Below are positions 1-11,615 of a stretch of 11,615 bases of DNA, one piece after another. A program made the position numbers and the translations under genes. The first letter of the stretch is position 1. Every line of letters begins with the position of its first letter. Below the pieces are notes generated by a model that saw only the letters and a program-made list of their open reading frames with translations, ran no database searches and was not told the DNA's origin. The stretch comes from Amoebophrya sp. AT5.2 (lineage: Eukaryota > Sar > Dinophyceae > Syndiniales > Amoebophryaceae), in NCBI GenBank assembly GCA_005223375.1, contig RXOD01006012.1, forward strand, positions 1 to 11,615, written 5' to 3'.

Positions 1-762
1 GCCAGTCGTCGCCGCGTCATCCCCCTTCTGGAACCGAGGGTCCAACGGAAAAGGCGAGGAGAAAAAGATCCTGGCAGGAGCTATCGATCACTGCGAGGAA
101 CTGCGAGCGTCGAACCTCGCGCACATTCGAAATAAAAGATGTTGCGATAAAAAAATCTATTTGTAGGTGGTGGACGTACTGTAAATGTAAAACGCAAAGG
201 CAAACGGGTCGCCCACCTATAAGTTAGTATGAATATCAGAGCGCTGATCCTGTCTTCGGATTCGAGTTGGTCTCTGGGGAGAAAAAAAAGAATCGGGAAA
301 AAAACCTGTAATCCTCGAGCGAGTATGGGGTCCCATCAAACGATGTTTAAGTACAGAGCACGGAAAGTCAAAGTCCTTCGTCCGAGCCGCGACTCAGCAA
401 GACGGATGCGATTCTTACGTTCCACTTCGACGACGTGGTATCTACGGACGGTGGGTGACGCTGACGAGCTCCCCCATTCGATCACTTGCGCATGAGGAGG
501 ACGAGCAGCATGCACGAGAGCAGGCATCTTAGAATTCACGTACTTACACGAAGTAACCTTTGGACTCTGGAACTGGTTCGGTGCGGGTACGCGTACGGGT
601 AGGCGTAGGTAGGTAAACGTAAAATAAAAGGCGTCTAGGTCTTCAAAGGCACACTGTTCTTCCGATGTCTGCCCGACACGACCCAGAGAACTCGTGCGAA
701 ATGGGACGTACTCTATCAGAGGATTATCCTCGATTATCGATTATCGATTAGCGAGTCTTTCT
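1..762. other. no supported gene; downstream flank of the membrane-protein gene
   Basis: Short open frames occur on both strands, but none has a good start, a motif or convincing composition. The best minus-strand frame (about 525-336, from a Met codon) reads as a basic peptide of about 62 residues with no recognisable motif. It could be a chance frame or an exon of an unseen gene. Around 590-625 there are short GTA/GGTA-rich repeats, and around 725-755 a short ATTATCG tandem repeat. This stretch should contain the 3' untranslated region and end of the gene that stops at 763, but I see no clear polyadenylation signal. Confidence 0.4.
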
Positions 763-1768
763 TCACGCGGTAGAGTCTACCTTTTCTTCTTCAAGACTCG
801 GCTTCGATTTGTAGCTGCTTGGCGCCGGCCCCAAAGTACCCTCGCCCTCGTTTTCGTTTTCGTTCTCGCGTTCGCTCCTCGGTGGGACCACGATGTCCGC
901 GGCCGTCTCGCCTCCTGCTTCTGCTCCCCCTCCTGTATTAGCATTAGAAGTACCTCCGTCCCCAGCTCCATCTGTCCCTGTCCCCCTTGGGTTTCCCTTC
1001 CTTTCGTCGCTGGGTTCCCTGTCCACCTTTGGCTCCCCGAGGAGGTCGACGCGTTCGGAAGTCGCGTCTTCGACCTCGCTGACCGTCGTGCCCCCGTTTC
1101 CACTCCCGCGCAGCAGGAGTTCCTCCCGTGCCTGGTTCAGGCTCTCAACGGCCACCGATCCGAGAAGTTCCTCGTCCCCTGCGGCGGAAGCGAATGGTGT
1201 CAGGGTGGACTTTTTCCGCTCCCCCTCTATGGTGACCGCCTGTGCCGGAGCCTGCGCATCCGGCGGCTGGGGCACCCCCCCCGGATTCCATGGCTGCGTT
1301 CGCTGTCTCTCCACCATCTGCAGCTGCAGCTGTAGCTGCTGCGCCGACCTTTGATGGTGCGTGCTGCGCGTTCTTTTGCTCCTGCTCGGAGTTGTTTGAA
1401 TTGGAATTATCGCCCGACGCAGACGCGGCGATCTCGCGAAGAAGCCGCCGTTCTTCTGCCGCAGAAGTAGCAGCAGAAGATGCCGCGAGAAGCCGCCGTT
1501 CTTCTTCCTGCGATAGCACCGTGGAGCCGCCCTTCTTGCTGCCGCCGCACAGACAGAATGCAGTGATACCGGCGACCGCCGCCAACCCCGCAGCCCCCAA
1601 GACGATCACCAAATAAATGGGGGAGCCGCGGCCCGAGGCGGATGCCTTGCTCTCCTCGCCAACACTCCGGTCAACTTTGCTCCGGTCAACTTTGGGCGGC
1701 TGTACAGGAATTGATGAATTAATGTAGGATAATGCTGATCGGTCCTCGAGAACCCATCGAACCTTCTG
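763..1768 (-). CDS. terminal exon: transmembrane helix plus low-complexity cytoplasmic tail, with apparent frameshift
   Basis: This is the last exon of a membrane protein I cannot name. It opens at 1768 right after a TTTTTGCAG acceptor, runs through a Ser/Lys-rich spacer, and then has one strong hydrophobic helix (about 1618-1550, core YLVIVLGAAGLAAVAGITAF) followed by CLCGGSKKGG. Positive charge after the helix fits a single-pass protein with its C-terminus in the cytosol. The tail is Ala/Glu/Arg-rich with a duplicated EERRLL, then Gln/Pro-rich, then Gly/Glu/Asn-rich, and stops at 763. Two overlapping frames carry it. The upstream frame degenerates and stops at 1145, while the downstream frame is open from about 1370 to 763. 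A +1 shift, most simply at the G8 run (plus-strand C at 1275-1282), joins them. There is no ATG in the opening frame, so it is not a first exon. The opposite-strand frames here are low-complexity shadows. Confidence 0.6.
1275..1282 (-). other. G8 homopolymer, likely site of the frameshift
   Basis: Eight C on the plus strand (G8 in the coding sense) sit where the two overlapping coding frames can be joined. The downstream frame is reached if one base is skipped, i.e. if the run were seven. This could be an assembly error, a real polymorphism, programmed slippage, or a small unrecognised intron. No GT-AG intron of plausible size is visible in the overlap 1145-1370. Confidence 0.4.
1441..1505 (-). 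repeat. 17-bp direct repeat, 48 bp apart, encoding EERRLL twice
   Basis: The 17-mer GAAGCCGCCGTTCTTCT occurs at 1441-1457 and 1489-1505. In the coding frame both copies give EERRLL, separated by an Ala/Ser-rich stretch. This suggests an in-frame duplication of about 48 bp in the cytoplasmic tail. The spacing of 16 residues could allow a short charged helix pair, but no function is evident. Confidence 0.75.
1665..1694 (-). repeat. 15-bp perfect tandem duplication in coding sequence
   Basis: The unit CTCCGGTCAACTTTG occurs at 1665-1679 and again directly at 1680-1694. In the coding sense it adds a second KVDRS to the spacer just before the transmembrane helix. It keeps the frame, as expected of slippage in a tolerant linker. 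Confidence 0.85.
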
Positions 1769-2049
1769 CTGCAAAAATTCATGCTATGCTTTCACTCTCA
1801 GTTTCAGTTTCACGCCCCGTACCTCCGGAAGTAGCCAGGGATTTTACAACTTTCAGCCGATATCGACCTACTTGACAGGAATCTACCACCGCACTCTTGC
1901 GCTGAACATATCGCTTATACGGTCGCGCGAGATCGGGGCCGGACTTGTAGTAAGTTGTAGCCCTAGCCACACCCACAGCATTACGATTTAGCAACAGCAA
2001 AACTAACGCGTATCTATATAATAGATAAGAATTTATCTGTGTTAGTTAC
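1769..2049 (-). other. spliceosomal intron, canonical GT-AG, phase 0
   Basis: The intron is 281 nt. The donor is GCG|GTAACT, with the last exon base at 2050. The acceptor is TTTTTGCAG|CAG, with the first exon base at 1768. Both flanking frames are in phase 0, so splicing joins ...AHCTFA to QKVRWVLEDR... without disturbing either reading frame. The downstream exon has no ATG and a stop shortly upstream of the acceptor, so an intron is needed there. Phase match, consensus ends and continuity of protein-like composition support it. No transcript evidence is available to me. Confidence 0.6.
2001..2047. repeat. short inverted repeat inside the intron, next to the donor
   Basis: AACTAAC at 2001-2007 is mirrored by GTTAGTT at 2041-2047. 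Between them are further short complementary stretches (TATCT/AGATA and AGATAA/TTATCT). In the RNA of the minus strand the outer stem would enclose about 33 nt and include part of the donor-proximal intron sequence. It may be a small degraded inverted-repeat element or chance in AT-rich intron sequence. Confidence 0.5.
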
Positions 2050-2450
2050 CGCGAATGTGCAGTGCGCTTCTTTGTTGCAGGCCTCCGAGTCGAGACGATG
2101 CTGGCGGCACTTCTCGATGAGCGCCTGAACCTTCGTCTCGGCTCTACTTTCGAGGTCTTGCCCGTGCTTTTCCGGGTCGAGGTTTTGGTGGTCGACGAGA
2201 GGCATCTTCCACTCGAGGAAGGAGCCCGAGGTGGATGGAGCAGGTGGATCGAGAGCATCATGGCCGTCGTTTGCGATGGCTCGAAAGGTGGGCGCACGGC
2301 AGGCGTGAAGAAGAGACGTAAAGAAGACGAGTGGGCGCTCGAACAGGCGGTGCAAAAACCCAGTAGTGCCCCTTTGTTGTTCCTCGTCGTTGTTGCCCGC
2401 ATCGGGGCCTCGTTCGTCGCGAGGAGACGGAGATCGGGCCCCCGCAACCC
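2050..2450 (-). CDS. internal exon: cysteine half-module of the membrane-protein gene
   Basis: The frame is open from 2454 to 2014 but has no ATG, so it is an internal exon. I place its start at 2450 (after CCAG) and its end at 2050 (before GTAACT). It encodes an acidic, Pro/Ser-rich segment, then a hydrophobic stretch RPLVFFTSLLHA, a Pro/Ser linker, and an amphipathic Glu/Lys-rich segment ending in KCRQHRLDSEACNKEAHCTF. That last piece has the spacing C-x8-C-x5-C-x-F. It matches the first three cysteines of the module repeated in the large frame at 5652-3664, which is the main reason to link the two. The hydrophobic stretch could instead be a signal anchor if this is a separate gene whose first exon lies just upstream. 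The overlapping plus-strand frame at 2062-2502 is Arg-rich and looks like a shadow. Confidence 0.5.
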
Positions 2451-2535
2451 CTGGTTAATTTTAAGATGTAGTTTTAAGAGAGGACGATTTAGTACTAATT
2501 GAATTTGAACTTCTGCACAAAGTAATTTATTACAC
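2451..2535 (-). other. candidate canonical intron, 85 nt, phase 1
   Basis: The donor is CGCC|GTGTAAT (last exon base 2536) and the acceptor is TTAACCAG|GGG (first exon base 2450). The split codon C|GG gives Arg, and both flanking frames stay open. The intron is short and AT-rich compared with its flanks. The donor is only a moderate match, so this is weaker than the 1769-2049 intron. Confidence 0.35.
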
Positions 2536-2635
2536 GGCGCAAACTTTGACTTTCATAAAAAGCGGCGGGTGAGGAGGGCGAGCCATCGCAAGTGACCGAG
2601 GGGTGGTAGAGTTCGATCACGAACAGCGTGCACAG
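2536..2635 (-). CDS. candidate small internal exon with two cysteines
   Basis: The frame is open from 2635 (just after a TAA) to 2536 and then joins the next exon through the candidate 85-nt intron. It reads LCTLFVIELYHPSVTC followed by a Ser/Pro-rich stretch and FYESQSLR. C-x-L with a second Cys 14 residues later resembles the back half of the cysteine module. No ATG and no AG acceptor lies between 2635 and the first cysteine, so its 5' boundary is unexplained. Either the exon is not real, or it starts at a non-canonical junction such as the one proven by homology in the GH3 gene of this window. Confidence 0.25.
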
Positions 2636-2675
2636 TTAGACGATGATCGGTTGCCTGGCAAGGAGCGAGGCTTTT

Positions 2676-3098
2676 TCATGTAAGAATACCTGGACGATCG
2701 GTCCGCGGCGGAGGCGCTGCTGCGGTGAGTAGTGCCCGCCGCGCCCGAGCAGGCAGTGCTGCGGTGCGTGGTTGTACTTGTACATGTACAGCCCCCTTTA
2801 TTTCGGGATCGGGTTGTTCGGGTCGCGCGCGTGTTAACAAGGCGCCTTGTCTAGCTTCAACAGCCCGCCCACCAGCAGAGGAAGCTGCGGGTTTTACTTC
2901 TACTTGTTGTGGCCACACAAGGACCTCCGTCCTGTGCGGCCGGCAGAACGTGTTGCCCACCTTGTCGTCATAATCAAGCACGCAGTGTCGTAGGTAATGT
3001 TGAAGATTGGGGTCATGATTGGACGATCCGGAGATGTCATCAGCCCACTGCCGGATCCCGGTTTGAGGCGAGAAGGGCTCGAAAATGCATCCAGAGGA
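2676..3098 (-). CDS. candidate exon(s) with cysteine-module fragments
   Basis: The frame is open from 3098 to 2676 on the minus strand. It is preceded directly by CACTTATAG, a fair 3' splice site, and has no ATG near its start. It encodes SSGCIFEPFSPQTG, then a spacer, then HCVLDYDDKVGNTFC. C-x-F and C-x-L-D-Y-D resemble the third-cysteine motif of the large gene upstream (C-A-W-D-P, C-E-W-D-Y). The distal part is Ala/Pro/Arg-rich and may run past the true exon end. Other frames here contain stops, apart from an Arg/Cys-rich plus-strand frame that looks like a shadow. Whether this continues the gene at 5652-3664 is an inference. Confidence 0.3.
   Translation of the reverse strand, partial: SSGCIFEPFSPQTGIRQWADDISGSSNHDPNLQHYLRHCVLDYDDKVGNTFCRPHRTEVLVWPQQVEVKPAASSAGGRAVEARQGALLTRARPEQPDPEIKGAVHVQVQPRTAALPARARRALLTAAAPPPRTDRPGILT
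2837..2850. repeat. 14-bp perfect palindrome
   Basis: ACAAGGCGCCTTGT reads the same on both strands. It may be a protein binding site or chance. It lies in the candidate exon region, so no role is proposed. Confidence 0.4.
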
Positions 3099-3663
3099 CT
3101 ATAAGTGATGTAGAAAATAATTTTTTTATACGGCTACTCCACAGCCTGGGCCTGCTCAGCCATTGATTTATATTCATCGGATCAAGCCTACTTAGTATCC
3201 TATCGATCCATCGATGAATACAATCCGGGCAATCGCGGAGCATCTACAATCTACTTCATGAGCTATCGATGAGGAAGGACCGCAGCGAGCGATCAAGCTC
3301 ACGCGAACAACCGGTGCGGAAAAAAAAGCCGAACGGTCGGTGCGGATACTTAAAGCCGGCACTGGACGAGCAGGACGCGCAAGCTATCCGGAGTTCGCAG
3401 CAGCCGGCTCATGATGCGAGCTCCAGATAGTTCGCAGCACCTGGCTCCGAACAACGACTAAGGGAATCAATGTCTATTCACTCCCACCAGAATGCGCCGC
3501 GCATCTAAGCTCTGCGATGCGGCGCGAGGTCGATGCGCGGGAATCGTACGACGGCCCGTCGCAGTTGCCTATCATGCCTTTGCTAGCCAACACAACCAGC
3601 ACGCACACGATTCCCACCACTTGAAGATCCCATCCGAGAGCCTAGATGATCGATCAATTAAAT
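3099..3663. other. no supported coding; probable intron or intergenic region
   Basis: No frame on either strand is convincing. The stretch holds an imperfect hairpin around 3170-3216 (ATTCATCG-GATC against GATCCATCGATGAAT) and two near-identical 19-mers at 3392-3410 and 3429-3447 (17 of 19 bases equal, offset 37). Around 3320-3345 CGGTGCGG occurs twice, flanking an A-tract. If the cysteine-rich gene continues beyond 3664, this is its intron. If not, it is the intergenic space between two genes. I could not find a donor near 3700-3760 that keeps the frame into 3098. Confidence 0.4.
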
Positions 3664-5652
3664 CTATCTATGGTATGTGTTGATGTAGTAGTTCTTAGAT
3701 GAAGAATATCGAGAGAACAGGGGATGGTGCATTTTTGATCTCGATAAATGCGGCAAACCACACTTGTCCAGTGGCACACCGTTGCAAGAATCCACGAATT
3801 TCGCGACCTCCCTCGCGTCGACGCACTGCCCTTTCGTCGTGTAGAGGCAAACGCGCCAATTTGGTTCCAGATCCATTCGGCGCCGTTTTGGTTCCAGATC
3901 CGCTGGGCTACCATCTGCCGAACGCCTTTGGAAGATGAAGTTGTTGCACTGGTCCCGGCCCAGTTCGGGGCGCACCGCCCGGCAGGTGCGCAGGTAGCAC
4001 ACCCCGTGCTCCATGGAAGATTCCGTTTCCTCTTCACCCGGCCGGTGCATCGGCACGAAGGTGCAGAGGCCTTCCCGCTCCCCACCCTCGCAACTTTCAA
4101 GCGTGGGGCGATGCAGGTGGCCGCACACGGTTGTGTTCGGGTCTATTCCGAGCCAGGGTTGCACCTGAAGGTCCTGGTCCTGCTGCGCTGGCCGTGGGGG
4201 GGCTGCCGCTTCGGCCGCCCCTGCCATCGTTCCCCTGCCATCCGGTGGCTGCTGCCATCGTTCCCCTCCCATCGTTCCCCTGCCTGCTGCCATCGTGTCA
4301 CTGGGGCGTATCCATGGCTGCTGCATCGGATGGGGCAGGCCGTTCATGTCCCGAAGCTGCAACTTCGTCCTCACGGCCGGCCCGTTTGGATTGGAGGGAC
4401 GGGAGTTAGGATTCTTGGGAGTTTGGAATTTATCTTTTTGTCGTCGTAGGGGTGGCGGTGGATCCGGGTGCGTCCGCTCCCAGCACCTACTAGTGTCCTC
4501 CGTAGCCCCGGCGCGGTTCTCACACGGCTCCCCGACCTCCCCCCGCAGCAATGGCCTACCGCAATCGTCCTCTTTCGTGTACGTGCTGCACGGTTTCATG
4601 CTCTTCACCGGCTCCCCTGTTGCGCACAAAGCGTTCTCGTAGTCCCACTCGCACTTACGCGGCATTTTGTTCGTTTTCCTGTGTCGGGAGGCCGTCCTGT
4701 TCGTTTTCTCGTTCCCGCTCTCGTGTCTGGCGGCAGGGGCGGTGTCCGGGGGCTTCGCTTCGCTGAAGTCGAGCCCGAAATTGCAAGAGGATATGCTCAC
4801 ACCCCAATCGATACAGGTCTTTGGGCGGCACTTGTTAACGCTACGGGACCAGACGCAGGCGAAGGAGCGTGGATAACGACTACGCAGGCTATCCTTCGCG
4901 TGGCACTCCTTAGCGCTCTTGCGGGCCTCGCATGGGACGAAGCCCTGGTGCCTGATGGTCCCCCATATTCGGCCCCCCCTTTTGTGTTTTAAATCAACCT
5001 TTCCCCCGCCCAATAACATTCCCGAACCCTCGGATGGCAGTGTCCCCGCATCCTCCGGTGTAGTTTCCTCGGTGTTTCTTCGGAGGTCCAAACTGCAGTG
5101 TCCGGTCGTGGGGTCCCACGCGCACCTGGTGATCTTCTCCAGCACGCAGTTGGGCCGGTCCCGGTGCGCGTTGCAGGAGCGCGCCCCGACTTCCGGCGCG
5201 CCATCCTGTCTAGCAGCGCCGTGATCGGGGTGAGGCTCCACGATCGGGGCCCGCGGCGCCATCCTGCGCAACGCCTCGCGCATCGCAGCCGCCATCGGCT
5301 TGCTCTCTCGCGTCAACCAGCTCCTCGTGTCAGGCCAGCACCTCCGATGCGAGGAGGAGGCGGACAAAAAAGAGTGCGCATGTGTATTTTTGAGGGGATC
5401 TTCATCATGCTGGTGTGTATTGATGAAAAACCTCTCGTCGCGCTGCCGGGACAGGAGGCTCCGACGCTGAGTCGAGCGCTCCCCCGGTCGGGCCTCCGAT
5501 GCGGAGTTGAGAGTCGATGGTTCCTCGGAGTCGTCGTGCAACGAATCGCCCCCTCGAAGGGAGGAGGGTATCAGGGAGGAGGGTAGCCCCCGGACCCCCA
5601 GAAGGCCACTGACGAGTACCCTGGACCCCCGCCACGTGGTCAAGCTCGGCAT
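3664..5652 (-). CDS. large cysteine-rich repeat protein, probably secreted or an ectodomain (unknown family)
   Basis: I do not recognise the family. The frame is open back to 5850, but the first ATG is at 5652, giving 662 residues. The N-terminus (MPSLTTWRGSRVLVSGLLGV...) has a basic head and a hydrophobic core at about 13-26, so a signal peptide is plausible. A Ser/Arg-rich linker follows. From residue 160 there is a recurring four-cysteine module, C-x(7-11)-C-x(n)-C-x-[WFYN]-x(6-21)-C: Cys 160/169/177/186, 241/250/266/275, 280/290/334/343, 355/364/377/390, 510/521/530/552, 557/569/602/610. Examples of the third-cysteine motif are C-A-W-D-P, C-V-W and C-E-W-D-Y. A Pro/Met/Gly-rich insert lies at about 395-505. 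The last pair, Cys 623/631, starts a seventh module that the frame does not finish. The final residues (Ser/Tyr/Asn-rich) look like read-through into an intron. Paired cysteines imply disulfides outside the cytosol. An upstream start in an unseen exon is possible, because the frame before 5652 also contains a hydrophobic stretch. Confidence 0.6.
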   Translation of the reverse strand: MPSLTTWRGSRVLVSGLLGVRGLPSSLIPSSLRGGDSLHDDSEEPSTLNSASEARPGERSTQRRSLLSRQRDERFFINTHQHDEDPLKNTHAHSFLSASSSHRRCWPDTRSWLTRESKPMAAAMREALRRMAPRAPIVEPHPDHGAARQDGAPEVGARSCNAHRDRPNCVLEKITRCAWDPTTGHCSLDLRRNTEETTPEDAGTLPSEGSGMLLGGGKVDLKHKRGGRIWGTIRHQGFVPCEARKSAKECHAKDSLRSRYPRSFACVWSRSVNKCRPKTCIDWGVSISSCNFGLDFSEAKPPDTAPAARHESGNEKTNRTASRHRKTNKMPRKCEWDYENALCATGEPVKSMKPCSTYTKEDDCGRPLLRGEVGEPCENRAGATEDTSRCWERTHPDPPPPLRRQKDKFQTPKNPNSRPSNPNGPAVRTKLQLRDMNGLPHPMQQPWIRPSDTMAAGRGTMGGERWQQPPDGRGTMAGAAEAAAPPRPAQQDQDLQVQPWLGIDPNTTVCGHLHRPTLESCEGGEREGLCTFVPMHRPGEEETESSMEHGVCYLRTCRAVRPELGRDQCNNFIFQRRSADGSPADLEPKRRRMDLEPNWRVCLYTTKGQCVDAREVAKFVDSCNGVPLDKCGLPHLSRSKMHHPLFSRYSSSKNYYINTYHR
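3861..3901 (-). repeat. 14-bp direct repeat, 27-bp period, encoding DLEP twice
   Basis: TTGGTTCCAGATCC occurs at 3861-3874 and 3888-3901. The 27-bp offset is nine codons, so the frame is kept and DLEP appears twice in the spacer before the sixth module's C-L-Y motif. Confidence 0.8.
4221..4296 (-). repeat. imperfect coding tandem repeat (GRGTM units)
   Basis: CCATCGTTCCCCT recurs at about 4224, 4256 and, in a shortened unit, 4270, with a final CCATCG near 4291. In the coding sense this gives repeated GRGTM and a GGERWQQPPDGRGTM stretch in the linker between modules 4 and 5 of the cysteine-rich protein. It looks like slippage or unequal-exchange expansion in a flexible region. Confidence 0.7.
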
Positions 5653-6358
5653 TCGTAGGCAGGCGCTGACTCTGTTTCGGTTTCTAGGGGTAGGGGTAGG
5701 TCCGCTAGCTGGGTCGAGCTCGAGCTCGAGGCGAGAAAGGAATAGGAAGCAATGTACGGAGAATAAACAGCTCAGATTACGCAGCAGCGATGAAAAACGG
5801 GCCGCATGCCCATCGTCAGTAAGCAAAGTAGAAATATTTTGGGTCTGCACGGCGAATTACAAAAGCCGACTGCTCGGAAAACACAAACGTAAAAAACTGA
5901 TCACTGCGGTCGAGTCGTATTCATTTTTTGAGTTCATCGAGGTCACACGACCTTATCTCGTCGCCAACTATTTACGAGTATTGCAAACGGAGACTCACAT
6001 TCTTAGACATTCAACGCGGAAGCAGCAGGGCAGAGGCAAAACACGGAATTCAATTGAATGCAGACGGAAATAAATCCGTAAAAAAATGAAAACGCACGAA
6101 AAAATGAAAAAACGCACGAACGCGGCAGCGACTCTCGCGGTCTGCAAACGCTAACGCAATTACCTAGGACAACGATGGAATCGACGGAAAAGTGTGCTTG
6201 CATCTTCGGGCCAGTGCCAGCGCGTAGAAGTCGACAGCTATCCGTTGCTCGGATTCGGTTTTGCTTTTTTATAAAAAGCGCGCGAGATGAGTTTCAACCT
6301 GCTTCGAGAACCGCAATGGGGGAATGTTGCTCAGGTGTGCCTACGCGGCAAAGGCTTA
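5653..6358. other. intergenic: probable 5' flank of the cysteine-rich gene and part of the GH3 downstream region
   Basis: No confident gene is visible. It holds a GAGCTC-rich palindrome around 5712-5730, a near-perfect duplication of AAAAAATGAAAACGCACGA around 6078-6120, and a short palindrome GCTTTTTTATAAAAAGC near 6263-6279. The plus-strand frame starting with ATG at 6287 (62 residues, ends 6475) has reasonable composition, but no motif and no homology I recognise. The TATAAAA just upstream of it is too close to its ATG to act as a normal TATA box. Confidence 0.4.
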
Positions 6359-6485
6359 GAGCTGACTGCTCGCGCAGCTCATGGGGGCGGTACCCCATGC
6401 GAGCTGGTAGCGGCCGAGCGTCACGCGCGACCCTTCGGCGCCCTTTGTGTCGGGTACATACAAGGCTACCAGTAACACAAAGGCG
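6359..6485. other. cluster of strong inverted repeats (candidate structured RNA or 3'-end element)
   Basis: Three stems can be drawn. GAGCTG 6359-6364 pairs with CAGCTC 6375-6380. The same CAGCTC plus ATGGGG (6375-6386) pairs with CCCCAT plus GAGCTG (6393-6406), a 12-bp stem with a 2-nt bulge and a 6-nt loop. Further on, CGCCCTTTGTGT 6439-6450 pairs with ACACAAAGGCG 6475-6485, with one bulged C and a possible inner GGTA/TACC stem. The first two stems exclude each other, so alternative folds are possible. On the minus strand the block starts about 58 nt after the GH3 stop and would lie in its 3' untranslated region. It does not match a tRNA, 5S rRNA or spliceosomal snRNA that I can recognise. 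Confidence 0.45.
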
Positions 6486-6543
6486 GTAAGTTAGTATAAG
6501 CGAATCGCGATTCTTTCCGTAACTGTTTGACGTCGTTCGCTCG

Positions 6544-9500
6544 TCACGCTGCCCAATTTTCGAAGACCTCGTCTCCATTATTCAAGTACTGCGTGTGCGC
6601 CGATAACACCGGCCAGCGTGTAAGATCAAAGGTCTGCTTCATGACCGTTTCCTTAACGAAGTTGTAGTAGTCTTTCAGGCTGTAGCTTTTCACTTTGGGC
6701 TCCACCTCTACTGTCTCCACCTTTTGCAGTCCACTACCCTCTGCAAAACCGTTTAGCGAGACAAACAGCTCGAAACTCGTCGACGAAACGTATTTTTTTT
6801 CCCTCTGCGAGAACGTTGCCGGCGGCTCCGTGTAGAACACCGCCGCGCACCTCTTTTCCAGGGGCTTCATATTCGCCAGCTTCGCGAAGGCAAGCAACTC
6901 AAAGTACGGACGTTCGTCCGGCTCTAGCTTTTTCACGAAGAACTGCACCACCGGACTCGCTTTCACCACGTTCCTGCCTCTCCCTGCTTTCGCGTTCAGC
7001 TTTGCCCAGGCCTCCCCGGCTCCATCGGGTAGCGAGAAATCGACGCAGAACGAAATGCGCCGCAAGTGCGGGTCATGCTTCTTGACAGACACCCGAAAAT
7101 CCTTGCTCCAATCGGCCAGGGATGTGAGGCCGTACCCAAAGGGAAAGAGCGGCTCCACTTTTCGCGCCTGATACCAGCGATACCCAGTCTGCATTCCATC
7201 CTCACCATCGGTTTTCGTGTAGTCGAGAAGCTTCACACCAGAATGAAATGCTTCGGCAGTAGCATAAAGGGACGGACTGTAGAAGTTGCTCCCCTCGTCG
7301 TAGTTGCCGATGGTGAAGGAGAGCTTCGCGGACGGCGGGCTTTCGTTGAACAAGACGCGCACCAGACCCCTCCCGGCGCACTGCCCAGGTAAGACAGAGA
7401 GCAAAATCGCATCCGCGGAATCGACAACGTCTGCTTTTGGCAGCCTCATGTAGCCCGGGGAGATCACGTACAACACCACCTGGAACCGATGGTGATCTCC
7501 AGCTGTGCTCTTCTTTATTGAGGTTAGCGTGTTCAGATTCATGTTCGACCGGTCGACGTCTTCCCCTCCCAGCACGGCCGGACCGACGCAAATCAAGACC
7601 ACCTCACGCTTCTTGCCGTCGCTCACGTCTGCCTGCGGGACGAGGCTGAGGATGCTTTGTAGTGCCTGGTCGGGGGCGGAATAGCTGATATCAAATCCGG
7701 ACCGGCGCATTTCCTCTGTGGCATCGCGCAAGGCGTGCGCGATGGAAATCGTGCCAGTGCCTGTCACGACGCCACCTGAACCGCTACCGACATATCCGCT
7801 TTGTTTGTCTGCACAGCCGTACGTGCCTATAGCCACTCCATCGGCCCCGTCTTCTGGCCGCAGGAGTAGAGGCAGCGCACGGTTTTCGTTTTTCAGCAGC
7901 ACGATTGAATCCGCGACGAGCTTGCTTCCGACCTGCGCGTGTTTTTTCTTTAGGGCCTCGAAGTCTGCAGTTGAAGTTCTTTCTTCCTTGAGAAGGTTCG
8001 GGCCGCTCGTTTCCACGTCCTCCATCGTCGCGACGATTCGTCTGGCGGCTTTTTCCTGCACCTCGGGATCCACCGAGGGATCCAGGGGTGGCGAGGAGAT
8101 CTCCGGCCCGCCCTGTTCGCTGGATAATCCTGCTCGCAGGTAGAACTCCATCAACGGTTTTGGCAGTTTTGTCTTCCGGTCAACACCTGCAACCAAGCCC
8201 GGCTCTTTGTCGGGCCATTCCTCGCGGATTAAAGAGTATCCGTAGGCGGCCCCGGTGGCCCCCCAGTCTGACATAACGTAGAAGCGCTCACTTAGTTCCG
8301 TGATCCAGGAAAGCGACCATTTGTTGAGGCAGTTTCCGACGCACATCTTCTTCGTGATGCTACCTCCCGCGTCCGCGTGCCCGCATATCCAATTGTAGGC
8401 GCACATGACTGCATTACCGCCCATCGCGAGGGCCGCTGCCCAGTTCTTCAACTGCATCTCAAAAATCGCGCGCAGTGGCGTACTGCTGCAGTACCTTTTC
8501 CTGTGATTTTCCTGGTCGTTCAGAAGGTAGTGCTTCAACGTAGTGACAACCCCGAGCTCGTTGGTCGCGAGCTTGTAGGGTGGCAGCAGCGTCGCGGGCA
8601 AGACCGGATCCTCGCCAGCAATGGACTCGAAATTTCTCCCTCCTTGCGGCACGCGCCACGTGGACACAGATGGCCCGAGGATCGTATTGATCCGGTTTAT
8701 TCTAAACTCCTTGGCGAGCGCTCGGCCGTACACGTAGGCGAACTCCGGATCCCAGCTCATGCCAATCGAGGCGGCAGCCGGCCACGCGGTTTAGAGACCC
8801 AAAGGTGCGCACTTCACAACTAAGTAAAAAATTTCTGGCCTCCTCATTCCACCCCAATCGATCGGGAGGCACCGCCGCCGTCGTCGGTAGGAGCTTTGCC
8901 AGAGGTCGCCCCCGCTCGGTCTGCGGTGGGTGGGAAGCTCTTCTGGCCTCGTGCTGAGAGCCCCTCCGATCCCTCCGGGGGGGCATACTAGGTACCCCTA
9001 TTGAGGCCAGATTCTAACGCGGGGAGCGGTCCAGGAGAGGCCAAAAAGGGGGGGGGTCGTGAGGGGGGGTGCCGATCCCCCCTGAAGGCCCCCCCCGGCA
9101 GTTGGTGCCAGTCCTCGGAACTCGGGGGATGAGTGACTCAGTCCTGCGCAGGCTTATTGCGTTCGTCTTGCATCTGCGGGGCTGTAGAAAGCGCGGGGCT
9201 GAGTCGGCCAAAAATTTTTTACTTTCTTCCAAAGTACGCACCTTGTTTGGGTCTCTAAGCGGTACCTGGAAACTTCTCCCCGTCCTTCTCCCCGACTCCC
9301 TGCGGTCCGTTCGTCATGCCGATCCCCCCGAAGAGCTGTTTCTCTCCAAGCTTGACGTGAGGCAGATGGCCGCCAAAAGTCAGCTGGTCATGAGGTGCGG
9401 CCAGTGGCGTGTTGTCACTAGGTTGCATCTGCAACAATTTACCTAGCCCGGCGGCCGCTTTTATCGCTTTGAGGTTCTTGCGCGTTTTTTCATTTGCCTC

Positions 9501-10001
9501 GGTTTCGTCCTCCTTCCACTTTTCCAGGCGCTTCGCCGCATCCGCCAGAATTTGTTTCACCTCTCCCTCGGTCGGCACAAGCCCGTCAGATGTAGTTGCT
9601 TCATCTTCTGGTGGCGCTCGTCCGCCGCCTGTTGTAACCGGGGCAGTTGTGTTGTTCGCTGTGTCGATTATAGGTATGGTTGCATTTCTTGCGTCCCCCT
9701 TGCCGCCGCAACACGACGGAGATGCCGCTCCGAGCGCTCCTCCAGGTGTTTGCGCCTCGTTGTGTTTCTGCCCCTTGTTTCTGCGCTCCTCAAGGAGCGA
9801 GGCTACTGCTTTTTCGACTCCTACACCTCCTCCTGGCCGCTGCCTTGATAAAAGCGACTGCCTCGGCACGGAAGCGGTGGCGTGATCTCGCGGGATTCCG
9901 CGCTTCAGGAAAGAGGCCACGCACCTGGAAGACCCCCCGAATGCAGCTCCTACGGCCAGAAAGCAGCGGGATCGGCCAGAAAGCATCGGCTTCATCCGCA
10001 T
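6544..10001 (-). CDS. glycoside hydrolase family 3 (beta-glucosidase/beta-xylosidase type), two exons
   Basis: Exons are 10001-9264 and 8790-6544, with the junction uncertain by up to 5 nt, giving about 994 residues. GH3 enzymes remove beta-linked sugars from glycan ends with retention of configuration. ATG 10001 is the first Met in frame after a stop. The N-terminus (SGRSRCFLAVGAAF) could be a weak signal peptide, followed by a low-complexity and Lys/Glu coiled-coil-like segment to about residue 200. The catalytic barrel follows: GMTNGPQGVG (about 225), GTA/WPAAASIGMSWDPEF across the splice, GGRNFES.AGEDP (about 296), LKHYLLNDQENHRKR (about 335), and the nucleophile Asp of VMSDWGA at about 421 (8268-8266). 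The second domain has SIVLLKNENRALPL (about 545), GGEDVDRS (about 655), PGQCAGRGL (canonical PGQEGG, so Glu is replaced by Cys) and LFPFGYGL (about 795). A fibronectin III-like domain follows (SPVVQFFVK, PYFELLAFAKL). Family membership is certain from these motifs. Sugar specificity cannot be read. The N-terminal extension is long for the family. Confidence 0.9.
8786..8790. repeat. target-site duplication, copy 1 (GCGGT)
   Basis: This is the five bases next to the first arm of the introner-like element, identical to 9259-9263. In the coding sense it is ACCGC, part of the codons Thr-Ala of the conserved GTAWP stretch. The bases beyond it differ from those beyond copy 2. Confidence 0.8.
8791..9258. 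mobile_element. introner-like element forming the GH3 intron
   Basis: The element is 468 bp. It begins TTAGAGACCC at 8791 and ends with its mirror GGGTCTCTAA at 9258. The arms stay similar for about 50 bp: 8791-8840 against the reverse complement of 9206-9258, including AAGTAAAAAATTT and TGGCC, with small gaps and substitutions. It is flanked by the direct repeat GCGGT (8786-8790 and 9259-9263). Removing the element and one repeat copy restores the GH3 motif GTAWPAAASIGMSWDPEF in frame. It has no coding capacity that looks like a transposase, so it would be non-autonomous. Inverted-repeat introners with target duplications are known from Amoebophrya and some other protists. That this copy belongs to one of those families is inference. 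Confidence 0.85.
9048..9100. repeat. G-run/C-run hairpin inside the introner
   Basis: Two runs of G (about 9048-9056 and 9064-9070) are followed by two runs of C (about 9077-9082 and 9090-9097). The transcript of either strand could fold into a very stable hairpin, and the G-rich strand has some quadruplex potential. It lies mid-element and is not part of the terminal arms. Confidence 0.6.
9259..9263. repeat. target-site duplication, copy 2 (GCGGT)
   Basis: This is the second copy, next to the other arm. Because the copies are identical, the exact splice point within them cannot be told from DNA. Any of six registers gives the same mRNA. Confidence 0.8.
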
Positions 10002-11046
10002 CGGATACGTGTGAAAGAACGAAATCGAAAAAGAGCGCTAGTTGTGTCTTCGTGTTCGTGGTACTTCAAGCACACTATAGCTCGAGCGCAGCAGTGTCTA
10101 TTGTAGTGGAGAGATTCATTTCCAGTGGACACCAAAGACAGGAAAACGCACTGGCCTCCTTCACAGGTCATCGCGGATTCGAGCACGAGCATCCCCACGA
10201 ACTACAATTCAATCCCCCCAGGATCAATTTTTTCGGGTGTCGACCCAATCGCAAGTCAAACATTTACACGACCGCTGGTAAGCCTAACCCTATCCGCGAC
10301 CGGGAGAAATATCTCGCGTTGTTTCTCGTCTTCGTCGTATCGTGCACGTAATAGAGAGCTTGCGATCTTACTCTCGTCATTCAGAACCACAACGTGAGAG
10401 AGAGAGAGAGAGGATCGGTTCCCTTCCTATGGCACTACAATCCCCACGGACTACAATCGCCAAGGTCCCCACAAGTGAGACGTCCCCAGAAGACAAGCGA
10501 GACGACCCGTTGATGGAAACGTAACACAGCAGACGAGCGCCAGCGAACAAGAATCAATCTTCCTTCCTTGGTTGCTCACGCTTGCTTCAACATAAGTATC
10601 CAGTTGCTGCTTGCTAGAGGGGTCTCTGTTGATCATGGGGATTCTCCACCGAGGGGGGGGGGAGTGTCAGTTTGTCCGCGGAGATAGAAATGCCCAAGTA
10701 GTGCAGTCACAATCAATATATTTGGAAGTGTCCTAACCTGGAAGTATAAAGACCGTATCTATAATGAAGAAAGGGGTGACTTCTACATAGAATGAAAAAT
10801 GAACGTAGACCACGCGTGGCAACATCGAGGGAAGCCGGAAAATCAAATCGAATGTAAAGCAAACAAATGGGCATAAATCTTGTGATGGTCATGGGTATCG
10901 CTATCGGACGAGTCTCCATCAGGGTAGATGAACCTCTAAATTACGCTCACTGTTGATGTCTACTATCAGGATAGGACTAATTCTATCTACGGGTAGAGCG
11001 AGATACTCACTCTTGTTGTTTACCCAGGGGAACACGAACGTCATGT
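10002..11046. other. upstream flank of the GH3 gene, no supported gene
   Basis: This should contain the GH3 promoter and 5' untranslated region. I see no TATA-type or other clear promoter signal. It contains a (GA)n microsatellite at 10396-10412 and a G10 run at about 10653-10662. The open frames on both strands are short, without motifs, and several lack an ATG. An additional 5' exon of GH3 cannot be excluded, because non-canonical introns occur in this gene. Confidence 0.4.
10396..10412. repeat. GA dinucleotide microsatellite
   Basis: Eight and a half GA units without interruption, 395 bp upstream of the GH3 start codon. A simple repeat with no assigned role. Confidence 0.85.
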
Positions 11047-11159
11047 TTGTTTCTGTCTCGGATGTCGTTCTACATCGATAGATGTCGGCGCTGCGATCGG
11101 TATCGCGTCTGCGGCACCTCCATAGCTCCATCTGAGACGCCGTTCGAGACCAGCCCACC

Positions 11160-11520
11160 TCAACACAACAGCAGCACTCTTCGAACAAGAACTCTAGCCA
11201 GATCTTCTTCTTCGAACCCGTCCGCTATAGCCAGATCTTCGATCCTCGGTCCGCTACTCCTCTTCCTCGTCCTCGTCGTCGTCTGTCGAAGATCATGTTC
11301 ATGTTTTTTTTTTTTCAAAGCTTCCCCATGTTCCAGTTTTTTTTTTTTTTTCGGTGTACGATTTTTTTTTATTTTTTTTTGCAACCTGGCGGGATCGTCC
11401 AGGCCCACGGTAAGCACCCCAGTCAGTTGCCGCCATATGGGCCGCACAGCCGATTCCGGGAGCGTTTGCTGCGGTGGCGAATAGGTTCCCCACCGGACAT
11501 CACAGAAGAACCGCGCCTTC
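11160..11520 (-). other. doubtful Lys-rich open frame over A-tracts; right edge of window
   Basis: On the minus strand a frame open from about 11535 to 11160 reads TLPESAVRPIWRQLTGVL, then a Lys-rich part encoded by the A-tracts, then IEDLAIADGFEEEDLARVL. The non-Lys parts are protein-like, but there is no ATG at the start and no motif I recognise. The adjoining minus-strand sequence beyond 11530 also has a protein-like stretch (REQVLSLLAANGLEGAVLL), in another frame and ending in a stop. These could be exons of a gene running in from the right, with the A-tracts in an intron, but this is weak. Confidence 0.2.
11304..11380. repeat. cluster of long poly-T tracts (plus strand)
   Basis: T12 at 11304-11315, T15 at 11337-11351, T9 at 11362-11370 and T9 at 11372-11380. 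On the minus strand these are A-tracts. They are denser than anywhere else in this otherwise GC-rich window. They could be the tails of retroposed copies, a pyrimidine-rich intron end, or simple low-complexity sequence. Confidence 0.75.
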
Positions 11521-11615
11521 TAGCCCGTTGGCCGCGAGCAGCGACAGGACCTGTTCCCGCCGCGGCACCGCGCCGTCCCCGCAGCGACTTATCAATCTTT
11601 ATTAATCATACGCCG

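Follow-up and report, generated by a model that had tools for sequence, protein, structure and literature searches.

The GH3 gene of the window, that is, of the whole 11,615-nucleotide stretch analysed here (contig C2216 of a partial assembly of 50.7 Mb in 2759 contigs), is interrupted by a transposon insertion with a 5-bp target duplication, given that the empty site is found in three GH3 paralogs of this genome. To judge from its sequence, the architecture of this insertion is that of Amoebophrya introner elements, an already known kind. At the level of its family, removal of the element is supported by long-branched copies in host frames that are still open, and we regard it as marginally probable that the GH3 copy itself would be an introner removed without canonical ends.

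The insertion in the GH3 gene

The GH3 gene lies on the minus strand, from about position 10001 to 6544, and was recognised by Pfam families PF00933 and PF01915 together with beta-glucosidase matches in the PDB. Its two exons are both open, with 994 codons in total. The features of the gene and of the element, in window coordinates, are the following.

9259..10001, minus strand: first GH3 exon, whose start is guessed to be the first ATG in the open frame and which, given precise removal, reaches to the junction
6544..8785, minus strand: second GH3 exon, ending with the stop codon, with PF00933 and PF01915
8791..9258, no strand assigned: 468-bp inverted-repeat element, non-autonomous (MITE / introner family), with matches on at least 30 contigs, its own included
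8791..8800, plus strand: left terminal inverted repeat TTAGAGACCC, read from the sequence and retained in other copies
9249..9258, plus strand: right terminal inverted repeat GGGTCTCTAA, read from the sequence
8791..8846, plus strand: left imperfect arm, with 80% pairing to the right arm
9200..9258, plus strand: right imperfect arm, partner of the left arm
8786..8790, plus strand: left target-site duplication GCGGT (ACCGC in the gene sense), single in the empty-site paralogs
9259..9263, plus strand: right target-site duplication GCGGT, single in the empty-site paralogs

The original prediction had described inverted ends, arms of about 50 bp and GCGGT on both sides, all of which is borne out by the sequence: the terminal inverted repeats are perfect over 10 bp and continue into imperfect arms of about 56 bp, whose complementarity is 80% over 45 nt without gaps and likewise 80% over 56-59 nt when gaps are allowed. 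The longest open stretch spanning the middle of the element encodes 99 aa. As RNA, the element is predicted to fold strongly, with the arms closing its ends (z=-6.15; 0 of 100 shuffles folded as well), in keeping with the suggestion that the arms could pair, a strength explained by the fact that any element with such arms would fold so. With its 10-bp perfect inverted repeat and 5-bp direct repeat, the copy falls within the dimensions of Amoebophrya-type introners (inverted repeats of 8-20 nt, direct repeats of 3-5 nt), and its family shows the characters of MITEs, namely terminal inverted repeats, a constant length of the target duplication, multiple copies and an empty site.

The empty site, for which a comparison with related strains had been proposed, was found in GH3 paralogs of the same genome, where a single ACCGC is present in all three whose junction was retrieved. 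The close paralogs comprise a tandem pair on contig C1276 and one gene on C745; the EukProt protein P0002 corresponds to the latter across the stretch compared by eye, so that EukProt would include a predicted proteome from this organism or one very close to it. As a side observation, P0002 is devoid of a conserved stretch after LAMG, which is probably a gene-model error, because the DNA of locus L089 continues there with GGSAVMCSYNWICGHA-like codons.

In the coding sense, exon 1 ends in ..TTT CCA GGT ACC GC and is followed by TTAG with an in-frame TAG. At the other end of the element stands an in-frame TAA, then ACCGCG TGG CCG GCT, and the first AG downstream of this TAA lies within ATGAGC, which encodes the M-S of SIGMSW. 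The reading frame, the TAG after the duplication, the TAA with ACCGCG and the missing AG had thus been read correctly. Elsewhere in the window, a cysteine-rich open frame of 730 aa (3664-5856, minus strand) had no Pfam match; a Pfam scan of four open reading frames of the window besides those of GH3 found nothing, and an Rfam scan of the window returned no match at the gathering threshold.

Copies, acceptor bias and age across the family

A search of the genome with positions 8786-9263 gave matches on at least 30 contigs, the window's own contig counted. The genome contains 20 occurrences of the 13-mer TTAGAGACCCAAA, compared with 0 of the reversed pattern, and a 24-mer of the element end, with up to 3 mismatches, occurs 31 times, compared with 1 control occurrence. 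Among the copies that could be paired end to end, 15 are flanked by exact 5-bp target duplications, all of them different (11 copies from loci L001-L028 and those in GMD, L008, TIM22 and C1351; in C1351 the left end was located using the duplication as a guide, and its exactness is therefore partly due to selection). The search for further copies with target duplications, which had been proposed together with the original prediction, was thus productive. No exact direct repeat was present in L009, L019 and L021, and the flanks match at 3 of 5 bases in L012 and at 4 of 5 in C385. The HCN-like copy (L019), which has a weak PDB match and a decayed duplication, was excluded from the count of duplications, and the branch length of the GMD copy means little, since only its ends (49 and 24 nt) are common with the family.

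Relative to the host gene, 14 genic copies could be oriented, a count without the GMD copy, which could not be oriented. Six are in sense (cytb561-like, orf195, L005, L013, L008 and Mad2) and eight in antisense (GH3, PFK, L010, L012, TIM22, V-ATPase C, C1351 and HCN-like). Given this mixed orientation, symmetric ends would bear whatever signal exists. As to the gene labels, the cyt b561-like assignment of L003, for which there was neither a PDB match nor a supporting Pfam family, relies on a motif; L008 was judged ARM-like by eye, and a Pfam scan of L007, L010 and L013 gave no significant family. In a scan of loci L002-L028 and the window (107 kb), terminal inverted repeats with duplications of at least 5 nt did not outnumber those of the reversed control once the known family was set aside. 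In the same loci and window, inverted repeats of 8-10 nt with flanking duplications of 2-4 nt exceeded the reversed control (41 vs 7, 16 vs 8 and 11 vs 5) and are possibly further element families.

Whenever the target duplication starts with G in the gene sense, the element end CTAA plus this G makes an AG acceptor. Of 14 genic copies, 10 start their duplication in this way (p=0.0017, for G at a frequency of 0.30), compared with 3 of 14 that have C at the last position of the duplication (discordant copies 8 vs 1, p=0.04); a strand-blind insertion preference would make last-position C as frequent as first-position G. The proportion is 7/11 (p=0.02) without the least certain copies GMD, L012 and C1351, 9/13 (p=0.004) without L012 alone, whose duplication is imperfect, and 4/6 (p=0.07) among the six copies in genes named through PDB or Pfam. 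Adding four half copies at contig ends, which stand outside the 14 (C112 with G, C2397 with A, C2142 with T and C1433 with C), gives 11/18 (p=0.006); further half copies with ambiguous gene sense or ends are also outside the 14, as are C1434 and C385. Copies with G first sit on longer branches (p=0.008), a difference that holds without the three least certain copies (p=0.02). Given both the bias towards G and the longer branches of these copies, the AG acceptor seems to matter, and AG-ended splicing would seem to help copies last.

Terminal branches, which are upper bounds on insertion age as source copies may be absent from the partial assembly, reach 0.16 for Mad2, 0.14 for TIM22, 0.30 for V-ATPase C, 0.20 each for L012 and C1351 and 0.11 for L008. 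The host frames of the long-branch copies in Mad2, TIM22, V-ATPase C, L012 and C1351 are still open, and the hosts of the Mad2, TIM22, V-ATPase C and GMD copies are conserved proteins. The frame of a gene killed that long ago would be expected to have decayed, and the open frames thus argue for removal at the family level.

A second inverted-repeat insertion family was observed in the tandem GH3 paralogs on C1276 (L087 454-890 and L088 430-861). It reads TTAC[CT]TAGAGAGTC...CTAA, is flanked by the duplication TACAA, is common to both tandem paralogs and is absent from the window gene and from the C745 paralog. Its two copies agree at 348 of 411 aligned sites, with 47 gap columns, and this divergence of 15% is close to the dS of 0.21 between the paralogs themselves (omega 0.49, 371 codons; Fisher p=1.4e-4). 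The insertion was retained through purifying selection, and elements of such build can therefore persist in genes under selection. Between the two copies, a single site is different within the first 31 nt, compared with 15% overall, as expected with partial retention as coding exon and a GT donor; constraint on the terminal inverted repeat would fit too.

Splice ends and the fate of the GH3 copy

The organism also seems to have ordinary splicing, because the introns of CCT genes look GT-AG (17 of 17 placed by eye; three tentative ones are also GT-AG, and two were left unplaced). In one CCT chaperonin gene (L081/L080, C1706 ~3690-4250) we observed by eye a duplicated intron-exon stretch with an inverted copy of an exon segment in between, that is, a snap-back. 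U6 was found in the genome; searches of the partial assembly for U1, U2 and the Prp8 PROCN domain found none of them, and these searches gave 0 matches in 14 prokaryote controls. We rejected the absence of U1 as backing for odd splicing, since U2 and Prp8 PROCN are also missing and the assembly is partial. The dinoflagellate spliced leader has 18 exact occurrences and 50 within 2 mismatches in the whole 50.7 Mb (control 0), which marks the host as a dinoflagellate; these sites perhaps stem from mRNAs that re-entered the genome after splicing. The host is probably Amoebophrya-like, to judge from the small assembly and from element ends of TTA plus two purines, as reported for A25 (PMC7789003).

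For the GH3 copy, the six registers of precise removal have the end pairs AC-AA, CC-AA, CG-AC, GC-CC, CT-CG and TT-GC, exactly those listed in the original prediction. None of them is canonical: GT-AG, GC-AG and AT-AC were looked for in these registers and are absent, and no register ends in AG or starts with GT. Given removal, the ends would thus be non-canonical, as in introners of the Amoebophrya type. The GH3 copy has no GT-AG register under which the protein would stay unaltered; among the 15 genic copies, only L010 and L013 have one.

According to the reading that we prefer, a short non-autonomous DNA transposon recently landed in a coding exon of a GH3 gene with several paralogs, in a dinoflagellate that is probably an Amoebophrya-like syndinian. 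Once transcribed, an introner of this family would fold on its inverted repeats and be cut from the pre-mRNA at or near the boundary of repeat and duplication, and the symmetric ends would permit removal in either orientation. Most genic copies would provide an AG acceptor (CTAA plus the G of the duplication) and a few also a GT, whereas the GH3 copy would need to be removed with neither. Precise removal from its message would give ..KFPGTAWPAAASIGMSWDPEF, and the product would be 473 nt shorter, with GGTACCGCGTGG. We rejected the restored reading frame as proof of splicing, as the element and one duplication taken out leave the pre-insertion sequence by definition. Neither the continuity of frames nor the gap-free homolog alignments at the junctions are evidence of splicing, because insertion alone explains both; the alignments at family-copy junctions show only that conserved genes were struck. 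Of the proposed 'recent insertion spliced precisely', the insertion stood, and splicing was supported in part, for removal at the family level, the GH3 copy being one whose duplication offers no AG. Removal with non-canonical ends is credible because introners of this kind have RNA-seq support in Amoebophrya A25 and A120.

Given the age and duplication pattern across copies, it is also credible that the insertion disrupted the gene, an account that we consider possible, if rather doubtful. Lasting genic copies would then sit where AG-ended or GT-AG splicing works, and the GH3 copy would not be properly spliced, its paralog being lost or polymorphic. Indeed, the GH3 copy has the shortest terminal branch of all genic copies (0.023), the joined site is identical to paralog b over its initial 95 nt, counting from GGTACCGC, and the other GH3 paralogs could take over the function. 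Moreover, the four genic copies whose duplication does not start with G (GH3, cytb561-like, PFK and orf195) are all young, with branches (0.023-0.080) that rank within the six shortest of the genic copies, and their GT-AG solutions, which would change 45, 24, 45 and 19 nt, resemble those of simulated insertions. As a whole, the GT-AG solutions of the 15 genic copies are less costly than those of 3000 simulated insertions, for which two GH3 coding stretches served as hosts (median change 23 nt, p=0.03). With a split at branch length 0.09, the nine older copies (0, 5, 5, 5, 15, 15, 18, 33 and 43 nt) do better than the simulated insertions (p=0.02); in Mad2 the solution amounts to one added codon, and TIM22 and L008 persist with no near solution (33 and 43 nt). 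On the other hand, by branch length alone the older copies are not clearly better than the six younger ones (0, 6, 19, 24, 45 and 45 nt; p=0.14), and the correlation between branch length and cost is weak (rho -0.40, p=0.14), so that the GT-AG trend is weak. A sharper contrast between old and young copies (p=0.003) was rejected, since the grouping tracked the first base of the duplication and the 'old' L005, with a branch of 0.052, lies on a shorter branch than PFK and orf195. Also speaking against disruption are the two GH3 exons, which are open over all 994 codons, and the young copies that split the PFK and cyt b561-like frames too, as it is hardly likely that a single consensus assembly would contain several conserved genes that are dead. 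Finally, A25 and A120 introners of like build are spliced with varied ends, as described in PMC7789003.

Canonical GT-AG splicing with an altered protein appears improbable. Within the windows searched, the cheapest in-frame pair consists of a GT donor that precedes the junction by 15 nt and an acceptor in ATGAG 30 nt after it, and introners that change codons are known from Aureococcus (PMC9860276). However, this pair would remove 15 residues and with them the segment FPGTAWPAAASIGM, which is kept and aligned in the three GH3 paralogs and in the homologs P0003 and P0004, in agreement with the earlier claim that no GT-AG intron keeps the motif. Removal at the DNA level instead of from RNA, as a programmed, ciliate-like excision of germline elements, is very improbable: the precise geometry of inverted repeats and duplications is typical of transposase-derived excision, but full elements are present in the assembly, the CCT introns look ordinary, and no dinoflagellate is known to have such a somatic genome.

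Beyond the GH3 copy, we tentatively propose, as an idea that is rather unlikely to hold in full, that these would be orientation-independent introners whose removal requires no 5' splice site defined by its sequence. In them the paired repeats would set both ends, CTAA together with the base that opens the duplication would serve as acceptor (AG if this base is G), any dinucleotide could be the donor, and selection would filter insertions towards AG or GT-AG ends. If this were true, one family would span every stage from an arbitrary-ended insertion to a canonical intron. This touches on two open questions of the field, namely the origin of new introns and the way in which the spliceosome handles introns without GT-AG ends. 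The genome combines young copies without canonical ends, older and mostly AG-capable copies, both orientations and empty-site paralogs, and RNA from this family would therefore distinguish the immediate splicing of arbitrary-ended insertions from survival only where ordinary splicing works.

Comparison with known introners and related elements

According to PMC7789003 (Farhat et al. 2021), more than 60% of the introns in Amoebophrya A25 and A120 are non-canonical, and the introners of these strains have inverted repeats, direct repeats of 3-5 nt and non-canonical ends, with support from RNA-seq. Introners with such junctions, as invoked in the original prediction, are thus indeed described. 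In other Amoebophrya (ex Karlodinium, AT5), splicing is mainly GT-AG (PMC12005148). The present family resembles the A25/A120 introners in its terminal inverted repeats, border direct repeats, inconsistent end dinucleotides, many copies and predicted hairpin, and the TTAGA of the GH3 copy has the form reported for the start of A25 introner motifs, TTA plus two purines (PMC7789003). They differ in that the junctions in A25 and A120 are supported by RNA-seq (PMC7789003), while the junction of the GH3 copy is predicted from DNA. In the passages of the literature consulted, we found no description for Amoebophrya of a gene-sense G bias, of orientation independence or of an age trend.

With the introners that carry target-site duplications and terminal inverted repeats (Gozashti et al. 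2022; PMC9860276), the family shares the origin of an intron from a transposon-like insertion and a duplication that can supply splice bases, as CTAA plus G would do here in most genic copies. Those introners have GY-AG ends, and some members of certain families use GC or GA donors (PMC9860276), whereas the GH3 copy has no AG-ended register. The nonconventional introns of euglenids, as presented in PMC4770533, are similar in their non-canonical borders, pairing ends, direct repeats and proposed MITE-like origin. Their pairing of positions +4..+6 with -8..-6, however, is unattainable here in any register, given the 5-nt duplication and symmetric repeats (by hand arithmetic; PMC4770533). Like MITEs, finally, the family consists of short elements with terminal inverted repeats and a target duplication of fixed length.
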